Of a stretch of 64,000 bases of DNA, positions 1 to 64,000 are shown piece after piece (within the stretch, counting starts at the first letter, position 1; every line of letters begins with the position of its first letter). The stretch covers positions 310,001 through 374,000 of the forward strand of contig QHVT01000003.1 of assembly GCA_003223645.1 (NCBI GenBank), written 5' to 3'. Made by a program: the position numbers and the translations under genes. The notes under the pieces are model-generated. The model worked only from the letters and a program-made list of their open reading frames with translations. It made no database searches and was not told the DNA's origin. Source of the DNA: Acidobacteriota bacterium. GTDB lineage: Bacteria > Acidobacteriota > Thermoanaerobaculia > Gp7-AA8.

Positions 1-680
1 GAAAGGAAGTGCAGGATCTCGGAGGATGGCGTGATCGGATAGCCCGCGAAGAACGTGCAGCCCGCATGCAACGCGCCGAACGCCGCGGCCTCGTTGCCGG
101 ACATGAGTAGATGCGGCGTCCCCGTGTAGCGCAGGCTTTCCAGCCTGCGCCCCAGGGAGGCAGGCTGGAAAGCCTGCCCCACACCAAAAGCTTTCAAATT
201 CGCTTCGATCACCGTTTCGCCTTTCTTGCGAAAGCGCTTCTTGATCGCGGCGCGGATTTCGTCGCCGGGAATGTCAAACATCGCCCCGAGGATGCCGATC
301 GCGACCATGTTCTTCTCGCGTGCGAGCTCGCCAAACGGGACGGCGATGCAGCGAAGCGCCGCGAGCTCCGCGGGTGGCGGATCGTTCGGCTCGTGAAAGA
401 CGACGCAGTCCGGCGACAGCGCCATCTCGCTGCGGAAGCGCGCGAAGTCGGCGAAGCGGAACACGACCAGCGCGTCATTCGATTCGGCCGGCGCGACGAG
501 CGGCGCGCTGCTGATGCGAACGGTGCTCGACGACTCGCCGCCTCGAATCTGCGGTCCGTACGCCTCGGTCTTCATGACATGCAGGCCCCGCGCGGCGCAG
601 GCCATTGCGATCAGATCGCCGGCGACGACTGCGCCGTCGCCGCCCGATCCCACGATCGAGAAAGTGATTGCGTTCTCCAT
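1..680 (-). CDS. korA: 2-oxoacid:ferredoxin oxidoreductase, fused gamma-alpha subunit (N-terminal part, runs off window)
   Basis: Oxidative decarboxylation of 2-oxoacids (2-oxoglutarate type most likely) with CoA and ferredoxin. The frame starts at ATG 678-680 and is open to the window edge. The N-terminal gamma domain shows [15 protein letters not shown], then [18 protein letters not shown], the usual gamma-subunit signature. After a linker the alpha-subunit start appears: [20 protein letters not shown] followed by YPITPSSEI. The order gamma then alpha is the normal KorA/PorA fusion. What is odd is the linker: about 20 residues ([20 protein letters not shown]) are translated from a paired palindromic repeat (124-184) with the frame kept. 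The gene diverges from feoB and shares an intergenic region with a Crp/Fnr-type palindrome. The beta subunit should lie outside the window. Family assignment is firm, the substrate is inferred. Confidence 0.9.
124..184. repeat. REPIN-like paired palindrome, family A, inside korA
   Basis: Left arm GTGTAG then CGCAGGCTTTCCAGCCTGCG; the right arm is the same element inverted, ending CCCCACAC. Each arm is itself a stem-loop preceded (5') by a GTAG/GGGG-type tetranucleotide, the layout of REP pairs. Further copies are at 7659-7716 and 39553-39611, with a half copy at 1447-1466. This copy is entirely within a reading frame. Confidence 0.85.
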
Positions 681-737
681 GTGCGCAATGTCGCGCACCG
701 CCCGAACGCGCGGCGATGCCGCCGGTCACTACGGCGG

Positions 738-751
738 GTGACGATCGTCAC
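738..751. promoter_or_regulatory. Crp/Fnr-type operator, GTGA-N6-TCAC
   Basis: GTGACGATCGTCAC, extended by one G/C pair to a 16-bp perfect palindrome (737-752), lies between the divergent korA (start 680) and feoB (start 791). Its centre is 46 bp upstream of feoB. It fits the half-site expected for a regulator with an RExxxR recognition helix such as the one encoded at 3731-4450. Binding is inferred. Confidence 0.6.
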
Positions 752-790
752 CTCGTGCAGCGACGGCCCATCCCACGATGCACTGAGACA

Positions 791-2617
791 ATGTCTCAGC
801 TCCCAACCACCCGGAGACTCCTGCTCGTCGGCCAGCCGAACGTCGGCAAGTCGCTGATCTTCACGCGCCTCACGCATCGCTACGCGACCGTGTCCAACTA
901 TCCCGGCACGACTGTCGAGATCACGAGCGCGCTGGCGGAGGTCGACGGCGAATTGCGCGAAGTGATCGACACCCCCGGTACGAACACGCTCTCGCCGCAG
1001 TCGCATGAAGAGCGCGTCACGCGCGATCTGTTGCTCGATGCCGTCGATGCCGACGTCGTGCAGGTCGGCGACATCGGCAATCTCCGCCGCACGCTGCTGC
1101 TCTCGCTGCAGCTCGCCGAGCACGACGTCGCGTTCACGCTTTGCCTCAACATGAGCGACGAGCCGAATGCGCCGGCGATCGACATCGACGCACTCGCCGA
1201 TCGCATCGGCGTGCCTGTCGTCGCGGTGTCGGCACTGCGGCGCTGGAACCTTGAGAAACTCAAGCGGCACGCGGTGCGCCCCACACGCCCGAGATTGATC
1301 GCGCAATACTCGCAAGCCGTCGAAGAGGCGATTGCTGCGAGCGGAAAATCACGCGCCGAAGCGCTGACCGATTTGTCGGACACGTCATTCGCCACGGAGA
1401 TCGCAGCTGCACGCCTGGCGTTCGTGGACGAAGTCCTCTCGGGGAACGCAGGCTCTCCAGCCTGCGCGCCCAGGCCGGGTGAGCGCTTCGGCCACCTCTG
1501 CATGCATTCGATCTGGGGCTGGCCGATTCTTCTCGCGGTGTTGTACGCCGCCTGGCTCTTCGTCGGAAAGTTCGGCGCCGGCACGCTCGTCGATTTCGTG
1601 GAGCGCTCGATCTTCGAAGGGTGGATCAATCCGTGGGCGACGCGAATCATCGACGCGATCGTCCCGATTGCCTTCGTGCGCGACCTCCTCGTCGGTCCGT
1701 ACGGCGTGATCACGATGGCGCTTACCTACGCGATCGCCATCGTCCTTCCGGTCGTCATCACCTTCTTCACGCTTTTCGGCATCCTCGAAGACTCCGGCTA
1801 TCTGCCGCGTCTCGCGGTGATGTTGCATCGCACGTTTCGGCGCATGGGCCTCAACGGCAAGGCCGTGCTTCCGATGGTCCTCGGCCTCGGCTGCGACACG
1901 ATGGCTACGCTGACGACGCGCGTGCTGGAAACGAAGAAAGAGCGAGTGATCGTCACGATCCTTCTCGCTCTCGGCATCCCATGCTCCGCGCAGCTCGGAG
2001 TCATCATGGCCATGCTCGGCCGCCTCGGTCCGGCCGCGACGCTGATCTGGCTCGGCGTCACGCTCGTGACGATTTTCATGGTCGGGTTTCTGTCGTCGAA
2101 GGTCGTCCCCGGTACGACCGGCGACTTCATCGTCGAGATTCCGCCGATGCGCGTGCCGCGGCTGTCGAACATTCTGATCAAAGTCCTCGCGCGCACGGAG
2201 TGGTATCTCAAGGAAGCGGTCCCGCTGTTCATCGTGGGCACGCTGCTGCTGTACGTGCTCGACGCGACGCATCTGCTCGCGATCCTGCAGCGCGGCCTCT
2301 CGCCGCTCGTCGTCACGGTTCTCGGACTTCCCGCGGAAGCGGCGAACGCCTTCTTGATCGGGTTCCTGCGGCGCGATTACGGGGCCGCCGGTTTGTACGC
2401 GATGCAGCGCAGCGGCGGGCTGACTCCGAATCAAACCGTGATCGCGCTGACCGTCATCACGCTCTTCATTCCGTGCGTCGCGAACTTTCTGGTGATGATC
2501 CGCGAGCGTGGCAAGCGCGCGGCAGTTGCGATCGCCGCATTCGTGACGGTGTACGCATTCGCCATCGGCGGTGTGCTCCATGCCGCGTTCCGCATGTTCG
2601 GCGTGAGGCTCGGATGA
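791..2617 (+). CDS. feoB: Ferrous iron transporter FeoB
   Basis: GTP-dependent Fe2+ uptake across the inner membrane. The N-terminal G domain shows GQPNVGKS (G1), YPGTT (G2), DTPGT (G3) and NMSD (G4). The membrane part starts near residue 235 (WGWPILLAVLYAAWLFVGKF) and contains the conserved core LPMVLGLGCDTMATLTTRV and GIPCSAQLGVIMAM. At 608 residues it is shorter than typical FeoB (about 700-770). The start is set at ATG 791, directly before the LLLVGQPNVGKS strand; upstream in-frame starts add only low-complexity residues. A half repeat (1447-1466) is translated in the linker between G domain and first membrane helix. FeoA follows with an ATGA overlap. An operator-like palindrome lies 46 bp upstream. 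Confidence 0.93.
   Translation: MSQLPTTRRLLLVGQPNVGKSLIFTRLTHRYATVSNYPGTTVEITSALAEVDGELREVIDTPGTNTLSPQSHEERVTRDLLLDAVDADVVQVGDIGNLRRTLLLSLQLAEHDVAFTLCLNMSDEPNAPAIDIDALADRIGVPVVAVSALRRWNLEKLKRHAVRPTRPRLIAQYSQAVEEAIAASGKSRAEALTDLSDTSFATEIAAARLAFVDEVLSGNAGSPACAPRPGERFGHLCMHSIWGWPILLAVLYAAWLFVGKFGAGTLVDFVERSIFEGWINPWATRIIDAIVPIAFVRDLLVGPYGVITMALTYAIAIVLPVVITFFTLFGILEDSGYLPRLAVMLHRTFRRMGLNGKAVLPMVLGLGCDTMATLTTRVLETKKERVIVTILLALGIPCSAQLGVIMAMLGRLGPAATLIWLGVTLVTIFMVGFLSSKVVPGTTGDFIVEIPPMRVPRLSNILIKVLARTEWYLKEAVPLFIVGTLLLYVLDATHLLAILQRGLSPLVVTVLGLPAEAANAFLIGFLRRDYGAAGLYAMQRSGGLTPNQTVIALTVITLFIPCVANFLVMIRERGKRAAVAIAAFVTVYAFAIGGVLHAAFRMFGVRLG
1447..1466. repeat. Half copy of family A palindrome inside feoB
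   Basis: CGCAGGCTCTCCAGCCTGCG is one arm of the family A repeat with a single T to C change in the loop. It is translated as part of AGSPAC in the linker between the FeoB G domain and its membrane domain. The second arm is absent. Confidence 0.6.
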
Positions 2618-3054
2618 GCAACGAACGCACGTACGAATGTCCGCTGTGCGGCACCGACTTCGCCGGCACGGAATGCCGCTCGTCGTGTCCCATGTCGCGC
2701 GGCTGCGCGATGGTCCGCTGTCCGCATTGCGGATACGAATACGTCGAGAGCGGCCGATTCGCCGACATGCTTCGCCGCTGGATTCGGCGCGGACCGGAGA
2801 AAATAGCGGAGGACGGCGAGATCATTCCCGTCGCCGAGATGCGCGTCGGATCGTCGGCGCCGGTGGCGTACATCACGCCGTCATCCCCTGCGCGTCTCAA
2901 TCGACTCGCGTCCTACGGCATCGCCGCGGGAAGCGACGTGCGCCTCATCGCAAAACGTCCGGCGGTCGTGCTCGCGTGCGGCTCGTCGTCCATCGCCATC
3001 GAAGACGACGTCGCGCGCGAGATCTACGTGCGCAACACCAATCCGGCGGCGTAG
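2614..3054 (+). CDS. feoA: FeoA-domain protein with N-terminal zinc ribbon
   Basis: 146 residues. The first ~45 hold a zinc ribbon (CPLCG, then CPMSRGC and CPHCG); the C-terminal ~75 form the SH3-like FeoA domain (RLNRLASYGIAAGSDVRLI, then GSSSIAIEDDVAREIYVR). FeoA is the small cytosolic partner that supports FeoB transport. The ATG overlaps the feoB stop as ATGA, so the two are translationally coupled. The zinc ribbon is an addition to the usual ~75-residue FeoA and may sense metal or redox state (inference). Its 3' end overlaps the 3' end of the convergent VIT gene by 31 bp. Confidence 0.88.
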   Translation: MSNERTYECPLCGTDFAGTECRSSCPMSRGCAMVRCPHCGYEYVESGRFADMLRRWIRRGPEKIAEDGEIIPVAEMRVGSSAPVAYITPSSPARLNRLASYGIAAGSDVRLIAKRPAVVLACGSSSIAIEDDVAREIYVRNTNPAA

Positions 3055-3731
3055 GCCAGGAGCGCCGCGATCGATCCGATCGCAAGCGTCTCGAGACCGG
3101 CGCGCCACCACGACACGACCAGCCACCGGCTCCGCGCCGAGCCGACGGCGAAGAACACGATGAGCGTCATCGCGATCGACACCGCGAACGCGCTCTTCAC
3201 TCGCAGCACGAAAGGAAGAAGCGGAACCACTCCGCAAAGCACGAACGCGCCGAACGTGCTCCACGCCGCGCGTGACGCCGACCGGATCTGTTGCGGCAGG
3301 CCGTGTTCCTCGGACAGCATGAAGCGAATCCACCGCTCGTGGTCCGCGGTGACGATCTCCACCACGCGCTCGAGATCGTCGCCGGTGAATCCTTTCGACG
3401 CGAAGATCTGCCGCACTTCTTCGCGCTCGCCCGCGGGATCGATCGCGATGTGCCGCGTTTCCTGCGCGCGCAGCGCATCCGCTTCCTGCCGCTCCGTGCG
3501 CGTGCCGAGAAAGTTGCTGGCCGCCATCGAGAAGCCGTCGCCGAGGAGATTGGCGACGCCGAGGATGAGGATGATGGCCGGCGAGAGCTCGGCGCCGACG
3601 ACGCCGGTGACGACGGCGAACGTCGTGACCGATCCGTCGATGCCGCCGTAGACCCAGTCGCGAAGATAGCTGGACCGCGGCCCCGCCGCGAGTCGCGCGC
3701 GAATGGCCTCGGGCGTGTGCTCGTGCTCCAT
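3024..3731 (-). CDS. VIT1/CCC1 family Fe2+/Mn2+ transporter
   Basis: 235-residue membrane protein. The start of TM1 is typical (DWVYGGIDGSVTTFAVVTGV) and is followed by GVANLLGDGFSMAASNFLGT. A cytosolic helical metal-binding region rich in Glu lies between TM2 and TM3 (roughly residues 75-140), with three more hydrophobic segments to the end (LLAYAAGLVLRT). VIT/CCC1 proteins move ferrous iron or manganese out of the cytosol. The ATG overlaps the stop of the upstream Crp/Fnr gene (TGATG), so the two form an operon. It faces feoBA, so import and export of the same metal are encoded tail to tail with overlapping 3' ends. Confidence 0.9.
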   Translation of the reverse strand: MEHEHTPEAIRARLAAGPRSSYLRDWVYGGIDGSVTTFAVVTGVVGAELSPAIILILGVANLLGDGFSMAASNFLGTRTERQEADALRAQETRHIAIDPAGEREEVRQIFASKGFTGDDLERVVEIVTADHERWIRFMLSEEHGLPQQIRSASRAAWSTFGAFVLCGVVPLLPFVLRVKSAFAVSIAMTLIVFFAVGSARSRWLVVSWWRAGLETLAIGSIAALLAYAAGLVLRT

Positions 3732-4450
3732 CAAATACTGACCATCGATTCGAGCTCGCGCTTCTCGAGGACGAGAACCGTCGAGCCCTTCACTTCGATG
3801 ATCTTTCGTCGCTTGAAGTCGCTCAGCAGCCGCGTCACCGTCTCGCGCGTCGTGCCGACCATCTGCGCCATCTCTTCGTGCGTGAGGAGAACTTTGAGGC
3901 GTACCCCTTGCGGCGTGCTCTCCCCGTTGCGATTGCACCAGTCGAGCAGAAGCTTCGCGAGCTTCTCCGAGGTCGTCTGCGCCAGTCCGAGCGAGCGGAT
4001 CTCGCGCTGCGCCGACTGATACTTTTCACTGAGCTGCTGCGCCGTGTGCATGCACGCCTCGGTGTGCCCGCTGAGAAACCGCAGAAAATCCTCCCGCTTG
4101 ATGAAGTTCAACTGCGCAGGCTCGATCGTCTCCGCCGTCACTTCGTACGGCCGCCCGAGAATCGTTGCGCTCGCGCCTAACATCTCACCCGGCTCCGCGA
4201 TCTTCACGATCAGCGTCTTCCCTTCGCTCGACGAAGTCGTCAGCTTCGCCCGCCCGCTGCAGAGAATGAACACCCCGCGCGGATCCTCCCCGTCGACGAA
4301 CAGCACCGAGCCTTTCGGATAAACACTCGTGAACTTGATCGCGTCGAGCGTCTCCATCGTCCCGGGCGACATATTGCAGAACAGGCGCTCGACCTTTCGC
4401 GCGCAATCCGTGCAGCTATTTTGGATATCGATGTTGTACGGCGACGGCAT
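3731..4450 (-). CDS. Crp/Fnr-family transcriptional regulator with N-terminal cysteines
   Basis: 239 residues: an effector domain (VYPKGSVLFVDGEDPRGVFI, IAEPGEMLGASATILG) and a C-terminal winged helix whose recognition helix reads TTRETVTRLLS. RExxxR at this position is the Crp-type pattern that reads GTGA half-sites. Near the N-terminus are Cys13, Cys16 and Cys25 (SCTDC...LFC), reminiscent of the Fnr Fe-S cluster ligands though with different spacing; Cys64 is a possible fourth. The start is ATG 4448-4450, because GGAGG sits five bases before it; a GTG 15 bases upstream is less likely. A GTGA-N6-TCAC palindrome lies ~75 bp upstream, suggesting autoregulation. It is coupled to the VIT metal transporter. 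Confidence 0.9.
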   Translation of the reverse strand: MPSPYNIDIQNSCTDCARKVERLFCNMSPGTMETLDAIKFTSVYPKGSVLFVDGEDPRGVFILCSGRAKLTTSSSEGKTLIVKIAEPGEMLGASATILGRPYEVTAETIEPAQLNFIKREDFLRFLSGHTEACMHTAQQLSEKYQSAQREIRSLGLAQTTSEKLAKLLLDWCNRNGESTPQGVRLKVLLTHEEMAQMVGTTRETVTRLLSDFKRRKIIEVKGSTVLVLEKRELESMVSI

Positions 4451-4518
4451 AGATGCCTCCGTCACAGAATGTGGAGGCAGAGGCGGGTCTCAGCCTGCGA
4501 CGGGCGTCATGGATTGGC

Positions 4519-4532
4519 GTGACGGATGTCAC
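4519..4532. promoter_or_regulatory. Crp/Fnr-type operator upstream of the regulator gene
   Basis: GTGACGGATGTCAC, the same GTGA-N6-TCAC layout as at 738-751, with its centre ~75 bp upstream of the regulator start at 4450. It is consistent with autoregulation; binding is inferred. Confidence 0.55.
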
Positions 4533-4539
4533 CGGCGGT

Positions 4540-4570
4540 TGGTTACTGGGGCAGGATTTGAACCTGCGAC
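4540..4570 (-). other. tRNA 3'-end-like fragment (T-arm, acceptor 3' strand, CCA)
   Basis: On the minus strand a T-arm (GCAGG stem, TTCAAAT loop, CCTGC stem) is followed by CCCAGTA, A and CCA. I find no matching 5' acceptor strand (TACTGGG) in the preceding ~100 nt and no convincing D or anticodon arm, so it is not an intact tRNA. It shares CAGGATTTGAACCTGCGAC and the flanking GGTTGGTT with the intact initiator tRNA at 25231-25307, in the same orientation; seven acceptor positions between them differ at several bases. It could be the far end of an island inserted at a tRNA, or the remnant of another tRNA. Confidence 0.5.
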
Positions 4571-4680
4571 ACCCGTAGTGCCGTCGGCGCACGGTACTCC
4601 GAAGGCGCGCAGAAGATGATCGACCGCTGACACGACCCAACAGAGCTCGCTCTCCACTCTCCGGTAAGCTTCGGATCTGA

Positions 4681-7017
4681 ATGGTGCGTCCTACGAAGAA
4701 ACGGAACGTGTCACGGCTCCACCAGCCTGCGGACATGTCGCTCGAGGCCTGGCAGAGAGAGCTGCGCAGGCAGTTTGGCCGGGAACAGACGTTTCACATC
4801 GAGAACGTAGGTGAGCATCCGATCTTCTCCGAGTTCCGGGTCGCGAATCCCGCGAGCGGCAGCGTGTACCGCGTGGCGATTCGTGGGGCGGAGCCGGATC
4901 GGAACTTCTGCTCCTGCGCCGATTTCAAGACGAACGCTCTCGGCACCTGCAAGCACATTGAAGCCACCCTGGTCTCTCTGCTGCGGAAGCGCGGTGCGAA
5001 GCGCGCTCTGCTCGCCGGTTACCAGGCGCCGTACAGCAGCATCAGCATCGACTACGGTGCGCAGCGGCATGTGCGGTTCCGCATCCGCAGCGACTGCCCG
5101 GCGGCTCTTCGGCGCCTCGCCGGCAAGCACTTCGATGCCGGTGGCCGATTGAAAGACGAGGCCTTCGATCACTTCGATACGTTTGTTTCAGCGGCGAAGG
5201 AGATCGATCCCGAAATGCGCATCTACGAGGACGTACTGCCGTTCGTCGCAGAGGTGCGCGATGCGCGACGCAGGGCGGAGGTGATCGATGGCACGTTCGC
5301 GAAAGGCATCCGCAGCCCCGAGCTCCAGGGTCTTCTGAAGACGACGCTCTATGACTATCAGAAGGAAGGCGCGCTGTTCGCGGCTCGCGCGGGGCGGAGC
5401 CTCATCGCCGACGAGATGGGGCTCGGCAAGACGATCCAGGCCATCGCTGCCGCGGAGATCATGGCCCGGCACCTCGGCGTCGAGCGCGTGCTCGTCATCT
5501 GTCCGGCATCGCTCAAACATCAATGGTCGCAGGAGATTGCTCTCTTTTCCGATCGTTCCGCGCGCGTGATCGAGGGGCTCGTGCCCGCACGTGCCGCGGC
5601 GTTTCGCGAAGACGACTTCTTCAAGATCATAAACTACGACACCGTTCATGCGGACATCGACCGGATCCGGAGATGGGCGCCCGATCTCGTGGTCCTCGAT
5701 GAAGCTCAACGCATCAAGAACTGGTCGACGCGCACCGCCAGGTCGGTCAAGCGAATCGCCTCCGCGTATGCGGTCGTCCTCACCGGCACGCCGCTCGAGA
5801 ACCCGCTCGAAGAGCTGGTGTCGATCGTCGACTTCATCGATCCCTTCCGGCTCGGCCCGACGTACCAGTTCCTCGACGCGCATCAGACGAAAGACGAAAA
5901 CGGGCGCGTGACCGGCTACCGCGATCTCGATCGCGTTGCGACGACGCTCTCTTCCGTGGTTCTGCGGAGGCGCAAGAAGGAAGTTCTCAAGCAACTTCCG
6001 GAACGGATCGAGAAGCAATTCTTCGTGGCCATGACGCCGCAGCAGGTCCAGCATCATGAGGAGAACCGGGAGATCGTCGCGCGAATCGCGATGAAGTGGC
6101 GCAAGCACCGTCATCTATCGGAATCGGATCAGCGTCGCTTGATGATCGCACTGCAGCGCATGCGCATGTCGTGCGACAGCTCGTACCTTCTCGACGAGAC
6201 CAGCGACCATGGAAAGAAATCCGGCGAGATCACGACCCTGCTCGGCGAGATTCTGGAGGAAGAGGGGACCAAAGTCGTAGTCTTCAGTCAGTGGCTGCGC
6301 ATGCACGAGATCCTGGCCTCGCGAATCGCCGCCGCGGGATGGGGACACGTCCTCTTCCATGGCGGCATCAGCAGCCGCGCGCGTGCGGGGCTCGTGCAGC
6401 GGTTCCGCGACGATCCCGCGTGCCGCTTGTTTCTCTCCACCGACGCCGGCGGTGTCGGTCTCAACCTGCAGCACGCCAGCGTCGTCGTGAACGTCGATCT
6501 GCCATGGAATCCGGCCGTGCTCGAGCAGCGCATCGGACGCGTGCACCGCCTCGGCCAGCGCAATCCCGTGCGCGTCGTGAACTTCGTGGCCGCGGGGACG
6601 ATTGAGGAGAGCATGCTGTCGGTGCTGCGTTTCAAGAAGTCGCTGTTCGCGGGGGTGCTCGACGGAGGCGAGACCGAAATCTCTCTAGGCAAGAACCGGC
6701 TGGCCCGGTTCATGGAAAGCGTGGAAAGCGTCACGAATGCGATTCCACCCGCGGCACCGCCGCCGGAGCCGGAGCCGGAACCGGCAATCGAGTCCGGACA
6801 GCCCTTGGCGCAACTGATCGAGAGCGGCGTCGCGTTCCTGCAGCAACTTGCTGCTTCGCTCCCGGCATCCGCTCGCGTGGAAGTGAAACCGCGACACATC
6901 GAAGCGCGGAGGAACGACGACGGGTCGATGTACCTCGCCGTCCCCATGCCGAGCCGCGAGGCAATCGGCCAATTTGCGGAAGGCCTGGCGGCGCTGCTCC
7001 GCAGCATGCAGGAGTGA
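4681..7017 (+). CDS. SWIM zinc finger plus SNF2-family DNA-dependent ATPase
   Basis: 778 residues. A SWIM finger (CSC...CKH, residues ~77-95) leads a Swi2/Snf2 motor. The motor shows Walker A in ADEMGLGKT (243-251), the DEAQ box (340-343), ASAYAVVLTGTPLENPLEEL, and C-lobe motifs VVFSQW, STDAGGVGLNLQHA and QRIGRVHRLGQ. Such proteins translocate on double-stranded DNA and remodel bound proteins; bacterial relatives include HepA/RapA-like factors and helicase parts of some defence systems. A Pro/Glu-rich linker (~residue 690) precedes a short C-terminal domain of unknown role. It stands alone, with no methylase or nuclease next to it, and begins 110 bp inside the tRNA-like fragment. Family assignment is firm, the role is open. 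Confidence 0.9.
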   Translation: MVRPTKKRNVSRLHQPADMSLEAWQRELRRQFGREQTFHIENVGEHPIFSEFRVANPASGSVYRVAIRGAEPDRNFCSCADFKTNALGTCKHIEATLVSLLRKRGAKRALLAGYQAPYSSISIDYGAQRHVRFRIRSDCPAALRRLAGKHFDAGGRLKDEAFDHFDTFVSAAKEIDPEMRIYEDVLPFVAEVRDARRRAEVIDGTFAKGIRSPELQGLLKTTLYDYQKEGALFAARAGRSLIADEMGLGKTIQAIAAAEIMARHLGVERVLVICPASLKHQWSQEIALFSDRSARVIEGLVPARAAAFREDDFFKIINYDTVHADIDRIRRWAPDLVVLDEAQRIKNWSTRTARSVKRIASAYAVVLTGTPLENPLEELVSIVDFIDPFRLGPTYQFLDAHQTKDENGRVTGYRDLDRVATTLSSVVLRRRKKEVLKQLPERIEKQFFVAMTPQQVQHHEENREIVARIAMKWRKHRHLSESDQRRLMIALQRMRMSCDSSYLLDETSDHGKKSGEITTLLGEILEEEGTKVVVFSQWLRMHEILASRIAAAGWGHVLFHGGISSRARAGLVQRFRDDPACRLFLSTDAGGVGLNLQHASVVVNVDLPWNPAVLEQRIGRVHRLGQRNPVRVVNFVAAGTIEESMLSVLRFKKSLFAGVLDGGETEISLGKNRLARFMESVESVTNAIPPAAPPPEPEPEPAIESGQPLAQLIESGVAFLQQLAASLPASARVEVKPRHIEARRNDDGSMYLAVPMPSREAIGQFAEGLAALLRSMQE

Positions 7018-7208
7018 CTCGATGGGGAGCACCGAAGACAAGGTTCGGCACTCGCAGCTCCTCCGAAGTTGTCGGGCGAAGAGTCGGCTCGTTTTGGTGT
7101 TCTACACTCCTTGGAGAGCCTTCAAAGGCAGAACGGCCGGGGTCATCTCCAGGCATGCCGGGCCCACGGTGCTAAGGTGAAGGCCTTTGTGACGTAAGGA
7201 GCGGAGTC

Positions 7209-7445
7209 ATGACCACGATTTCTATCGAAGAGGCTCAGGCGAAGCTGCCGGATTTGATCCACCGCCTCCACTCGGGCGACGAGGTCGTCATCACCGAAAA
7301 CAATCAGCCGGTGGCTCGGCTGGTCCACACGGCAGCTGAGCCGCTGCGGAAGCCTCGCCAACCGGGAATCCTCCGAGGATCGGTGGTGTACATGGCCCCG
7401 GACTTCGACGCGCCTCTGGAAGAGTTCAGGGACTACATGGAATGA
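7209..7445 (+). CDS. Phd/YefM-family antitoxin
   Basis: 78 residues: MTTISIEEAQAKLPDLIHRL, then VVITENNQPVARLV, the standard Phd/YefM fold that binds its own promoter and neutralises a VapC/PIN or Doc/RelE toxin with its C-terminal tail. A good ribosome site (AAGGAG, 7196-7201) precedes the ATG. The stop overlaps the ATG of a vapC-like frame (ATGA), the usual toxin-antitoxin coupling. That toxin is broken, so this is now an orphan antitoxin. Confidence 0.88.
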   Translation: MTTISIEEAQAKLPDLIHRLHSGDEVVITENNQPVARLVHTAAEPLRKPRQPGILRGSVVYMAPDFDAPLEEFRDYME

Positions 7446-7534
7446 GAGTCCTTCTCGATACCCATGCGGTGATCTGGTAGGTCGATCAGGACAGTCTCCT
7501 GAGCAACGCATCTCACGCCGCGATTGCTGACCCA
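7442..7534 (+). pseudogene. Remnant of a VapC/PIN-domain toxin gene
   Basis: The ATG overlaps the antitoxin stop. It reads MRVLLDTHAVIW, then TAG, then VDQDSLLSNASHAAIADP in the same frame. This is the start of a PIN-domain toxin (LLDTHxxIWW carries the first active-site Asp). The second Trp codon has become a stop, and homology ends after ~31 codons, so both a nonsense mutation and a 3' truncation are present. A family A repeat sits 125 bp further on. No functional toxin can be made. Confidence 0.8.
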
Positions 7535-7658
7535 TTCGCGCCATCCGGCTCATCGTCCTCGGCGTTGAACGTCGGAGAATCCGCCTCGGTCCGTGAAGGA
7601 AACGGGAGGACGATCCTGACAAGCAATAGCGACGCACCGTTTTGCTGTCGAGCAGGTC

Positions 7659-7716
7659 GTGTAGCGCAGGCTTTCCAGCCTGCGACCGGGGACAGGCTGG
7701 AAAGCCTGTCCTACAC
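7659..7716. repeat. REPIN-like paired palindrome, family A
   Basis: GTGTAG plus CGCAGGCTTTCCAGCCTGCG, then a short spacer and the inverted copy GACAGGCTGGAAAGCCTGTC plus CTACAC. Both arms carry the GTAG tetranucleotide (the right one inverted), the hallmark of REP elements recognised by RAYT proteins. It lies in the remains of the toxin locus. Confidence 0.85.
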
Positions 7717-7830
7717 GAGGAAGAACGGAGCTCAACGGTTCGCCCGCGGAGGAATTGGCCGGCCGAAGTCGCGCTCATACGCCTTGCGCAACCGCTGCAC
7801 ATGCGGAATGAGATCCGCGTGCGCCGAGGG

Positions 7831-7856
7831 ACCGGGCGCGCCGAAGCGCGCCCGGT
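7831..7856 (-). terminator. GC-rich hairpin after the 7876-8439 gene
   Basis: ACCGGGCGCGC, loop CGAA, GCGCGCCCGGT: an 11-bp perfect stem 20 bp beyond the stop codon of the minus-strand gene. No U-tract follows, so termination at this hairpin is inferred. Confidence 0.5.
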
Positions 7857-7875
7857 CTGGACTACTTGTGTCGCG

Positions 7876-8439
7876 TCACGACGCGTTTGCCGGTTTCGCC
7901 GGCACCGGCGGCTGCGCCGGCTTTTGCGGGTCGACTTCCGTGGCAGGCTTCGTGCGCCGGCGGCCGAACTTCTTGATCCGGCTCATGGCCTCCACGTGAG
8001 GGAGCAGCTGCGCATGCGCCTCCTCGCGCACGAGCTGCTTGCTGACGTGATAGGCCTGCAGCACGACCCGGCCGAGGCGATGACGGCGCATGAGATTCGC
8101 CAGAGTCACGCCGCGGAGGATCGAGCGGAACTCGTTCTCCACGACCGACCAGCGCGACAACTCGTCCTCGGCCTGATGCAACTCCTCCGGCGAATTGCCG
8201 ATGGCGTGTTGCACGATCTCCGAGGAACCGACGGCGGTGATTGCGGCGCTGGTGAAGTCGATCGTCACCGACGCCTCGCGGCGGATCTGATGCACCTCGT
8301 TGCTCGGCAGTTGCACGAACTCGGGGATCTGCTCCCGGAGCACGCGCAGCTGTTCGACGACCTGCTCGGGCGTGAGCGGAGGCTTGTCCGAAGCCCCGGC
8401 CACACCGTTTTTCAATGAACTACCAAGGATAATAGACAT
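7876..8439 (-). CDS. Hypothetical protein, helical with Pro/Ala-rich tail
   Basis: 187 residues from ATG 8437-8439, chosen because GAAGGAAG lies just upstream; longer in-frame starts add only a Cys/Arg-rich stretch. The sequence begins MSIILGSSLKNGVAG, continues with predicted helices (LTPEQVVEQLRVLREQIPEF, SRWSVVENEFRSILRGVTLA) and a basic segment (SRIKKFGRRRTKPA), then a PxxPA-type tail. There is no signal peptide or membrane segment. I do not recognise the family. A hairpin follows the stop. Its neighbours (dead toxin, tandem array) give no hint to function. Confidence 0.6.
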   Translation of the reverse strand: MSIILGSSLKNGVAGASDKPPLTPEQVVEQLRVLREQIPEFVQLPSNEVHQIRREASVTIDFTSAAITAVGSSEIVQHAIGNSPEELHQAEDELSRWSVVENEFRSILRGVTLANLMRRHRLGRVVLQAYHVSKQLVREEAHAQLLPHVEAMSRIKKFGRRRTKPATEVDPQKPAQPPVPAKPANAS

Positions 8440-8864
8440 GGTTCTTCCTTCTTGTCCTCGAGGGACGGTAGTGAACCGGCGAACGCCTGGCCGCGCATCC
8501 GCCGATTCGGAGAAATGTTCCCCGAAGGTCCGGATCCCCGGGAGCCAAAACCGGCAAACGCAAAGCGACACGATTACCGGTCTACGCGTTGAGGCAAGTG
8601 CTGGAGGAGCTCCGGCTCAACTCCACGTTGGGGGCGACAGGGACACAACAAAACAAAAACCCGCTGTCGCCTCACGCTTGCCCGGGACGTACTAGGCTAC
8701 CCGTCGGTAGGTGTTTCCAGACCCTGCGCCATCTCGTCAGCAGCGTAACTCCGGCTGCCCGGGCGGCTGGGAAAAAAGATACTGCCGAACTCGCTGGGTG
8801 TCAAGGGGGGGCATCAAAAGAGGGGCATTAAAAGGTACCAACATTACGCGCGGATGGCCGGTTT
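8440..8864. other. Intergenic stretch without identified genes
   Basis: About 425 bp between the hypothetical gene and the tandem array. It should hold the promoter of the minus-strand gene (8439). I see no other gene, RNA or repeat. Confidence 0.5.
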
Positions 8865-9350
8865 GCGCACGTGGACCGGTCGTTCGCACGTGCGGATCGG
8901 CATTTCACGCGTGCGGAATGGTGGTTTGCGCGTGCGGAACGGCAGTCTGCGCGTGCGGAATGGCATTTCACGCGTGCGGATTGGCAGTTTGCGCGTGCGG
9001 ATCGGTGGTTTGCACGTGCGGATCGGTGGTTTGCACGTGCGGAACGGCAGTTCACGCGCGCGGATTGGCAGTTTGCGCGTGCGGAATGGCAGTTCACGCG
9101 TGCGGATCGGTAGTTTGCGCGTGCGGAACGGCAGTCTGCGCGTGGCGGATCGGCGGTCTGCGCGTGCGAATCGGTAGTTTGCACGTGCGGAACGGCATTT
9201 CACGCGTGCGGATCGGTGGTTTGCATGTGCAGAACGGCAGTTCGCGCGCGCCGGATCGGTGGTTTTCACGTGCGGAACGGCATTTTGCACGTGCGGATCG
9301 GTAGTTCGCGTGTGCGGATGGGCAGTTTGCGCGTGCGGCTCGGGAACCCC
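8865..9350. repeat. 21-bp tandem array, about 22-24 units
   Basis: Units begin GTGCGGA and follow the pattern GTGCGGAwyGGyrGTTTGCGC; unit junctions often read GCACGTGC or GCGCGTGC. Nearly all units are exactly 21 bp, with two insertions of one base near 9140 and 9250. Because 21 is a multiple of three, several frames on both strands stay open and give false heptapeptide 'proteins'. The 21-bp period equals about two helical turns, so each unit presents the same face of DNA. I see no CRISPR spacers: variation is confined to a few positions. Confidence 0.9.
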
Positions 9351-9705
9351 ATGGATGTGCGAGTACTATCCGGACGCCTATGTCGTTGCTCCGATCACAT
9401 CTTGCGGTGCAGCCGGTCTCGGTCGTCATCGGCACACCCTGATCGTCATCGGTTGCGCCGATACAATTACCGAATGACCGATCTGCGAAACGCGGAGCGG
9501 CGCGCACGGCGCGGCGAAGTCGATCGACTATCTCTTGCTCACCGCGCTGCCGCATGGGGTCGTGGAGCACTCTTTCTTCAGCCGCAGCGACCTGTGAGAT
9601 TCATTCGATCCACGATGGCTGAATACTATCCGCCAAGAAGCAGATGGAGCGCTCTACGTACCGGAACAGTTCGCGTTGCTCGACGTTTAACTCGCTGCGT
9701 TGCGC
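9351..9705. other. Intergenic region with possible decayed coding stretch
   Basis: After the array there is ~350 bp without a credible gene. One plus-strand frame carries SIDYLLLTALPHGVVEH, a TGA, then WLNTIRQEADGALYVPEQF and a TAA at about 9690. This looks like a short broken reading frame rather than a functional gene; I cannot name it. Confidence 0.35.
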
Positions 9706-11151
9706 TTAGTGCAACAGGCCCAGCAAGTCCCGCGCCCTCTGCGCAAGCCACAATAATGCGTCGCCAAGCTCCTTGATTGTTTGCGGACCAATAAGCAGCG
9801 CGACCAGGACGGCGATGACGAACTGATACCGCTGCTCGAGATGCGACACAAGGTTCTGGATCTGCAGGTTCAACTCCGAGTAAAGCGCTTCATTCCGCAG
9901 CATCGCTTGAAATCGACCGTACAGATACGCGCCCTGTGGCTTATGCGTGACTTCGGGGAACCAGAATTCATTCTGAAACCGGATGAAGCTTTTAGAGATT
10001 CGCCGCGCGGCAAACAAATTCCGGAAAAGGCTGGGGTTTCGCTGAACCAGATCGGCAAAGAAGAAGCTCAGCCTCATTTTGAGAAACAGAGACAATAAGT
10101 ACAGGCTCAGGTAGTCCGATTCTACATTGTGTGACAAAGTGTCAAGCGTAAACTTCTCCGATCGCGCTAAGAAAACCGTGTGCTCGGGCAGAGCGGCGGC
10201 TCGCCAGTTCAACCAGCGCGAGATGATGATTTCGCCGAAATCGTCAACCATGTCTTCACTCGGATAAAAGGCGGGATCGCTCAACTTGGTGAGTGTGGAG
10301 GTTTCGTACAAGACGCGATTCCAAGAGGAACTGAGGGGAGCGGATGGACCGCTTTCCAGTTCTCGTGCTGGGAGTGCGAGGAACGTGAACACCCGGAAAC
10401 GGTCGCCATGGGTCTGGCCATCGGGCCCAAACGTATACTGCGTTGACGCCGGCCTAGTGCGGATGGCACTGACGAATTCAGTCAAGCTCGTTACGGCGGG
10501 AGACGTCGAAGCGGTCCAACCTTGCAGCATAAATTCCAGAAGCTCCCTGCCATCCAATTCCACGCGTTCGGCCGACCGCCAAACAGCGACTTTCATGTTT
10601 ACACTGGGTGCGAACAGCGTGCTGACGCCATAAAGAAGGTCGTTCACGCGGTCTGCTTTAATCTCCGGATCTGCGGTGGCGACTTTGAGAACAATGAATC
10701 CAACATCCAACGGAAACAGAAGCAGATCGCTCCACTCAATATTAAATGTCAAGGGCTGCGACTCGCTCCCGCGCGCCACAAGCGTGAATGGGTTATGAGA
10801 TTTCAGGAGAGACTTGTCGAGCGTCAGATGAACCAGCGCGTCCTGTGCGGACTTCGTCAGCACCTGGCCCGTGTGAAGCTTCAGCAGCTTCTCGCGCCGC
10901 ACGGCAATATCTTTCGGGCTAGTTGGCCACGCAGGCACATCAGGAAACAGCAGGTCGCGAATGTATGGCAGGAAGAAGAATGTGTCGTCAAGGTGCCTTG
11001 CGAGAGCGTCACCTTCTAATCGATGCCACAAGTGCCGCCAGTTCGAAGCCGCGCCATCACCACCGCGGTTAGTCCGCCGAGGCAGCGAACGAAACGGATA
11101 GATCAGAAACGAGAAGTGGCGAGCCTGTTCGAGCTCCAGCGATTCACCCAT
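9706..11151 (-). CDS. Hypothetical protein with C-terminal membrane helix
   Basis: 481 residues from ATG 11149-11151, which follows a strong ribosome site (GGAGGAAGG); an upstream start would add 16 residues of unlikely sequence. It is largely soluble, with aromatic-rich segments (ARHFSFLIYPFRSL, SDYLSLYLLSLFLKMRLSFF), and ends with one hydrophobic helix (FVIAVLVALLIG) plus an amphipathic tail, so it is probably tail-anchored in the inner membrane. I recognise no family. The base composition is visibly more AT-rich than the flanking chromosome, as in the genes that follow. It is divergent from the nitroreductase, 228 bp away. Confidence 0.65.
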   Translation of the reverse strand: MGESLELEQARHFSFLIYPFRSLPRRTNRGGDGAASNWRHLWHRLEGDALARHLDDTFFFLPYIRDLLFPDVPAWPTSPKDIAVRREKLLKLHTGQVLTKSAQDALVHLTLDKSLLKSHNPFTLVARGSESQPLTFNIEWSDLLLFPLDVGFIVLKVATADPEIKADRVNDLLYGVSTLFAPSVNMKVAVWRSAERVELDGRELLEFMLQGWTASTSPAVTSLTEFVSAIRTRPASTQYTFGPDGQTHGDRFRVFTFLALPARELESGPSAPLSSSWNRVLYETSTLTKLSDPAFYPSEDMVDDFGEIIISRWLNWRAAALPEHTVFLARSEKFTLDTLSHNVESDYLSLYLLSLFLKMRLSFFFADLVQRNPSLFRNLFAARRISKSFIRFQNEFWFPEVTHKPQGAYLYGRFQAMLRNEALYSELNLQIQNLVSHLEQRYQFVIAVLVALLIGPQTIKELGDALLWLAQRARDLLGLLH

Positions 11152-11379
11152 TCTTTCCCTCCTTCCTCCGAGGCTAAATACGAGGTAGAATAACAGCACT
11201 CAGCAACCAAGCAGCTTTCAATAACACTTTGCGCGATGAGTGGGAGTGTCGTGACCGAGCGCCATTTTGGACTTCGGTTGCGCGAGAGAGCCTGCGTTCG
11301 GAATACGGGATGATAGGGCGCGCCGCCGTTTGTCGCGCACGACAAGGTTGATTTCGCCGGGCAGATCAGAGACGATCAT

Positions 11380-12084
11380 ATGTTGGGAAGCGATGTCATA
11401 GCGCTGATACGAAATCGTCGGAGCATTCGCGAATTCGTTGAACGGCCGGTCGCAAAAGAGCTCATCGAGCTAATCGTTGAATGCGGCTTGGCTGCGCCTT
11501 CTTCTAAGAACAGCAACCCTTGGTTCATCGTCACGGCCTCAGGTGACGACAAGAACAGGATTGTGGGCTGGCTGGAGGAGGCGTCTAATACTCCTGTCGG
11601 CGTCACCGAGCGCGCCCCGATTGACCCCATGACAGGCGTGACGAAAGAAGGTGTTTCGGATACGGTTGAGGAGTCAATCTCCACGATGAGGCAGTGCGAT
11701 ACGCTGTTGCTGCTCTTTAACCGTGGGCCATTTTCGCGAGGTGCCGAGACCATTGCGACGCTGATTGAGAAAGGTGGCCAACGATCGATCATTGGCAAGG
11801 CTCTCTATGGTTATGCCGGTGAGATTCTCGGTATCGGAGCGGCGGCCGAGAACATGCTGTTGGCGGCACGCGCCCTCGGACTCGGCGGGGTTTATATCGC
11901 GGATTCCTATCCAGCCAGACAGAGTATCAAGGCAAGCCTCGGTACGTCCAAGGAGCTGGTCGGCGTCATCGCATTAGGTTATCCCGCCTATGATGCGCCT
12001 CCGCGGGAATTGCGGCGAACGTTGACGGCCTCGTGGCAGGATGCGGTGGGGGCCATCGATAAAAGTCTCTCTGAGCTGGACTGA
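11380..12084 (+). CDS. Nitroreductase-family flavoprotein
   Basis: 234 residues. FMN-contact motifs are visible: NRRSIREF (residues 12-19) and AAPSSKNSNPW (~39-49), then LGIGAAAENMLLAARALGLGG near the C-terminus and GYPAYDAPP. The family uses FMN and NAD(P)H to reduce nitro, quinone or enone groups, and some members act as dehydrogenases in peptide or small-molecule biosynthesis. An insertion at residues ~65-105 is longer than in the smallest members. It is first in a plus-strand series with the radical SAM gene 80 bp downstream, so a biosynthetic role is plausible but inferred. Confidence 0.85.
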   Translation: MLGSDVIALIRNRRSIREFVERPVAKELIELIVECGLAAPSSKNSNPWFIVTASGDDKNRIVGWLEEASNTPVGVTERAPIDPMTGVTKEGVSDTVEESISTMRQCDTLLLLFNRGPFSRGAETIATLIEKGGQRSIIGKALYGYAGEILGIGAAAENMLLAARALGLGGVYIADSYPARQSIKASLGTSKELVGVIALGYPAYDAPPRELRRTLTASWQDAVGAIDKSLSELD

Positions 12085-12164
12085 TCAATGATTGGTGACA
12101 TTTCTACGGACTGTGCCACTTCGGTCCACCACAATGACCGATCGGTGTCGCGAAAGCGGGTGCA

Positions 12165-13271
12165 ATGCTGAAAGCCGTCGAGCGTCTCAAAATAGAACTG
12201 ATGACTCATGGATTGACCATCGGCGAGGCGGCCCGGCAGCAATTGCAAGGGGCCGGGCTGCGGCCGCTGACCTTGGCCGACTATGCCTCCACCTCCGGGG
12301 TTTCAATGTGCTTGGAAGAGGAGATCTGGGTCAACGCCCCGATCGTCGACTTTAACCCGAACTTCGTCACGCAACCGGCTGGTGAACTGGTCTGGGAATC
12401 TGGCTGCTTCCAAGTCAGAAACCGCGATATCGAGGTGACCGCGTCGCCGGTACCGGTGCCGGATTATCACGACAAAACCAATGCGTGGGGTGAGAAGTAC
12501 ACGTCGTATGCGATTACCCACACGGACCGCGTCCGCATCTCGCCGATCCAGGGATGCGCCATTACCTGCCAGTTCTGCGATCTTCCGTATGAGTACAGAT
12601 ATGCCACAAAGCGAATCGCCGGTCTGATCGATTCCGTTGCGTGCGCCGCCGGCGATCCACTTGTAAAGGCGCAACACGTCCTCATCTCGGGCGGCACACC
12701 CCGACCCGAGGACTATTCTTACGAGAATGAGGTCTATGAACAGACGTGTCAGGCATTCCCTGGACTCGACATCGATGTGATGATGGCGCCGATGCCGGGC
12801 TTGCTGGATCCTACTCGGCTCAAAGCAGTCGGGATTCACAGCCTATCGATCAATCTCGAACTATTCGGCGAGGAGCGAGCCAGGAAGGTCATGAGCGGAA
12901 AGGCCAGACTATCTCGTCAGAGCCTGCTCGCATTCATCGAGGGCGCGGTCGATGTCTTTGGATGCGGGCGTGTGCGGTCACTGCTTATGCTGGGATTGGA
13001 GCCGCTGGAGGATACGCTCCGTGCGGTCGAGTGTTTGGCAGAACGTGGATGCGATCCTGTACTCAGTCCGTTCCGACCAGATCCGTCGACGCCGCTTCGC
13101 GCACTCGCTCCGCCGCGAACGAACCTTCTCATCGCCGCGTATGAAGGCGCGCGTGACATTCTGGAGAGATATCCTGACGTCAGGCTGGGGCCCCGTTGTA
13201 TTCCGTGCCAGCACAATACGCTAACGTTTCCGGATGGAACCGACGCATACTACTATTCAGAGGCCAAGTGA
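12165..13271 (+). CDS. Radical SAM enzyme of unassigned function
   Basis: 368 residues. The [4Fe-4S]/SAM motif is CAITCQFC (C-x3-C-x2-C, ~residues 130-137), followed by the GGTPRPE strand typical of the SAM-binding edge. An N-terminal extension of ~120 residues precedes the barrel, and a C-terminal RCIPCQHNTLTF adds a possible auxiliary C-x2-C site. The barrel segment with ISGGTP and LLMLGLEPLEDTL recalls biotin-synthase/lipoyl-synthase-like AdoMet radical folds, but I cannot name the product. The stop overlaps the ATG of the carbamoyltransferase (TGATG), implying coupled expression and a shared pathway. Confidence 0.85.
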   Translation: MLKAVERLKIELMTHGLTIGEAARQQLQGAGLRPLTLADYASTSGVSMCLEEEIWVNAPIVDFNPNFVTQPAGELVWESGCFQVRNRDIEVTASPVPVPDYHDKTNAWGEKYTSYAITHTDRVRISPIQGCAITCQFCDLPYEYRYATKRIAGLIDSVACAAGDPLVKAQHVLISGGTPRPEDYSYENEVYEQTCQAFPGLDIDVMMAPMPGLLDPTRLKAVGIHSLSINLELFGEERARKVMSGKARLSRQSLLAFIEGAVDVFGCGRVRSLLMLGLEPLEDTLRAVECLAERGCDPVLSPFRPDPSTPLRALAPPRTNLLIAAYEGARDILERYPDVRLGPRCIPCQHNTLTFPDGTDAYYYSEAK

Positions 13272-14212
13272 TGCGTCACCTTGGTGCGATCGCGGACCTT
13301 TCATCGGCCGAGGTACTTCAGATTCTCGATCGTTCCGAGGAAATGCGCAGCGGGGCGCGGTCGCTCATAGGGGCCGGCCGCGTTCTGACACTCGCGTTCT
13401 TCCAGGCCTCCACACGCACGAGAATCGGGTTTGCGTCCGCGGGCGTCCGGCTGGGATTTGGCACGGTTGATCTTCTTGCGGAACGTTACGACTTGCGAAT
13501 GTCTTCGTCTGAATCGCTGGAAGATACAATTCGGGTTGTCTCCGCGTACAGTGACGCATTGGTGCTGCGGCACCCGGCGAATGATGCATGGACAACTGCG
13601 GTCACAGATGTGAGCTGCCCGATAATCAATGGCGGCAATGGCAACGGAGAGCATCCAACGCAAGCGCTCATTGACCTGTTCGCGATTCGTCGCGCGCTCG
13701 GACGGCTCGACGGCTTAACAGTAGGAATCGTCGGAGACATTCGAGGCAGTCGATCAGCGCATTCGCTTATGAGAGCACTGTCGCGTCTCGTACCGAAGGA
13801 GATCCGTCTCATGGGACCCGCCCTTCGTGTTGATACCACAGACGCGAGTACATGGTGTGCAGGCGTGACGGAGCAAGTCACCGTACTTCATCACCTGAGT
13901 CTTCGAAATTTGGACGTCATTTACGTCGCGGGACTACCTCCGGGTACGGGCGCCGATCGTCTCCCGGACGCGGAGAGGGAGCGGTTCGCGCTCACTCCTC
14001 AGTGTCTCAGACAGCTTCCCGATACTGGCGTGGTTCTATGCCCATTGCCGCGGATTGATGAGATTGCGCTCGAGATCGACAGTGATAGCCGCGCGCGGTT
14101 CTTTGAGCAGAGTGACGATGGATTATGGGTGAGAATGGCCGTTCTAGAACGCGCCACCAGTCATTCAAAAACCCCAGCGCGGAGCATGCGTTTTGCTGAC
14201 GTATCAGGTTAG
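13271..14212 (+). CDS. Aspartate carbamoyltransferase-like enzyme
   Basis: 313 residues from ATG 13271-13273, overlapping the radical SAM stop. Carbamoyl-phosphate motifs are present: FQASTRTRIGF (S-T-R-T loop), HPTQALIDL, and SDALVLRHP. The C-terminal half has GIVGDIRGSRSAHSLMRAL and CPLPRIDEIALEIDSD...FEQSDDGLWVRMAVL, closely like the PyrB aspartate-site loop. It transfers a carbamoyl group to an amine. No pyrI, pyrC or other pyrimidine gene is nearby, and it is fused by translation to a radical SAM gene, so it is more likely a pathway enzyme for a specialised product than the housekeeping PyrB. That role is inference. Confidence 0.85.
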   Translation: MRHLGAIADLSSAEVLQILDRSEEMRSGARSLIGAGRVLTLAFFQASTRTRIGFASAGVRLGFGTVDLLAERYDLRMSSSESLEDTIRVVSAYSDALVLRHPANDAWTTAVTDVSCPIINGGNGNGEHPTQALIDLFAIRRALGRLDGLTVGIVGDIRGSRSAHSLMRALSRLVPKEIRLMGPALRVDTTDASTWCAGVTEQVTVLHHLSLRNLDVIYVAGLPPGTGADRLPDAERERFALTPQCLRQLPDTGVVLCPLPRIDEIALEIDSDSRARFFEQSDDGLWVRMAVLERATSHSKTPARSMRFADVSG

Positions 14213-14250
14213 AGTCGCCGCGAGGCTAGTTTAAGACATAGGGGGCCCCG

Positions 14251-16878
14251 ATGAGTAGTGTGAAGCCGAGCCGGACCTTGAAAGACGTACCGACGGAAGG
14301 GCTACCTGAGGACCTGCTGTCCGCTATCGAGAGCGCGATCAACGACACTGGTCGCAATCTGGAGTCCATGTCGTCATTCGTATCGCTGCTTGAACTTGGA
14401 GAGCGTTCGCTCGAACACCTGAGGAACCTTGCACTGTCAGAGTACCTGTTCAGTTGTAGCGACGCCCCGAGCTTTCACCAGGTCAAGTCGACATCGCAGC
14501 AGCTGACGGCGAAGTCATCGGCGGGATTGTCTCTAAATCTGCTCAACGTTTGCCTGACTGCACTTCATGCGCGACACCGGAAACAACAAGATTCGCGTTT
14601 CGTGTTGATGAGTACTGATTTATCAACTCATGATGTGCGAGAAGTTGAACCGTTCTGTTCGACGTGGGAAGCGATAAAGCAGCGTTGGTTGACTGCGCAG
14701 GGTCCCGTGCAAGAGTACCGTTCAATTATCGCCCAGCGAGTCACGTCGAAACGGTTTACATTGTTTATGTTTCTAGAGTGCATAGTGAATTGCCGGAATG
14801 CGTTCGCCCATAGACACTCATGGGCCATAAGAGAAGGTTCACCTCCGTTAAATCTATTTCTCAATGAGGATTTCTACGCGACGATCAATCCTCTTCTTGA
14901 GGTGGCGCTAACGGCGTACCTTGAGTACATCGGAGATGTTCTTGCTCGTTACCTCTCCTGTAGGGTTCTTGAAGTCAAAGTCATGACGGATGGATCTGAA
15001 AAGATTGCCAGCGTCGAGACAGCACGTCGTCAGAAGGTGCACAACCAGATTCCGGTGCTGAACCAGCATGTCGGTTCCGGAACTCGGTGGTTCGTCGACT
15101 TGACGACTCGGCAATTTTGCTTTCCGGCCGTGCGACCGACAGAAGTAAATAAGTTAGAGGAGCCTCTGTCGCTTACCGGGCAGTCCAGAGTGAGGAGTTC
15201 AGCCGCGGATCGTGACTCTTCGCCTAATGCCAACTCCCTGCAGAGTGACGTGCGTAAGGGGTTGCTTACACCCGTGCTGGGGCCAGGCTGTTATCGTGTA
15301 AGAAGCAACCTGTCGCGAGGGCGAGCGCACGTCGAGGAGCGCGCAGAACGACTTCGTCAAGTGTTCACGCGAGGAACACCTGAACAAGACTATGTGGATT
15401 CCGTCGTTGCGTCAAAACTTGGAGCGGCTGACCATGCGGTCGTGCTTGAGACGTTTGGAGTCGCAGATCCGCTCCCATTCGAGAAGAAAGAGTTGCTTAA
15501 GCTTCAGGCGGCTCTTGTGTGTCTGGGGGTCATACTCACCAGAAGCTTCGGCGAAGCGATTGGTAAACGGGTGGAGGCGATTGTCGACGTATTCGAGTTT
15601 TCCGTGACGATCGAATCACAAGAGGCGAAGCGCAAAATTGGGAGCCTGCTCGACCAGACCTTTGAGGCAGCCCAGAAGCTGTGCGATGCTCCTGGCGTCC
15701 AGGGAAACAGCATCAAACTCGGGCTTGGCGCGGTAGGGATTCGGCGAAGATTGGAAGTATTAAAGACGACCCTAACGCAGCCGACCTCGTCGCTAAATGT
15801 TCCGCTCACGCTACTCGAATGGGTAGGGGATCTGGTTTGGCACACGCTTCGTTTCTGCGCGCCAATGTACCCGGCGCCAGACGACTTAGCCTTTCAACTG
15901 TCCGTGTGTCAACCAGAAGCCCCTACGGCCAGTCGAAGGCCGACAGTCGGTGCGGCAGCGTCAGTCTTCGATCAAGAGGACCTCGCGCTCACCATTCAGA
16001 AATGGTTGCGGACATGGGCGCCGGCCGATCGTTATGACTCGACCGCATTTGATGAAGCCATCGCCCGGGCGCTCGTCCATGCTCTTCCGCGAGACGACGG
16101 CGGGCTTACCGGGACTTCCACGCGGCAGATGGTGAGAAGCAACGTTCGCTTCGTGCCGATCGCGCTTGACACGACCTTCGAGGACGGTCTGGAGCGCGTC
16201 TTTAGAGAGCGTGGAATGCCCCATCACGTGGCATTTCCAGCGAAGGTGACTTACGAGGACCCCGAGGACGACGATAGGCCGAAGGAATGTTGGATTCTGT
16301 ATTCGGACTCCGGCGGCGGCGACGTTAGGTGGGTGTACCTAGCGAGTGACAAGGAGAAGTCTAGCGGCGGTCAAAGCCTAGAAACAATGCGCTTTAAAGG
16401 ACCCTTAATCGTAAAGCTGAATGGTGCGCCGCTTACGCCGCTGCCATCCGGTGACGAACTTGGTGGCCTACAGCACATCGGCGTCGCATCCGTGGCTCAC
16501 CGGGTAGTAGCATCCTATTCCGAAGTTATGCGCGCTCTGGGTCCAGACTCCGCGCTGCCCGCTGGTCTAGAAGGGCTTTTGGCGCTGCGAAAAGAAAGCC
16601 GCCGCAGAATTCTTTGCTTTTTGGGATTTCGACTGACCGATTCGAATAGCCGGTTACGGATCTACGGGCTGCGGCGTGGCGACTCAGCGCAATCCAGCGG
16701 GAGTGACGGGCCGTTCCGAATTCTGTTTGTGGACTCTCCGAGAGATCCAGTGCAGCACGCGTTTCTAAAGCTCGATCAGAGTCTGCTCGAAGCTACTCTT
16801 GAGGACGTCGCAATCCTTATCCGGGACACTGATGATCTATCGGCCCTCCCGGAAAAACTCTCCGGAGAAACGCGATGA
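14251..16878 (+). CDS. Large protein with HEPN-like motif and SIR2-like segments
   Basis: 875 residues, start ATG 14251 after a purine-rich AGGGGG. The N-terminal third is helical and contains RNAFAH (R182-H187), the Rx4H motif of HEPN ribonuclease folds. The middle and C-terminal parts match landmarks of bacterial SIR2-like NAD-binding proteins: LLTPVLGPGCY (338-348), IVKLNG (720-725, where the usual KLHG has Asn for His) and ILCFLGFRLTDSNSRL (787-802). The stop overlaps the start of the nSTAND gene (ATGA), so effector and sensor are probably co-translated. Both domain calls rest on short motifs and need profile searches; the Asn for His could mean altered catalysis. Confidence 0.6.
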   Translation: MSSVKPSRTLKDVPTEGLPEDLLSAIESAINDTGRNLESMSSFVSLLELGERSLEHLRNLALSEYLFSCSDAPSFHQVKSTSQQLTAKSSAGLSLNLLNVCLTALHARHRKQQDSRFVLMSTDLSTHDVREVEPFCSTWEAIKQRWLTAQGPVQEYRSIIAQRVTSKRFTLFMFLECIVNCRNAFAHRHSWAIREGSPPLNLFLNEDFYATINPLLEVALTAYLEYIGDVLARYLSCRVLEVKVMTDGSEKIASVETARRQKVHNQIPVLNQHVGSGTRWFVDLTTRQFCFPAVRPTEVNKLEEPLSLTGQSRVRSSAADRDSSPNANSLQSDVRKGLLTPVLGPGCYRVRSNLSRGRAHVEERAERLRQVFTRGTPEQDYVDSVVASKLGAADHAVVLETFGVADPLPFEKKELLKLQAALVCLGVILTRSFGEAIGKRVEAIVDVFEFSVTIESQEAKRKIGSLLDQTFEAAQKLCDAPGVQGNSIKLGLGAVGIRRRLEVLKTTLTQPTSSLNVPLTLLEWVGDLVWHTLRFCAPMYPAPDDLAFQLSVCQPEAPTASRRPTVGAAASVFDQEDLALTIQKWLRTWAPADRYDSTAFDEAIARALVHALPRDDGGLTGTSTRQMVRSNVRFVPIALDTTFEDGLERVFRERGMPHHVAFPAKVTYEDPEDDDRPKECWILYSDSGGGDVRWVYLASDKEKSSGGQSLETMRFKGPLIVKLNGAPLTPLPSGDELGGLQHIGVASVAHRVVASYSEVMRALGPDSALPAGLEGLLALRKESRRRILCFLGFRLTDSNSRLRIYGLRRGDSAQSSGSDGPFRILFVDSPRDPVQHAFLKLDQSLLEATLEDVAILIRDTDDLSALPEKLSGETR

Positions 16879-19040
16879 CGACTATGCCACAGCGAACATT
16901 TCGATCTCCATGGCCGGGCCCGGTGCCTTACAACGAGGATCGGGCGGATGTCTTCTTTGGACGTCAGACTGACGTCGAACTGCTGGTTAGAGCAATGATG
17001 GCGAGACGACTCAATGTTCTCTCGGCTCCGAGCGGTGTGGGCAAGAGCTCACTCATTCGGGCCGGACTGGTGCCTACCCTTCGCAGCCTTCGCGAGGAGG
17101 GGCAGGATTTCGGTCCTGTGCTGGTGCTCAGTTCGTGGGGGAACCTTTCCGCGGCCAGCCCCGCTTCAGTGATCGCGTTCGCGATTCGGAACGAGATCGA
17201 ACGCGTTCATGGGTTACTGCCGAATGACGGTAGCCGTGTGGCGGAAGATTTCGTTGCTCTCATGGATGTAGCACTTCCTGAAGAGGAGGAAGATTCTACG
17301 ACGACGCCTTGGGTGAGACTGAAGAATTATGTTACGTCGCTCTGCAACGCGACCGAAGGGCTCGTATTAATCATTGATCAGGCGGAAGAACTATTGGGAT
17401 CGGGGCTGGGTCCGCGCAACCGGAACCTAGAACGAGAGGTACTAGGGGTCGTGGGTCGCCTCACTAACAATCATGATGCGCTAAAGATTCTTATCTCTCT
17501 GCGCGAGGAGTTCTATCCCAGGTTGCAGTTCCTTGACAAATATGTGGACGCTGTGGCCAAACGCACTCATCACCTCGACGCGATGGCTAGCGAGACGGCC
17601 CGCGGCGCCATACTCGCTGCTGCCGACGAGCAAGATGATGTCGCGATAGACCAAGAAGCGATTGACCTTATTTTGTCGTGGATCGAGGGTTCTGATTCTG
17701 AAACTTCAGACGACGATGCGGCTGTAGAGGATCGGCAACTCGGAGGGGCGAGGAACGCCGTAGACTTGCTTGGTTTGCAAGCGTTTTTGTACGAGATAAT
17801 CGAGTGGAGTCGGAAGGAGTATTCCGCCCAAGACGAGTTTCGAATTAATAAGGCCCTTGTTGATCGTTTTCGGGTTGAGCTCAGCAAGGTCTGGACTGAG
17901 GGCGAACGACCGCTTATCGCTAAGATGGCGCTCCGGCGGTATATCGATCGCCTTTTTGATCAACGCCGGATTGATAGCGTGCTCGGCGCTGTTTCGAATT
18001 ACTCTCCCGAATTGATGCGACGCATCTTAGTTCGCATGGCACCGTGGCTATCGGGCGGCGGCTTTAAGCGCCATGTGGAAGAAACAGAGTTGGTCTTCAA
18101 TGCTCTTCTGCCCGATCTGTTGCGTTTAGGCATACTTGGGACTTCGGACGATATCAGAAACCAGCTCGCCGCGTATCGTGATGGCTCCCCTTTTGAGGTC
18201 GCAATTAGCGCGGATTACGAGTTAGCCGAGAGTGTTCCGGACGATGTGCGCAGGCAAAAACTTTCTCTCAGCTTGTCTGGGGAGGCGCTTCGAACGAAGC
18301 TCTCTCTCTCTGAAGTCGCGACATTGCTCGTACGATCAGCCTTTGGGCTAATTCGTTACCTAAAAGACCCCAACACATCCGTTTTGAAAGGCGGTGGATA
18401 CGCCCGCGGCCGGGGCACTTGTGAACTGGTTCACGATGGTATTGGCTCAGCCCTGACTGCATGGTCCGAGAGCGAGAAGGGAAAGCCTCCGGATGTGTTT
18501 TCCTCGGTGGTCAGCAGCGGCGGTGAAGATTTTCGGCAATGGCGTAAGCTCGAAGGCCCTATTAGTGATATGAGCTGGCTATCTTGCCGTCTTGACGACG
18601 TGACCCTGATAAATGTTACTTTTTTGAACTGTAATTTGACTGGCACGCTTTTCTCGAGATGTCACTTTGCGAAGTGTCGCTTCATCAACTGCATCCTTAC
18701 CGGGGCAGTATTCCTGCGATGCACAGTCGAGTCGTTCGGGAGCAGCGAGAATGAGGGCCTTACTCTAACCGCCTGCAAAGCTCAATCGGTAGTCTTCACG
18801 GAAGTGGCGCTGGGAACCGTACTATTTGAGAATACCGATCTCGCATTCAGTCAGATGCATCGCTTTGATCCAAGGTCGGAACCGCGGCTTCGCATTGTCA
18901 ACTGCGACTTGCGGAATGCCTTGTTTATGGACGTCGAACAGTCTAATTGGGTTACCTTGGAACCTATTCAGGATTTAACACGGCGAGCCGGCCTGATCAA
19001 AGAGCTCGTCGCGGTGGACCCTATGGCACAGAGGAAGTAA
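16875..19040 (+). CDS. nSTAND-type P-loop NTPase with C-terminal pentapeptide repeats
   Basis: 721 residues. The beginning PGPVPYNEDRADVFFGRQ is the characteristic lead-in of novel-STAND NTPases. Walker A is APSGVGKSS (51-59) and Walker B LVLIIDQAEE (163-172). A helical arm follows, and residues ~565-690 form pentapeptide repeats (LINVTFLNCNLTGTLFSRCH, then FINCILTGAVFLRC), a quadrilateral beta-helix likely to be the sensing or binding surface. STAND proteins oligomerise on ligand binding and activate an effector; several are antiphage sensors. The ATG overlaps the stop of the HEPN/SIR2-like gene. The 3' end overlaps the convergent ATP-grasp gene by 20 bp. Role inferred from architecture and pairing. 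Confidence 0.85.
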   Translation: MTTMPQRTFRSPWPGPVPYNEDRADVFFGRQTDVELLVRAMMARRLNVLSAPSGVGKSSLIRAGLVPTLRSLREEGQDFGPVLVLSSWGNLSAASPASVIAFAIRNEIERVHGLLPNDGSRVAEDFVALMDVALPEEEEDSTTTPWVRLKNYVTSLCNATEGLVLIIDQAEELLGSGLGPRNRNLEREVLGVVGRLTNNHDALKILISLREEFYPRLQFLDKYVDAVAKRTHHLDAMASETARGAILAAADEQDDVAIDQEAIDLILSWIEGSDSETSDDDAAVEDRQLGGARNAVDLLGLQAFLYEIIEWSRKEYSAQDEFRINKALVDRFRVELSKVWTEGERPLIAKMALRRYIDRLFDQRRIDSVLGAVSNYSPELMRRILVRMAPWLSGGGFKRHVEETELVFNALLPDLLRLGILGTSDDIRNQLAAYRDGSPFEVAISADYELAESVPDDVRRQKLSLSLSGEALRTKLSLSEVATLLVRSAFGLIRYLKDPNTSVLKGGGYARGRGTCELVHDGIGSALTAWSESEKGKPPDVFSSVVSSGGEDFRQWRKLEGPISDMSWLSCRLDDVTLINVTFLNCNLTGTLFSRCHFAKCRFINCILTGAVFLRCTVESFGSSENEGLTLTACKAQSVVFTEVALGTVLFENTDLAFSQMHRFDPRSEPRLRIVNCDLRNALFMDVEQSNWVTLEPIQDLTRRAGLIKELVAVDPMAQRK

Positions 19041-20358
19041 GGCCGGAGTATTCCGTAGAATAGAGTTGTTGGAGTGTCGCCCTTAGCTGGCTTTCCACGC
19101 TCGGCAATAGTGAGGTCCCGTCGTTCGTGATTTTTCGATTCAATAGGCAGTCGGCCAAAATACCCTCTGGCTCGACGGCTACATTCACGGCCGGTACGAG
19201 GCTACAGTGGAGCGGCAGGGTGTCGAGATTTGTGGGGGTGCATGACGCGGAGGTCGGCAGTAGATTGTGACACACGATGTGAGCGTAAGGCGGGAGGGAC
19301 CGCGTCAATTCGCTCAACGGAGTAAGGGGCGGCGGCGTCAGCCGCATGAAGGCCGCGATGTGATTGAGGAAGATGTCTGGGCGGTCCACCTCGGCGTCTA
19401 ATTCTGCTGAGATCCGAGACGACCCCTGAAATCGCGGGTTGAGTTCCGCAAGGTACACCTTATCCTCATGCAGCAGAGCATCAATGCCAAATGCTCCAAG
19501 GTAGCCCTTGCGTGCAAGCCAGGCGCCCACGGTGCGTACCATCCGATCCAAGGCATTGATTACTGTACTTCCCAGTTCTTGGAATTGTGCGAAGTCGTTG
19601 CCACAGTACCCAAATGTCCTGTTCGTGCATGCGGAGATGCCAATGAGTTGGACGGATGCTGCGTGAATAGAAACCTCTCCCCCGGCGAATACGCATGCGT
19701 TAATGTTGAGTGGAATGCTGGGTGTTAAAAACCGCGCGGCGGCTAGGAAGCCATCCTCGTGGCTTGGCCAGTTGTGCTGGAGATCAGACGGAGTGCGAAT
19801 TAAAGTAAGGCCTGCGCCTCCGTCCGACCGGTTAGCGCGCAAAACCAAAGCGTCTCTTTCGGCAGCCTCGCGAATCAGAATCAAATCATCGTCTGAGTAG
19901 TAGGACCATGGCAAAATCCGGACCCCGGCGTCTGACAGCTGTGTCTCGACCCATGGTTTATGTTCGAAACAAGCCTGGTGCTCATGAAACATACCTAGGT
20001 ATTGCACTCGGTCCGATCTCGGAAACCACGCCGAGGCCACTAACGCTGTCGGCCGATAGGGTACGATCGCCGCGGGTCGGCTGAACGCTTTCAGCATGCC
20101 GGCCCGTAAAGCTCGCACGGGCTCGCTTGAGTCCTGGTCGATCGAATAGGAGTTCAGGTCAACCCGGCGCCTGGTCATAATCTCGAGACAGGTTTCCGAC
20201 ACTCCCGCGGCCTGAAGAGGCGCGACCTGACAGAATACTTCGGACAATGCTCCGAGTTCGAGCAGCGGACGTGCGTCGGTTCCTCGTGTTCCAAAATAGA
20301 TCAGCGACCGCCCTGCTAGCCGATCTTCGAGCTGGCGCACTCTGTCTTTGCGAATCAT
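19021..20358 (-). CDS. ATP-grasp domain ligase-like protein
   Basis: 445 residues. Central ATP-grasp features are ALVLRANRSDGGAGLTLI (nucleotide-binding strand and glycine-rich loop) and FGIDALLHEDKVYLAELNPR with the Mg-binding E...N pair, followed by FQGSSR. ATP-grasp enzymes activate a carboxylate as acyl-phosphate and join it to an amine or thiol. The N-terminal ~100 residues are a Rossmann-like preATP-grasp part (LIYFGTRGTD). It is divergent from the ABC importer genes (96 bp) and convergent with the nSTAND gene. With the radical SAM, carbamoyltransferase and nitroreductase genes it could form an amide or ureide pathway (inference). Confidence 0.82.
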   Translation of the reverse strand: MIRKDRVRQLEDRLAGRSLIYFGTRGTDARPLLELGALSEVFCQVAPLQAAGVSETCLEIMTRRRVDLNSYSIDQDSSEPVRALRAGMLKAFSRPAAIVPYRPTALVASAWFPRSDRVQYLGMFHEHQACFEHKPWVETQLSDAGVRILPWSYYSDDDLILIREAAERDALVLRANRSDGGAGLTLIRTPSDLQHNWPSHEDGFLAAARFLTPSIPLNINACVFAGGEVSIHAASVQLIGISACTNRTFGYCGNDFAQFQELGSTVINALDRMVRTVGAWLARKGYLGAFGIDALLHEDKVYLAELNPRFQGSSRISAELDAEVDRPDIFLNHIAAFMRLTPPPLTPLSELTRSLPPYAHIVCHNLLPTSASCTPTNLDTLPLHCSLVPAVNVAVEPEGILADCLLNRKITNDGTSLLPSVESQLRATLQQLYSTEYSGLTSSVP

Positions 20359-20454
20359 CGTTTCCAGCCGTCTAAATCATCGTTCATGAGTCTGATATCA
20401 TCGTTGCTCTCTCAGGCTGATGACAATATCTGACCGTGGTGAATCTGCGGAACG

Positions 20455-21336
20455 ATGCACGAACCCGTCACAAGACTCTTCGAACTGCTGACGCTTTGCG
20501 TCGCAAGGGGCAGTTTGTACGCGCTCATAGCCGTCGGTTTCGCGCTCGTGTTCGGTGCCGGCCGCGTGCTCAACCTGTTCCACGGAAGCTTTTTCCTGCT
20601 CGGTGCATATGGGGCATACGTGGTCGGCGCGTTGGGCTTCGCCGGTTCGAACGCCGGCGAGCGATTGCTCGCAGCTGTCCTGGTTGCGAGCGGTGTGGGC
20701 ATCTTCGCGCTCATCTACTACTACCTGGTCTTGCGGCCCAGTGCCGCCTCGTGGCTACGGCTGGTGACGACCGGGCTCGCGGCGAATCTCCTGGTGGCAG
20801 AGGTGTTTCGCGCATACTACGGCACCAGAAGCGCCTCGGTTCAGCCGATCGTGGCCGGTACCGTGCGGATTGGGTCGGTCAATGTCCTTGCGCAGGAAGT
20901 CGTCGTCGCTGTCGTCGCCGCTGTATTGCTCGCAGCGCTCGGCTGGGTTCTCACGCGGACGTTGTGGGGTGCTGCCGTTCGCGCAGTTGCCCAGGACACA
21001 TTCGGCGCGCGGTTGATGGGGATCAATCCTGCGGTGACGCTGGCCCTCACCGTGACGCTCGCCGGCGCCCTCGCAGGACTCGCGGGTGCGCTCGCTGCGC
21101 CGACGCGGATCGTCCGTCCAGACATGTGGTCATTCGCTCTGCTGAAGGCACTGACGGTTGTCATCGTGGGCGGAATCGGAAGTCTCCGAGGCACATGTAT
21201 GGCAGCATATGGCCTTGGCGCGATCGAGGTCATAGCGACAGCGTGGCTCGGAGAAACGGCTGCCGAACTCGGCGGCGTGCTCATCGCCGTCGCCGCGCTC
21301 ACGATCCGGCCCAGAGGCGTTGTGGCCGATGCCTAG
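20455..21336 (+). CDS. Branched-chain amino acid-type ABC permease (LivH-like)
   Basis: 293 residues, about eight membrane segments. The conserved start ALIAVGFALVFGAGRVLN and FHGSFFLLGAYGAY are typical of LivH, as is LKALTVVIVGGIGSLRGT, the EAA-like loop that contacts the ATPase. LivH family permeases import amino acids, amides or urea together with LivM. It is the first of four genes transcribed in one direction (permease, permease-ATPase fusion, ATPase, binding protein). Its stop overlaps the start of the next gene. Substrate unknown. Confidence 0.88.
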   Translation: MHEPVTRLFELLTLCVARGSLYALIAVGFALVFGAGRVLNLFHGSFFLLGAYGAYVVGALGFAGSNAGERLLAAVLVASGVGIFALIYYYLVLRPSAASWLRLVTTGLAANLLVAEVFRAYYGTRSASVQPIVAGTVRIGSVNVLAQEVVVAVVAAVLLAALGWVLTRTLWGAAVRAVAQDTFGARLMGINPAVTLALTVTLAGALAGLAGALAAPTRIVRPDMWSFALLKALTVVIVGGIGSLRGTCMAAYGLGAIEVIATAWLGETAAELGGVLIAVAALTIRPRGVVADA

Positions 21337-23005
21337 CGCCAGCCGCTGGTTTCTGCGATTGCGCCGACTCTGGGTCGTGCTCGCGGTCGGACTTCTTTTC
21401 TTGTCCGCCGTTCTTTTCAGGGACTCTGTTACTCTCGATGTCGCCGCCACATGGATGCTCGCGGCTCTGCTCGTCGTGGGCTGGACGACGTTCTGTGGCC
21501 CAGCGCAAGAGGTGTCACTAGGCCACGCATTGTTCTTCGGTGGGGCCGGCTATGTTGCAGCCCTCTTCCAACTCCGAGCTGGCCTTCACCCGATCGCGGC
21601 TCTTCTCGCCGCCAGCGGATGCACCGCGGTGTTGGGTGGCCTATTGGCACTTTTGACGGCGCGACATCGAGGTCTTTACTTTTCGATGGTGACCATGGCT
21701 GTACAGATTGCGGTCTATCGAGTTCTGTATCTCAGAGGCGATATTTTCGGTGGGGAAGAAGGCCTGACCGGCATCCCCGTGGCTATCGTTGATCGATCGG
21801 AACTGTACGTCGCAGCTGGATTGCTCTTGCTCACAGGATCTCTCGTCGCTACACGCTTTCTGCGATCCAGAACCGGGCTTCTTCTAGGGGCCGTTGGACA
21901 ACACGAGACGCTCGCTCGGTCGCTCGGCGCCAACCTAACAGTGCTTCGCGCCGCCGGTTTGTCCATTGCTGCCGCTACGGCCGGCGTGGGCGGCGCTGCA
22001 TGGGCGCTGACGCAAGGGTACGTGAGTCCTGACCTCGCCGGCGAGGAACTATCTGCGCGTGCGGCCTTGCTTGGATGTATCGGTGGATTGTGGAGCATTC
22101 CAGGGGCGGTCGTGGCCAGCCTCGGATGGGACGGCTTTCGTTTTTTCCTTTCAAGGTTTACGGATTGGAGTGGGCCGATTTCCGCCGGGTTGCTGTTAGG
22201 GCTGGTGGCACGACCCGCTCGCCAGTCCGGACCATCGCGGCCCAATTGGGATCATCTCCTCATTTCATCAAGCCCTCCGAGCGCTGACGGTGCAGTGGCG
22301 GTTGACGAGACCGGCTTGATCTTGCGCGATGTCCGCGTTCGATTCGGGGGACTGAACGCGCTCGAGGGTGTCACGTTCACGTTGCCCAAAGGGCGCGCCA
22401 TAGGAGTCCTCGGTCAGAATGGCGCGGGCAAGACGACGCTGCTGAATGCTATCGCCGGTCTCGTGCCGGCAACTGGCGAAATGCACTGGGCAGGCGTTTC
22501 CCTCACACGTCTGGACACGGCTGCGCGCGCGCGAGCAGGTGTGCGGAAGACATTTCAGCATCCCGCACGGTTCCCGGATTTCAGCGCGTGGGAGCATCTC
22601 CAAGTGGCCATCGCAGCATCATCAGCGCGGCCACTGGACGGCATTGCGTTGCGGAGGCTCCTAACCATGTGCGAACCCGTTCGTTCACGACCGGCCAGCG
22701 AGATGGATCCAGCAACCCTCAGGTTTCTGGAGATGGCGATGGCACTCGTCGCGCCGCCCGGACTCTTGCTTCTCGACGAGCCATATGCTGGGTTGTCGGC
22801 AAGCCAGGCTGAAGTGGTCTCCGCCGCCATCGGTGAGCTCAAATCTGCTGGATTGACGCTCCTGATCGTGGAGCATCGCCTGGCTGATATGCTGCGCTCG
22901 ATCGATGACATGGTTGTGATTGGGCGAGGCCGTGTCCTACGGGCGGGACCTGCCGCAGAAGTGCTCGCTGACCGTGAGGTAGAGGAGCTGTACCTCAGAA
23001 TGTGA
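21329..23005 (+). CDS. LivM-LivG fusion: permease joined to ABC ATPase
   Basis: 558 residues from ATG 21329 (a TTG nine bases upstream is possible). Residues 1-~295 are a LivM-like permease (SLGHALFFGGAGYVAALF, GEELSARAALLGCIGGLWSI). Residues ~325-558 are a LivG-like ATPase: Walker A GQNGAGKTT (362-370) and Walker B LLLLDEP with D483-E484. The signature is degenerate: where LSxGQ should stand the sequence reads SEMDPATLRFLEMAM. Fusion of LivM to LivG occurs in some lineages. The lost signature pairs with a lost catalytic Glu in the next ATPase, so this transporter probably has one active and one degenerate ATP site. Confidence 0.88.
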   Translation: MPSASRWFLRLRRLWVVLAVGLLFLSAVLFRDSVTLDVAATWMLAALLVVGWTTFCGPAQEVSLGHALFFGGAGYVAALFQLRAGLHPIAALLAASGCTAVLGGLLALLTARHRGLYFSMVTMAVQIAVYRVLYLRGDIFGGEEGLTGIPVAIVDRSELYVAAGLLLLTGSLVATRFLRSRTGLLLGAVGQHETLARSLGANLTVLRAAGLSIAAATAGVGGAAWALTQGYVSPDLAGEELSARAALLGCIGGLWSIPGAVVASLGWDGFRFFLSRFTDWSGPISAGLLLGLVARPARQSGPSRPNWDHLLISSSPPSADGAVAVDETGLILRDVRVRFGGLNALEGVTFTLPKGRAIGVLGQNGAGKTTLLNAIAGLVPATGEMHWAGVSLTRLDTAARARAGVRKTFQHPARFPDFSAWEHLQVAIAASSARPLDGIALRRLLTMCEPVRSRPASEMDPATLRFLEMAMALVAPPGLLLLDEPYAGLSASQAEVVSAAIGELKSAGLTLLIVEHRLADMLRSIDDMVVIGRGRVLRAGPAAEVLADREVEELYLRM

Positions 23006-23006
23006 G

Positions 23007-23672
23007 ATGGAACAGGCGATGTCACTTCTGAGGCTCGAACAGTTTTCGGTGTGGCGTGGCCGTACGCAGGTCATTTGGGACGTTGTTTTGTCGATTTCGC
23101 CCGGTGCAGTTTTCGCTCTTGAAGGTTCGAACGGCGTCGGTAAGACGACACTGCTGGAGGGGCTGGCGGGTCTGCACACGACGAAGGGTGATCTGTGGCT
23201 CAGAGAACGGCGTCTCGAGTCACGCGGGACTTCCGGACGAGTGGTGGAGGGTATCAGCCTCTGTCCTGACGGTCGCCATCTCTTTACGGATATGACTGTG
23301 TGGGAGAATTTGCTGCTCGGTTCCTATAGGGCGGGATTTGCAGTAGGGAAACGACGCGCTCAAGCGATGCTGGATGCCGTGCCGTGGCTTCGGGACCGGA
23401 TTCGCCAGCGCGCCGGCACGCTAAGCGGCGGCGAGCAGCAACTCGTCGCGGTCTGCCGCGCCCTGATGTCCGAGCCGGTCCTGCTGCTGCTCGATGCTCC
23501 GACCAGTGGTTTGGCGCCGGCCTTCAGGATCCAAGTCAGCGATCTTGTGCGGCAATTCATCGCCGGTGGCGAGCGGGCAGTGTTGCTTGCGGATGATGAT
23601 GAGAAGTTTGTCGTGAGCATCGCGTCTGATCGTGCGATGCTGAGTGGCGGGCGCGTAGTACCCCGGAGTTGA
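23007..23672 (+). CDS. LivF-like ABC ATPase with Walker B Glu replaced by Ala
   Basis: 221 residues. Walker A is GSNGVGKTT (40-48) and the signature is intact (LSGGEQQ, 139-145). Walker B reads LLLLDAP (159-165): the catalytic Glu is Ala164. The switch region, LLVEQN in typical LivF, reads LLADDD here. It therefore contributes a good signature to the LivG site but cannot hydrolyse at its own site in the usual way. It starts one base after the LivMG stop, at ATG 23007 (a second ATG at 23019 is possible), and is followed by the binding protein gene. Confidence 0.88.
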   Translation: MEQAMSLLRLEQFSVWRGRTQVIWDVVLSISPGAVFALEGSNGVGKTTLLEGLAGLHTTKGDLWLRERRLESRGTSGRVVEGISLCPDGRHLFTDMTVWENLLLGSYRAGFAVGKRRAQAMLDAVPWLRDRIRQRAGTLSGGEQQLVAVCRALMSEPVLLLLDAPTSGLAPAFRIQVSDLVRQFIAGGERAVLLADDDEKFVVSIASDRAMLSGGRVVPRS

Positions 23673-23723
23673 GTACGCGCCGCGTTGACGGCGACCGAAA
23701 ATGTATTTGAGAGGAGTTTCGAA

Positions 23724-24983
23724 ATGATCGCTCGTCGACCTTTAGGTGTCGGTCTTCTTGTTCTGGTGCTGGTGGCTGGCATGAGCTGTTCTCGTGAAAC
23801 GAAGCAGCCCGCAGCGGCGCAACCGATCGTGATTGGGGTAATTGCGCCGTTTTTCTCGACTCCTGGTGAAGGCATCCGACATGGTGTTGGGATGGCGGTT
23901 GCGGAGATCAACGCCGCTGGCGGTGTGAACGGACGACCGCTTCGCGTCGTAGAGTTTGACGATCAATTCGCAGCTGCGAGGGCCGTAGAAGGATATCAAT
24001 GGCTTTCGGGCTCACAGCACGTCGCGGCTGTTGTCGGCTTCGCAGGTAGTGGGGTATTCGCGGCGATGGAGCAGCAGGCGCGCTATGGTGTTCCCATCAT
24101 CTGCACGGGCGTCGGCGCTGACCGCCTTACCGACATGGTGCGTGACAATCCCACCCGATATGGCCGGACGTTTCGCGTCATGCATCGCTCGTCGGAGCTT
24201 GCCGATGTCACCAATGCTTTCATTCGAGACGTCCTGGTCGGACAGTTGCACTTGACGCGCTTCGCGATCATGGTTGAGGACGACGTCTGGACGAAGTATT
24301 TGAGCGACCGGTGGCGCGTCGCCGTCCGGGAAGCCGGCGGAAGCGTGGTATTCGACGATGTTTTCTCGTCGCAGACGACAGACTTCGCGGCGATGCTTAG
24401 CCGAGTCCGCGCGGCCGATGCTGAGTACATTCTCGACGCGTCTTCGAAGGTGCCGTCGGCACTTTATCTGAAGCGTTGGGCCGAGATGAAGGGACCGCTC
24501 ATCGGCGCAGTTCCAACGGGCGCAGGCACGAGGAAATATTATGACGAGATCGGGCCGGCAGGAATCGGCGTGAACTCAGTCGGAACGATTCCCTCCGAAT
24601 GGAATCCCCTCACTACTCGCGCTGCGAAGTGGCACCGCGAGTACTCCTCGAAGTACGGCGACCCCGAGTACACGAGCGCCTACTCCTACGACGCAACCTA
24701 CCTGCTCCGTGACGCGATCGTGCGAGCGGGCGTCACTGAGCCTGCGGCACTCGTGAAGGCATTGGAACAATCCGACCATTCGGGCGTTGTCGGGCGCTAT
24801 CAGTTCGGACCTGATCATCACCCGCGTTTTGGTGACGGGTTCCGTGTTATCAACATGGTGCAGTACCAATTCCCAGATGCTAACGGATATCGCGTGGTGT
24901 GGCCACGCGAGCGGTCCACGGGCGAGTTCCTGTTCCCGTCGTGGTACGCCGGGCCAGCGAAAACGAACAAGTCGTCGCGGTAA
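23724..24983 (+). CDS. Periplasmic substrate-binding protein of the Liv-type importer
   Basis: 419 residues from ATG 23724, preceded by GAGGAG. A signal sequence (RPLGVGLLVLVLVAGMSC) with Cys22 suggests a lipoprotein, although the lipobox is imperfect. The mature protein is a Leu/Ile/Val-binding type I periplasmic protein: PIVIGVIAPFFSTPGEGIRH, GMAVAEINAAGGVNGRPL, and YSYDATYLLRDAIVRAG. It captures the ligand and delivers it to the LivH/LivM permeases encoded upstream. The ligand could be an amino acid, a ureide or a related compound; nothing visible decides. Confidence 0.88.
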   Translation: MIARRPLGVGLLVLVLVAGMSCSRETKQPAAAQPIVIGVIAPFFSTPGEGIRHGVGMAVAEINAAGGVNGRPLRVVEFDDQFAAARAVEGYQWLSGSQHVAAVVGFAGSGVFAAMEQQARYGVPIICTGVGADRLTDMVRDNPTRYGRTFRVMHRSSELADVTNAFIRDVLVGQLHLTRFAIMVEDDVWTKYLSDRWRVAVREAGGSVVFDDVFSSQTTDFAAMLSRVRAADAEYILDASSKVPSALYLKRWAEMKGPLIGAVPTGAGTRKYYDEIGPAGIGVNSVGTIPSEWNPLTTRAAKWHREYSSKYGDPEYTSAYSYDATYLLRDAIVRAGVTEPAALVKALEQSDHSGVVGRYQFGPDHHPRFGDGFRVINMVQYQFPDANGYRVVWPRERSTGEFLFPSWYAGPAKTNKSSR

Positions 24984-25230
24984 TACGGTGCACCGGAAGC
25001 TGCGCGATCTCGGCAAGGGCTAAGGAATTCGGGCCGCGCGGTCGGATCCATGCGTTCGACCGCCCGGCTGCGCGTGCTACGTTGCGTGCTGAGGTGGAAG
25101 GTCTAGAGATCAAGTGTGAGATGAAACGCGTCGGAATCGCACCCAAACCGTGCAATTCAGTCGAACACCAGCTGTCACACGAAACAGAAAACCACCGCGG
25201 GATAACCGCGGCTCTTTCAGTTGATTCGGT
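24984..25230. other. Intergenic region between importer and tRNA
   Basis: 247 bp between the binding-protein stop and the 3' end of the initiator tRNA. I see no gene, clear terminator or repeat. If the preceding region is an island inserted at the tRNA, its junction should lie here. Confidence 0.4.
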
Positions 25231-25307
<77 letters not shown>

Positions 25308-25390
25308 TCACCGTTTGTTGGAAGAACTGCTGCGAAGCGGCGGGGATTATCTCGACCAAGCCACCTCGCGTCAAGGGCCCTTACAACTGG

Positions 25391-25633
25391 TCACGCGCCG
25401 GGGCTATTCCGCGTGATGGTCGCGACGATGGCGGTGATGAGGTCGGGCGGGAGGTCTTCGATCGCGGGGCTTGCGGCGCGGGCGAGGCGGATGGTTTCGC
25501 GGTAGGTGGCGAGGTAGGCGACGCAGGAGTCGCAGAGGGACAGGTGGCGGTCGAAGATCGCGCGGCGCTCGATGGCGAGCTCGCCTGCGACGTAGTCGTC
25601 GAGGAACGCGATCACTTCGCGGCAGACGATCAT
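25391..25633 (-). CDS. Anti-sigma factor, zinc-finger (ZAS) type
   Basis: 80 residues: MIVCREVIAFLDDYVAGEL, then the ZAS zinc site H30-x3-C34-x2-C37 with Cys4 as the fourth ligand. Such proteins hold a partner ECF sigma factor and release it on oxidation or another signal. No membrane helix is present, so it is a soluble sensor. Its ATG overlaps the stop of the sigma gene (ATGA). It ends a four-gene coupled operon. Confidence 0.88.
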   Translation of the reverse strand: MIVCREVIAFLDDYVAGELAIERRAIFDRHLSLCDSCVAYLATYRETIRLARAASPAIEDLPPDLITAIVATITRNSPGA

Positions 25634-26211
25634 GTCGCGGGCCTCATGTGCTCGTCGAGGAGCGCGCGCAGTGCCTGCCGCGCGCGGTGGAGGCGGATTT
25701 TGACGGCGTTCGCGCTGATGCCGAGGATGTCGGCGGTTTCTTCGGTGCTCATTTCTTCGATGTCTCGGAGTTGGAGGACGACGCGGTGGGTCTCGGGGAG
25801 GCGATCGATGGCGGCGCGGACTTGTGCGCGGAGCTCGTCGCGCTCGAGCATCGATTCGGCGGACTCGGTCCAGGGTCGCGATGGCTCGACCTGGTGGCCG
25901 TCTTCCTGGAATCGCGGCAGGTAGTCTTCGATGTCGATTTCTTCGTGACGCTTTTTCGATCGCAGTTTCATCAGCGACGCGTTGACGACGATGCGGTGCA
26001 GCCACGTGAGGAGCGACGAATTCGACTCGAATTTGCCGACCGATTTGAAGACCGCGACCATCGCGTCCTGGAGCGCGTCGTTCGCGTCTTCGTCGCTCAT
26101 GAGGATGCGCCGCGCGAGTCTCAAGAGGCGCGCGCCGTATTGGCGCAGCAGGTCTTCGAAGGCGGCGGTGTCGCCGGCGCGGAGTCCTGCGACGAGCGTG
26201 GTGTCGTTCAA
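25630..26211 (-). CDS. ECF-type RNA polymerase sigma factor
   Basis: 193 residues, start TTG 26209-26211 (TTGAACGAC). Region 2 is DEDANDALQDAMVAVFKSVG plus LLTWLHRIVVNASL; region 4 is LPETHRVVLQLRDIEEMSTE and ILGISANAVKIRLHRARQAL. No in-frame ATG or GTG is placed better. The TTG overlaps the SDR stop as TTGA, mirroring the ATGA overlap to the anti-sigma gene downstream, so monooxygenase, reductase, sigma and anti-sigma are all coupled. Confidence 0.88.
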   Translation of the reverse strand: MNDTTLVAGLRAGDTAAFEDLLRQYGARLLRLARRILMSDEDANDALQDAMVAVFKSVGKFESNSSLLTWLHRIVVNASLMKLRSKKRHEEIDIEDYLPRFQEDGHQVEPSRPWTESAESMLERDELRAQVRAAIDRLPETHRVVLQLRDIEEMSTEETADILGISANAVKIRLHRARQALRALLDEHMRPAT

Positions 26212-26771
26212 CTGGCGCCTCGCAGCGGGAGGATCGCGCCGCTGATGTTGGCGGCGGCGTCGGAGAGCAGAAACGCGATCGTCTCGGCGACGCGCTCGCG
26301 CAATTCGGGGGTGAGGGTGTCGGGGGCGACGATGGTCGCGGAGATGCCGGGATTTTCTTTGGCGATGACTTCGACGAGCGTGTTGAGCGCGGACTTCGAC
26401 ACGACGTACGCGGCGACGCCGGCGCGTTTTTCGATCGCCGCGACGGAGCTGACGGCGATGATGCGTCCCGGTCGCGTGAGGTGCGGAAGTGCGGCGTGTG
26501 TGACGTTGAATGCGCCGGTGAGGTTGAGCGACAACATCTGTGACCACGTTTCGCTCGATGTCGCCGCGACGCTGCCCATTGCGAATCCGCCGACGAGGTG
26601 GACGAGTGCGTAGATCTCGCCGATTTTCGCGAATGCTTCGTTCACGCTCGTCGCGTCGTTGAGATCGGCCATTGCGTGGGTGAGGAGCACGCAGTGGTAG
26701 TCGCGTTGGAGCCGCGGGACGACGACGGTGCCGAGAGAGCCGGTGCCGCCGGTGATCACGACGGTTTTCAT
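26208..26771 (-). CDS. Short-chain dehydrogenase/reductase (SDR)
   Basis: 187 residues from ATG 26769-26771. The NAD(P) motif is TGGTGSLG near the start; the catalytic tetrad is visible as Ser in AVSSVAAI and YVVSK. It is short for a classical SDR (about 250) with loops trimmed between strands. The ATG overlaps the stop of the StyA-like gene (TGATG); the stop overlaps the sigma TTG start. It may act on the product of the monooxygenase (inference). Confidence 0.87.
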   Translation of the reverse strand: MKTVVITGGTGSLGTVVVPRLQRDYHCVLLTHAMADLNDATSVNEAFAKIGEIYALVHLVGGFAMGSVAATSSETWSQMLSLNLTGAFNVTHAALPHLTRPGRIIAVSSVAAIEKRAGVAAYVVSKSALNTLVEVIAKENPGISATIVAPDTLTPELRERVAETIAFLLSDAAANISGAILPLRGAS

Positions 26772-28105
26772 CAACGCGAGAATAGTTGATTTCGGATCAC
26801 GGCGGCGCGTCCGCGAATCGCGCTGGCGATCCACGGCCGGTCGGTTGTCCGCGCGATGAACTGGCGCATGCGCGGCATGTCGTGGAGCGCGCCGGTCAGC
26901 GCGCGCGGGTCGTTGAAGTTCGCGAAGAAGGCGTCGGCGATGCGCTGCGGTCCGCTGTCGTTGTTCGCGCGGCCGTCGCTGCCGAACTGCGCGATGAGCA
27001 GTTCCTTCGCCGGCGGCGGAATCGGCTCGAGGAAGAGATTCGTGAAGTCGGCGGCGAAGCGCGCGTGCTCGTCGAAGTACGCGTCGAAGGTCGACGTCAT
27101 CCATTGCGCGTCGAACGGCTCGCCGCCGCGCGCGACGATCTGCTCGACGACGTGGCGCGCCTGTTTGACGCCGCTGTTCGCGCCCTGCGCGGCGATCGGG
27201 TCGTACGAGATCGCGGTGTCGCCGAGGGACATCGCGATGCGGCCGCTCGAAAGCGTGGCGACCGGCTTGCGCACGGCCGGCGTCACGCTGCCGGTCAGCC
27301 ATCCGTTGGGATCGGCGAGCCGCATCGGCCGCATCCATTCTTCGTCCCACGGAAAGAGCTCGTGCACGACCTGCTTCGCGATCGACAGCGCTTCGTCGCC
27401 GCTCTTCGCGTTGGTGAAGCGGTCCATGCGCGAGCCGGGCTTCGGCTCGAAGAGGATGTTCCACGCCGGGGCGTGATCTTTGTGAAAGTACGGGACGAAG
27501 AACGCCTCGCCGTCCGTGCCGAGGAACTCGAACTTGACGGGAGTGAACGGACAGCGATCGAACGACATCGCGCCGCCGGTGGTGATGATCATCGCCAGCT
27601 TGCGCTGCGGCTCGGTGTATGTGCTGCGCGCGTCGTCGCGCGGGAAAAGCTTGCAGAGATCGGCGCGTCCGGCGGCGACGATCGTGAGGTCGTGATCGCG
27701 CGCAATCTCGTCGAGGCGCGCGACGGACACGTTTTCGATCACGATTCTGCCGTCGAAGTCGTTCATCCATCGATGGCACTGCAGGCGAAGATCGACGGCC
27801 TGGAACGGACGCGCGGAACGTCCGATGAGGCGGATGAGCTGGTTGTGCAGCTTCGGACAGAAGGTGAGGAACACGCCTTCGCCGCGCGGCGCGACGGCGT
27901 CCCAATGATTGAGACCGAGCTCGCGCTCGTACGAAAGCGCCATCTCGAAACGCGCGGCCGTGCCGGTGGGACGGCTCTCGTGCAGCCACTGATCGGGCGT
28001 GCGATCGGAGTAGAGCGTGACGTCGTAGCGATGGCGGCGCAGCGCATGCGCGGCGATCAAGCCGACGATGCCGGATCCGACGATGGCGATTTTTCTCACT
28101 CGCAT
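26771..28105 (-). CDS. FAD-dependent monooxygenase, StyA (styrene/indole) type
   Basis: 444 residues. FAD binding GSGIVGLIAAHAL (~10-22) starts the protein, followed by DRTPDQWLHESRPTGTAAR, typical of StyA-like epoxidases, and a second flavin motif GDTAISYDPIAAQGANSG. StyA enzymes epoxidise styrene or indole using FADH2 from a StyB reductase; no styB is seen nearby. First gene of the coupled operon with SDR, ECF sigma and anti-sigma, so the pair may be controlled by, or report to, the sigma factor (inference). Confidence 0.85.
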   Translation of the reverse strand: MRVRKIAIVGSGIVGLIAAHALRRHRYDVTLYSDRTPDQWLHESRPTGTAARFEMALSYERELGLNHWDAVAPRGEGVFLTFCPKLHNQLIRLIGRSARPFQAVDLRLQCHRWMNDFDGRIVIENVSVARLDEIARDHDLTIVAAGRADLCKLFPRDDARSTYTEPQRKLAMIITTGGAMSFDRCPFTPVKFEFLGTDGEAFFVPYFHKDHAPAWNILFEPKPGSRMDRFTNAKSGDEALSIAKQVVHELFPWDEEWMRPMRLADPNGWLTGSVTPAVRKPVATLSSGRIAMSLGDTAISYDPIAAQGANSGVKQARHVVEQIVARGGEPFDAQWMTSTFDAYFDEHARFAADFTNLFLEPIPPPAKELLIAQFGSDGRANNDSGPQRIADAFFANFNDPRALTGALHDMPRMRQFIARTTDRPWIASAIRGRAAVIRNQLFSR

Positions 28106-28167
28106 TTGATCTTACGAACATGCGACACGCGACGTTGTGAACGAATGACGAAGAAGTGGTTAGCAAA

Positions 28168-28395
28168 TATCCCGCGCCCGGGCTTTTCCCGTGCCCGCTC
28201 CCGCGCCCGGCTTTTCCCGCGCCCGCGCCCGTGCCCGCTCCCGTGCCCTCTCCCGTGCCCGGGGCGGGGGCGGGGGCGCGCGCAGCGATATCAATCGCGT
28301 TTGGATCGGTTCGCTCAACCGCCCGCCCCGGGCGCGGGAGCGGGCGCGGGCGCGGGCGCGGGAACGCAAGTGGGGACGGGCGCGGGAGACGAGCT
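28168..28395. repeat. GC-rich expanded inverted repeat, family I
   Basis: The left arm is made of CCCGCGCCC / CCCGTGCCCGCT units, the right arm of GGGCGCGGGAGC units, with a spacer (roughly 28278-28325) that carries CAGCGATATC and its partial inverse. The same design recurs at 46561-46648 and 47817-47962. It looks like a paired palindrome whose arms have expanded by slippage. It occupies most of the gap between the StyA-like gene and the dockerin protein. Confidence 0.75.
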
Positions 28396-28457
28396 CGCGA
28401 TCTGCGATCGCGAACTCGTCTATGCTGGCGCGAATCTTTCTTGAGACCGCTGTTCGG

Positions 28458-29693
28458 ATGAAGTTCCTCACCCTCTCCTTCCTTTATCTCGCCACTTCTT
28501 TGCGCGCGGCGACGCTTCCGGGGTTTCGCGTCGAGACGATTGCGAGCGTGCCGGGCGTCGTCAGCTCGCTCGTCGCGGACTCGCGCGGCACGATCTATTG
28601 CACGACGACGAGCGGCTCGATCTATCGCATCGACAACGGCGTCCCGCAGAAGCTTCTCTCGCTCAACACGCACTCCGGCGGCAACGCCGGTCTCCTCGGC
28701 ATGGCGCTCCTCGACGATCACACCGCCGCGGTGCATTACACGACGTGGTCGGGCGAGAGCGTGATCGACGACGTGATCTCGACGGTCGATCTCGCGAGCG
28801 GCGCGGAAGCGCTGCTGCACACGTTCGTGTGCGACATCGAGGTGCGCGAGCGCGGCGCGTCGGCCGAACATCACGGCGGCAATCCGACGATCGGGCCGGA
28901 CGGCGCGATCTTCGTCGGCATCGGCGAGTACAACTCGTTCGTGCTCGCGCAGGAGCCGGAGTGGAACGGCGGAAAGATTTTTCGGATCGATCGCGACGGC
29001 AACGCGACACAGTTCGCGCGCGGCGTGCGCAATCCGTACGACGTGGCGTGGGATCCCGATTTGAATCGACTCGTCTTCACCGACAACGGACCGTCGGCCG
29101 GCGACGAGTTGCACGTCATCAGCGACGGCGCGAATTGCGGATGGCCGGACACGGTCGGCAACGAGCCGCAGATCAACGGCAGCGTTCCGCCGGTTTATGT
29201 TTTTCCGGCGACGGTCGCGCCGACCGGTTTGCTGCGCCTCGCGCCGAACACGAATCCACTGCTGCGCCGCGGCTATCTTTCCGGCTCATTCGTCGCGCGC
29301 TCGCTGTTTTACTTTTCCGATCTCACTGCGCGTCCGATCGCGGATCCGTATCCGATTGTCGACGACTTCGACGAAGCGGTGATCGACGTGACGCAGGCGC
29401 CGAACGGCGAGGTCTACTTCAGCACCGTTCGCTTTCCGTCGACGTCACACATTCAACATCTGATTGTTCCGAAGCGCGGCGACTGCGACGGCGACGGCAG
29501 CGTCGACTGGCGCGACATCGTCGCGTTGAACGGCGAGCTCGGCGACGCGCCCGAGCCGATGCTGCGCGCGCAGGACGGCACGTTCGCCGGCACGTGGGGA
29601 TGCGACGTGAACGCGGACGGCACGATCGACAAGCGCGATCTCAGCGCGCTGACGAGCATGCTTACGCGACGCCGCGCGGTCGGCACGCGCTGA
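28458..29693 (+). CDS. Secreted PQQ-sugar-dehydrogenase-like propeller with dockerin
   Basis: 411 residues: signal peptide (MKFLTLSFLYLATSLRAA), then a six-bladed soluble-glucose/sorbosone-dehydrogenase-type propeller (GNAGLLGMALLDDH, HHGGNPTIGPDGAIFVGIGE, ARGVRNPYDVAWDPDLNRL, GANCGWPD). From ~residue 345 come two dockerin-type calcium loops (GDCDGDGSVDWRDIVAL and CDVNADGTIDKRDLSAL). It probably oxidises a sugar or binds an extracellular carbohydrate while anchored through the dockerin; no cohesin is in the window. ATG 28458 fits the signal peptide. Confidence 0.86.
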   Translation: MKFLTLSFLYLATSLRAATLPGFRVETIASVPGVVSSLVADSRGTIYCTTTSGSIYRIDNGVPQKLLSLNTHSGGNAGLLGMALLDDHTAAVHYTTWSGESVIDDVISTVDLASGAEALLHTFVCDIEVRERGASAEHHGGNPTIGPDGAIFVGIGEYNSFVLAQEPEWNGGKIFRIDRDGNATQFARGVRNPYDVAWDPDLNRLVFTDNGPSAGDELHVISDGANCGWPDTVGNEPQINGSVPPVYVFPATVAPTGLLRLAPNTNPLLRRGYLSGSFVARSLFYFSDLTARPIADPYPIVDDFDEAVIDVTQAPNGEVYFSTVRFPSTSHIQHLIVPKRGDCDGDGSVDWRDIVALNGELGDAPEPMLRAQDGTFAGTWGCDVNADGTIDKRDLSALTSMLTRRRAVGTR

Positions 29694-29696
29694 GAT

Positions 29697-29788
29697 GGAT
29701 GGCAGATGGCGGATGGCGGATGGCAGAACCATCGCCATCGCCATCCGCCGCCATCTGCCATCCGCCATCTGCCATCTGCCATCCATCA
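29697..29788. repeat. ATGGCGGATGGCAG-type short palindromic array, family H
   Basis: Runs of GATGGCAGATGGCGG on the left and CCGCCATCTGCCATC on the right form one long imperfect inverted repeat. A larger relative is at 56696-56884. It directly abuts the broken beta-lactamase-fold gene. Confidence 0.75.
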
Positions 29789-29789
29789 G

Positions 29790-29927
29790 TGCGACTGGTA
29801 CGGTCTGATGAATGTCGAGCATGCCGCGCGTCCACGGCGGCAGCTGCGCGCCCGCAACGGCAGGCTTCGCTTCCTGCGCGACAACGTGCAGCGAAAGGAG
29901 GACGGCGAAAAGCGGGCAGAGCTTCAT
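29790..29927 (-). pseudogene. 5' fragment of a metallo-beta-lactamase-fold hydrolase gene
   Basis: From ATG 29925-29927 the frame reads a signal peptide (MKLCPLFAVLLSLHVVAQEA) and LPPWTRGMLDIHQ, the start of secreted MBL-fold (ComEC-type) hydrolases, where 'WTPGTLDIHxIxTGRG' is usual. After DIHQ the homology stops and the frame runs into the family H repeat. The HxHxDH metal motif and all later parts are absent. The gene has been deleted from about residue 40 onward, with the breakpoint at the repeat. Confidence 0.65.
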
Positions 29928-29955
29928 GCGCACAGAGAGTACTCCCCGGGATCTT

Positions 29956-30026
29956 GTGGAGCGGCGCCCGCTTCGGGCGCCGGGTTCTCGCGGGGAATCG
30001 GCGGCCGAGGGCGGCCGCCGCTCCAC
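29956..30026. repeat. REPIN-like paired palindrome, family B, copy 1
   Basis: GTGGAG then a GC-rich stem, TCTCGCG-type spacer, and the inverted arm ending CGCTCCAC. The GGAG tetranucleotide precedes each arm. Confidence 0.8.
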
Positions 30027-30061
30027 AAGCTCCGAAAGCGGCACCGCGACTGCAATCAAAA

Positions 30062-30122
30062 GTGGAGCGGCGGCCGCCCCCGGCCCGCCGATAACCGGCG
30101 CCCGAGGCGGGCGCCGCTCCAC
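30062..30122. repeat. REPIN-like paired palindrome, family B, copy 2
   Basis: A second copy 35 bp after the first, GTGGAGCGGCGGCCG ... GGGCGCCGCTCCAC. It ends 14 bp before the M48 peptidase ATG, so it includes or borders that gene's leader; the AGGAGG ribosome site lies just after it (30123-30128). Confidence 0.8.
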
Positions 30123-30136
30123 AGGAGGACAAAGAT

Positions 30137-31606
30137 ATGAACCGATCAGCGCAATTACTCGCGCGCCCGGTGATCGTACTGATGCTGGCGTTGTCGCTCA
30201 CGGCCGGCGTCGCGGACGCGCAGACGAAGATCAAATCAGGCTGGAACCTTTTCAGTCCGCAGGACGACGTCCAGATTGGACAACAGTCGGCCGTCGAGGC
30301 CGATCGCCAGCTGCCGATCCTGCGCGACAGCAGCGTCGATGCGTACGTGAATCGCATCGGCCAGCGGCTCGCCGCGAACGCCGGCGGACCGCAGTTTCAA
30401 TATCGTTTCCGCGTGGTGAACGCATCGGACATCAACGCGTTCGCGCTGCCGGGTGGATACGTCTATGTCAACCGCGGCATCCTCGACAACGCGCGCAATG
30501 AAGGCGAAGTCGCCGGCGTCATGGCGCACGAAATCGCGCACGTCGCGCTGCGTCACGGCACGCACCAGGCCTCGAAGGCCTACGCCGCGCAGGCCGGTCT
30601 GCAGATCCTCGGCGGACTGTTAGGCGGCAAGATCGGCGGCAATACCGCGCAGATCCTCAACACCGTCGGCGGCATCGGACTCAACGCGCTGTTTCTGAAG
30701 TACAGCCGCGATCTCGAGACGCAGGCGGACATTCGAGGCGCGCAGATCCTCGCCGCGAGCGGCTACACGCCCGCCGACATGGTGAGCTTCTTCCGCACGC
30801 TCGAGAACGTCGACAAGTCGAAGAAGACGTCGTGGCTGTCGGATCACCCCGCGCCGCCCGATCGCATCGCGCGCCTCGAGAAAGAGCGGCAGCTGTTGAA
30901 GGAGCCGGCGACGCCGACGCAGAACACCGCGCAGCTCGCGGAGATCAAGTCCGACCTGCGTCGCTACGGCAATGCTCCGACCCTCGGACAGATCGCGCAG
31001 GGTACGGCGTCGACCAGCCAAGGCAATCCGCCGATGACGTCGTCGACGAGCGGAACGATCAGCGTCGAAGCGCCGTCGCGCACGTGGCGCACCTATCGAG
31101 ACTCATCCGGACTCTTCTCCGTCAACTATCCGTCCAACTGGCAGGTCTATCGCGGCAACAACAGCGGCGTCACGATCGCGCCTCAGGGCGGAATCGGCAA
31201 CGTCGGCAACAACACGGAGATCGTGTACGGTCTGATGATCGATCACTACGCCCCGTTCGGGAACACCGACGGCTCGTACTTGCAGCAGCAACAGGGATCG
31301 ACGTCGCTGCGCAGCGCGACGGAAGATCTTCTGCAGCAGGTCCAGCGCAACTCGCCGCACCTGGCGGTCATCCGCGGTTCGGCGCAGCAGTTCAACCTCG
31401 ACGGACGGACCGCGATGGCGGCGTCGCTGCGTGGACGCAACCCGAACACCGGCATGGACGAGCGGGTCACGGTCGTGACGCGCCAGTTGCCGGACGCACA
31501 TCTGATTTACATGGTGTTCGTCACGCCGGAGCGGGAAGCATCGAGTTATGCGTCGGTGTTGAACTCCGTCGTGCAGTCCATCCAGATCAACGAGAATGCT
31601 CATTGA
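30137..31606 (+). CDS. Periplasmic M48-family metallopeptidase
   Basis: 489 residues. Signal peptide (PVIVLMLALSLTAGVADAQ), then the M48 catalytic domain: PGGYVYVNRGILDNARNEGE, HEIAH zinc motif (~residues 131-135) and SRDLETQADIRGAQILAASG with the third ligand. The C-terminal half (from ~300) is a separate beta-rich domain (SGLFSVNYPSNWQVYR). It resembles BepA-like proteases that clear misassembled outer-membrane proteins. AGGAGG sits 8 bp before the ATG, immediately after a family B repeat. Confidence 0.88.
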   Translation: MNRSAQLLARPVIVLMLALSLTAGVADAQTKIKSGWNLFSPQDDVQIGQQSAVEADRQLPILRDSSVDAYVNRIGQRLAANAGGPQFQYRFRVVNASDINAFALPGGYVYVNRGILDNARNEGEVAGVMAHEIAHVALRHGTHQASKAYAAQAGLQILGGLLGGKIGGNTAQILNTVGGIGLNALFLKYSRDLETQADIRGAQILAASGYTPADMVSFFRTLENVDKSKKTSWLSDHPAPPDRIARLEKERQLLKEPATPTQNTAQLAEIKSDLRRYGNAPTLGQIAQGTASTSQGNPPMTSSTSGTISVEAPSRTWRTYRDSSGLFSVNYPSNWQVYRGNNSGVTIAPQGGIGNVGNNTEIVYGLMIDHYAPFGNTDGSYLQQQQGSTSLRSATEDLLQQVQRNSPHLAVIRGSAQQFNLDGRTAMAASLRGRNPNTGMDERVTVVTRQLPDAHLIYMVFVTPEREASSYASVLNSVVQSIQINENAH

Positions 31607-31712
31607 GCCGGCACGGCCGGCAGCGCTGATTGGCTGAGCCTCGGGCACGACGGTCGTCCATCGGTTCGACCGTCGTGACCCTTGGACTATGATGACTGCG
31701 GCGGAGGAAACC

Positions 31713-32147
31713 ATGATGTATGACGAAATGATGGTCGCGCCGATGCGCGCAGAGCTGACGCAACTCGGAATTCAGGAGACGAGGACGCCGGACGCGGTGG
31801 ATGCCGTGCTCGGCGAGAAGAAGGGGACGGTGCTGCTGGTCGTGAACTCGGTCTGCGGCTGCGCGGCGGGCATGGCTCGCCCCGCGGTGGCGATGGCGGT
31901 CGAGAACGACGCGCTGCCGGACAAGATGATCACGGTCTTTGCCGGCAACGATCGCGAAGCGACGCAGCGTGCACGCGAATACCTCGTCGGCTATCGTCCC
32001 TCGTCTCCGGCGATCGCGCTGTTCAAGGACGGCCAGGTCGTGAAGGTGCTCGAGCGCTGGAACATCGAAGGACGCCACGCGCACGACATCGCCTCGGAGC
32101 TCGTGCACGCGTTCAACGAGTTCTGCGCGAAACCGGTCGTGGCTTAA
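31713..32147 (+). CDS. BrxA/BrxB-family bacilliredoxin
   Basis: 144 residues. Thioredoxin-like fold with the CGC motif (NSVCGCAAGMARP) that defines the YphP/YqiW (BrxA/B) family; in Bacillus these remove bacillithiol from proteins. KMITVFAGNDREATQRAREY and YRPSSPAIALFKDGQVV are typical. The start is ATG 31713, because GGAGGA lies just upstream; earlier in-frame ATGs have no ribosome site. A strong terminator follows. The presence of bacillithiol in this organism is inferred only. Confidence 0.88.
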   Translation: MMYDEMMVAPMRAELTQLGIQETRTPDAVDAVLGEKKGTVLLVVNSVCGCAAGMARPAVAMAVENDALPDKMITVFAGNDREATQRAREYLVGYRPSSPAIALFKDGQVVKVLERWNIEGRHAHDIASELVHAFNEFCAKPVVA

Positions 32148-32225
32148 GCCTCCAGGCCGCCTGGCCTCCCAGCCTCCACGAAGTTCTCGGAGGCTTGGAG
32201 CCCGGGAGGCTCGGAGGCTTTTTTC
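32148..32225 (+). terminator. Rho-independent terminator after the bacilliredoxin gene
   Basis: Long imperfect hairpin: AAGCCTCCAGG...CCTCCCAGCCTCC, a short loop, GGAGGCTTGGAG...GGAGGCTCGGAGGC, then TTTTTT. The clear U-tract (32219-32224) makes it the best intrinsic terminator seen in the window. Confidence 0.8.
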
Positions 32226-32243
32226 ATCGGCCGGTACATCGTA

Positions 32244-32272
32244 TTGACAGATACCTGCCCACGACCTATACT
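32244..32272 (+). promoter_or_regulatory. Consensus sigma-70 promoter for the PadR gene
   Basis: TTGACA (32244-32249), 17-bp spacer, TATACT (32267-32272). Transcription should start near 32279, only ~6 nt before the PadR ATG at 32285, leaving no room for a ribosome site. An imperfect dyad (ACATCGT near 32236, ACGATATGT near 32280) could be the PadR operator. Confidence 0.75.
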
Positions 32273-32284
32273 GCATCACACGAT

Positions 32285-32629
32285 ATGTCCGAGTTCTACA
32301 TCAACTGGACGACGCAGGTTCGCAAGGGAGTTCTGGAGCTGGCGATTCTCAACACGCTCAGCGGCGGGCCGCTGTACGGGTACGACATCGTGCGGCGGCT
32401 CGGCGACGTCGACAGCCTCGTGATCACGGAGGGAACGGTCTATCCGATCCTCAGCCGTCTGAAGAACGAGGAGCACATCGAGAGCTACATCGAAGAATCT
32501 TCCGCCGGCCCGCCACGTAAGTACTACCGGCTGACGCCGAGGGGGCGAGAGGAGCTGCGGCGGATGAACCAGCATTGGGAGCAACTCCACAACGCACTCG
32601 GAGCTCTTCGGAAGGAGCGCAAGCGATGA
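32285..32629 (+). CDS. PadR-family transcriptional regulator
   Basis: 114 residues. Winged helix: RKGVLELAILNTLSGGPLYG, YDIVRRL, ITEGTVYPILSRLKNEEHIE, AGPPRKYYRLTPRGREEL, and a C-terminal dimerisation helix. PadR proteins repress their own promoter and a neighbouring transporter or membrane protein gene. The transcript is predicted to be nearly leaderless. Its stop overlaps the ATG of the membrane protein gene (ATGA). Confidence 0.92.
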   Translation: MSEFYINWTTQVRKGVLELAILNTLSGGPLYGYDIVRRLGDVDSLVITEGTVYPILSRLKNEEHIESYIEESSAGPPRKYYRLTPRGREELRRMNQHWEQLHNALGALRKERKR

Positions 32630-33420
32630 TCGAAATGACGCCGGAAGCACAGACGCGATTCGAGCGGTACCTCACGCGGATGCGCAGCGCGTTGCGCGGG
32701 AGTGCGGTCGAGGCGGCGGACGTGGAGCAGAACGTTCGCGAGCACGTCGATGTTGCGCTCGCAAGTACCGCGGCGCCGATCGGCATCGATCGACTCGACG
32801 AAGTGCTCGAGCAACTCGGTCCGCCCGAGCGCTGGCTGCCGGAGGACGAGCAGCCGTGGTGGAAGCGCGTCGCGTCTCGCATGTCGAGCGGCCCCGAGGA
32901 TTGGCGGCTGGCGTATACGACGTTCGGAGCGTTTGCGCTCGGATTGTTTCTGCTGCCGGTCGGCTTCGGACTCGTGTTTCTGATCTGCGCGTTTCTACTC
33001 GCGCGCGCCGAGCACGAGCTCCTCACCGCGCGCGGCGAATCACTCGGCGCACGCCGCTGGCTCGTGCTTCCCGCGATCTGGACGATGCTTCTCGGAGTCG
33101 CGATGCTCCTGCTCGTTGCCCCGGTGATGGCGCTCGCATCGATCGGCCTCAGCGACGGCAACCTCCAGTTCGTCCACGGCGTGCCGCACACGCAGCCGGA
33201 GACGCTCGAGCGCGTGCGCATCGAGACCGGCTACATCGCGGCCTGCGCCGGCGCGTGGTGGCTCGTGTTCTCGATCCTTCTCGTGTTCCTCGCCAAGCCG
33301 TTGCGCACGATGTTTCTGCCGGTCACGGAGAATCTCGGACGTAAACACGCATTGTTGCTCGCGCTCATCGGCGCGATGGTCGGCGCGATCGGCGCGGTCC
33401 TCCTCTTCGCGATTCCCTGA
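32626..33420 (+). CDS. PadR-coupled membrane protein with HAAS-like N-terminus
   Basis: 264 residues: a soluble helical N-terminus (ERYLTRMRSALRGSAVEAAD, VLEQLGPPERWLPE) of the kind seen in HAAS/DUF1700-type proteins, then about five hydrophobic segments (LGLFLLPVGFGLVFLICAFLL, WTMLLGVAMLLLVAPVMAL, IGAMVGAIGAVLLFAIP). This gene class is regularly co-transcribed with PadR regulators; its activity is unknown. Translation is coupled to PadR by an ATGA overlap. Confidence 0.8.
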   Translation: MIEMTPEAQTRFERYLTRMRSALRGSAVEAADVEQNVREHVDVALASTAAPIGIDRLDEVLEQLGPPERWLPEDEQPWWKRVASRMSSGPEDWRLAYTTFGAFALGLFLLPVGFGLVFLICAFLLARAEHELLTARGESLGARRWLVLPAIWTMLLGVAMLLLVAPVMALASIGLSDGNLQFVHGVPHTQPETLERVRIETGYIAACAGAWWLVFSILLVFLAKPLRTMFLPVTENLGRKHALLLALIGAMVGAIGAVLLFAIP

Positions 33421-33442
33421 GAGACGTGGCGCGCTTCTTGTT

Positions 33443-33688
33443 GTGCACAAGCGCGTGACCGACTTCGAAGACCGCATTCGCCGCATGGCCCGGGAGGCGA
33501 TGGCGGAGATCGGACGCGACGGCGCTGCCATCAAGGATGTGACCGAGCCGCCGGGCGCCGATTACTGCGTGATCTCGTTCTCCGATCCCGACGTCAAGCC
33601 GATCGAGATCCCGAAGCCGCTCGGCGCCGGCGAGTCGCAGGAGCTGGACGAGCTGCGCCGCGCGCTGCAGTACCGGTTCGGGACGTGA
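33443..33688 (+). CDS. Small hypothetical protein
   Basis: 81 residues, GTG start at 33443 (another GTG at 33455 would begin VTDFEDRIRRMAREAM). An N-terminal amphipathic helix is followed by PGADYCVISFSDPDVKPIEI and a basic C-terminal helix. No signal peptide and no recognised family. It could be the last gene of the PadR operon (22 bp gap). Confidence 0.5.
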   Translation: MHKRVTDFEDRIRRMAREAMAEIGRDGAAIKDVTEPPGADYCVISFSDPDVKPIEIPKPLGAGESQELDELRRALQYRFGT

Positions 33689-33710
33689 GCAGCGGCGATG
33701 CGTGGAACGA

Positions 33711-35201
33711 TCAGATGACGGGTTTGCCGCGCGCGGTGCGTTTTTTCTGCGGCGCCGGCAAGGGCTCGCCCGTGATGTCCACCGGCGCGTAGAACGACCG
33801 CCCGCGCACGTTCTCGTCCACTTTCAATCCGTACTGCAGCGGCGGGAACGCGCGCTGTTCGCAGTCGAGGCGCTCGCACAAACGACACGTGGTGCCGATC
33901 GGGACGGCGGCGTCGAGATTGTCGAGGTCGTAGCCCTCGGCGTAGACGATCTTGCGCGCGTCGTTCACCGGGCAGCCGATGCCGACGGCCATCAGCGCGT
34001 CACCCGATGAATAGCCGTAGGTCTTGCGGATGGTGCGCGCGACGCAAAAGTACGCGGTGCCGTCCGGCATGCGCGAGAGCTGGGTGCGGATGCGGCCCGG
34101 TGTGAGAAACGCGGCGTGCACGTCCCACCGCGGGCAGCTTCCGGAGAAGCGGGCGAAGCGGATTCCCGTGCCGCTGAAGCGCTTGGAGATGTTGCCGGCG
34201 ATGTCGACGCGCACGAAGTGAAACGGCACGCCGCCCGCGCCCGGCTTGCGCAGCGTGGTGAGTCGATGGCAGACCTGTTCCCAACTCGCGGTGTAGTGGT
34301 GCTGCAGCAGCTCGATGTCGTAGCGCACGTCCACGGCGAGCTTGAAGAAGTCGTCGTACGGCATCAGCAGCGCGCCGGCGAAATAGTTCGCGAGCGCGAC
34401 GCGGCAGAGGCGTACCGACTCCGGCGTCGTGAGATTTTTCTGCGAGCGCGCGATCACGGCATCGATCGCGTACGCGCCGTCGAGCAGGCCGAGCTGATGC
34501 GCGACCTGGAATTGCCGGCTCCACGGCGGGAGTACCTCGGAGAGATACAGCGTGCGCGATTCCGGATCGTAGCGGCGGATGAGACCGCGGTCGCGCACCA
34601 CCGGCATGAGCACGACGCGAACGCCGTAGCGCGCGTCGAGGTAGCGGACGAGCGAGCGATACATGTCGGAGCGATCGAGCGACGCGCGGCGCGTGATGTC
34701 TTCCGCGGCGGACTCGAGGTCGGGAAAGTAATTGAGGTTTTCCTGGATCACGTCCGACGCTTCCTCGGACGGCAGATGCGCGGGATCGAGTCCGTGAAAC
34801 GCGCGCCCGTCATACACCTGCGATGACAGGTCGCGCATCGACTGAACCTGCTCTTTGTATTTCGTGAACAGCGCGATGACCGCGCGCGAGGCGGCACCGT
34901 TCTCCGCCATCTCGCGCACGTCGTTCGTCGTCACGGCGTACTCCTCGAAGAGCGGATCGGCGAACACTTCCTGCAGGCTGTCGGCGAGCCGCACCTGGCT
35001 GTCGTCCGCGAACGCCTGCAGGTCGACGTGGAGGATCTGCGCGAGCCGCACCAGCAGATGCGCCGGCAGCGGACGCTGATTGTGCTCGATGAGATTGAGA
35101 TACGACGGAGAGATCTGCAGCTTTTCGGCGAGCTGGACCTGCGTGAGCTGCTCGCGGCGGCGAAACCCGCGCACTTTGGCGCCGAGTTTGGATTGTGGCA
35201 T
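33711..35201 (-). CDS. XRE-family regulator, RamB/ScfR (short-chain fatty acid) type
   Basis: 496 residues. N-terminal HTH (FRRREQLTQVQLAEKLQISP then SYLNLIEHNQRPL), a central IrrE/ImmA-like region lacking the full HExxH zinc motif (QVAHQLGL stands in its place), and a C-terminal domain with Cys-rich motif (CRLCERLDCEQRAFPPLQYG). Proteins of this layout (RamB, MccR, ScfR) control acetate, glyoxylate or methylcitrate genes according to acyl-CoA state. It is divergent from aceB-aceA, which makes it their likely regulator. ATG 35199-35201 is set by the conserved helix start. Confidence 0.88.
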   Translation of the reverse strand: MPQSKLGAKVRGFRRREQLTQVQLAEKLQISPSYLNLIEHNQRPLPAHLLVRLAQILHVDLQAFADDSQVRLADSLQEVFADPLFEEYAVTTNDVREMAENGAASRAVIALFTKYKEQVQSMRDLSSQVYDGRAFHGLDPAHLPSEEASDVIQENLNYFPDLESAAEDITRRASLDRSDMYRSLVRYLDARYGVRVVLMPVVRDRGLIRRYDPESRTLYLSEVLPPWSRQFQVAHQLGLLDGAYAIDAVIARSQKNLTTPESVRLCRVALANYFAGALLMPYDDFFKLAVDVRYDIELLQHHYTASWEQVCHRLTTLRKPGAGGVPFHFVRVDIAGNISKRFSGTGIRFARFSGSCPRWDVHAAFLTPGRIRTQLSRMPDGTAYFCVARTIRKTYGYSSGDALMAVGIGCPVNDARKIVYAEGYDLDNLDAAVPIGTTCRLCERLDCEQRAFPPLQYGLKVDENVRGRSFYAPVDITGEPLPAPQKKRTARGKPVI

Positions 35202-35214
35202 GGCAGTGGTTCCT

Positions 35215-35296
35215 CGGTTGCGCGGTCCCGCGGTTGCGAGGGTGGTTGGGAGCCGCGTGACCGCGCAACTGAGCGACCGCGCAACCGCGTAACCGA
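35215..35296. repeat. CGCGTAACCGCGCGACC-type repeat, family G
   Basis: GGTTGCGCGGTC / CGGTTGCG on the left, GACCGCGCAACTGAGCGACC and GCGCAACCGCGTAACC on the right: a loose inverted repeat. Relatives lie at 45836-45903 and 61440-61490. It occupies half of the regulator/aceB intergenic region. Confidence 0.6.
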
Positions 35297-35333
35297 TTTA
35301 CATCGATTTACTCATTTACAGCTTCACATTTAC
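35297..35333. promoter_or_regulatory. Four TTTAC direct repeats upstream of aceB
   Basis: TTTAC occurs at 35297, 35307, 35315 and 35329 in an AT-rich strip of the otherwise GC-rich regulator/aceB gap. This could be a binding region for the divergent RamB-like regulator; no match to a published RamB site was established. Confidence 0.35.
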
Positions 35334-35410
35334 GGACATTCACAACGTAACTAACTGTACAGGCTGTTTATAGGCCAATCTGGCAAACGGCGTGCGAGGA
35401 TTTTACAACG

Positions 35411-37090
35411 ATGACGATCGTGATTGATACCGACATCGACGTGCGCGGCGAAGTGCAGCCGGAGTGGGACGAGATCCTCTCCGACGACGCGCTTGCGTTC
35501 GTGGCGATGTTGCACAAGGAGTTCAATCCGCGGCGCGAGGAGCTGTTGCGCGCGCGCGAGGATCGCAAGCTGCGCCTCGATGCCGGCGAGCAACCCGACT
35601 TCCGGCCGGAGACGCGCGCGATTCGCGAGGGCGAATGGACGGTCGCACCGACTCCGCATGACCTCGTCGACCGCCGCGTCGAGATCACCGGTCCGGTCGA
35701 CCGGAAGATGATCATCAATGCCCTCAACTCCGGCGCGAACGTCTTCATGGCCGACTTCGAAGACGCCAACTCGCCGACGTGGTTCAACTGCATCGACGGA
35801 CACGTCAACTTGCGCGATGCCGTGCGCCGCACGATCTCGTTCGATAGCGGTGCGAAGCACTACAAGTTGAATGACAAGACCGCGACGCTGGTCGTCCGTC
35901 CGCGCGGATGGCATCTCGTCGAAGAGCACGTCTACGTAGACGGACATCCAGTCAGCGCGAGCCTCTTCGACTTCGCGCTCTACTTCTTTCACAACGCGAA
36001 AGAGCTGATCGCGCGCGGCAGCGGTCCGTACTTTTACCTGCCGAAGATGGAGTCGCACCTCGAGGCGCGTCTCTGGAACGACGTCTTCGTGCGCGCGCAG
36101 GAGGAGCTCGGCATTCCGGCCGGAACGATCCGCGCGACGGTGCTGATCGAGACGATCCTCGCCGCGTTCGAGATGCACGAGATCCTCTTCGAGCTGCGCG
36201 AGCACTCGTCGGGTCTCAACTGCGGACGCTGGGACTACATCTTCTCCTTCATCAAGAAATTCAGAGCGCGGCGCGACTTCGTGATGCCGGACCGCGCGTC
36301 GGTGACGATGGACAAGGCGTTCCTCGCCGCGTACGTCGACCTGTTGATTCAGACCTGCCATCGCCGCGGTGTGCACGCGATGGGAGGAATGGCCGCGCAG
36401 ATTCCGATCAAGGACGACGCGGCCGCGAACGAGATCGCATTCAAGAAAGTCGAAGCCGACAAGCTGCGCGAAGTGCGCGCGGGACACGACGGCACGTGGG
36501 TTGCGCATCCCGCGCTCGTGGCCGTCGCGAAGCGCGTGTTCGACGAGTACATGCCGCAACAGAATCAGATCGATCGCAAGCGTGACGACGTCAATGTCAC
36601 GCCGGCCGAGTTGATCGCGATTCCCGACGGCTTCGTGAGCGAGAAAGGAATCCGCCACAACATCAGCGTCGGAATCCAATACCTCGCGGCGTGGCTCGGC
36701 GGCAGCGGCGCGGTGCCGCTCTACAACCTCATGGAAGACGCGGCGACGGCGGAGATCTCGCGCACGCAGCTGTGGCAATGGGTGCAGCACGGCGCGAAGA
36801 CGGACGCCGGCGAGCTGGTGACGCCGTCGCTGTATCGGCGCATTCGTGATGAAGAGCTGCAGTCGATCGGTACTCATCCGCACGTCGATCGCGCGGCGCG
36901 GATCTTCGACGAACTGATTCTCAATCCCGAGCTCGCCGATTTTCTGACGATTCCCGCATACGCAGACTTACTTGAAATCGAATCCAGTGGAGCGGCGGCC
37001 GCTTCGGCCGCCGACCCTCGCGAGAATCCGGCGGCCGAGAGCGGCCGCCGCTCCACCACTCAAGGAGCGAACAAACGATGGCCAGACTGA
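35411..37090 (+). CDS. aceB: Malate synthase A
   Basis: 559 residues. Condenses glyoxylate with acetyl-CoA to malate. Landmarks: [20 protein letters not shown] (active-site region), [43 protein letters not shown], and the C-terminal [11 protein letters not shown] where homologues end. Here ~34 more residues follow, translated from a family B repeat ([20 protein letters not shown]), and the stop lies inside the downstream aceA gene (13-bp overlap). The enzyme core is complete. It is the first gene of the glyoxylate shunt operon, divergent from the RamB-like regulator. Confidence 0.95.
36987..37056. repeat. REPIN-like paired palindrome, family B, in the 3' end of aceB
   Basis: GTGGAGCGGCGGCCGC ... 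CTCGCGAGA ... GCGGCCGCCGCTCCAC. Read through in frame by malate synthase; the aceA ribosome site AAGGAG starts six bases after it. Confidence 0.85.
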
Positions 37091-38361
37091 AAGAGGCGCG
37101 TGACCCGAAATCGATCGAGAAGGATTGGGACCGCAATCCGCGATGGGAAGGCATCACCCGCGAGTACAGCGCGGATGACGTGCTGCGCCTGCGCGGCTCG
37201 ATCGACATCCGGTACACACTCGCGGAGATGGGCGCGGAGCGCTTGTGGCAGCTCCTCACCACCGAGCCGTTCGTGAACTCCCTCGGCGCGCTGACCGGCA
37301 ATCAGGCGATTCAGCAGGTCCGCGCCGGACTCAAGGCGATTTATCTCAGCGGCTGGCAGGTCGCGGCCGATGCGAACCTCGCCGGTCACATGTATCCCGA
37401 TCAGAGTCTCTATCCCTCGAATTCCGTGCCGCAGGTCGTGAAGCGGATCAATCAGGCGCTGCAGCGAGCCGATCAGATCGATCACATGGAAGGGCGCAGC
37501 GGAACGTACTGGTTCGCGCCGATCATCGCCGACGCGGAAGCCGGCTTCGGCGGCGCGCTGAACGCGTTCGAGCTGATGAAGCTGATGATCGAGGCCGGCG
37601 CGGCCGCGGTCCACTTCGAAGATCAACTCGCCTCCGAGAAAAAGTGCGGACACCTCGGCGGCAAGGTTCTCGTTCCCACGTCGCAGTTCATCCGCACGCT
37701 CGTCTCCGCGCGTCTCGCGTCGGACGTGATGGGCGTCGGCACGCTGCTCATCGCGCGCACCGACGCGTGCAGCGCGACGCTCCTCACGAGCGACGTCGAT
37801 GAGCGCGATCAGCAGTTCGTCACCGGCGAGCGCACGCCGGAAGGGTTCTATCGCCTGCGCCACGGACTGGAGACCGCGGTCGCGCGCGCGGTTGCGTACG
37901 CGCCGTACGCGGACGTGTTGTGGTGCGAGACGTCGACGCCGGACATCGACGAAGCCCGGCGTTTCGCCGAAGGCGTGCACGCGCAATATCCCGGCAAGCT
38001 GCTCGCGTACAACTGCTCGCCATCGTTCAACTGGGCGAAGAAGCTCGACGCGCAGCAGATCGCGTCGTTCCAGCGCGAGCTCGGCGCGATGGGCTACAAG
38101 TTCCAGTTCGTCACGCTGGCCGGCTTCCACGCGCTCAACCATTCGATGTTCGAGCTCGCGCGGCAATACCGCGACGAAGGCATGACCGCGTACTCGCGCC
38201 TGCAGCAGGCCGAGTTTGCAGCAGAAGAGAACGGATACACGGCGACGCGCCACCAGCGCGAAGTCGGCACCGGCTATTTCGACGAAGTCGCAAAGATCGT
38301 CAGCGCGGGAGAGTCGTCGACGACGGCACTCGAGGGCTCGACCGAGGCGGCACAGTTTTGA
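37078..38361 (+). CDS. aceA: Isocitrate lyase
   Basis: 427 residues. Cleaves isocitrate to glyoxylate and succinate, the entry step of the glyoxylate shunt. The active-site signature [10 protein letters not shown] is present (~residues 184-193), with [23 protein letters not shown] and [15 protein letters not shown] lies 10 bp before the ATG, between the repeat and the gene. The start lies inside the extended end of aceB. With malate synthase and the RamB-like regulator it allows growth on acetate or fatty acids. Confidence 0.97.
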
Positions 38362-38397
38362 TGGCTTGGAGGCTCGGAGGCTCACGAAGGAGACATC

Positions 38398-38520
38398 ATG
38401 GAAGACATCCGCAACTACCGGTTCGACGACGACAACGACTGGCATCTTCCCGACGACGAACGTGTCGAATGGGACACGAAATCGGACGACGAAGTGCCGT
38501 TCCACGTCCCGCGGGATTGA
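38398..38520 (+). CDS. 40-residue acidic small protein
   Basis: MEDIRNYRFDDDNDWHLPDD followed by a second acidic half ending PFHVPRD. About one third of residues are Asp or Glu. A strong ribosome site (AAGGAG, five bases before the ATG) and the position 37 bp after aceA argue that it is translated, possibly as part of the aceBA operon. A family B repeat follows four bases after the stop. No family recognised; it may be a regulator or partner of a basic protein (inference). Confidence 0.55.
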   Translation: MEDIRNYRFDDDNDWHLPDDERVEWDTKSDDEVPFHVPRD

Positions 38521-38523
38521 TTA

Positions 38524-38595
38524 GTGGAGCGGCGGCCGCCCTCGGCCGCCGGCCTCTCGCGAGAAATCGGCGGCCGGGGGCGGCCGCCGCTCCAC
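38524..38595. repeat. REPIN-like paired palindrome, family B
   Basis: GTGGAGCGGCGGCCGCCC / CTCTCGCGAGA / GGGCGGCCGCCGCTCCAC: a clean copy with GGAG before each arm. It lies between the small acidic gene and the secreted protein gene, ending 20 bp before the latter's ATG. Confidence 0.88.
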
Positions 38596-38614
38596 TGGAT
38601 TACACTGCTGCGCG

Positions 38615-39556
38615 ATGCGAATCCGCGCAGCAGTGACGCTCGCTCTCGCGCTGTCTCCGCTCGTCGCGCAGGCCCAGACCCCGCCAGAGCGGCAGCCGAT
38701 CGGGCGGCGCGAGCTGGAGCGCGCGCAGGACGAGCTGGTTTCGCGGCGCAAGTACGAAGCGCCGGTGAAGCCGCTGAAGGCCGCGAAGCTGCGCGAAGCG
38801 ATCCGCGATTTTCAGGCGAACGACTACAAAGCTGCGCCGATGCATCTCACGTATGGTGAGTTCGTCACCGCGTCGGGCTACTACTTCGTGGCGATGCACT
38901 TCGATGCGGCGCTGCCCGCGGACGTCGCGAACGCGACGCTGTTCGGAACGATCGACGACAACTGGTCGATGGAAGAGCCGGTCACGCTGCAGCGCGCGGC
39001 CGACGGCACCGCGTTTTACGAGCGCTCGCTTCCGCTGAAGGCGGGCAATCACAACGCGACGTTCGGCTTCGCCGTGAACGGCGAGCCTGCTTCGATGATC
39101 AGCGTTCCGATGTCGCTGCGCACGCTCGACAAAGCCACGCGCGGCGTTTCGCGCCTGCTCGTGGCGAAGCAAGTGTTCCCGCTCGACAAAGTGCAGGCCG
39201 CCGACGATCCGTTCGCGTTCGGCGGCATCAAGGTCGTGCCGGAAGCCGATCTTACGTTTCACAAGAACGACGAGCTGTGGATCTTCTTCGAGGCGCAGAA
39301 TCCCGGCGTCGACGAGAGCGGCGCGCCGAAGCTGACGACGAACGTGACGCTCGAAGGCAACGGCAAGACCAAGCGCGGACTCGCCGGAGACGCACAGCCG
39401 GTCGCGCTCAAAGGCGTGCCCGGACACTTCGGCGTCGGCACGACCGTCGACGTCAGCCGCCTCACGCCCGGCGAGTATCTGCTGCGCGTGTCCGTCGAGG
39501 ACGCGGTCGCGCAGGCGCGCTACGACTTGCTCGAGAAGATCGCGATCGTGGAGTAG
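38615..39556 (+). CDS. Secreted hypothetical protein
   Basis: 313 residues: signal peptide (RAAVTLALALSPLVAQAQ), a charged helical segment (GRRELERAQDELVSRRKYEA), then beta-rich sequence ending VSRLTPGEYLLRVSVEDAVA, which resembles the closing strands of bacterial Ig-like or GWxTD-type secreted proteins. No catalytic motif seen. The stop codon TAG is the last three bases of the GTAG tetranucleotide that opens the adjoining family A repeat, so the repeat may define the end of the protein. Confidence 0.75.
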   Translation: MRIRAAVTLALALSPLVAQAQTPPERQPIGRRELERAQDELVSRRKYEAPVKPLKAAKLREAIRDFQANDYKAAPMHLTYGEFVTASGYYFVAMHFDAALPADVANATLFGTIDDNWSMEEPVTLQRAADGTAFYERSLPLKAGNHNATFGFAVNGEPASMISVPMSLRTLDKATRGVSRLLVAKQVFPLDKVQAADDPFAFGGIKVVPEADLTFHKNDELWIFFEAQNPGVDESGAPKLTTNVTLEGNGKTKRGLAGDAQPVALKGVPGHFGVGTTVDVSRLTPGEYLLRVSVEDAVAQARYDLLEKIAIVE

Positions 39557-39611
39557 GACAGGCTTTCCAGCCCGTCCCCCCGGAAGGCAGGCTGGAAAGC
39601 CTGCCCCACAC
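39553..39611. repeat. REPIN-like paired palindrome, family A
   Basis: GTAG plus GACAGGCTTTCCAGCCCGTC, spacer, then the inverted arm ending CCTGCCCCACAC. Its first bases contain the stop codon of the preceding gene; the FKBP gene starts 26 bp after it. Confidence 0.85.
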
Positions 39612-39636
39612 CGACCCTCGCTACAATGCGCGGACC

Positions 39637-40407
39637 ATGATCCGCGTGTCCCTCATTCTCCTTGTTGCGTTTTCTCTGTTTGCCGCCGAGCTGCCGCAAG
39701 CGCCGGCCGATCTCAACCATCCTCCCGCCGATGCGGAGAAGCTCGCCGACGGTTTGATCACGAAGCGCGTCGCCGCCGGCACCGGCAACCTGCATCCGAC
39801 GGACGACGATCTCGTGCGCGTCCGCTTCACCGCCTGGAAGTCGGACGGCACGCTGATCCAGCATCTCTCGCCGGCGCAGTCGCTGCTGCTTGCCGTGCCG
39901 AAGATGGTTCCGGGGTGGGCGGAGGCGGTGAAGCTGATGGTCATCGGCGAACATCGAATCACTTGGGTCCCGCAGCCGCTGAACGGCGGCAAGATCGACC
40001 TCGGCATGTACTTCGACACCGAACTGCTCGAGATCGTCCCGCGCCCGATCACGCCGCCCGACGTCGCCGCGCCTCCGGCCGACGCGACGACGACCGCATC
40101 AGGACTCGCATACAAAGTGCTGCGCCCGGGGCGCGGCGACAAGCATCCTTCGCGCGCCAGCAAGGTGGCGGTGCATTACAGCGGATGGACAACCAACGGA
40201 CGGATGTTCGACAGCTCGGTACTGCGCGGCACGCCGTCGGAGTTTCCGCTCGACGAAGTGATCAAGGGGTGGACCGAGGGATTGCAGTTGATGACGGTCG
40301 GCGAGAAGACGCGGTTCTGGATTCCGGCGAAGCTCGCGTATCCCCACGATAGGACGAAGCCGCAGGGGATGCTCGTCTTCGACATCGAATTGATCTCGAT
40401 CAAATAG
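39637..40407 (+). CDS. FKBP-type peptidyl-prolyl isomerase, two FKBP domains, exported
   Basis: 256 residues: signal peptide (VSLILLVAFSLFAAELPQ), then two FKBP folds. The first (~45-140: LVRVRFTAWKSDGTLIQHL, GWAEAVKLMVIGEHRITWVP) has diverged active-site residues; the second (~160-256: VAVHYSGWTTNGRMFDSS, VIKGWTEGLQLMTVGEKTRF, LVFDIELISI) is canonical. It assists folding of periplasmic proteins. ATG 39637 directly precedes the signal sequence. Confidence 0.9.
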   Translation: MIRVSLILLVAFSLFAAELPQAPADLNHPPADAEKLADGLITKRVAAGTGNLHPTDDDLVRVRFTAWKSDGTLIQHLSPAQSLLLAVPKMVPGWAEAVKLMVIGEHRITWVPQPLNGGKIDLGMYFDTELLEIVPRPITPPDVAAPPADATTTASGLAYKVLRPGRGDKHPSRASKVAVHYSGWTTNGRMFDSSVLRGTPSEFPLDEVIKGWTEGLQLMTVGEKTRFWIPAKLAYPHDRTKPQGMLVFDIELISIK

Positions 40408-40423
40408 CGTGGAGCGGAACAGC

Positions 40424-40498
40424 GAATAGGACGCTGTAGGACTTCTACGACGTCGTAGGACGTCCTCGGATGTCCTGGCAGTCCTACGACGTCCTATA
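40424..40498. repeat. TAGGACGTC-type short palindromic cluster
   Basis: Eight or so copies of TAGGAC / GTCCTA with ACGACGTCGT palindromes between them, e.g. CTACGACGTCGTAGGACGTC. It lies between the convergent FKBP and vWA genes and could fold into several hairpins, possibly a shared terminator. Confidence 0.65.
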
Positions 40499-40504
40499 GC
40501 CCCG

Positions 40505-42067
40505 TCACTTCTCCGCGATGGGATGTTCCGTCATCGCGCGCGCGGAGTCGGCGAGCCGCACGAATTCTTCGCGCAGTCCGTCGAGGTCTTCGCCATGCGC
40601 GACGCGGGCGAGCTGCATCACGTCCGCGAAGCTCGCTGTCCCTTTGTGCGGCGAGTTGCGCAGCAGCATTCCCAGCTCCGCGACCGCGGACGCGAACTGC
40701 ATGTCGGCCGACGCCGCGTACGCGCTCGTTCCTTCATCCTTCGCGCTCGCGGTGATCAACTTGCTGACTTCTTCCTTCGGCTCCTTGTAGCGCAGCTTCA
40801 GGGTCGCGATCGTCCCGTGCGCGCCGGCCGCCGGCGTGATCTCGTACAACGCGGTGACGGAGTGTCCCGCGCCCAATTCGCCCGCGTCTTTCGTGTCGTC
40901 CTCGAAGTCCTTGTTCGCGAGCGCGCGATTCTCGTAGCCGATCTGGCGGTACGACTCGACGAGCGACGGATCGAACTCGAGCTGCACTTTCACGTCCTTC
41001 GCGATCGTCACCAGCGTGCCGGTCAGCTCGTGCTTGAACACTTTCTCCGCTTCTTTGAGCGAGTCGAGATACGCGTAGTTGCCGTTGCCTTTGTCGGCGA
41101 GCGTCTCCAGGTTCGCGTCGTGATAGTTGTCGTCGCCGACGCCGAGGACCGAGAGGTTGATGCCGGATTTTCGCTTCTGCTCGATGAGCTTCTCCAGCTC
41201 CTCGACGCTCGACACGCCGACGTTGAAGTCGCCGTCGGTCGCGAGGATCACGCGGTTGTTGCCGTCCTTCAGAAAATTCTCGCTTGCCGTTTCGTACGCG
41301 AGCTCGATTCCCGCGCCGCCCGCGGTCGAGCCGCCGGCTTCGAGGTTATCGATCGCGCCGAGGATTGTTTCCTTGTCAGCGCCCGACGTCGAAGGCAACA
41401 CGAGTCCCGCCGCTCCCGCGTACACGACGATCGCAACGCGATCTTCGGGACGCAGCTGCTCGGCGAGCAGACGGAACGCGGACTTCAGCAGCGGCAGGCG
41501 CTGCGGCGGCTCCATCGAACCGGAGACGTCGAGGAGAAACACGAGATTGTTCGGCGCCATCTTCCAGGCGTCGAGATTGCGTCCCTGGATGCCGATGCGC
41601 AGCAGCCGGTTGTTCGTGTTCCACGGACAGCCCGCGACCTCGGTCGTAATCGAGAACGGCACGTCGCTCGATGGCTGCGGATAGTGATACGTAAAGTAGT
41701 TGATCATCTCCTCGACGCGCACGGCATCGGGCGGCGGGGCGATGCCGCTGTTGAGGAAGCGCCGCACATTCGCGTACGACGCGCGGTCGACGTCGATCGC
41801 GAACGTCGTCACCGGCTCGTCCTTCGCCGACTTGAACTTGTTCTCTTCGACCTTCGCGTACTGCGCCACCGGCTCGCGGACTTCGCTGGCGATGCCGTAC
41901 AGCGCGCCGCCGGTTTTTGCGAAGACCGCCGGCGGCAGCGACTCGGGCGCGTTGGACGTGTCCACCGCGGCAATTCCGCCTGAGCCGACCACCTGTTCTT
42001 CCTGCTTGTTCTTCGCGCACGCCAGCGCGATCACGAGGATGCTCAAAAGCGTGAGTAGGCGTTTCAT
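40505..42067 (-). CDS. vWA-domain lipoprotein (YfbK-like)
   Basis: 520 residues from ATG 42065-42067. Lipoprotein signal (LTLLSILVIALAC, Cys17). A conserved N-terminal region (TFAIDVDRASYANVRRFLNS, RVEEMINYFTYHYPQP) precedes a von Willebrand A domain with the MIDAS motif DVSGSM and ATDGDFNVGVSS, then a C-terminal domain. Proteins of this family (YfbK) are membrane-attached with unknown ligands. Metal-dependent protein binding is expected. Confidence 0.88.
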   Translation of the reverse strand: MKRLLTLLSILVIALACAKNKQEEQVVGSGGIAAVDTSNAPESLPPAVFAKTGGALYGIASEVREPVAQYAKVEENKFKSAKDEPVTTFAIDVDRASYANVRRFLNSGIAPPPDAVRVEEMINYFTYHYPQPSSDVPFSITTEVAGCPWNTNNRLLRIGIQGRNLDAWKMAPNNLVFLLDVSGSMEPPQRLPLLKSAFRLLAEQLRPEDRVAIVVYAGAAGLVLPSTSGADKETILGAIDNLEAGGSTAGGAGIELAYETASENFLKDGNNRVILATDGDFNVGVSSVEELEKLIEQKRKSGINLSVLGVGDDNYHDANLETLADKGNGNYAYLDSLKEAEKVFKHELTGTLVTIAKDVKVQLEFDPSLVESYRQIGYENRALANKDFEDDTKDAGELGAGHSVTALYEITPAAGAHGTIATLKLRYKEPKEEVSKLITASAKDEGTSAYAASADMQFASAVAELGMLLRNSPHKGTASFADVMQLARVAHGEDLDGLREEFVRLADSARAMTEHPIAEK

Positions 42068-42122
42068 GTTCGATTCCCCCATGACGCGTTAGAAACAGGA
42101 GAGCCGGTGGAGGAAACCGGCG

Positions 42123-42485
42123 CTAAAAAACCATGTCGTGATCGTGCAGGCCGAAATAGTGGCCAAGCTCATGGATCACGGTCTCGCGCACCTGCTGCAC
42201 GGCCTCGGCGCGATTGCGCGTCACGCGCAGGATGGGGCGGCGGAAGATTGCGATCTGGTCGGGCAGCATCGGCAGCATGTTGTGCGTGCGGCGCGTGCGC
42301 GCGACGCCGCGGTAGATGCCGAGGAGCTCGCCGTCGGGATGCTCGAGCAATTCGAGATCGTCATGCGCCGGTTCTTCTTCCACGACGACGACGACGTTGT
42401 CCACGAGCTCCGCGAACCGCGGCGGCAGCGACTCGAGCGCCTCTTCGACGACGTGCTCGAATTCGGAGGGGGTGAGGTGCTGCAT
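42123..42485 (-). CDS. Zincin-like metallopeptidase family protein
   Basis: 120 residues from ATG 42483-42485 (MQHLTPSEFEHVVEEALESL). The C-terminus has the zinc motif HELGHYFGLHDHDM (HExxHxxGLxD). This is the short 'possibl zinc metallopeptidase' family (PF06262 type) found in many bacteria; substrate unknown. No signal peptide. An in-frame start further upstream at 42560 would add a Pro/Arg stretch and is less likely. Confidence 0.85.
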   Translation of the reverse strand: MQHLTPSEFEHVVEEALESLPPRFAELVDNVVVVVEEEPAHDDLELLEHPDGELLGIYRGVARTRRTHNMLPMLPDQIAIFRRPILRVTRNRAEAVQQVRETVIHELGHYFGLHDHDMVF

Positions 42486-42574
42486 GCGCGCCAGATCATC
42501 GCATGGGCGTGGTGCCGGGTGCCGGGTAGCCGAGCTTCTAGCTAACTCGGCACTCAGCACCCGTCACCTCGGAA

Positions 42575-45500
42575 CTACCAGCCCGGAATGATGTTGAAAC
42601 CGTACACGATCCCTTCATCCGGACGCTGGAAGGGTTTCGCCGCGTAGACTTCGATCGGGATGTAGCTGAGCAGGATGCGCAGGCCCGCGCCGACGCTGAA
42701 GACCGGAACGTGCTCCGTCGTATCCGTCGCCCATTTTAACTTCACGCTGTCGCCCTTGCTCCACGCGGCGCCGCCGTCGGCGAAGGCGAAGATTTCCGTC
42801 GGGACGAACGGCGCGTTGATCAAACCGTACTCGCGCGTGCCGAGGAGCGGCGCGCGGAACTCGAGGCTCGCGGCCGCGATCTTCGATCCGACGAGGCGAT
42901 CGAACACGGGGCACGAGCTCGATCCCGCCGCCGGATGACACTCGACCGCATCGACGGAATACGGATCGTATCCGCGCACCAGCGATCCCTGCCCGAGGTA
43001 CAGCGGCGTGAGAATCGAGTCCTCGGCGCCGCTTCCGTAGCGGCCGTAATGCAGTCCGCGAACGGCCAGCGTGACCGGCCGTTTGAAGAAGTACTTGCGC
43101 CAGTCGGCGAGCGCGGTCTCGAAGTTGAGATTGTGACTGTCCGCTCCGGTGCCGGCGTCTCCGCGCAGCGCCTCGACTTCGTAGCGATAGCGCGTGCCGT
43201 TGATCGGCGAGATGAATCCGTAGATTGAGCTGTCGCCGACGAACGCGCTCGATGCCTTGGTGAGATTCACGCTGAACGAGCCGAGGTTCTCGGTCGTGTG
43301 ATCGAAGACGTCGTTGTTGATGACGACGAACGTCTCGAGCTCCTGCTTGTACGAATAGCGCTCGATGCCGGCGGCGGCTTCGACGCGCCGCGTCGTGCTG
43401 AACGGATACTGCGCGAGTCCGGTGACGTCGGTGATCAGCTGGACCTCGCGGTACTCCTGATAGAGATCGGCGGTGACGATTTGTCCGTTGCCGACGTCGA
43501 CCGGCCCGCGTGCGAACGACGCCGTCGCGTAGACGTACGGAATGTGCGTGAGGTCGGCGCCCCAATTCAGACGGCTGGTCTGATTGAGATAAAACACTTC
43601 GCCGCCGAGCTGCTCGGCGAGATTCGAACCGCCGTATCCGCCACCTCCGCCGCCTTGGAACGTGACGCCGACGTTGTGCTGCCCGAGGATGTCGGAGAAG
43701 AACGCGGTGACGCTGCCACTCGCCCCGGAGCCGAATTCGCTGACGCCGACGCCGAGCGTCGGAGGTCCGAGGTACGAGAGGTGGAGATCGGGCCTGTATC
43801 CGCGCTCCGCGAATTGCGTCGACGCGGGCGGCAGTCCTTCTTCGGGACGCATGAGATAGCCGGTGATCTCGGAGCCCGTGCCGCGCAACGGCGGCAACAA
43901 AGCCGCGCGCGCGACCGCGGTGTCACTCGACGGCGCCGTCACGTTCGGCGCGCTTCCCGCCGGGTTCGCGGGGAGTGAATAGATGTTGTAGTTGTCGTCC
44001 TCGAACAGCGAGAACGCGATGTTGCCGGTGCGCGACGCGACGGTCATCGCGGGCGACAGATCGGTGATGCCGGCGACGCCCGTCATCACCGAGGTGATGC
44101 GCGCGATCGATCCGTCGGCGACGTTCACGCGATAGATGTCGGGGATTCCTTCGGGATTGCCAATGAAGTAGATCGAGCGTCCGTCGGGCGCGTACTGCGG
44201 GTTGATGTGCCGCGCGCCCTTGAATCCTTCGATGAGATGGATCTGCTTGGTGTCGACGTCGATCGTCGCGAGGCGCATGTCGGCGAAGCGAAGCTGTTCG
44301 GGAACCGATCCCTCGCCGCGATCGGTGACGAATGCGATCGTCCGTCCATCCGGCGACCACGCCGGCTGCAGGTCCGCGTACTCGTCGCTCGTCAGCCGCG
44401 TCACCTGCTTCGAGTCGAGGTCATACACGAACAAATCGCTGACGCCGGTCGTCTGACCGGAGATCGCGATGCGGCGTCCGTCCGGCGACCAGGCGACGTT
44501 GTTGATCGCCTCGAGCCCGGGCACTTTCTGGTGTTCGATGTGGCGGCTGTCGACGTCTACGGTCGAGAGATAGTTGTCGCCTTTCGAGAAGGTGATGAAT
44601 GCGAGGTGCCGGGAGTCCGGCGACCACGCGCCGGCGGACTCGATGAAGCGCAGCGACTCGAAGTGCGGATCGCGATCGGACGACACGAGCTTGCGAATGA
44701 TTTTTCCGGTCGACGCGTCGGCGAGATAGAGATCGATCGAGAAGAGCTCGCGCGCGGAGAGGAACGCCAGATAGCGTCCATCAGGACTGAGCGCCGGTCC
44801 GACGTTCAACTCCGACGATCCGCGGCGGCGGTTCTTCTTCTTTCCTTCTTCGTCCGGCGGCGGAAGCGCCGGCTTCCGTCCGATCAGCGGACTCGCGAGC
44901 GCGGTCTCGCGGCGCGCCGACACGACCGGGTCGTACAACTCTTTCGACGACGCGGCCCAGTCGGAGAAGAGCTGTTTCGCCGAGATGCCGACCGAGCGTT
45001 CGAAGGCTTCTTCGATGCCGACGACACCCGCCGCGAGGAAGTAGCGCACGACCGCTTCGTCGCCGAAGCGCGCGCCGATGTACGCCATCAGCGCCTGTCC
45101 GTAGCGATACGGGAAGTAACGCGAGTCGCGCGTCAGCTGCTTCAGATCGGGCATGCGGTTGTGGATCGTCGCGTCGCGGATCCACATCGACGTCAGCGGA
45201 TCGACGCGGCCCTTCGAGAAGTACTCGGCCATTCCCTCGACGAGCCACAGCGGCATCTGCTCGAGCGCGAAGCGGCGGCGGTTGTTGTTCGACTGCGACG
45301 CGATGTCGTACTGGAAGACGTGAACGATCTCGTGTCCGAGGACGTGATCGTTTTGCGAATAGTCACCGGTGAGCGGCAGGACGACGCGATTCATGAACGC
45401 GTCGGTGAATCCGCCCGTCCCTTCACCGATCAGCCCGCCGGTGGTCGTCGTCTGATGGAAGTCGGCGGCGTTCGCGTAGAGGACGATCGGCTTCTTCTTG

Positions 45501-45739
45501 AACGAATGGTTGAACACGCGCGAGAGGCGCGCGTACCACCGCTCGGCCATGCGCCCGACGTCGTTCACGACGTCCGCTTCCTGATCGTAGTAGTAGAGAT
45601 CGAAGTGTTCGGTCTGCAGGACCTTGAAGTGGAAATTCTCCCACTGGACTTTATTGCGGCCGAAGTATTGGGCGCTTGCGGGAACGGTGAGGAGAGTGAT
45701 GAGGAGAGACAAAACAGCGAGACGAACGGCAATTCGCAT
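42575..45739 (-). CDS. Fusion of gluzincin peptidase, TolB-like propeller and outer-membrane barrel
   Basis: 1054 residues. Signal peptide (LAVLSLLITLLTVPASAQ); a peptidase-MA-type domain with HEIVHVFQYD and LVEGMAEYFS (~residues 135-180); from ~310 to 620 WD40-like PD40 blades (PALSPDGRYLAFLSA, AWSPDSRHLAFITF, VAWSPDGRRIAISG, AWSPDGRTIAFVTD); from ~690 a Gly/aromatic-rich beta-barrel of BamA/surface-antigen type (QGSLVRGYDPYSVD, LEFRAPLLGT), ending in IIPGW with a terminal aromatic residue as outer-membrane proteins require. It would place a peptidase and propeller in the periplasm tethered to the outer membrane. Confidence 0.88.
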   Translation of the reverse strand: MRIAVRLAVLSLLITLLTVPASAQYFGRNKVQWENFHFKVLQTEHFDLYYYDQEADVVNDVGRMAERWYARLSRVFNHSFKKKPIVLYANAADFHQTTTTGGLIGEGTGGFTDAFMNRVVLPLTGDYSQNDHVLGHEIVHVFQYDIASQSNNNRRRFALEQMPLWLVEGMAEYFSKGRVDPLTSMWIRDATIHNRMPDLKQLTRDSRYFPYRYGQALMAYIGARFGDEAVVRYFLAAGVVGIEEAFERSVGISAKQLFSDWAASSKELYDPVVSARRETALASPLIGRKPALPPPDEEGKKKNRRRGSSELNVGPALSPDGRYLAFLSARELFSIDLYLADASTGKIIRKLVSSDRDPHFESLRFIESAGAWSPDSRHLAFITFSKGDNYLSTVDVDSRHIEHQKVPGLEAINNVAWSPDGRRIAISGQTTGVSDLFVYDLDSKQVTRLTSDEYADLQPAWSPDGRTIAFVTDRGEGSVPEQLRFADMRLATIDVDTKQIHLIEGFKGARHINPQYAPDGRSIYFIGNPEGIPDIYRVNVADGSIARITSVMTGVAGITDLSPAMTVASRTGNIAFSLFEDDNYNIYSLPANPAGSAPNVTAPSSDTAVARAALLPPLRGTGSEITGYLMRPEEGLPPASTQFAERGYRPDLHLSYLGPPTLGVGVSEFGSGASGSVTAFFSDILGQHNVGVTFQGGGGGGYGGSNLAEQLGGEVFYLNQTSRLNWGADLTHIPYVYATASFARGPVDVGNGQIVTADLYQEYREVQLITDVTGLAQYPFSTTRRVEAAAGIERYSYKQELETFVVINNDVFDHTTENLGSFSVNLTKASSAFVGDSSIYGFISPINGTRYRYEVEALRGDAGTGADSHNLNFETALADWRKYFFKRPVTLAVRGLHYGRYGSGAEDSILTPLYLGQGSLVRGYDPYSVDAVECHPAAGSSSCPVFDRLVGSKIAAASLEFRAPLLGTREYGLINAPFVPTEIFAFADGGAAWSKGDSVKLKWATDTTEHVPVFSVGAGLRILLSYIPIEVYAAKPFQRPDEGIVYGFNIIPGW

Positions 45740-45835
45740 CAGGCACCTCGGCTCTAGATGAACACCGATCGGCCTCCGGCTGCAAGTTTGTTGCCCCGGC
45801 CGCTGTTACGAGATGGTTGCGGGATGGGGGTTCTG

Positions 45836-45903
45836 GCCGTTGCGCAGTCGCTCGGTTGCGCGGTTACGCAGTGTTTTGCCGCGCGACCGCGTAACTGCGT
45901 AAC
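45836..45903. repeat. Family G repeat
   Basis: CGTTGCGCAGTCGCTCGGTTGCGCGGTTACGCAG on the left, GCGACCGCGTAACTGCGTAACC on the right, like 35215-35296. It ends at the stop codon of the F420-type reductase gene. Confidence 0.55.
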
Positions 45904-46548
45904 CTACTTTCTGAGCAGCTTGAACGCGTGGCCCCACGACGAGCTCAGGACGCCGTACAAAACCCAGGTCATGCACATCGGCTCGAGGTAGCGGGAGCTT
46001 TCGATTCCGCCGATGTCGGCCACGCCCCACCCGAACGCCTCGCAAATCTGCGACACGATCTTCTTTCCTTCGGCGTCATTGCCGCAGAGGAACATGTCCG
46101 GCGGTCCACCCGGAAATTGCGGATGGATCATGTGCGCGTTGCCGACGGTGTTGAACGCCTTCACCACGCGCGCCTTCGGGATGAGACGCTGCACCTGCTC
46201 GCCGAGCGAGTCGGTCGTGCCGACGTACAGCGTCGGCGGCATCCCCTTGCTGAAGTCGAGCGGATTCGTCGCGTCGATCACGACCTTGCCGTCGAACGCA
46301 TCGACGCCGGCGAGCCTGATCGCGTCGAGCGTTCCGGTGCCGAGCGTCGCGAGGACGAGGATGTCGCCGAACGTCGCCGCGTCGGCGAACGTGCCCGCGC
46401 TCACGCGCGCACTGGCCGACGCCCACTCCTGCAACTTGCCCGGATCGCGCGATCCGATCGTTACTTCGTGACCGAGACTCGCGAAGCCAGCCGCGAGCAC
46501 CTTGCCGACATCACCGGAGCCGAGAACGCCAACGCGAACTTTCTGCAT
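45904..46548 (-). CDS. NAD(P)-binding reductase, F420-dependent NADP oxidoreductase-like
   Basis: 214 residues. Rossmann start VRVGVLGSGDVGKVLAAGFA with phosphate-binding TIGSRDPGK, then GKVVIDATNPLDFSKGMPPT and VVKAFNTVGNAHM, the layout of the Npd/F420:NADP reductase family. Many members without F420 use other hydride donors, so the cofactor is uncertain. No operon partner. Confidence 0.85.
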   Translation of the reverse strand: MQKVRVGVLGSGDVGKVLAAGFASLGHEVTIGSRDPGKLQEWASASARVSAGTFADAATFGDILVLATLGTGTLDAIRLAGVDAFDGKVVIDATNPLDFSKGMPPTLYVGTTDSLGEQVQRLIPKARVVKAFNTVGNAHMIHPQFPGGPPDMFLCGNDAEGKKIVSQICEAFGWGVADIGGIESSRYLEPMCMTWVLYGVLSSSWGHAFKLLRK

Positions 46549-46560
46549 GGCGTTAGTTTA

Positions 46561-46648
46561 TCCCGAGCCCGAGCCCGAGCCCGGGGTGGGGCGAGCAAAC
46601 GAGAAGCCCGCCCACCCCGGGCGCGGAAGCGGGCGCGGGCTCGGGCTC
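46561..46648. repeat. Expanded GC inverted repeat, family I
   Basis: CCCGAGCCCGAGCCC on the left, GGGCGCGGGCTCGGGCTC on the right with a CGAGCAAACGAG spacer. It is directly followed by a family C element. Confidence 0.7.
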
Positions 46649-46715
46649 GGAGTGGTGCGCGCCTCCGGCGCGCTTTTGGGAGGGTGGAAGACGCGCCAGA
46701 GGCGCGCACCACTCC
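46649..46715. repeat. REPIN-like paired palindrome, family C
   Basis: GGAGTGGTGCGCGCCTCCGG ... CCAGAGGCGCGCACCACTCC. A second copy is at 51130-51196. Confidence 0.8.
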
Positions 46716-46723
46716 ACAGGCGG

Positions 46724-47761
46724 TTACGAAGGGGCCGCGCTCTTGGCTTGCGGAAACTGGAATCCGATGTACGTTCCTGAGCTGATGCCCATGAGTGCGA
46801 GGAGCGTCGCGCTGAACTCGGGCATCGTCAGTTCCCAGATCACGGAAGTGAGGAAGATGCCGCTGAGGATCAGGGTCCACACGACGATTTGCAGGCGGTC
46901 GAGCGCGATGGTGCCCTGGTCGTCGGCAACGAGGTCGCGCCAGAAGCCTTCGGTCTTTCGCGGCGCCGCGTTCTTCGGGGTGATGAACATGGCGGCGAGG
47001 GCGGTGGCGGAGCTGATGCCCATCAATCCCAGGACGGACGTCGGAATGGTGTCGCGGTCGCCGAGACAGAGCCAGATGTAGGTGTAGCTGAGGACGACGA
47101 GGAAGAACCACCACGCCATTTGCGTGCGGCCGAGGCTGTAGGGCTGGGGGACGCCGTCGACGGCGGGACCGGTCCGGAGCATGGCGGTCTTCGCGGCGGC
47201 GTAGAAGAGAACGATCGTGAAGATGAGCAGGCCGATGAGGAAGATGCTGGTCGTCCAGTCGACGTACATCTTGCGCACGTGCAAGATCATGTTCGCGTTG
47301 GGGACGCGCGGCAGCGGCCGTTCGCCTTTGAGGCCGACGCTGATGTGCATGTCCACTTCGGGATCGAACAGCGGGTCGTAGAGAAACGGCCGCCAGAAGT
47401 TGCGGTTTTTGTCGTTGCGCTCGAGGGCGAACGTCAGCACGCCGGACTGCGCATCGACGCCCATCAACTCGTTGCCGGTGTCGACGCCCTCGGCGAAGAG
47501 CGTGACCGGTTTCTGCGCGGCATCCGCGGACTGGAGCAGCTGATCGACGTGGCAGACCGAGACCACGACCCAGTCGCCGACATAGACCTCGTATTGATTG
47601 CTGTACACGCCGGACACCGCGGCGACCGCGGGGCCGCCGTCGCACGGCACGGGGCGAAGCCGCTTGCGAGCAGCCCCGAGCTCGTCGTGATCCGAATGCG
47701 TACCGCATGCGGCGAGCGCGAGGATGAGGATCGGCAGGGCGATGCCGCGCAGGAATTTCAT
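46724..47761 (-). CDS. Membrane lipoprotein of unknown function
   Basis: 345 residues from ATG 47759-47761. Lipobox LALAAC (IALPILILALAACG). An extracytoplasmic domain (~30-165) precedes about five membrane helices. Two membrane parts share a similar motif (VLGLMGISSATALAAMFI and LLALMGISSGTYIGFQFP), suggesting an internal duplication. I know proteins with the LMGISSGTYxG ending but no function. Flanked by repeats on both sides, no operon. Confidence 0.7.
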   Translation of the reverse strand: MKFLRGIALPILILALAACGTHSDHDELGAARKRLRPVPCDGGPAVAAVSGVYSNQYEVYVGDWVVVSVCHVDQLLQSADAAQKPVTLFAEGVDTGNELMGVDAQSGVLTFALERNDKNRNFWRPFLYDPLFDPEVDMHISVGLKGERPLPRVPNANMILHVRKMYVDWTTSIFLIGLLIFTIVLFYAAAKTAMLRTGPAVDGVPQPYSLGRTQMAWWFFLVVLSYTYIWLCLGDRDTIPTSVLGLMGISSATALAAMFITPKNAAPRKTEGFWRDLVADDQGTIALDRLQIVVWTLILSGIFLTSVIWELTMPEFSATLLALMGISSGTYIGFQFPQAKSAAPS

Positions 47762-47816
47762 CGGACCGCGGAGATGATCGCCGATCAGTACGCTGTGGCG
47801 CAACTCGATTTATCGA

Positions 47817-47962
47817 GGCCCCGTCGCCCGTGCCCGCTCCCGTGCCCGCTTCCGTGCCCGGGGCGGGGGCGCGTCAGCGCGTAAACACGGTTGGGTCGCT
47901 GACGCTCCCCACCCCGGGCGCGGGAGCGGGCGGGAGCAGGGCGGGCGCGGGAGCGGGCAATC
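47817..47962. repeat. Expanded GC inverted repeat, family I
   Basis: CCCGTGCCCGCTCCCGTGCC on the left, GGGCGCGGGAGCGGGC on the right, enclosing CGTCAGCGCG ... GTCGCTGACG. Same design as 28168-28395. Confidence 0.75.
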
Positions 47963-48011
47963 GACACATCCGAGAACCGGCCGCGCGCGTAGATGCGTCT
48001 GAGGAGAGCAT

Positions 48012-48290
48012 ATGGCTTACATCTTTCACTTCAACCCCGACACGCCGATGTCCTCGACCAAGTACGACGAGATCATGAAGCGGCTCGACTCCGCGGGCGC
48101 GTCGGCGCCGGCGGGACGGCTGTATCACGCGTGCTACGGCAGCGCGGACCGCCTGCGCGTGTTCGACGTGTGGGACTCGCCGGCATCCTTCGAGCAGTTC
48201 GGCGGGACGCTGCTGCCGATCCTGCAGGACCTGGGCGTCGATCCGGGTCAGCCGGAAGTCGTCGAGACGCACAACATCGTCGTCGGCTGA
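48012..48290 (+). CDS. Small ABM-fold-like hypothetical protein
   Basis: 92 residues: MAYIFHFNPDTPMSSTKYDE, YHACYGSADRLRVFDVWDS and FEQFGGTLLPILQDLGV. The pattern (ferredoxin-like strand, DVWDSPASFEQF) resembles small antibiotic-biosynthesis-monooxygenase-fold proteins. GAGGAG lies 6 bp before the ATG. Function unknown. Confidence 0.7.
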   Translation: MAYIFHFNPDTPMSSTKYDEIMKRLDSAGASAPAGRLYHACYGSADRLRVFDVWDSPASFEQFGGTLLPILQDLGVDPGQPEVVETHNIVVG

Positions 48291-48358
48291 TCACAGCGCG
48301 CGGCGGGTTTTATCGAAAACGTGACGCTGCCGGGCGGTCGCGCTCATAGAATCCGCCT

Positions 48359-50392
48359 ATGCGCAGACTCGTCATCGTCCTCTCGTTGTTCGTCCTCGTC
48401 GCCGCGTCGCCGGAGCGGCCGCTCAAGCAGCTTCCCTACACGCCGAGCCTCGACGTCCCGTCGATGGACAAAGGCGTCGATCCGTGCGTCGACTTCTATC
48501 AGTACTCGTGCGGCAGTTGGATGGTCAACAATCCGATTCCGCCCGACCAGTCGCGCTGGAGCGTCTACGGCAAGACCACGAACGAGAACGCGCAGTTTTT
48601 GTGGGGCATCCTCGAAGAGGCCTCCAATCCGAACGCGAAGCGCACCGCCGTGCAGAAAGAGATCGGCGATTACTTCGCCGCGTGCATGGACGAAGGAGCG
48701 ATCGAGCAGGTTGGCGCGAAGCCTCTCAAGCCGCTGCTCGATGAGATCGCGGCGATCGGAAACGCGAAGCAGCTCGCGACGTTCCTCGCGAGCGAGCATC
48801 CGCGCACGTTCGGCAGCGGATGGATCTTCGGCTTCGGATCGGATCAGGACTTCGGCGACGCGACGCAGGTGATCGCCGAAGCGGGCGCGGGCGGCCTCGG
48901 CCTCCCGGACCGCGACTACTACACGAAGACGGACGCGAAGTCGCAGGAGATCCGCAACAAGTACGTCGCGCACGTCGCGAACATGCTGCAGCTGACCGGC
49001 GAATCGGCGGACCAGGCGAAGCAGGACGCGCAGAGCGTGATGGCGATCGAGACGGCACTCGCGAGCGCGTCGCTGACGCGCGTCGAGCGCCGCGATCCGT
49101 ACAACATCTACCACAAGATGAAAGTGGCGGACTTGCAGAAAATTACGCCGTCGTTCGACTGGTCCGCGTATCTCACGAAGTCGGGCCTGCCCAAGACGGA
49201 CATGATCAACGTCACCCAGCCGAAGTTTTTCGAAGCCGTCGAGCACGAGGTCACGTCCGTTCCGCTTCCGCAGTGGAAAGCGTACCTGCGCTGGCACGCC
49301 GTGCACGCGCGCGCGCCTTACCTCTCGTCCAAGTTCGTGCAGGAAGACTTCAACTTCTATCGCAAGACGCTGCGCGGCGTGACGGCGATGACGCCGCGCT
49401 GGAAGCAGTGCGTCCGCTACGTCGACCGCGACCTCGGCGAAGCCCTCGGACAGGAATTCGTCCGCCGCACGTTCACGGCCGACACGAAGAAGAAGACCGT
49501 CGAGATGACGCGCCTCGTCGAAAAGGCGATGGAGAACGAGATCAAGACTCTCGACTGGATGAGCGCGGAGACGAAGGGCCGCGCGCTCGAGAAGCTGCAT
49601 GCGATCGTCAACAAAGTCGGCTATCCCGATCGCTGGCGCGATTACGGCGGACTCCAGATCAAGCGCAACGATTTCTACGGCAACGCAATCCGCGCGACGC
49701 TGTTCGAGTCGAAGCGCGACCTCGGCAAGATCGGCAAGCCGGTCGACCGCGGCGAGTGGGGCATGACGCCGCCGACCGTCAACGCGTACTACAGTCCGCA
49801 GATGAACGACATCAACTTCCCGGCCGGCGTGCTGCAGCCGCCGTTGTACGACCCGAAGCTGGACGACGCGCCGAACTACGGCAACACCGGCTCGACGATC
49901 GGACACGAGCTCACGCACGCGTTCGACGACGAGGGACGGCAGTTCGACGCGAAGGGAAATCTGAAGGACTGGTGGACGCCGGAAGATGCCAAGGCGTTCG
50001 AAGAGCGCGCGAACTGCGTGCGCGATCAATACGGCAATTACACGGTCATCGACGACATCAAGATCAACTCGAAGCTCACGGCCGGCGAAGACATCGCCGA
50101 CATCGGCGGAACACTCCTCGCGTACATCGCATGGAAGGAAGCGACGGCCGACGAGGACCTGAAGCCGATCGACGGCTTCACGCCCGACCAGCGCTTCTTC
50201 ATCGGACTCGCGCAGTGGGCGTGCAGCAACACACGCCCCGAGGACCTGCGTGCGAACGCGATCACCGACCCGCACTCGCCGCCGAAGTACCGCATCAACG
50301 GCGTCGTCACGAACCTTCCGCAGTTTCAGAAAGCATTCAACTGCGGCGACGACGCGCCGATGGTGAACAAGAAGGAGTGCAAGATCTGGTGA
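48359..50392 (+). CDS. M13-family (neprilysin/PepO) metallopeptidase
   Basis: 677 residues: signal sequence (LVIVLSLFVLVAAS), N-terminal M13 domain (DPCVDFYQYSCGSWMVNNPI), then the catalytic part with NAYYSPQMNDINFPAG, zinc motif IGHELTHAFDDEGRQFD (HELTH ~residue 515) and GEDIADIGG (Glu ligand), ending in the family's conserved CKIW. It cleaves peptides in the periplasm or outside. The length is normal for the family. A family B repeat follows the stop. Confidence 0.93.
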   Translation: MRRLVIVLSLFVLVAASPERPLKQLPYTPSLDVPSMDKGVDPCVDFYQYSCGSWMVNNPIPPDQSRWSVYGKTTNENAQFLWGILEEASNPNAKRTAVQKEIGDYFAACMDEGAIEQVGAKPLKPLLDEIAAIGNAKQLATFLASEHPRTFGSGWIFGFGSDQDFGDATQVIAEAGAGGLGLPDRDYYTKTDAKSQEIRNKYVAHVANMLQLTGESADQAKQDAQSVMAIETALASASLTRVERRDPYNIYHKMKVADLQKITPSFDWSAYLTKSGLPKTDMINVTQPKFFEAVEHEVTSVPLPQWKAYLRWHAVHARAPYLSSKFVQEDFNFYRKTLRGVTAMTPRWKQCVRYVDRDLGEALGQEFVRRTFTADTKKKTVEMTRLVEKAMENEIKTLDWMSAETKGRALEKLHAIVNKVGYPDRWRDYGGLQIKRNDFYGNAIRATLFESKRDLGKIGKPVDRGEWGMTPPTVNAYYSPQMNDINFPAGVLQPPLYDPKLDDAPNYGNTGSTIGHELTHAFDDEGRQFDAKGNLKDWWTPEDAKAFEERANCVRDQYGNYTVIDDIKINSKLTAGEDIADIGGTLLAYIAWKEATADEDLKPIDGFTPDQRFFIGLAQWACSNTRPEDLRANAITDPHSPPKYRINGVVTNLPQFQKAFNCGDDAPMVNKKECKIW

Positions 50393-50404
50393 GGGCGAAC
50401 AACA

Positions 50405-50475
50405 GTGGAGCGGCGGCCGCTTCGGCCGCCGACCTCTCGCGAGAAACCGGCGGCCGAGAGCGGCCGCCGCTCCAC
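50405..50475. repeat. REPIN-like paired palindrome, family B
   Basis: GTGGAGCGGCGGCCGCTTCG ... CTCTCGCGAGA ... GCGGCCGCCGCTCCAC, 12 bp after the M13 peptidase stop. Confidence 0.85.
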
Positions 50476-50573
50476 CATGCGGCGCGACAGTAGTGGGCGG
50501 AACGTTACTGCGCTGGTCGCGTATTTGGAGAGCCTCAAATGAGATGGCAGATGGCAGAAGAACGATGCGCGTG

Positions 50574-51078
50574 ATCGGACCTCAAATTGAGGTGCTCGGA
50601 CCTCGATGTTGAGGTGGTCGGACCTCAAATTGAGGCGCTCGGACCTCAATGTTGAGGTGTTCGGACCTCAAATTGAGATGTTCGGACCTCGATCTTGAGG
50701 TGAACGGACCTCAAATTGAGATGCGCGGACCTCGATGTTGAGGTGGTCGGACCTCAAATTGAGGTGGTCGGACCTCAAATTGAGGTGATCGGACCTCGAT
50801 GTTGAGGTGGTCGGACCTCAAATTGAGGTGATCGGACCTCGATGTTGAGGTGGTCGGACCTCAAATTGAGGTGCTCGGACCTCGATGTTGAGGTGGTCGG
50901 ATCTCAAATTGAGGTGATCGGACCTCGATGTTGAGGTGCTCGGACCTCAAATTGAGGTGATCGGATCTCGATGTTGAGGTGGTCGGACCTCAAATTGAGG
51001 TGCTCGGACCTCGATGTTGAGGTGGTCCGACCTTAAATTGAGGTGATCGGACCTTAAATTGAGGTACTCCAACCTCGA
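50574..51078. repeat. 21/22-bp tandem array of palindromic units, about 23 copies
   Basis: Two alternating unit types: GGACCTCAAATTGAGGTGnTC (21 bp) and GGACCTCGATGTTGAGGTGGTC (22 bp). Each unit is itself a near-perfect dyad (CCTCAA-A-TTGAGG). The region has no long gene. Such an array offers ~23 equally spaced binding sites for a dimeric protein, or can form serial small hairpins. Confidence 0.92.
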
Positions 51079-51129
51079 CGTTTGACTAACGCGCCGCCGC
51101 TTTCAAAGTGCACCGTGGCATTCCGTCGT

Positions 51130-51196
51130 GGAGTGGTGCGCGCCTCTGGCGCGCCTTCCATCCCGCCAAAGGCGCGCCGGAGGCGCGCACCACTCC
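51130..51196. repeat. REPIN-like paired palindrome, family C
   Basis: GGAGTGGTGCGCGCCTCTGG ... CCGGAGGCGCGCACCACTCC. It ends 13 bp before the -10 box of the epimerase promoter, so it covers the -35 position. Confidence 0.82.
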
Positions 51197-51208
51197 AAAC
51201 GACACTCC

Positions 51209-51214
51209 TATAAT
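51209..51214 (+). promoter_or_regulatory. -10 box of the epimerase gene
   Basis: TATAAT nine bases before the TTG start at 51223. Transcription would begin at about 51221, giving a leaderless or nearly leaderless mRNA. The -35 position falls inside the family C repeat with no consensus. Confidence 0.5.
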
Positions 51215-51222
51215 CGTCCGGC

Positions 51223-52260
51223 TTGCCACAAATCTTCTTCACCGGCTTCCCGGGCTTCCTCGGCTCGGAGTTGCTTCCGCGCGTTCTTGGGCGCACGGAC
51301 GACGACGCGCTCTGTCTCGTGCAGCCGAAGTTTCGCGCGATGGCGGAGGAGCGGGCGCGCGGGAATCCGCGCATTCGACTCGTCGAAGGCGACATCACGC
51401 AGGCGCTCGATCACATCGACGCGCGCGACATTCGCGAAGTGTGGCACCTCGCGGCGGCGTACGACCTCGCCGTGCCGCGCGACGTCGGGATGCGCATCAA
51501 CGTCGAAGGCACGCGGCGCGTGCTCGATCTCGCCGCACGCGCGCCGCGGCTCGAGCGCGTGCACTACATCAGCACGTGTTACGTGAGTGGATCGTATCCC
51601 GGCGTGTGGCGCGAGGACGATCTCGAGAAGGGGCAGCGGTTCAACAACTTCTACGAAGAGACGAAACAGCTCGCGGAAGTGGACGTGCGGAAGCGGAGTT
51701 TGCCGTCGACGATTTATCGTCCGTCGGTCGTCGCCGGCGACAGCGTGACCGGCGCGACGCAGAAATTCGACGGACCGTACTTCGTGCTGCAATGGCTGAT
51801 GCGGCAGCCGAAGATCGCGGTGCTGCCGGTCGTCGGACGTCCATCGCGCTATCGATTCAACGTCGTGCCGCGCGACTTCGTGATGAACGCGATCGAGTAT
51901 CTCAGCGCGCTGCCGCAGTCGAAAGGAAAAACGTACGCGATCGCGGACCCGTCGCCGCTCACGGTCGATGAGACGATCGACACGCTGGCGGCAGCGGGCA
52001 ACCGCAAAGTGATTCGCGTTCCGCTGACGAAGGGAATCGCGAAGGGCTCGCTGCAATACGTTCCCGGCGTCTATCGACTGCTGCGCATTCCGCCCGCGGC
52101 GGTCGACTACTTCGTGCATCCGACGCTATACGACACGACGAACGCGACGGCCGATCTCGCCGGCTCCGGCATCGTCGTGCCGCGATTGCGCGACTACATG
52201 CCGCGCCTCGTCGAGTTCTGGCGCGCGCATCGCGAGATCGGAAGCGCGGCGATGATATGA
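51223..52260 (+). CDS. NAD-dependent epimerase / extended SDR
   Basis: 345 residues, start TTG 51223. Nucleotide motif TGFPGFLGSELL; catalytic Ser in HYISTCYVSG and the Tyr-Lys pair as YEETKQ; RPSVVAGDSVTG and RYRFNVVPRDFVMNAIEY follow. The set resembles the male-sterility/thioester-reductase and related NAD(P) epimerase families (FFTGFPGFLGSELL is typical of these). Substrate unknown. It is coupled to the following gene (ATGA overlap). Confidence 0.85.
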   Translation: MPQIFFTGFPGFLGSELLPRVLGRTDDDALCLVQPKFRAMAEERARGNPRIRLVEGDITQALDHIDARDIREVWHLAAAYDLAVPRDVGMRINVEGTRRVLDLAARAPRLERVHYISTCYVSGSYPGVWREDDLEKGQRFNNFYEETKQLAEVDVRKRSLPSTIYRPSVVAGDSVTGATQKFDGPYFVLQWLMRQPKIAVLPVVGRPSRYRFNVVPRDFVMNAIEYLSALPQSKGKTYAIADPSPLTVDETIDTLAAAGNRKVIRVPLTKGIAKGSLQYVPGVYRLLRIPPAAVDYFVHPTLYDTTNATADLAGSGIVVPRLRDYMPRLVEFWRAHREIGSAAMI

Positions 52261-53252
52261 GCGTCCGCATCACACCGATCGGCGCAACCGGCGAGCATCA
52301 CGCCGAGACTCTGCGCAGCGGCGGTGTGCGCGGCAACTACTTCCATCGCAGCGCGCGCGAGCTGCTGATCGTGCTGTACACCGATCGGTGGACGCTGCAT
52401 TTCGACGGTGGCGCCGACACGGACGTCGAGACGCGTTCGTTCAGCGGCGCGGGCGCGGTGCGCATCGAGATCGATCCGCTCTCCGCGCACGCGATTCAAA
52501 ACGACGGCGGCGCGGACTTGCACGTCTTCGTCGCCGGCGACGCCGACGATCGCGAGCCGCGCGTGCTCGTCGAGCTGCCCGCGCGCATCGCCGGAGTCGA
52601 CGGCACGCGGCGCGGCTGGGTCGCGATGGTGAAGGACGGCGACGCGATCGAAGCGCGCATGCTGATGACCGACGAGGATCTGCTCGCGCTCTTCAACGCA
52701 TGTGCGGTCGTCGCGATCGACATCCCGATCGGTCTCTCCGAATCCGGCCCCCGCTCCTGCGATCACCACGCCCGCCGTTTCCTCGGGCGCCGCGCCTCCA
52801 GTGTCTTTCCCGCTCCGCTGCGACCGCTGCTTGCGCTGCGCGAATACAACGAAGCGAATCGCATCGCGCGCGATCTGCAGAAGCGCGGCATCTCGAAGCA
52901 GGGATGGGCGATCGTGCCGAAGGTCGCGCAGGTCGACCGCCTGCTGCAGCGTCATCGCCATCTGCGCGGCCGCGTGTACGAAGTGCATCCCGAGGTTTCG
53001 TTCGCGGCGTGGAATGAACACGAAGTGCTCGCCGCGTCGAAGCATTCGAAGGAAGGACTCGCCGCGCGACGCGCGCTCGCCGAAGCGCACTTCGGCGCAG
53101 TGCCCGCGACGCCAAAGTACGCGAGCGAGAATGACGCGCTCGATGCACTCGCCGCACTCTGGACCGCGGAGCGGATTCTCGCCGGACGCGCGCGCGAGCT
53201 CGGCGACGCGCGCGCCGATCTCACGGGACTGCCGATGCGGATCGTTTATTAG
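52257..53252 (+). CDS. Cupin-like domain fused to DUF429 protein
   Basis: 331 residues. Residues 1-~105 look like a cupin of dTDP-sugar-epimerase type (GNYFHRSARELLIVLYTDRW, IEIDPLSAHAIQND). Residues ~112-331 are DUF429, an RNase H-like fold (IAGVDGTRRGWVAMVKD, VAIDIPIGLSESGPRSCDHH, VYEVHPEVSFAAW, SENDALDALAALWTAERI). DUF429 alone is ~220 residues; the cupin fusion is unusual. The start overlaps the epimerase stop, so the two proteins are probably produced together. Confidence 0.78.
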   Translation: MSVRITPIGATGEHHAETLRSGGVRGNYFHRSARELLIVLYTDRWTLHFDGGADTDVETRSFSGAGAVRIEIDPLSAHAIQNDGGADLHVFVAGDADDREPRVLVELPARIAGVDGTRRGWVAMVKDGDAIEARMLMTDEDLLALFNACAVVAIDIPIGLSESGPRSCDHHARRFLGRRASSVFPAPLRPLLALREYNEANRIARDLQKRGISKQGWAIVPKVAQVDRLLQRHRHLRGRVYEVHPEVSFAAWNEHEVLAASKHSKEGLAARRALAEAHFGAVPATPKYASENDALDALAALWTAERILAGRARELGDARADLTGLPMRIVY

Positions 53253-53258
53253 GGTTGC

Positions 53259-53393
53259 TGTCTCTCTCCAGTTTATCCCGCGCGAAGACGCGGGATCTCT
53301 CCGTGCACCGGAGCGGCTCGTGCCTGTCGGACCGATTCTGCCGGTATAACCGGGAGATCCCGCGTCTTCGCGCGGGATAAACTGAGAGAGACA
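53259..53393. repeat. Paired palindrome, family E
   Basis: TGTCTCTCTCCAGTTTATCC then CGCGCGAAGACGCGGGATCT on the left; the same inverted on the right ending GATAAACTGAGAGAGACA. The arms are ~42 bp with a ~50-bp spacer containing the smaller dyad CCGTGCACCGG. It lies between convergent genes. Confidence 0.85.
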
Positions 53394-53402
53394 ACGGCGA
53401 AA

Positions 53403-54716
53403 CTACGAAACCTCGTCCCAAATCCGCACGTCCTTGCTCTCCTTCAAAAACAGCGACCCGACGACGAACGTGATCGACGCGATCGCGATCGGGTACCACA
53501 ACCCCGCGTACGTGTTGTGATGCGTCGCTTCATACAGCGACTGCGCGATGAGCGGGGTGAAGCCGCCGAACCAGCCGTTGCCGATGTGGTACGGCAGCGA
53601 GAGCGACGTGTAGCGGATCTTCGCGGGGAACGCTTCGACGAGGAACGCGGCGATCGGGCCGTAGACCATCGTCACGAAAATCACCTGAATGAAGATGAGC
53701 AGCGTCATGACGACCGGCTGCAGCGGCGCGGACGCGGCTTTCATCGCGTGATAGATCGGGATGTACGAAACGGCGGCGAGAAGATTGCCGGCCATCATGA
53801 TTTTCTTGCGGCCGATGCGATCGGAGAGCGAGCCGAAGAAGATGAAGAACGGAGTGCCGAGGGCGAGCGCGATCGCAACAATCACATTCGCGGGGATGAA
53901 GCCGACGTTGAGGATCTTCTGGAGAAAGAAGAGCGCGTAGAACTGGCCGGTGTACCAGACGACGGCCTGCCCCGCGGTTGCGCCGAAGAGGACGAGCAGG
54001 ATCACTTTCCAGTTGCGGCCGCTGCCGAGGCTGTCGCGCAGCGGTGCAGTCGACGTCTTCCCTTCGCTCTTGAGCGCCGAGAAAAGCGGCGACTCTTTCA
54101 ATCGCAGCCGGATGTAGAGCGACATCGCGACGAGCAGAATCGAAAGCAGGAACGGAATCCGCCATCCCCACGCCTTGAAGTCCTCCTCGGACATGCGCGT
54201 GCGCACGAGCAGGATCACGGCGAGGGAGACGAAGAGGCCGAGCGTGGCCGTGGTTTGGATGAAGCTCGTGTAGAAGCCGCGACGCTTGTCGGGAACGTGT
54301 TCCGCGACGTACACCGCTGCGCCGCCGTATTCGCCGCCTAACGCGAGGCCTTGCAGCAGGCGCAGCGCGACGAGGAGGAGCGGCGAGAGGATGCCGGCCT
54401 GCGCGTACGTCGGCAGGAGGCCGATCACGAACGTCGAGCCGCCCATGATCAGCAGCGTGACGAGGAACGCGTACTTGCGTCCGACAAGATCGCCCACACG
54501 CCCGAACACGAGCGCGCCGAACGGACGGACCGCGAAGCCGGTCGCGAACGTCGCCAGCGTCAGCAGAAACGCCGCGGTCGGATTCTGCTTCGGAAAGAAG
54601 AGCCCCGACATGATCGCGGCGAGGCTGCCGAAGATGTAGAAGTCGTACCACTCGATCATCGTCCCGGCAGCCGCGGCAGCGATGACTTTCCAGACCGGGT
54701 ACTCGCGCTCTTGCAT
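53403..54716 (-). CDS. MFS transporter, metabolite:H+ symporter (MHS) type
   Basis: 437 residues from ATG 54714-54716; longer in-frame starts read into repeats. Twelve membrane helices. MHS features: AGTMIEWYDFYIFGSLAAIM, FAVRPFGALVFGRVGDLVGR, ALGGEYGGAAVYVAEHVP, and DRIGRKKIMMAGNLL in the second half. Members (ShiA, ProP, KgtP) import small carboxylates or osmolytes with protons. Substrate not determined. Confidence 0.9.
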   Translation of the reverse strand: MQEREYPVWKVIAAAAAGTMIEWYDFYIFGSLAAIMSGLFFPKQNPTAAFLLTLATFATGFAVRPFGALVFGRVGDLVGRKYAFLVTLLIMGGSTFVIGLLPTYAQAGILSPLLLVALRLLQGLALGGEYGGAAVYVAEHVPDKRRGFYTSFIQTTATLGLFVSLAVILLVRTRMSEEDFKAWGWRIPFLLSILLVAMSLYIRLRLKESPLFSALKSEGKTSTAPLRDSLGSGRNWKVILLVLFGATAGQAVVWYTGQFYALFFLQKILNVGFIPANVIVAIALALGTPFFIFFGSLSDRIGRKKIMMAGNLLAAVSYIPIYHAMKAASAPLQPVVMTLLIFIQVIFVTMVYGPIAAFLVEAFPAKIRYTSLSLPYHIGNGWFGGFTPLIAQSLYEATHHNTYAGLWYPIAIASITFVVGSLFLKESKDVRIWDEVS

Positions 54717-54722
54717 GCGGTT

Positions 54723-54950
54723 CAGTTTATCCCGCGCGGGAGACGCGGGATCTCTGGTGATACCGCCAAAATGTTGCCTACATACGCGATGGCTGCCGCT
54801 CGGGGATCGTCCCGAAAGCAGAGAGGACAGGCAGGATTGCCTGTCCTCCACCTTACGCCGCGCTATCGTGGAGGACAGGCAATCCTGCCTGTCCGTGCAC
54901 TCAGCGCGATGCCACCGGAGATCCCGCGTCTGCGCGCGGGATAAACTGAG
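54723..54950. repeat. Paired palindrome, family E, interrupted by family D
   Basis: Left arm CAGTTTATCCCGCGCGGGAG, right arm GCGCGCGGGATAAACTGAG inverted, ~160 bp apart, with a complete family D element between the arms. The right arm is part of the L,D-transpeptidase coding sequence. Confidence 0.85.
54822..54895. repeat. REPIN-like paired palindrome, family D, nested in family E
   Basis: GAGGACAGGCAGGATTGCCT ... AGGCAATCCTGCCTGTCC; the right arm carries GTGGAG before its stem and the left arm its inverse CTCCAC. It lies between the two arms of the family E element. Confidence 0.82.
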
Positions 54951-56574
54951 AGGCAGCCATCAACACGCCACCGGCCTGCGCCGGCTTCATGAAGCGCTGG
55001 TCGAGTGCGGTCACCAGCGTCGTGTCGTGGCCGTAGATGTCGTCGAAGAAGGCGACTTCGCCGTTCGCGCGCGCGACCGCGGTCGCGTACGTGATCGTCA
55101 CGGCGATCGGGCGCGGCGGGCGGACGTAGTCGTCGTTGTGCTCGCCCGTCATCGCGGCCTTCACTTTGTCCGGCGTCCACTGCAGCGCCCACGCGGCCAG
55201 CGCGGCGGGGTCGCTGAGGCGGATGCAGCCGTGGCTGGCGTCGCGGCGCGCGAGCGCGAACGTCGACTGCGACGGCGTGTCGTGCAGGTAGACGTTGTTG
55301 TCGTTCGGGAAGAGGAACTTCACGAGTCCGAGCGCATTCGACTTGCCGGGCTTCTGGCGCACCTGCAGCTGCAGTGATTTCAGGCGGCGCAGCGTGTCGT
55401 CGCTCACCGAAGTGCCGAGGGAGACGCCCGCGTCGTCGACGACTTCGTAGCTGTTGCGGGCGAGGTAGCCGCGATCTTTCTCGAGGTGCGGCACGATCTC
55501 CGCGCGCTGAATCGCGGGCGGCACGCTCCAGTAGGGGCGGAACACGACGTGTTTGATGTCGCCTTCGAACACCGGGGTCTTGTGGCCGGCGGCCTTGCCG
55601 ACGACGACGCGCATCGTCAGGTCGCCGTTCTCGTCATGCGCGCGGAGCGTGAACTCCGGGATGTTGACGACGATCGACGGGCCGTCGGTCGCCACCGGCG
55701 TCCAGCGCGCGCGCTCGAGCGCGAGCTCGATCTGCTTCACGCGCTGCGAGGCCGTCACGTTCAACTGCGCGAATGTCTTCTTGCTGATCACGCCGTCGGC
55801 GTCGAGGCCGTGGCGGTCCTGGAAGTGCTTCACCGCGTCGACGATCGCGCCTTCATAGCGATTGCCGTTCAGCTGCGCGTCGGCAGTCAGGTCGCCGAAC
55901 GCGCGGAGCTTCGCCGCGAGCTGCGGAAGCGCTTCGTATTCACCATTCGGAGAGAGTTTGGTCACCACCGGCAGCGGCGCGTCGAGCGACGCGTCGGCGG
56001 CGATGCCGCGCCACGTGCCGAGGGCGGCGAGAAGGAGCTTGTACTCCGGCTGCTGCGGCTCGATGTGCGAGATCGCGTTGACCACGTCCGGCGTGTTCGC
56101 GAGCTGCCAGATCACGTCCGGGCGGTAGAGCTTTTCCGGAGCGGCATCGAGCTCGAAGCCGATCGACAGCGGGTCGATGCGGCCGCTGTGAAGATCGGAG
56201 ACATAGCGCATCGCGGCGATCGACATCGCGATCTCGAGCTCGGCGAACGCCGAATCCGTCGTGAGGTTCTGCACGCGCGGCTGCCAGCGGCCGCCGTCGT
56301 AGTCGGCCGGGCGAAGTCCCTTCGCGTCGGCGGTCTCGAATGCGTTGATCATCGCCAGCGCCTGCGCGGTCGGGCGGCTGTTGCGGATCCAGACCAGGCG
56401 ATAAGCCAGCGGTCCGTACAGGTTGCGGAGGTCGGTGCGCACGTCGGCGGGAGCGGCGGCGGCAAGGTCGCGCACTTCGCGCGTCACCGGCGTCGTCGGC
56501 GCGACTTCGACCGTCTGCGCCGAAAGGGAAAGCGTCGTAACCACCAGGATCAGAACAGAGAGTGTCCGTTTCAT
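54901..56574 (-). CDS. L,D-transpeptidase (YcbB/LdtD type)
   Basis: 557 residues from ATG 56572-56574. Signal peptide (TLSVLILVVTTLSLSAQ), an N-terminal scaffold (~30-215), a peptidoglycan-binding helix bundle (YEGAIVDAVKHFQDRHGLDA), and the YkuD catalytic domain with PYWSVPPAIQRAEIVP and the active-site SHGCIRLSDP. It makes 3-3 crosslinks in peptidoglycan or attaches outer-membrane proteins to it. The last ~15 residues (QFIPRADAGSPVASR) and the stop come from the family E repeat. Two GTGA-N6-TCAC sites lie upstream. Confidence 0.92.
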   Translation of the reverse strand: MKRTLSVLILVVTTLSLSAQTVEVAPTTPVTREVRDLAAAAPADVRTDLRNLYGPLAYRLVWIRNSRPTAQALAMINAFETADAKGLRPADYDGGRWQPRVQNLTTDSAFAELEIAMSIAAMRYVSDLHSGRIDPLSIGFELDAAPEKLYRPDVIWQLANTPDVVNAISHIEPQQPEYKLLLAALGTWRGIAADASLDAPLPVVTKLSPNGEYEALPQLAAKLRAFGDLTADAQLNGNRYEGAIVDAVKHFQDRHGLDADGVISKKTFAQLNVTASQRVKQIELALERARWTPVATDGPSIVVNIPEFTLRAHDENGDLTMRVVVGKAAGHKTPVFEGDIKHVVFRPYWSVPPAIQRAEIVPHLEKDRGYLARNSYEVVDDAGVSLGTSVSDDTLRRLKSLQLQVRQKPGKSNALGLVKFLFPNDNNVYLHDTPSQSTFALARRDASHGCIRLSDPAALAAWALQWTPDKVKAAMTGEHNDDYVRPPRPIAVTITYATAVARANGEVAFFDDIYGHDTTLVTALDQRFMKPAQAGGVLMAASQFIPRADAGSPVASR

Positions 56575-56640
56575 ACACCCCCAATGTCGGGTCCGACTGT
56601 GGCTCAAATATGGCGAAGGATGAGCGTGATTGACGGCTTT

Positions 56641-56654
56641 GTGAGACGGCTCAC
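56641..56654. promoter_or_regulatory. Crp/Fnr-type operator upstream of the L,D-transpeptidase gene (1)
   Basis: GTGAGACGGCTCAC, GTGA-N6-TCAC, centred ~74 bp upstream of the ATG at 56574. Confidence 0.5.
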
Positions 56655-56673
56655 GCCCGGAGGTCAGGCGCGC

Positions 56674-56687
56674 GTGAGGTGGATCAC
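56674..56687. promoter_or_regulatory. Crp/Fnr-type operator upstream of the L,D-transpeptidase gene (2)
   Basis: GTGAGGTGGATCAC, 33 bp (about three helical turns) from the first site, so two dimers could bind on the same face. Confidence 0.5.
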
Positions 56688-56695
56688 TTTCCGCG

Positions 56696-56884
56696 GTGCG
56701 GATGGCGGATGGCGGCGCTTTCGCGCGGATGGCAGATGGCGGCTGCGCTGATGGCCACGCCCGCCCGGCAGGTATCTCGTCATCCCGCCGGGGCGGGCGG
56801 GTGTGGCCATCCGCCATCAGGGCGAAGCCCGCCATCCGCCATCAGGCGAAGCCGCCATCCGCCATCAGGCGAAGCCCGCCTGCG
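56696..56884. repeat. ATGGCGGATGG / CCGCCATC array, family H
   Basis: GCGGATGGCGGATGGCGGC on the left; CATCCGCCATCAGGCGAAGC units, repeated about four times, on the right; a CCCGCCCGGC ... GCGGGCGGG dyad in the centre. It reaches the stop codon of the metallophosphoesterase gene (TGATGG). Confidence 0.78.
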
Positions 56885-56887
56885 CCA

Positions 56888-58015
56888 TCAGGCTCGCGTC
56901 AATTGGATCACGGTGATCTCGCTGCCGACGTAAAGACGCGACGGCGGACCCCAGTAACCGGTGCCGCGATTGATGTAGAGCCATGTGCGTCCGACGCGGT
57001 GCAGGCCGGTCGTCGCTGGGTGCACGCGCGAGCTGACGAGGTTCCAGGGGAAGAACTGGCCGCCGTGCGTGTGGCCGGAGAGCTGGAGGTGTACGCCGAG
57101 GGTGTCGGCGGCTTTCGCGATGTGCGGGCGGTGCGAGAGGAGGACCTTCGTGGCGGACGGAGGCGCGCCGGCGACGGCGCGCGCGGGATCGGTGTCCCGC
57201 CCGACCGGATCGGTCACGCCGGCGACGACGAGCTGCGCGCTTCCGCGACGAATGACGCGGTGCGCGTTCCTGAGCAGGATGAGATCGAGCGACTCCAGCG
57301 CCGGCAGCCATTCGCCGGGTTGCCAGTAATACTCGTGATTGCCGGTCACGAAGAAGACGCCGTCGCGCGCGCGGAGCCCGCGCAGCGGCTGCACTTCGTC
57401 GCGCAGATCGTCGAGCGGACCGTCGACGAGATCGCCGGTGATCGCGACGAGATCGGGATCGAGTGCGTTCGTCCGATCGACGAGCGACTGCACGAAGCGC
57501 CGGCGGATCGTCGGACCGACGTGGACGTCGGAGAGCTGGACGATGCGATAGCCTTCGAGCTCCGCCGGCAGCTCGTCGATCGCGACCTTCACGTGCTGCA
57601 GCCGCGGATAGATCGCCTGCAAGAGGCCGACGAACGAGAGCGCGGCGGCGGCGGCAAGGATCGTGAGCGCGATCGCGCCGGGATCGGGCAGCGGCCAGCT
57701 CCGCGCGGAGATCGCCCAGCGCAAGAAGAAGTACACGCCGCGCAGCACATCGCTCACGAAGACGAGCACGAGCAGCGTCGAGAAGATCGCGACGACGGTG
57801 TACGACGTAAAGTGCGCGCGCCGCGTGAAGAGCGGGAGCGCCGGAATCACCGACAGCACGACGATCGCGAGCCAGCCGGCGGCGGCCGGCAATCCCACCG
57901 CTGCCGCCCCCGCGAGGATCGGGCGGCCGGCGTACATGAACGCGGCAAACCAGACGGCGGCGACGAGGACCGCTCGCGTGGGAGACCCTGCAGTGATGGC
58001 GCGGATGGTTCTCAC
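56888..58015 (-). CDS. Membrane-anchored metallophosphoesterase
   Basis: 375 residues. Four hydrophobic segments (first ~140 residues: VLVAAVWFAAFMYAG, AGWLAIVVLSVIPALPLF, VVAIFSTLLVLVFVSDVL, ALTILAAAAALSFVGLL) precede a calcineurin-like domain with all motifs: QLSDVHVG, ITGDLVDG, VTGNHEYY, LLSHRP and SGHTHGGQ. YkuE/LpxH-like members hydrolyse lipid-linked pyrophosphates, so a role at the inner membrane is likely. The stop TGA coincides with the edge of the family H repeat. Confidence 0.9.
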   Translation of the reverse strand: MRTIRAITAGSPTRAVLVAAVWFAAFMYAGRPILAGAAAVGLPAAAGWLAIVVLSVIPALPLFTRRAHFTSYTVVAIFSTLLVLVFVSDVLRGVYFFLRWAISARSWPLPDPGAIALTILAAAAALSFVGLLQAIYPRLQHVKVAIDELPAELEGYRIVQLSDVHVGPTIRRRFVQSLVDRTNALDPDLVAITGDLVDGPLDDLRDEVQPLRGLRARDGVFFVTGNHEYYWQPGEWLPALESLDLILLRNAHRVIRRGSAQLVVAGVTDPVGRDTDPARAVAGAPPSATKVLLSHRPHIAKAADTLGVHLQLSGHTHGGQFFPWNLVSSRVHPATTGLHRVGRTWLYINRGTGYWGPPSRLYVGSEITVIQLTRA

Positions 58016-58072
58016 GAAGTAAATCCAAACGCCGTTTGGGCGACGTAGCTTCCTAACATAGCCGAGTCCGGC

Positions 58073-58088
58073 GTGATCCGGATCACGA
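58073..58088. promoter_or_regulatory. Perfect 16-bp palindrome, Crp/Fnr-like
   Basis: CGTGATCCGGATCACG between the divergent metallophosphoesterase (58015) and matrixin-like (58165) genes. Its core GTGA-N6-TCAC equals the other sites; GTGAT-N4-ATCAC is also close to the Fnr consensus. Confidence 0.55.
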
Positions 58089-58164
58089 TTCGTGACAGAC
58101 GGATTTCGATGACTTATCTTTGCGTTGGGTCCGTTTTACTTCCCTCGGAGGAGCCACTACGTCC

Positions 58165-60744
58165 ATGCGTCCCCTCGCTTCGCGTATCTTCGTCATGGCG
58201 CTCGCCTTTGCAATGGCAGCGCCGCTGTTCGCGGTCTCGTATCTCGTTCCGAGTGACCGCGAGATGATTCAACGGTCCGACGACATCGTCGTCGCCACCG
58301 CCGTGACGTCCGCGGTCGAGCGGACGCCGGAAGGCGGCATCGTCACGCGCTACTACCTGCGCATCGAAGACGTGTTGAAAGGCGAACGGACGCGCGGCAG
58401 CTATCTGCGATTGACCGAGATCGGCGGCTCGCTCGCCGACTTGACGCTCGAAGTGTCCGGCATGCCGGTCTATGTCCCCGGCCGCCGTTATCTCGTTTTC
58501 ACGAACACGAACCGCGACGGCGAGCCCGAGACGTGGGGACTCGAGCTCGGACAGTTCGCGCTGGAGAAGGACGGCGAAGGACGTCCGATGGCGCTGCGCA
58601 ACACCGGCCTCGCGTTCGACGCGAACAACTTCGAGTCGTACAGCGAGAAGACGCGCGACGCGCGCGGCTTCATGGACTACATCCGCGGCATCGTCGCGCA
58701 GAACATTGATCCGACGCCGGCGTACTTTTTCGATCCCGCTCCTGCGAAGAAACTTCACGAGAACGACATTCACGCGCAGGTCTTCACGCGCGCGTCGTAT
58801 CTCGTGACCGGCGCGCCGCGCTGGCAGAGCACTCCGAACGCGAGCGTCCGTACGGCCTCGGCCCCGAGCGGCGGGATCAACGGCGTCAACCCGGTGACCT
58901 CGGCGATCGGCACGTGGAACTCGACCGCGGGCAACATCGCGTACTCGTATTTCGGACAGGACGACACCGCGACCGCAGGATTCACGTCGCACGATTCGAA
59001 AAACGCCGTGCTCTACGGCGATCCGAACAGCGAGGTCGCTCCGCCGGTCCTCGCGCGCGGCGGCTATTGGACCAGCAACGCTCCCTATTCATTCGGCGGC
59101 GAAAACTTCAAGGCGATCGACGGCGGCATCGACGTCGTCGTCGACAACTTCAGCTTCACGCAGTGTCTGCTCAACGTGGTGATCCTTCACGAGATGGGAC
59201 ACACGTTCGGCTTCCGCCATTCGAATCAGAACGGCGACAACTCGCTGCCGTGCAACACGAGCCTGAACGACTGCACGGGCAGCGCGGTCATGAATTCGAG
59301 CGTGGGGTGCAGCCTCACGACGCTGCAGACGTGGGATCAGAACGCGGTGGCCGTGGTGTACGGCACGGGCCCGCAGTGCACGACGGTGTCGATCAGCGGC
59401 CAGCCGCAGAACAAGACCATCACGCAGGGACAACCGGCGAATGTCACCGTCACGGCGGCAGGCTCGTCGCCGTTCACGTATCAGTGGTACATCGGCAATC
59501 CGAGCGACACGTCGACTCTGCTCGCGGGACAGACGACCGCGACGCTGACGCATGCGCCAACGACGACGACCACGTACTGGGTGCGCGTCGGCGGCTGCAA
59601 CAGCAGCACCGCGGACAGCGCCGCCGTCACCGTAACCGTGCAGGCGCCGACGTGCACGCCGCCGAGCATCGCCACGCAGCCGACGGGCACGACGATCACG
59701 CAGGGGCAGTCGGCGCAACTCTCGGTCGGCGCGGCAGGCACGGGACCGCTGTCGTATCAGTGGTTCGCCGGCGGAACCGGCGATACGTCGCAGTTCGCGG
59801 GCAGCGGCAATCCGGTCACGCTTTCGCCTAGCACCACGACGCGCTATTGGGTGCGCGTCACCGGACAGTGCGCGCCGGTCGCGGACAGCACTCCCGTGAC
59901 GATCACCGTCACGACGGCCAGCTGTCCCGACGTCACGGTCGGCGCTCCGCAGGCGACGCAGCTGCAGAGCGGCCAGTATTCACTCGACGTCACCGCGAGC
60001 AGCGGCGGCCGCCCGCTCACGTATCAATGGTTCCAGGGTCCGCTGCCCGGCTCCGGCAACTCCGTCGGCAACACGAAACAGATCGTCGTTCCCGCTCCGA
60101 CTGTGCCGACGTCGTACTCCGTCATCGCCCGCAACGACTGCGGCAAAGAAGCCGCGAGCGTGGTCATCACGATCAATCCCTGTTCCGACATTCCGGTGAT
60201 CACGACCGAGCCGCTCGACGCGGCGATCGCGACCGGCGCGTCGGCGACTCTCACAGTTGCATTCACGTCCACTACCACTGCGACGGTGACGTGGTATCGC
60301 GGCGCTGCTCCAAACAAAACGAATCAGGCGGGAACCGGCGCGACGCTCAACACCGGCGCGCTCACAGCGACGACGCAGTTCTGGGCGAGCATCATCAACG
60401 GTTGCGGCGAGAAGACCTCACGCACGGTAACAATTACGGTCGGCACCGCGTGCACTCAACCGTCGATCGTTTCTCAGTCGAATGGAACGACGAAGTTCAA
60501 AGGCGAAACCGTGACGCTCACCGTCGCCGCGACCGGAACGGAGACGCTGCACTATGAGTGGTACGACGGCGTGTCTGGCGACCAAAGCAGGCCGGTCGGC
60601 ACGGACTCCAATTCGTTCACGTCGGCCGTGCTCACAAATCCGAAGCTGTTTTGGGTGAAAGTCAGGAACACGTGCGGCAGCGCGAACAGCAACACGATCG
60701 TCATCGACGTGAAGCCGCCGAAATATCGCTCGGTTCGTCACTGA
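58165..60744 (+). CDS. Secreted matrixin-like metallopeptidase with Ig-like repeats
   Basis: 859 residues. Signal peptide (FVMALAFAMAAPLFAV), a ~260-residue N-terminal part, and a metzincin site HEMGHTFGFRHS (HExxHxxGxxH, ~residue 346). After ~410 come about five Ig-like repeats of ~85 residues with Cys and recurring YQWYxG, TTYWVRV and VTITV (e.g. SPFTYQWYIGNPSDTS, GPLSYQWFAGGTGDTS, LHYEWYDGVSGD). The start is ATG 58165 after GGAGGAG. It ends in a basic tail (KPPKYRSVRH). Likely an extracellular protease with adhesive stalk. Confidence 0.85.
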   Translation: MRPLASRIFVMALAFAMAAPLFAVSYLVPSDREMIQRSDDIVVATAVTSAVERTPEGGIVTRYYLRIEDVLKGERTRGSYLRLTEIGGSLADLTLEVSGMPVYVPGRRYLVFTNTNRDGEPETWGLELGQFALEKDGEGRPMALRNTGLAFDANNFESYSEKTRDARGFMDYIRGIVAQNIDPTPAYFFDPAPAKKLHENDIHAQVFTRASYLVTGAPRWQSTPNASVRTASAPSGGINGVNPVTSAIGTWNSTAGNIAYSYFGQDDTATAGFTSHDSKNAVLYGDPNSEVAPPVLARGGYWTSNAPYSFGGENFKAIDGGIDVVVDNFSFTQCLLNVVILHEMGHTFGFRHSNQNGDNSLPCNTSLNDCTGSAVMNSSVGCSLTTLQTWDQNAVAVVYGTGPQCTTVSISGQPQNKTITQGQPANVTVTAAGSSPFTYQWYIGNPSDTSTLLAGQTTATLTHAPTTTTTYWVRVGGCNSSTADSAAVTVTVQAPTCTPPSIATQPTGTTITQGQSAQLSVGAAGTGPLSYQWFAGGTGDTSQFAGSGNPVTLSPSTTTRYWVRVTGQCAPVADSTPVTITVTTASCPDVTVGAPQATQLQSGQYSLDVTASSGGRPLTYQWFQGPLPGSGNSVGNTKQIVVPAPTVPTSYSVIARNDCGKEAASVVITINPCSDIPVITTEPLDAAIATGASATLTVAFTSTTTATVTWYRGAAPNKTNQAGTGATLNTGALTATTQFWASIINGCGEKTSRTVTITVGTACTQPSIVSQSNGTTKFKGETVTLTVAATGTETLHYEWYDGVSGDQSRPVGTDSNSFTSAVLTNPKLFWVKVRNTCGSANSNTIVIDVKPPKYRSVRH

Positions 60745-60795
60745 TCACTAGCGTGCCTTTTGCACCACATGAGCGTCGAAGGAGGCATGACGCTC

Positions 60796-61329
60796 ATGTG
60801 GAGACCAAGGGACCGCGAGCGATACATCGGCTCATACGATCCGGAGCACGAGATGCCGGATCCCGATCGCGACCGCGGCGATCGCTGGCAGTCCGATGTG
60901 TATCGTCACAACGCACGCGACGGCCGCTTCGCGTATCGCTGGAACCCCGATCGCTTCGAGGACCGTGCTCGCAGCGGCTACGATCGCTCTCGCGATTTCG
61001 GCTACGGGAACGACTATGGGTACGATCGCTCACGCGATTTCGACCGGGATCGCGACTATCGCGGCGGATTCAACAGCGACCGCGACTGGGGACGAGAGCG
61101 CGACTTCGGTCCGCCGCCCGGCTATTACCGCAACGACTACGATCGCGGCTACGACCGCGGATTCGCGAGTGGCTACGATCGTTCGCGCGATTTTGATCGC
61201 TCACGCGATTTTGATCGCTCACGCGATTTCGACCGCGACTACCCGCGTCGCGGCGGCTACTACTACGAAGGCGACTTCGGCCCCGGCGGCTATGACGAAT
61301 ACGACCGCGACCGCTGGCGTCGACGCTGA
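60796..61329 (+). CDS. Arg/Asp/Tyr-rich low-complexity protein
   Basis: 177 residues from ATG 60796 (GGAGG ten bases before it; another ATG at 60787 sits too close). Composed mainly of R, D, Y, F and G with repeats such as YDRSRDF and DRSRDFDRSRDF, and GYYRNDYDRGYDRGF. It is not membrane or secreted (no signal peptide) and is almost surely disordered. Alternating charged spacers and aromatic 'stickers' recall condensate-forming proteins. No known family. It could arise from repeat expansion, but the ribosome site and reading frame support translation. Confidence 0.6.
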   Translation: MWRPRDRERYIGSYDPEHEMPDPDRDRGDRWQSDVYRHNARDGRFAYRWNPDRFEDRARSGYDRSRDFGYGNDYGYDRSRDFDRDRDYRGGFNSDRDWGRERDFGPPPGYYRNDYDRGYDRGFASGYDRSRDFDRSRDFDRSRDFDRDYPRRGGYYYEGDFGPGGYDEYDRDRWRRR

Positions 61330-61335
61330 TTCATT

Positions 61336-61431
61336 GTGGTGACCGCTGCCCTCAGCGGTCACTGCGACGCCCACGCCGGCGCCAAGCGGCGCTTTCGCGC
61401 CGCCGCGACCGCTGAGGGCAGCGGTCGCCAC
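61336..61431. repeat. REPIN-like paired palindrome, family F
   Basis: GTGGTGACCGCTGCCCTCAG ... CTGAGGGCAGCGGTCGCCAC around a spacer that carries its own CGCCGGCGCC / GGCGCTTTCGCGCC dyads. Confidence 0.8.
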
Positions 61432-61439
61432 ATACGAAC

Positions 61440-61490
61440 ACGTAACCGCTGCGTAACCGCGCGACCGCGTAACCGCGAAACCGAAAGACC
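61440..61490. repeat. Family G repeat
   Basis: CGTAACCGCTGCGTAACCGC, GACCGCGTAACCGCG: direct units of family G, compare 35215-35296 and 45836-45903. Confidence 0.55.
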
Positions 61491-61550
61491 TCTCCTGCAT
61501 CGAATAACGTGCGGCCGGAAAGCCGTTATCCGATGCACAGGAGGCACGCG

Positions 61551-62642
61551 TTGAAACGCATTCTCTCGAAGGTCTTTTTTCTGGTTCTCCTCATCGGCTG
61601 CGTGCAATCGCAGTCGGCGCCGCTCCCGGCCGCGAAGAAATCTTACGGAGGATCGAAATCCATGTCGCAGTACACCAAGCCGTCCGACGCCGAACTGAAG
61701 AAGCAGCTCACCGAAGCCCAGTACGAGGTGACGCAGCACGAAGGGACGGAGCCGCCGTTCAACAACGAGTACTGGAACAATCACCAGCCCGGCATCTACG
61801 TCGACGTCGTCTCCGGCGAGCCGCTGTTCTCGTCGCTCGACAAGTTCGACTCCGGCACCGGCTGGCCGAGCTTCACGCGTCCGCTGGAGCCGGAGAACAT
61901 CGCCACGAAGACGGATCGCAAGCTCTTCATGGCGCGCAACGAGGTCCGTTCCAAGCACGCCGACTCGCACCTCGGACACGTATTCGATGACGGCCCCGCG
62001 CCGACGGGTCTGCGCTATTGCATGAACTCCGCGTCGCTGCGCTTCATCCCGGCCGACCGTCTCGAGGCCGAGGGGTACGGACAGTACGCGTCGCTCTTCG
62101 GCAAGAAGGGCGAGACGCACGCGAAGAACGCGAAGCTCGAAGTGGCGACGCTGGCCGGCGGATGCTTCTGGGGCGTCGAAGACTTGATTCGCAAACTGCC
62201 GGGCGTTGTCGACACGGAAGTCGGCTACACCGGCGGCAGCGTGAAGAACGCGACGTATCAGAACCACGAGGGACACGCCGAGGCGGTGAAGATCACGTTC
62301 GACCCGGCGAAGATCTCGTACGAACAGATTCTCGAGTTCTTCTTCAAAATGCACGACCCGACGACGCTGAATCGCCAGGGCAACGACACGGGCACGTCGT
62401 ATCGATCGGCGATCTTCTATCACAGCGATGCGCAGCGGCAGACCGCCGAGCGCGAGAAGGCGAAAGTCGACGCGTCCGGCGCGTGGCGGCGGCCGGTCGT
62501 GACGGAGATCGTTCCGGCGAAGGAGTTCTGGACCGCCGAGGAGTACCACCAGGATTACCTCGTGAAGAATCCGGGCGGCTACACCTGCCACTACGTGCGC
62601 GACATCTCGTTCGACAACGCGCCCGCGGCGGCGAAGCACTGA
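61551..62642 (+). CDS. msrBA: Methionine sulfoxide reductase MsrB-MsrA fusion, lipoprotein
   Basis: 363 residues. The start is TTG 61551, with AGGAGG six bases before it; an earlier ATG (61533) has no ribosome site. Lipobox VLLIGC (Cys17). MsrB first (~40-190: [27 protein letters not shown], catalytic Cys in [11 protein letters not shown]) without the usual CxxC zinc pairs; MsrA second (~205-355: [14 protein letters not shown] with catalytic Cys, [23 protein letters not shown]). It repairs oxidised methionine of envelope proteins. Order B-A is less common than A-B. Confidence 0.92.
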
Positions 62643-62646
62643 TTCT

Positions 62647-62716
62647 GTGGAGCGGCGGGCTCTTAGCCCGCCGCTTTCTCGCGAGCGCCTCGGCGGGCTA
62701 AGAGCCCGCCGCTCCA
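62647..62716. repeat. REPIN-like paired palindrome, family B variant
   Basis: GTGGAGCGGCGGGCTCTTAG ... CTAAGAGCCCGCCGCTCCAC; each arm is a GGCGGGCT-CTT-AGCCCGCC hairpin with GGAG before it. It lies exactly between the convergent msrBA and methyltransferase genes and could serve as a two-way terminator. Confidence 0.85.
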
Positions 62717-63484
62717 CTATTTCCGGAACAGCAAAACGTCGCGGCTCAGCGTGACGTCCATCGCTTCGGCGTTCTCATGACCGCGGCGGTACGACGACGA
62801 CATCACGTCGCGAACCGCATCGGCATCGAGATGCGCGACGTGGCGGACGTTGAAGTGCCGCACGAGCTCGAAGTGCGAAGCGAACATCTCGATCGTCCGT
62901 TCGACGCGATCGCGTTCCATGCCGCGCAGCTCGACGAGATCGTCCGCGCCGGCGATCGCGACGAGGAGCGTGCCGCCCGGCGCGAGCACGCGGCGAAACT
63001 CCGGTGGATTCAAACGCGCGGTGATAGACGTGACGGCGCGAAACGCATGGTCCTCGTACGGAATGAAGCGATCGGCGTTGGCGACGATCCACGTGCAATC
63101 GCGATGGCGGCGCGCCGCGAGATCGATCGCGATCGCGGAGATGTCGACGCCTTGCGCGTCGACGCCGTACGCGCGCTTGAACGCGGCGAGATGATGTCCC
63201 TCGCCGCACCCGACGTCGAGCAGCGCGTCATCCGAGGAAAGCGGCAGCGCCTCGACGATCGCACGCACGAGCGGCTCCGCGTGGCCCGCATCGAGAAATC
63301 TGCGGCGCGCCGCGATCGCGTCGCGTGTATCGCCCGGATTTTTTGAGCGGCGATCCTGCGGCTGCAGCAGATTGATGTAGCCGCTGCGTGCAACGTCGTA
63401 CGTGTGGTTGTTCGCGCAGACAAACGTGCGCTCGCGCTTTGCGAGAGGTTGGCGGCACGTCGGGATCGGACAGATGAGGCGCAT
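62717..63484 (-). CDS. RlmA-type 23S rRNA (guanine) methyltransferase
   Basis: 255 residues from ATG 63482-63484. N-terminal zinc ribbon (CPIPTCRQPL, CANNHTYDVARSGYINLLQP), the RlmA-specific start, then a SAM domain (LLDVGCGEGHHLAAF, GVDISAIAIDLAARRH, ITARLNPPEFRRVLAPGG). It methylates a guanine (745/748 type) in helix 35 of 23S rRNA. There is no obvious ribosome site; tandem 8-bp repeats start ~38 bp upstream. Confidence 0.88.
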   Translation of the reverse strand: MRLICPIPTCRQPLAKRERTFVCANNHTYDVARSGYINLLQPQDRRSKNPGDTRDAIAARRRFLDAGHAEPLVRAIVEALPLSSDDALLDVGCGEGHHLAAFKRAYGVDAQGVDISAIAIDLAARRHRDCTWIVANADRFIPYEDHAFRAVTSITARLNPPEFRRVLAPGGTLLVAIAGADDLVELRGMERDRVERTIEMFASHFELVRHFNVRHVAHLDADAVRDVMSSSYRRGHENAEAMDVTLSRDVLLFRK

Positions 63485-63521
63485 AGGCTCACAGGCGCAT
63501 GGGCGCACAGCGAATCCTATA

Positions 63522-63641
63522 AGCCCATGAGCCCATGAGCCCATGAGCCCATGAGCCCATGAGCCTATGAGCCCATGAGCCCATGAGCCTATGAGCCCAT
63601 GAGCCTATGAGCCTATGAGCCTATGAGCCTATGTGCCTCTG
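63522..63641. repeat. 8-bp tandem repeat GCCCATGA / GCCTATGA
   Basis: About 15 units; GCCCATGA first, then mixed with GCCTATGA and a few variants near 63630. It fills the gap between the divergent methyltransferase and K+ channel genes, so promoter spacing there depends on repeat number. Confidence 0.88.
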
Positions 63642-63659
63642 AGCCTACTATGGGGGCCC

Positions 63660-64000
63660 ATGCAGCGCTCCTCACGAAGACTCGCGCTCCTCGTGTTCGG
63701 GCTGATCGCGTTCGTGATCGTCACCGCGCTGCTCTATCAACTCGGGATGGCGCGGCTGGAAGGGAAACCGCGCTCGTTCTGGCAGGCGTTCGAGTGGGCG
63801 GGGGAGTCGCTGAGCACGACCGGGTACGGCGCGGACGCGAAGTGGTCGCATCCGCTGATGGTCGTGCTCGTCGTCGCCGTGCAGTTCGTCGGCGTGTTCC
63901 TCGTCTTTCTCATCATCCCGATCTATCTCGTGCCGTTTCTCGAAGAGCGGTTCGAAGAGAAAGTGCCGCGCACGGCGGGCTCGAAGCTCGCGAATCACGT
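63660..64000 (+). CDS. Potassium channel protein with TrkA-N domain (partial, N-terminus)
   Basis: The frame is open from ATG 63660 to the window end. Two membrane helices (LALLVFGLIAFVIVTALLYQ and HPLMVVLVVAVQFVGVFLVF) flank a pore loop with TTGYGADA, a K+ selectivity filter variant (usual TVGYGD). After the second helix comes KVPRTAGSKLANH, the lead-in to an RCK/TrkA-N domain that would follow outside the window. Confidence 0.87.
   Translation, partial: MQRSSRRLALLVFGLIAFVIVTALLYQLGMARLEGKPRSFWQAFEWAGESLSTTGYGADAKWSHPLMVVLVVAVQFVGVFLVFLIIPIYLVPFLEERFEEKVPRTAGSKLANH

Follow-up and report, generated by a model that had tools for sequence, protein, structure and literature searches.

The aceB–aceA locus lies within a 64-kb window, meaning the whole stretch of DNA that was analysed, in a draft genome of 6.38 Mb and 51 contigs (hereafter G000). 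The two genes encode malate synthase A and isocitrate lyase, and a REPIN-type palindromic element sits at their junction, where the following features can be placed:

35411..37090, plus strand: aceB, malate synthase A, an extended open reading frame of 559 aa (TIGR01344, Pfam)
36987..37056, no strand assigned: REPIN-type palindromic element with a 70-nt core and arms GTGGAGCGGCGGCCGCT, an inverted repeat of a dispersed family that folds as a hairpin and corresponds to aceB residues 526–549
37057..37090, plus strand: the final 10 tail codons and the present aceB stop TGA (37088–37090), from the translation
37062..37067, plus strand: AAGGAG, probably the Shine–Dalgarno sequence of aceA, 10 nt 5' of its ATG and 5 nt 3' of the element
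37078..38361, plus strand: aceA, isocitrate lyase, 427 aa (NF011645, 783 bits, cut-off 562)
37078..37090, plus strand: overlap of aceB and aceA, 13 nt in different frames, from the ORF coordinates

An NCBIfam profile search matched the aceB product to TIGR01344 with 811 bits over residues 22–520, placing the end of homology at residue 520, and Pfam recognised the MS_N, MS_TIM-barrel and MS_C domains. The arms of the element (36987–37003 and 37040–37056) are 17 nt long, 100% complementary and separated by a 36-nt spacer. The initial annotation had assigned some 34 extra residues to the element and placed the stop inside aceA; the tail does comprise 34 residues and the stop does lie 13 nt into aceA, but the REPIN core encodes only 24 of them (526–549), the last 10 (550–559) being encoded by the sequence between the element and aceA and by the first bases of aceA. 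In an AlphaFold model built from 25 sequences (mean pLDDT 89.8), residues 528–559 scored below 50; as modelled, malate synthase is ordered up to residue 527 and its tail is disordered, probably forming a loose appendage. At the level of the open reading frame, the reading of the REPIN as a malate synthase tail is real.

Upstream of aceB, a divergent RamB-like regulator of acetate metabolism adjoins the gene pair (33711–35201, minus strand; NF038139, 413 bits, below the cut-off of 700), with ScfRs, IrrE-like and HTH families in Pfam. A second type of repeat (GGTTGCGCGGT/ACCGCGCAACC) occurs between this regulator and aceB at 35217–35290, and also near 45839–45900 and 61463; its 11-mer had 16 exact matches on both strands of a 433-kb sample of the genome, compared with one for the reversed control.

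The palindrome at the aceB end belongs to a large family. Searching G000 with a 16-nt arm, allowing up to one mismatch and using the reversed pattern as a control, gave 505 matches versus 21, which, together with the inverted repeat and the frame at 35411–37090, bears out the earlier claim that a REPIN-type element is read as an extension of malate synthase overlapping aceA. Five further paired-arm copies were placed in the window:

29956..30026, no strand assigned: REPIN copy with paired arms, intergenic
30062..30122, no strand assigned: REPIN copy with paired arms, intergenic
38524..38595, no strand assigned: REPIN copy with paired arms, intergenic
50405..50475, no strand assigned: REPIN copy, intergenic, 12 nt 3' of a called gene and, by eye, closely resembling the aceB copy
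62647..62717, no strand assigned: REPIN copy; its end base doubles as the final base of the stop codon of a minus-strand gene (62717–63484)

One gene for a RAYT (REP-associated tyrosine transposase) was found in G000 (NF047646, 103 bits, cut-off 80), with TnpAREP as its best solved chain (PDB 4er8, E 3e-4). It is accompanied by four REPIN copies, one before it, one at the end of its own ORF and two after it. By its sequence, the GTGG element has the features of a REPIN/RAYT system, namely a paired inverted hairpin, a high dispersed copy number (hundreds, as for the inverted REP pairs described in the available part of PMC3116915) and a RAYT gene among the copies, and its GTGG start resembles the GI 16-mer of Pseudomonas fluorescens SBW25 presented in the same part of that paper. 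The presence of a RAYT is not by itself predictive of the GTGG element, since RAYT-family matches were obtained in 17 of the 18 genomes searched; G001, of the same genus as G000, gave none at E 0.001. No consistent target-site duplication was seen when lengths of 1–5 nt were looked for.

The GTGG arm was abundant in one of the 17 family members searched, G006 (180 matches versus 4 in the control), which belongs to another genus, whereas in the genus-mate G001 it did not exceed the control (4 versus 33), a contrast in arm counts hinting at horizontal spread or loss. In passing, we observed that the RAYT ORF (L122:4684–5190) ends in an in-frame REPIN at residues 140–163, the NF047646 match ending at residue 133, and that four REPINs stand in tandem at 175-nt spacing at L151:2495–3091. 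A RAYT gene of G010 (L233) is flanked at either end by paired repeats of the GTAG type, and the stretch around the best RAYT of G015 (L231) contains none of that type.

The placement of copies relative to genes was assessed in a non-random sample of 433 kb, made up of 40 stretches around the first-listed copies plus the window, with genes called by a simple custom method based on codon usage that misplaced starts in at least three cases. After exclusion of 66 single arms, 67 paired elements were counted, called initially as 43 intergenic, 18 internal to genes, three at 3' ends and three at 5' ends. Those in L124, L126 and L134 were reassigned by eye to the intergenic class, the real start likely lying 3' of the element; L128:7166 was moved from the 5'-end class to the internal one and L121:2425 was kept as uncertain. 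Curation thus left 17 elements internal and in frame, three C-terminal tails, 46 intergenic elements and one uncertain; L136 and L155 each hold two overlapping calls, all four intergenic, so the 67 calls represent 65 distinct sites. The tails belong to aceB, the RAYT itself and a membrane protein, and the in-frame hosts include TrpF, a Uup-like ABC-F ATPase, an NtrC-like regulator, a Ser/Thr kinase, a PilT-family ATPase and an amino-acid ABC transporter protein. A Pfam family was found for 15 of the 20 host proteins submitted, two of them below cut-off; among the names taken from NCBIfam, the Uup and NtrC matches fell below their cut-offs and the PilT match above.

Elements of this family are nearly always open: whichever of the six frames is read, between 61 and 65 of the 67 lack stops. 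Their core lengths are skewed, although the tests were picked after the data had been seen: among cores of 69–73 nt, those of 70 nt made up 7 of 11 inside genes and 5 of 32 between them (Fisher p 0.005), those of 72 nt 0 of 11 and 11 of 32 (p 0.04), and, at all lengths, a length of 1 modulo 3 was found for 10 of 17 internal versus 12 of 46 intergenic elements (p 0.02). This is the skew that would arise if copies persisted within genes only when they keep the frame; a simple 72-nt rule does not accommodate the four internal copies whose cores measure 71 nt. The 20 of 67 sampled REPINs lying in coding frames look unusually common for a known type of parasitism.

We further searched four relatives for 13 of the host genes (the search covered all internal hosts except four of the 17: both L119 genes, L128:7166 and L151). 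An alignment on both sides of the insertion was achieved for 10 of the 13, the REPIN peptide being absent from all aligned relatives; L125, L127 and L133 yielded no two-sided alignment in the four relatives. In these 10 genes, the insertion sites are loops, linkers or tails that vary in length. In net terms, the hosts were often lengthened by less than the element encodes (TrpF, which also shows a net gain against solved homologues, by 12 to 16 residues, the ABC-F protein by 2 to 9 and L129 by 3–7), and for L122:2481 one relative was 5 aa longer than the host. Insertion accompanied by local loss, or later change of a freely varying linker, therefore has to be allowed for, and on these alignments plain insertion is not a sufficient account.

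The reading we favour, with a probability of about 0.82, is that a copy of a RAYT-associated REPIN entered the last aceB codons in frame and was tolerated as a tail, and that the tight junction with aceA was kept by this event, not created by it. The REPIN would have been mobilised by the RAYT of G000. The GC-rich hairpin of the family contains few stops in any frame, and its common 70-nt core, extended by a single base at either end, makes 72 nt, or 24 codons, allowing entry without a change of frame. Because of these two properties, a copy that lands in a linker, loop or tail can undergo translation and be tolerated, whereas copies that break the frame would presumably be purged. In aceB, the disordered tail would leave the enzyme core untouched and may be neutral, and the tight junction would be preserved by ribosomes that continue through the hairpin and terminate shortly after the start of aceA, where coupling may take place.

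Tails derived from repeats are not confined to G000. In G015, the aceB tail is a GTAG-tagged REPIN (171 matches versus 0 in the control), the reading frame of which continues into an ATGA overlap with aceA, and in G005 it is an inverted repeat of a GATCTCT type (150 versus 9), where the extension stops inside the repeat and a gap of 130 nt follows. Dispersal was tested for only four tails, palindromic by eye; the remaining candidate, that of G009 (EEAQASAAGSGR), was rejected as a repeat, with 6 matches versus 9 for the control in G009, and is not dispersed. Three unrelated dispersed repeats were thus found in the aceB tails of three of 11 junctions (G000, G015 and G005) of this family of genomes, which named records place in Thermoanaerobaculia, with G000 included in the count. 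The GTAG-tagged repeat gave 24 arm matches at 21 sites in 20 stretches of G015, 13 of the 21 sites lying in called genes, two of which (L192 and L203) are likely spurious; 7 of ten host genes submitted to Pfam had a family, and L198, L200 and L203 had none. For the G005 repeat, 24 of the 27 blocks in 20 stretches lay outside called genes, the other three overlapping aceB and two short, low-scoring ORFs. This difference between G015 and G005 fits the pattern of the Neisseria Correia elements, of which, according to the review PMC2229807, a stop-free kind is fused to genes and a stop-bearing kind lies between them.

Such recurrence could mean that insertion favours the end of aceB, or that this end is selected to bear an added tail, and that unrelated palindromes have repeatedly been caught there. 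Each of the three repeats is abundant in its own genome, and a precedent exists in the recB gene of two Xanthomonas species, where different REPs occupy about the same site (PMC3733652, as excerpted). Rough odds of at least two further cases among 10 relatives are ~4e-4 if 0.3% of genes have a tail repeat, a rate guessed from 3/67 tails in G000 and 2/21 in G015 with assumed totals of genes and elements, and ~0.03 at a rate of 3%, as for a permissive junction. The sample is small, however, and was examined because of the first case, one of the four tails failed, and the tail varies so much among relatives that it may be merely permissive. We regard a preferred or selected aceB tail as unlikely and the recurrence as suggestive only. 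A more specific version is that the aceB 3' end is a recurrent capture site at which the GTGG REPIN, the GTAG REPIN and the GATCTCT-type repeat independently became tails in three genera, the two REPIN cases keeping the aceA stop/start overlap; this appears quite unlikely and, if true, would imply that coupled operon junctions select for repeats transparent to ribosomes.

The hairpin might also act mainly as an RNA element, with a role in attenuation or in the stability of the transcript between the two genes, its translation being incidental. RNA folding of positions 36950–37110 gave −75.5 kcal/mol with a z score of −5.7, beating all 200 shuffles, and a gene 3' end is found within 20 nt of 21 of the 43 elements called intergenic. 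A translating ribosome would, however, be expected to melt the hairpin here, and the Rfam search returned only matches below the gathering scores of the families, so that a chiefly RNA-based role seems decidedly unlikely. The AAGGAG motif before aceA is unpaired in the centroid fold and partly paired in the lowest-energy fold.

In the initial annotation, the overlap was attributed to the repeat and thought to couple aceA translation to aceB. We compared this junction in 10 relatives of the family in which aceB and aceA were found adjacent (in L016 the aceA start was extrapolated, and in L014 and L015 it was read by eye; in G006, aceA was not found in the stretch L025 beside its aceB). The two genes overlap or lie within 2 nt of each other in 6 of the 10, one of which, L015, has a repeat of its own, the distances in the others being 11, 37, 47 and 130 nt. 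In the same-genus relative L007, which lacks the element, the gap is 2 nt; compared with L007, the reading frame 3' of the element is unchanged, and a stop in the short stretch between the Shine–Dalgarno sequence and the ATG is missing in the window, a loss that the initial annotation dated to the insertion and that may be a separate change. Recruitment of the REPIN to create or strengthen translational coupling is very improbable: the 13-nt overlap, the Shine–Dalgarno-like AAGGAG just 3' of the hairpin and the ATGA stop/start overlap that likewise ends the repeat-bearing G015 junction would suit it, but tight or overlapping junctions occur in five of the eight relatives in whose tails no dispersed repeat was found, the G005 repeat leaves a gap of 130 nt, and the same element occurs within many individual proteins, for which coupling is irrelevant. 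Since relatives show the tight junction without the element, it was apparently kept, not created, by read-through, and a repeat-made overlap or coupling is not supported by these comparisons.

That aceB truly stops before the element, owing to a sequencing or assembly error, is extremely improbable: the hairpin is GC-rich and the assembly a draft, but further in-frame copies occur in the same genome, and an assembly frameshift, one of the conditions named at the outset as refuting the extension, is unlikely because the aceB frame has the codon usage of a coding sequence in the 300 nt upstream of the element and, judged by eye, the codons CAA GGA GC. 3' of it share their reading frame with L007.

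Set against known systems, the G000 population shares the extragenic majority of REPIN/RAYT systems (46/67), but far less strictly than SBW25, where only 14 out of 1,067 of the commonest 16-mers overlap genes (PMC3116915, in the part available), compared with the 20 of 67 sampled elements in coding frames here. In the excerpt of PMC3733652, intragenic dimers of GTAG/CGTC REPs encode 20–30 aa, slightly more than 10% of them at coding ends, and Acidobacteria are mentioned just for tyrosine transposases; the tag here is GTGG, unlike in those repeats, the GTAG tag at the hairpin foot being absent from the window element and present in that of G015. A search of the plasmid collection with 36980–37060 gave zero matches. 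Literature searches on REPINs and palindromic or miniature elements of Acidobacteria, intragenic REPs of Opitutus and translational coupling of aceA did not return this family or repeats in aceB tails among the matches listed, with subscription journals mostly outside their scope.

A behavioural parallel is offered by the Rickettsia palindromic elements (RPEs), reportedly described by Ogata et al. in 2000. PMC2229807 and PMC3767692 describe RPEs as palindromes of about 100–150 bp, translated in frame within conserved proteins, in exposed regions, and tolerated. The likeness lies in the 17 internal and three tail elements in frame among the 67 and in the absence of the peptide from relatives of 10 genes, here at the level of open frames only; it is one of behaviour, and the G000 elements are mostly 70–72 nt long, accompanied by a RAYT gene and found in Acidobacteriota. 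Palindromic repeats in frame are thus already known, as intragenic REPs and RPEs, and the G000 REPINs are a heavy new case, in which, judged by open frames, ordinary enzymes, regulators and transporters of an Acidobacteriota lineage frequently incorporate copies from a REPIN population. The sample's 17 naturally occurring in-frame insertions, of which 10 have aligned relatives without the insert, could be used to gauge which loops tolerate inserts, and the set allows one to ask if selection on a selfish element favours a lack of stops and a length of 72 nt, and what effects such elements have on operon junctions.

A minor observation concerns the element ends. For six of the 43 copies called intergenic, including the one ending at 62717, the end base of the element is also the final stop-codon base of the adjoining gene, which is reminiscent of the GTAG REPs, whose ends, in the excerpted part of PMC3733652, supply the TAG stops of genes.
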